Assembly: GCA_021795255.1 (NCBI GenBank)
Contig: JAJYPQ010000301.1
Location: 1 to 5,501, forward strand
Reading direction: 5' to 3'
Source of the DNA: Pseudomonadota bacterium
Lineage (GTDB): Bacteria > Pseudomonadota > Gammaproteobacteria > Acidiferrobacterales > Acidiferrobacteraceae
Length of the DNA: 5,501 bases
How positions within the stretch are numbered: position 1 is the first letter of the stretch; every line of letters begins with the position of its first letter. Of this stretch, positions 1 through 5,501 are shown one piece after another. The notes under the pieces were generated by a model, which saw only the letters and a program-made list of their open reading frames with translations, was not told where the DNA came from and did no database searches. The position numbers were made by a program, and so were the translations under genes.

Positions 1-1
1 G

Positions 2-2446
2 GGCACCATCGTATTCCTATGGCTTTGCACGATGGTCTTTCCGTCGATGACGGCCCCGCTGTTCATGGCTTGTCTTGGCATCTTGATGGGGCGCATGGCC
101 TACACCCTCTGGTATGAGCGTCTGCCCTTGCGCCAGCCGTGGTTTTTGCGAAGACCCGATCCAGGTGATCGTGATCCGGCCGGCAAACACCCACTCTCCC
201 GGGGCGTGATATACGTGGGAAATGAACGCGGGACAGACAAGGAAATCTGGATCTCGAAGCAGGATGCCTTGAACCACATCATGATTTTTGGCGCAACCGG
301 CGCGGGCAAATCCGAGTTTCTCATCTCCATCGTCTTCAATTTCATCGCGGCGGGGAGCGGCACCTTCTACATAGACCCCAAGGCCGCCCTCCAACTCGCG
401 ATCCAGTTTCATGTGATGGCACGCATGTGTCTACGTGACGACGACTTCCGTCTCCTGAACTTCATGACGGCGGGCGATCCGTCCGGTGTCAAGCGGCCCA
501 ACCGCTGGCCGGAGAAGCGCACCAACTGCGTGAACCAGCTCGCGTTCCTGAACGCCGACGACGCGGTGCAGATGATCGAGGCCCTGATGCCCAAGACCGA
601 GGGGCAGAATTCGGTCTTTTCGCAAAACGCGCAGACCCTTCTACGCGGGCTCATGCCACCGCTCGTCTATCTGCGTGACAAGAAGGAAATCGAGATGTCG
701 ATGGAGACGGTTCGGACGTATTTGGCGCGCGACAAGGTTACGGAGCTCTCGCAGCGCAAGGACATTCCCGATCATCTGATTGCCGGGTTGCGCAGTTTCC
801 TGTCGTCAATGGGCTACCAACCGGGACAGCCGCTCGAGAAGCAGGGCAAGGTTTTCAATGAGCAGTATTCTTACGCCGCGAACTATTTCAACATTGCCTT
901 CGCGTCGCTCGTGGACACGTACCGCGCGATCTACGAAACGCCGGCGGGCGACACGGATCTCTTCGATATGATCCGCAACCGTCGCATCGTGCTCGCGCTT
1001 TTACCCTCCCTGCAGAAATCCGCGCAGGAGTGCGAGACCTTGGGCAAGATCAATCTGTCGGCCCTGCGCGCGGCGATCGCCGTGGGTCTTGGGGGCATGC
1101 CCGAGGGCATTATCGATGACACGCTCTATAGCTTGCCGCTTGCGGCAGATTTCCCCTTCCTGTCTGGAACGGATGAATATGCGGCGATCCCCGTACCGGG
1201 GTATGCGGAAGTGGCGACGCAAGGCCGTGGCCTGGGGATCGCCGCAGCGGTCGGTACGCAGGACTATCCAGGCCTCATGAAGGCGGACGAAAAGGGCGGC
1301 GGACAGATCATCGCCAATACGCGGCTGCGCGCCTTTGGGCGTGTCGCCGATGCGCAGACCTTCCAGCTGCTGAAGGAACTGGCCGGGGAGTGGCATGTGG
1401 CACAACAGGCGCAGCTGACACGCGAACAGATGGGCTCCGCGAAAGGCCAAGGAGGGCACCGGATGAACTTCCAGGCGGCGCCGTCGGTCGGGATCAGCAC
1501 GGCGTCACGCGTGGCTCCGATCGATTTGCAGCGCCAGATCGAAGGCGAGTACCACCTGCTGATGGACGGTGCCCTCGTGCGCGCCAAGGTGTTCTATAGC
1601 TCCATCCCCTTGGAGGCGAGTTACGCCATGGAACTCGCGCGCATGGTCACGCCGCACCACCCGGACCGGCGCAAGCTATCGATGAAGTACGGCGCCATCC
1701 GCGAACTCGCCGACCGCCTGGACGAGATCGCGCGCGATAGCGAGGTCTTCCACACCCTGGACCAGGAGATCCGTAAGACCCGGGCGCCGGCGGGCATCAC
1801 CGAGGCCCTGCTGCCACCGTTGCGTCAACCACTCACGGACGGGGCGACCCTGTCGGCGATGGACCGGACCATCGCGGCCTTCGTGTGCTACGCGCAGGCC
1901 CTGGAAGCGCCCCCGAAGGCGCCGCCGGACGACGAACGGCGTGGGGAGCCGCATCACGATGCGCCCGCGCCCGACGCCGGCACGGATTCCGCCGCCGAGG
2001 TACCCATCGGAGAGAGCGGGGCGCCCGCGCCCGTCGCGGCACGCCCGGCGGAGACCGGAACGGCCGGAGATCTCGCGCAATCCGCTCCGGCCATGGCGGC
2101 TGAGACCACGGATCCGGAAAGGGACGGAGAGGTTGATTCTTTAGGCCCAGAGCACGTCGTAAGTCTTGCGGAGTCGGTGTCCCGCGTCACGGCCTACCTC
2201 TTCGGGGAAGAAGGGGATGCGGCCTTGGGATCTGATCTCACACAAATCGAGCAGGCGGCGGGCCGGACGCCCGAGGCGGCCGCGAACGCCTCCCGGCAGG
2301 TCCTGGACGCCGTGCACGCGGATCTTTCGTATCCGGCGGCGGTGACGCCGGCGCCGGAGAAGGGCCGGGACGTCGTCATGGATTCCATCAGTGTCCTGAT
2401 GGCGCGAGCGAGGAAGGCGGGGGAGGGCGATTCTGGCAAGGGTTGA
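2..2446 (+). CDS. DotL/IcmO/TrbC-type type IV coupling ATPase, N-terminus outside window
   Basis: This is an inner-membrane ATPase of the type IV coupling protein superfamily, which delivers relaxase-DNA or protein substrates to a type IV secretion channel. The DotL/IcmO/TrbC branch fits best. Numbering from the in-frame ATG at 32, a Walker A motif GATGAGKS lies at residues 87-94, followed by TFYIDPKAA at 111-119. A Walker B-like DEY sits at 381-383, and QGRGLGIAAAVGTQDYPGL at 397-415 resembles the motif that follows Walker B in this branch. Residues about 626-700 form a Pro/Ala/acid-rich linker, followed by a small C-terminal domain (about 705-804). In DotL the C-terminal extension binds adaptors such as IcmS/IcmW; a similar role here is inferred. 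The ATG at 32 is probably not the true start: the frame is open to position 2, the upstream codons read GTIVFLWLCT and continue the membrane segment, and Walker A would be about 100 residues too early for the family. No other secretion or relaxase gene is visible. Confidence 0.9.
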   Translation, partial: GTIVFLWLCTMVFPSMTAPLFMACLGILMGRMAYTLWYERLPLRQPWFLRRPDPGDRDPAGKHPLSRGVIYVGNERGTDKEIWISKQDALNHIMIFGATGAGKSEFLISIVFNFIAAGSGTFYIDPKAALQLAIQFHVMARMCLRDDDFRLLNFMTAGDPSGVKRPNRWPEKRTNCVNQLAFLNADDAVQMIEALMPKTEGQNSVFSQNAQTLLRGLMPPLVYLRDKKEIEMSMETVRTYLARDKVTELSQRKDIPDHLIAGLRSFLSSMGYQPGQPLEKQGKVFNEQYSYAANYFNIAFASLVDTYRAIYETPAGDTDLFDMIRNRRIVLALLPSLQKSAQECETLGKINLSALRAAIAVGLGGMPEGIIDDTLYSLPLAADFPFLSGTDEYAAIPVPGYAEVATQGRGLGIAAAVGTQDYPGLMKADEKGGGQIIANTRLRAFGRVADAQTFQLLKELAGEWHVAQQAQLTREQMGSAKGQGGHRMNFQAAPSVGISTASRVAPIDLQRQIEGEYHLLMDGALVRAKVFYSSIPLEASYAMELARMVTPHHPDRRKLSMKYGAIRELADRLDEIARDSEVFHTLDQEIRKTRAPAGITEALLPPLRQPLTDGATLSAMDRTIAAFVCYAQALEAPPKAPPDDERRGEPHHDAPAPDAGTDSAAEVPIGESGAPAPVAARPAETGTAGDLAQSAPAMAAETTDPERDGEVDSLGPEHVVSLAESVSRVTAYLFGEEGDAALGSDLTQIEQAAGRTPEAAANASRQVLDAVHADLSYPAAVTPAPEKGRDVVMDSISVLMARARKAGEGDSGKG

Positions 2447-2471
2447 GCCGTACGCCAGACAGCTTCACCAC

Positions 2472-2789
2472 TCAAGGCCGCCCATCATCGCCTTCCGCGA
2501 TTGAGTCACGAACCAGCTTCCATCTGGACAGGTCCATGGTATACGGGACGAAGGCGTTCCGGTACGCCAGTTTCTCGAGCGCGATCTCGCCAGACGCGAG
2601 GCGACGGGCGTCCTCGGCCTGCGCCGCCTCTTTCAAAGTGGCAAGATGCGCATGAAGCACCCGGATGGCAAAGTGCGCCTCACCTGCTTCGGGTCCATAA
2701 TACTGAGGTAAGCGTCTTCCTATGCCCACGACGCGATTGTGAAGGCGAAGTGGCTGAGTGACCTTCCTTGCTTCGAGGCAAAAAATCAA
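2472..2789 (-). CDS. Hypothetical protein or gene remnant, uncertain
   Basis: This is the best coding candidate in the otherwise gene-free stretch 2447-2798. The frame encodes up to 105 residues from a TTG at 2789. A GTG at 2729 (about 85 residues) and another at 2660 are alternative starts, and none has a recognisable ribosome binding site. The C-terminal half looks like real protein: an Ala/Glu/Leu-rich helical stretch (LKEAAQAEDARRLASGEIA, residues 52-70) followed by YRNAFVPYTMDLSRW (76-90), with mostly G/C third positions. The N-terminal part has a less biased codon pattern. It converges on the coupling-protein gene (25 bases between the stops), and its longest version would run into the ribosome binding site of tcmP. 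I do not recognise a family. It could be a small accessory gene, the 3' remnant of a larger gene, or a chance open frame. Confidence 0.35.
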   Translation of the reverse strand: MIFCLEARKVTQPLRLHNRVVGIGRRLPQYYGPEAGEAHFAIRVLHAHLATLKEAAQAEDARRLASGEIALEKLAYRNAFVPYTMDLSRWKLVRDSIAEGDDGRP

Positions 2790-2797
2790 GGGGGAAG
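2788..2797 (+). promoter_or_regulatory. Ribosome binding site deciding the tcmP start
   Basis: The purine run AAGGGGGAAG lies directly before the ATG at 2799, with its G-rich core about 5 bases from the start codon. It favours that ATG over the in-frame GTG at 2739, which would add 20 residues (KAKWLSDLPCFEAKNQGGS and the initiator) not obviously part of the family. Confidence 0.6.
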
Positions 2798-2798
2798 C

Positions 2799-3626
2799 AT
2801 GGGCAAGCTAGTAAACGGTGACGATGGCCTGCCCGCCGAGGAAGTAGGTATCTGGGCCAAGGAAAAGCACGACTGCCTGTGCCGCTATATCGACATATCG
2901 CGTAAGGCGCGCGCGAAGTATCTGGGTCCTGGGAAGGCGGGTGCGACCTACATTGATCTGTTCTGTGGTCCGGGCCGATGCAAGGTGCGGGACTCAGAGG
3001 AATGGATTGACGGTGGGGCCGTCGCGGCTTGGAAAAAGAGTCAGGAAGGCGGCGCACCATTCTCGCAAGTCTTCATCGGCGACAAAGACACCCAACGGCG
3101 TCAAGCCGCCGCGACCCGCCTGCACAACCTGGGCGCGCCGGTTGTTGAAGTCGACGGCGCCGCAGTCGATGCCGTAAAAACCGTCATCGCCAGGCTCAAC
3201 GCCAACGGCCTGCACTTCGCGTTTCTCGATCCCTTCGATCTGGCGGCGCTGAACTTCGAGATCATCGTTGCCCTGTCAACGCTCAAGCGCATCGACATAC
3301 TGGTTCACATCAGCCAGATGGACTTGCAGCGCAACGTTGTGAGCTACGTGACCACCGACAATTCGCCATTCGATACCTTCGCGCCCGGATGGCGGGAGAA
3401 GGTGCCCATTGTTCAGGGCCATCAGGAACTCCGGCAGCAGATCTTCCACTATTGGCGCGACAAGGTTGCAGCTCTTGGCGTGGGGCCTTCCATTGAGATG
3501 CGCAGGCTCAGGGGCGGCAATAACCAGCCCCTGTACTGGCTACTGCTGGCGGCCAAACACGAACTCGCGCACAAGTTTTGGGCCACGGCCTCCAACGTCG
3601 AAGGACAGGGCAAGCTGGATTTCTAG
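2799..3626 (+). CDS. tcmP: Three-Cys-motif partner protein TcmP
   Basis: This 275-residue protein belongs to the TcmP family, defined by its regular occurrence beside a three-cysteine-motif protein. That partner is present here, on the opposite strand. Visible features are WAKEKHDCLCRYI at residues 19-31, YIDLFCGPG at 51-59, an acidic loop IGDKD at 93-97, FLDPFD at 142-147 and a C-terminal NNQPLYWLLLAAKHELAHKFW region (241-261). DLFCGPG resembles the glycine-rich SAM-binding motif I of class I methyltransferases, with GDKD where motif II would be expected and LDPF where the catalytic-side motif IV would be. A Rossmann-fold methyltransferase-like domain is therefore inferred; activity and substrate are unknown. 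The start at 2799 is chosen for its strong ribosome binding site. The gene converges on the DUF5131 gene and overlaps it by 4 bases at the stop codons. No clear promoter was recognised in the upstream gap. Family assignment is fairly sure; function is open. Confidence 0.85.
   Translation: MGKLVNGDDGLPAEEVGIWAKEKHDCLCRYIDISRKARAKYLGPGKAGATYIDLFCGPGRCKVRDSEEWIDGGAVAAWKKSQEGGAPFSQVFIGDKDTQRRQAAATRLHNLGAPVVEVDGAAVDAVKTVIARLNANGLHFAFLDPFDLAALNFEIIVALSTLKRIDILVHISQMDLQRNVVSYVTTDNSPFDTFAPGWREKVPIVQGHQELRQQIFHYWRDKVAALGVGPSIEMRRLRGGNNQPLYWLLLAAKHELAHKFWATASNVEGQGKLDF
3623..3626. other. Shared palindromic stop of two convergent genes
   Basis: The four bases CTAG contain TAG on both strands. The plus-strand copy (3624-3626) stops tcmP, and the minus-strand copy (3625-3623) stops the DUF5131 gene. 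The genes therefore meet tail to tail with a 4-base overlap and no room between them for an intrinsic terminator. Each transcript must run into the antisense of its partner unless it ends inside it. Confidence 0.85.
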
Positions 3627-4369
3627 GGGTGCGCTACGACTGCCGGATAGTCGTCCCAGGTACGACCCTGGAAGACACGCCCATTCGCTTTCTTGTGACG
3701 CTTGACGCCGTCGGCCCCCCATCCACCCCACTGCTTGAAGAAGAACGCCGCGCGAGCAGCCTCGGCTTGCACCTGCACGTTCGCGACCCACTTCTCGCGC
3801 ATGGGCCGTGCCTTGGGCCCTGACTCGCCACCAATGATCACCCAGTGGATGTCGCGTAGATTGATGCGACCCAGGTCTTCAAGGAGAGGCTCGACGGAGA
3901 GAAAGCGAATATGTGCATCCACCTTGCGCAAGTGATCGATACGCGGTACGCCGTACTTCTTGTCCTCAACGGATACGCCCAGCCACACGTTCTGTGGGCA
4001 AGCACGGCGCGCGAAATACTCGGGCAGTCGTTCGGAGCGCTTGGTGAGGATTTGATATGTGTGATGCGGCGTGGCCTCGATGATAGAGAATACGCGATCC
4101 AGGTACGCGTCCGGCACGTCTTCGTGAAACAGGTCGCTCATGCTGTTCACGAAGTACACGGTCGGCTTCTTTCGCGCCAATGGTTGCTGAAGCCGGTTTT
4201 CGTGCAAGGTCAGCGTGAACTCGTTCTCGTAGCCGGACGCACCCATCGCGTGAAGCCGTCGGGCCATCACCTCAGCGTAGCAGTGCTTGCAGCCGGGCGA
4301 AACCTTGGTGCATCCGGTGGTCGGGTTCCATGTCTGTTCCGTCCATTCGATGGTGGATTGTGTCGCCAT
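3623..4369 (-). CDS. DUF5131 / phage Gp37-Gp68 family three-Cys-motif protein
   Basis: This 248-residue protein is a clear full-length member of the phage Gp37/Gp68 (DUF5131) family. The N-terminus carries IEWTEQTWNPTTGC and then the three cysteines C20, C27 and C30 (C-x6-C-x2-C, within CTKVSPGCKHCYAE). The pattern recalls the iron-sulfur cluster motif of radical SAM enzymes but with different spacing, so cluster binding is an inference. Other conserved-looking blocks are FVNSMSDLFHEDVP (73-86), YQILTKRSERL (105-115), NVWLGVSVED (127-136), FLSVEPLLEDLG (156-167), WVIIGGESG (176-184) and FFFKQWGGWG (209-218). The protein is likely cytoplasmic; no signal peptide or membrane segment is seen. The start is set by AGGAGG at 4374-4379. 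It lies downstream of the AbiEii-like gene on the same strand, 92 bases away, so co-transcription is possible. Its presence beside tcmP matches the known association of the two families. Biochemical function is unknown. Confidence 0.92.
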   Translation of the reverse strand: MATQSTIEWTEQTWNPTTGCTKVSPGCKHCYAEVMARRLHAMGASGYENEFTLTLHENRLQQPLARKKPTVYFVNSMSDLFHEDVPDAYLDRVFSIIEATPHHTYQILTKRSERLPEYFARRACPQNVWLGVSVEDKKYGVPRIDHLRKVDAHIRFLSVEPLLEDLGRINLRDIHWVIIGGESGPKARPMREKWVANVQVQAEAARAAFFFKQWGGWGADGVKRHKKANGRVFQGRTWDDYPAVVAHP

Positions 4370-4373
4370 ACGG

Positions 4374-4379
4374 CCTCCT
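4374..4379 (-). promoter_or_regulatory. Ribosome binding site of the DUF5131 gene
   Basis: The minus strand reads AGGAGG four bases before the ATG at 4369. This is a consensus Shine-Dalgarno sequence with slightly short spacing, and it supports the chosen start, which also opens with the family-typical IEWTE segment. The rest of the 92-base gap up to the AbiEii-like gene shows a run of seven T on the minus strand (4444-4438) but no stem before it, so no terminator is called. Confidence 0.65.
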
Positions 4380-4461
4380 CTCTTACTGGTGCGTAGTTCC
4401 TGTCGTTGTAGCTAATCGGTATCCTGATGGCGCTGGCAAAAAAACTTTGAGAGCGACATCT

Positions 4462-5475
4462 TTAGGGATATGGGGTAACGTCTCCTTCAGACGAGAAATC
4501 CGGATTTTCATCAAGGCTATCAAGAGACAGTTGAATAACAGCCCGGAAAGTGCGAATCACGTCTGTGAACGTCGGCGTTTCTGCGTATACCATGTCGCGC
4601 ACGAAAAGCTCGTAGCGATCCCGCGTCACAGCGTCATCCAGGTGCTCAATTTCGTTCTGTAGAACTTCCTTGGCATTGTCCCTGAAAGCCGGAAATTGGT
4701 TACCATACGAAGTCTGATCCCGCGACACGACATGGGGAAATAGTACCCCGAGTCTGGTGATTACGTCGGGCCGCTTAGTGACGATCTGATGGACGTCGTA
4801 GAGGTGGCGAACCAATCGGTCGTCATAGATGCCGGGGCCGCAACCGGCCCGATGAGCTGCGGTACGGCGCAGATAAGACACGAGCTTGTCGGCCAGTGTA
4901 TCCTGTATACTGACGACCGGAACCCGTGGGTGCTCGGCTCCTGGCGCTCTGCCCGCGACTTTGTCGAGGATGCTTTGCAAGGGACGCTCCGCGATTTCGC
5001 TCGCGGGATCGAAGGCTGTGATTTCGATCTTGATGGTTGGGCGCAAGGCCGCGTCCAGCGGGAAACGAGATGCATATCGAAAGTAGCCCGTGATGTAGCC
5101 GTTATTGTTGCGCGCCTGCAGATTGCCGTCTGGCAAGTAGCCGTTTCCTTCAAGGGCCACGAGTACGTCTTGCTTGAGCGAAGAAAGGAGCCGCCGTTGC
5201 CGGCTTGTATTCAGTCCATCGGGCAGCACGATGCGAAAGTCAGCATCCTCCGACATGCGTCCGATCAGATTCCACGCTTGGGATAAAGCGGTGCCACCGC
5301 AAAAGATCATGCGGGCGCCGTGCGCACGGCCTACGCCGCAGATATGATGCACCAGCTTGGTAACAAGGAGATCCTTCTCGATGAAACAGGGTTGTAATGG
5401 TAACCGGCCAAGGCGCTGAAAGAGAGCAATTTCCTCAACCTGCGCACTGGATAGCGCGGCCTCGGTCATACTCAT
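4462..5475 (-). CDS. AbiEii/AbiGii-family nucleotidyltransferase toxin
   Basis: This 337-residue protein fits the AbiEii/AbiGii toxin family, nucleotidyltransferases of the DNA polymerase beta-like fold that act with an AbiEi-type antitoxin in abortive infection and plasmid or island stabilisation. Residues 33-42 (EKDLLVTKLV) match the usual lead-in. The nucleotidyltransferase core is FCGGTALSQAW (58-68) followed by MSEDADFRIV (74-83), where D77 and D79 are the likely metal ligands. IKIEITAF (148-155) supplies a third acidic position (E151). VSIQDTLADKLVSYL (188-202, with K197) and RHLYDVHQI (223-231, with D227) match the family's later motifs. The C-terminal part (about 240-337) is mostly helical in composition with an acidic tail. 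All catalytic-type residues appear intact. The ATG at 5475 is preferred over the ATG at 5469 because AAAGGA lies nine bases before it. Its ATGA also overlaps the end of a frame entering from the right, as expected for an antitoxin-toxin operon. Confidence 0.88.
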   Translation of the reverse strand: MSMTEAALSSAQVEEIALFQRLGRLPLQPCFIEKDLLVTKLVHHICGVGRAHGARMIFCGGTALSQAWNLIGRMSEDADFRIVLPDGLNTSRQRRLLSSLKQDVLVALEGNGYLPDGNLQARNNNGYITGYFRYASRFPLDAALRPTIKIEITAFDPASEIAERPLQSILDKVAGRAPGAEHPRVPVVSIQDTLADKLVSYLRRTAAHRAGCGPGIYDDRLVRHLYDVHQIVTKRPDVITRLGVLFPHVVSRDQTSYGNQFPAFRDNAKEVLQNEIEHLDDAVTRDRYELFVRDMVYAETPTFTDVIRTFRAVIQLSLDSLDENPDFSSEGDVTPYP

Positions 5476-5501
5476 AGCGCACCGTCCTTTGGAGATCGGA
5501 A
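5472..5501 (-). CDS. Possible 3' end of upstream AbiEi-type antitoxin gene
   Basis: From the right edge, one minus-strand frame reads FRSPKDGAL and stops at the TGA (5474-5472) that overlaps the toxin start as ATGA. This 4-base overlap is a common translational-coupling arrangement, and AbiE-family toxins normally follow their antitoxin gene directly. Only nine residues are visible, so the antitoxin identity rests on position, not on sequence, and the open frame could be chance. Confidence 0.4.
   Translation of the reverse strand, partial: FRSPKDGAL
5485..5490 (-). promoter_or_regulatory. Ribosome binding site of the AbiEii-like gene
   Basis: The minus strand reads AAAGGA, nine bases before the ATG at 5475 and fifteen before the second in-frame ATG at 5469. 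The spacing favours the first start. The site would lie inside the last codons of the upstream gene if the overlap frame is real. Confidence 0.5.

Follow-up and report, generated by a model that had tools for sequence, protein, structure and literature searches.

The window, a 5,501-nucleotide stretch of DNA from a bacterium of the Acidiferrobacteraceae (Pseudomonadota), carries two neighbouring genes, TcmP and DUF5131, and raises the question of what this pair does. The Pfam label for DUF5131 is that of a protein of unknown function, and a literature search found no functional study of either family, the term TcmP mostly matching unrelated acronyms. From a sequence-only reading of the window, it was postulated that a methyltransferase-like protein is paired here with a radical-SAM-like protein in a nucleic-acid-modifying or defence module.

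The locus and its neighbours

Both genes of the pair are intact (Table 1), as the sequence-only reading had stated, and profile matches identify the AbiE-type toxin gene and the conjugation gene that it had placed beside them.

Table 1. Features of the window
Feature	Position	Strand	Remarks
TraD/TrbC-like conjugative coupling ATPase	32..2446	+	PF12696 25.6 bits (cut-off 22)
105-aa ORF, TTG start, between ATPase and TcmP	2472..2789	-	Family: none matched
TcmP	2799..3626	+	275 aa; class I SAM-dependent methyltransferase fold predicted
CTAG tail-to-tail overlap, 4 bases	3623..3626		Both stop codons inside
DUF5131 (phage Gp37/Gp68 family)	3623..4369	-	248 aa; radical-SAM-type barrel predicted
AbiEii-type nucleotidyltransferase	4462..5475	-	PF08843 100.3 bits

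The AbiEii-type gene shares its strand with DUF5131 and lies upstream of it, across a gap of 92 bases. The usual partner of AbiEii is AbiEi; no such partner was found within the window, and it could sit past the window's end. The coupling ATPase, which also reaches 248.7 bits with NF041447 (under the cut-off of 800), suggests a conjugative element. The 105-aa ORF has no tblastn relative in the fetched loci and may not be a real gene, and the window gave no match to Rfam.

Pairing and gene geometry

That the two families co-occur was confirmed in a sample of 398 Pseudomonadota genomes, sampled evenly across the phylum to which G001 belongs (Cupriavidus gilardii, the genome behind locus L008). 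PF07505, the DUF5131 profile, exceeds its cut-off in 40 of these genomes, and TIGR04474, the TcmP profile, in 24. DUF5131 lies within 2 kb of every one of the 27 TcmP places over cut-off, and 24 of the 48 DUF5131 places over cut-off have TcmP; this co-occurrence is far beyond chance. The window proteins, adjacent to each other, both exceed the curated cut-offs, TcmP with 165.8 bits (cut-off 53) and DUF5131 with 361.7 bits (gathering score 28.9). A related profile, TIGR04471 (radical SAM mobile pair protein A), reaches 92.9 bits, far under its cut-off of 355.

The window pair meets tail to tail, its genes overlapping by 4 bases; of the 27 sampled pairs, 9 are likewise convergent and 18 are co-directional. 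The fetched loci in which the genes lie within 400 bases of each other amount to 144 pairs, counting the window and many close relatives. Of these, 68 are convergent, 40 run from DUF5131 to TcmP, 36 run from TcmP to DUF5131, and none is divergent. The exact 4-base overlap occurs in 46 of the 68 convergent pairs, window included, and recurs with the long form of TcmP in Rhodococcus, Nocardioides, Streptomyces and a Gordonia phage. It was considered whether the CTAG of the overlap is itself a sequence signal, and this idea was discarded: all four legal tetranucleotides occur (CTAG 19, TTAA 13, CTAA 11, TTAG 3), and consequently it is the geometry rather than the letters that is kept. Mapped onto a 164-leaf DUF5131 tree, the arrangement shows 22 changes, compared with a mean of 82 when the labels are shuffled; thus, the geometry is inherited, though it has changed repeatedly. 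Some loci depart from the simple pair. Three (L003:3663-6798, L004 and L005) have one DUF5131 together with two different TcmP genes, a long form of about 420 aa and a short form. In Luteimonas (L018:8766-9905) and Thermomonas (L021:8610-9752), TcmP and DUF5131 are separated by a protein of about 380 aa, which in L018 matches nothing in Pfam or PADLOC.

TcmP as a predicted methyltransferase

The methyltransferase-like motifs that had been noticed in TcmP were all located, DLFCGPG at residues 53-59, GDKD at 94-97 and LDPFD at 143-147. They provide motif I (D53-L-F-C-G-P-G), D95 after strand 2, and motif IV (D144-P145-F), which across TcmP sequences reads DPF, DPY or DQY. The predicted structure (pLDDT 92) has the SAM-type fold on which the sequence-only reading depended; it is that of a class I methyltransferase, and the model thus supports a SAM-methyltransferase fold for TcmP. 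Searches at E 0.01 found no Pfam match for TcmP, including none to the RlmJ family PF04378, and neither single-sequence nor profile searches of PDB sequences found a credible relative. The best 120 of 1487 TcmP relatives range from 98% identity downward, and the few of these 120 with an organism name are beta- or gammaproteobacterial.

Near the top of the fold matches are Trm1 and RlmJ, which share the class I fold with TcmP. This has led to one alternative, in which TcmP is an RNA methyltransferase like RlmJ or Trm1, and DUF5131 is a radical SAM enzyme that modifies RNA. The TIGR04474 profile does catch RlmJ-like ORFs under its cut-off, one of which (L188) belongs to PF04378. Furthermore, an hhalign comparison of TcmP with 11 RlmJ-like ORFs scores 26.75 (E 0.0066), over the best of 100 shuffles (23.95), and a profile alignment with 12 ORFs, at least three of them wrong-strand, finds in TcmP the KH residues that precede motif I in RlmJ. 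However, TcmP differs from these enzymes in motif IV, which in the window is DPFD and in 4 of the 11 RlmJ-like ORFs is DPPY. This argument is weak because the other 7 also lack DPP[YFW]. In addition, the fold nearest to that of DUF5131 belongs to a DNA enzyme. We consider RNA modification very improbable.

DUF5131 as a predicted radical SAM protein

The cysteine cluster that had been described in DUF5131 as akin to the radical SAM motif, yet not matching it, consists of Cys20, Cys27 and Cys30, followed by Y31; it is thus CX6CX2C instead of the canonical CX3CX2C. Its conservation is in keeping with such a cluster. Within the first 60 residues, CX6CX2C is present in 161 of 166 DUF5131 sequences and CX3CX2C in none of the 166, so that the three-Cys motif is almost invariant. 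Wider spacings have been seen in single copies: in L039:3413 and L052:7079, the first gap has grown to about 12 residues with CxxCY kept, and in L157:5977, the second gap has grown to about 8. The family is a large one, with at least 8000 matches, as well as 405 plasmid records and 161 phage records.

The predicted model of DUF5131 (pLDDT 92) is a radical-SAM barrel whose nearest solved fold is spore photoproduct lyase (SplB), and a radical-SAM fold is supported on this basis. Like DUF5131, SplB has a Tyr after the third cluster Cys, but its cluster is C-x3-C-x2-C, and the place of its hydrogen-donor cysteine (Cys141 in B. subtilis) is apparently taken by Ser76 in a by-eye alignment that carries no statistical support. 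Sequence homology between the two could not be detected and was discarded as an argument: at E 0.01, Pfam gives DUF5131 neither a radical SAM nor an SPL (PF20903) match, and a profile-profile comparison with SPL-family sequences gives E 0.1, which is not significant, shuffled columns scoring equally high. Consequently, the link between DUF5131 and SPL is one of fold only. Searches of PDB sequences with the single sequence or a profile likewise gave no credible relative.

Carriage on mobile elements

The pair has been found on conjugative plasmids, in phages, and at prophage ends. Among the window's nearest relatives, an XRE-type regulator often stands behind DUF5131 (a cluster in 16 loci), and several adjoin phage lysozyme and tail genes. 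One pair (L205) lies on a conjugative Pseudomonas aeruginosa plasmid, where it adjoins a site-specific integrase; annotated genes for resistance to aminoglycosides and beta-lactams lie a few kilobases away.

Neighbours within 10 kb of DUF5131, chosen by eye from match lists, include an S24 peptidase in 6 places compared with 0.67 expected, and an integrase in at least 6 places compared with 1.64 expected. All of these places lack TcmP, and the enrichment was therefore discarded as support for the pair, for which the evidence of mobility comes from its occurrences in plasmids, phages and prophages. The enrichment instead marks solo DUF5131 in prophages or islands, and the solo places near S24 genes (G121, G275, G291, G147, G299 and G327) suggest prophage carriage.

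Is the pair a defence module?

Given its neighbours, the pair might be an anti-phage module within a defence island, both enzymes acting on invading nucleic acid, by modification or damage, or else marking self. Two PADLOC candidates, PDC-M30 and PDC-M41, have DUF5131 as their B protein (376.3 and 372.7 bits with the window's protein), PDC standing for phage defence candidate (PMC11514479, excerpt). In contrast, the A proteins are matched by the window's TcmP at 27.7 bits for PDC-M41A, which is weak, and 15.3 bits for PDC-M30A. A DUF1156 methylase cluster adjoins the pair in 10 of the loci fetched from the window's clade; of the representatives tested, that of L018 matches HmaB and HmaC, and that of L011 matches HmaA. 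Hma is a candidate system named by the authors of PADLOC (PMC8565338, excerpt). Its association with the pair was seen in one clade only.

In L008 (4538-6820), genes for a TIR protein, a 2TM effector and a SMODS nucleotidyltransferase also follow one another directly before TcmP; the row resembles a CBASS-type operon and has Hma-type genes next to it where a prophage ends. Other cases are scattered. McrC and an N-6 methylase adjoin the Nocardioides pair, the SMa2243 TcmP of S. meliloti is listed together with hna (PMC12445080, excerpt), and the window itself has AbiEii.

An unbiased set of neighbours does not extend this pattern. It was taken from 40 of the 48 DUF5131 places (loci L128-L167), 16 of which lack TcmP, by naive gene calling. 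Two lists of 150 proteins were scanned less their 3 and 4 longest members, leaving 147 neighbours and 146 controls from the same genomes. PADLOC enrichment next to DUF5131 was not observed, with 32 families among the 147 neighbour proteins and 33 among the 146 controls; Pfam families were fewer in the neighbours (93 compared with 145). Thus, the link to defence is a trait of the window's clade and of scattered cases, and did not emerge for the family in this set; the literature search brought up no paper in which the pair was tested with phage. The earlier proposal of a nucleic-acid-modifying or defence module therefore stands in part. The methyltransferase and radical-SAM folds, the mobile settings and the Hma-type genes of the window's clade are in its favour, but the defence enrichment that would extend it to the family did not appear in the unbiased sample. 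A defence role is, in our judgement, unlikely.

LexA boxes before some copies of the pair

Some copies have SOS genes as neighbours: ImuA, a Y-family polymerase and DnaE2; a SRAP-type cluster, near the pair in 5 loci, of which 3 are from Bradyrhizobium (a single representative was tested); and, in one locus, an S24 peptidase that overlaps DUF5131. Consequently, a scan for LexA boxes was made. Enrichment of Y-family polymerases near DUF5131 was not found (1 observed, 0.33 expected).

CTGT-N8-ACAG is the LexA motif of beta- and gammaproteobacteria. GTTC-N7-GTTC is an alphaproteobacterial LexA motif (PMC8565304, excerpt). With similar promoters collapsed, the window included, and both genes of convergent loci counted as first, the beta/gamma motif precedes the first gene in 7 of 187 cases compared with 11 of 1616 other genes (P 0.0014), and the alpha motif does so in 12 of 187 compared with 26 of 1616 (P 2.6e-4). 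Neither precedes any of 76 second genes. Two further patterns were tried and rejected, the Xanthomonad type (0/187 compared with 1/1616) and the Gram-positive type (3/187 compared with 19/1616); an actinobacterial-type box was present in 1 of 10 actinobacterial loci, two of which are phages. When tetramer repeats were scanned without a preset pattern, the alpha motif came out first of 299 (P 1.8e-4, uncorrected), with the beta/gamma motif 11th; since nine other patterns rank between them, this result is not conclusive alone.

Stronger evidence is the match of box type to host class. The alpha-type box occurs in 7 of 27 alphaproteobacterial and 0 of 51 beta/gamma loci, and the beta/gamma-type box in 8 of 51 beta/gamma and 0 of 27 alphaproteobacterial loci (Fisher 1.6e-4), the class being taken from record title or taxonomy after 7 Proteobacteria MAGs, other phyla, and viral and unnamed-genome loci were dropped. 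Five of the 8 beta/gamma box loci form one Burkholderiaceae group; when this group is collapsed, as well as L039 with L052, 6 and 4 box loci remain, for which a hand calculation gives a probability of 1/210. Furthermore, boxes are found in 6 of 47 promoters (6 of 39 loci) in the unbiased set compared with 3 of 224 control promoters, and all 6 are in the 23 loci with TcmP (6/23), compared with 0 of 16 without it; these 23 were called by our own profiles, and include L141, which is under the TIGR04474 cut-off.

Only a minority of loci have a LexA box, and the window's own promoters have none. Its GTTC-N7-GTTC at 4325, within DUF5131, and its CTGT-N8-ACAG with one mismatch at 3992 both lie inside coding sequence, and the scan found no box in the window's nearest relatives.

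These boxes fit a DNA-damage response at least as well as they fit defence. They could instead reflect induction of a prophage or other element rather than repair. In a further hypothesis, mobile elements would use the pair to alter the bases of their own DNA and so evade host restriction, turning it on at their own induction. Control by LexA would suit the induction of a prophage, the pair is carried by conjugative plasmids, phages and prophage ends, and in one phage DUF5131 is near a DNA methyltransferase. However, some pairs are in chromosomal loci with no mobile element visible in the stretch fetched. Furthermore, a search of 50,697 phage records with the short-form TcmP gave nothing at E 1e-5, although long-form copies are present in phages (L120, L206). 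Such self-modification strikes us as quite improbable.

A model for the pair

The pairing, the predicted folds and the conserved residues are well supported, and a shared role of the two proteins in nucleic-acid chemistry is likely. Our preferred reading, held tentatively and with somewhat less than even confidence, is that of a mobile, in places SOS-controlled pair for nucleic-acid repair or base remodelling. DUF5131 and TcmP would then be a mobile two-enzyme module working on nucleic-acid bases. In this model, C20, C27 and C30 of DUF5131 most likely hold a [4Fe-4S] cluster, and the enzyme would split SAM to give a 5'-deoxyadenosyl radical. By analogy with spore photoproduct lyase, the radical might be used on a damaged or modified base, and TcmP would methylate, or bind, a base in what may be the same substrate. 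In several lineages, the LexA boxes suggest that the module is probably made upon DNA damage, and the window's copy, which has no box, presumably has the same role. An SOS link would be common to the pair and SplB, a radical SAM protein that is SOS-regulated in several species (PMC8565304, excerpt); SplB-like photolyases are likewise linked to SOS (PMC3765255, excerpt).

Because the boxes suggest that the module is probably made upon damage, lesion repair or damage tolerance is favoured over infection-specific defence, so that SOS-linked repair is ranked first, itself with less than even confidence, and defence second. A bolder version, which we regard as unlikely, is that the pair constitutes a new mobile system for direct-reversal repair or base remodelling, in which a radical SAM enzyme whose cluster motif is widened to CX6CX2C and a methyltransferase never seen alone would be made under SOS control to act on a lesion or phage base modification beyond the reach of known enzymes.

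For DUF5131, a very common family, the predicted fold, the cysteine motif, a partner not seen apart from it in the 398-genome sample and a testable regulatory link together turn an uncharacterized protein into a concrete biochemical question. Mobile elements carry umuDC-type genes; if the SOS link is true, they would carry a radical-based nucleic-acid repair system as well.
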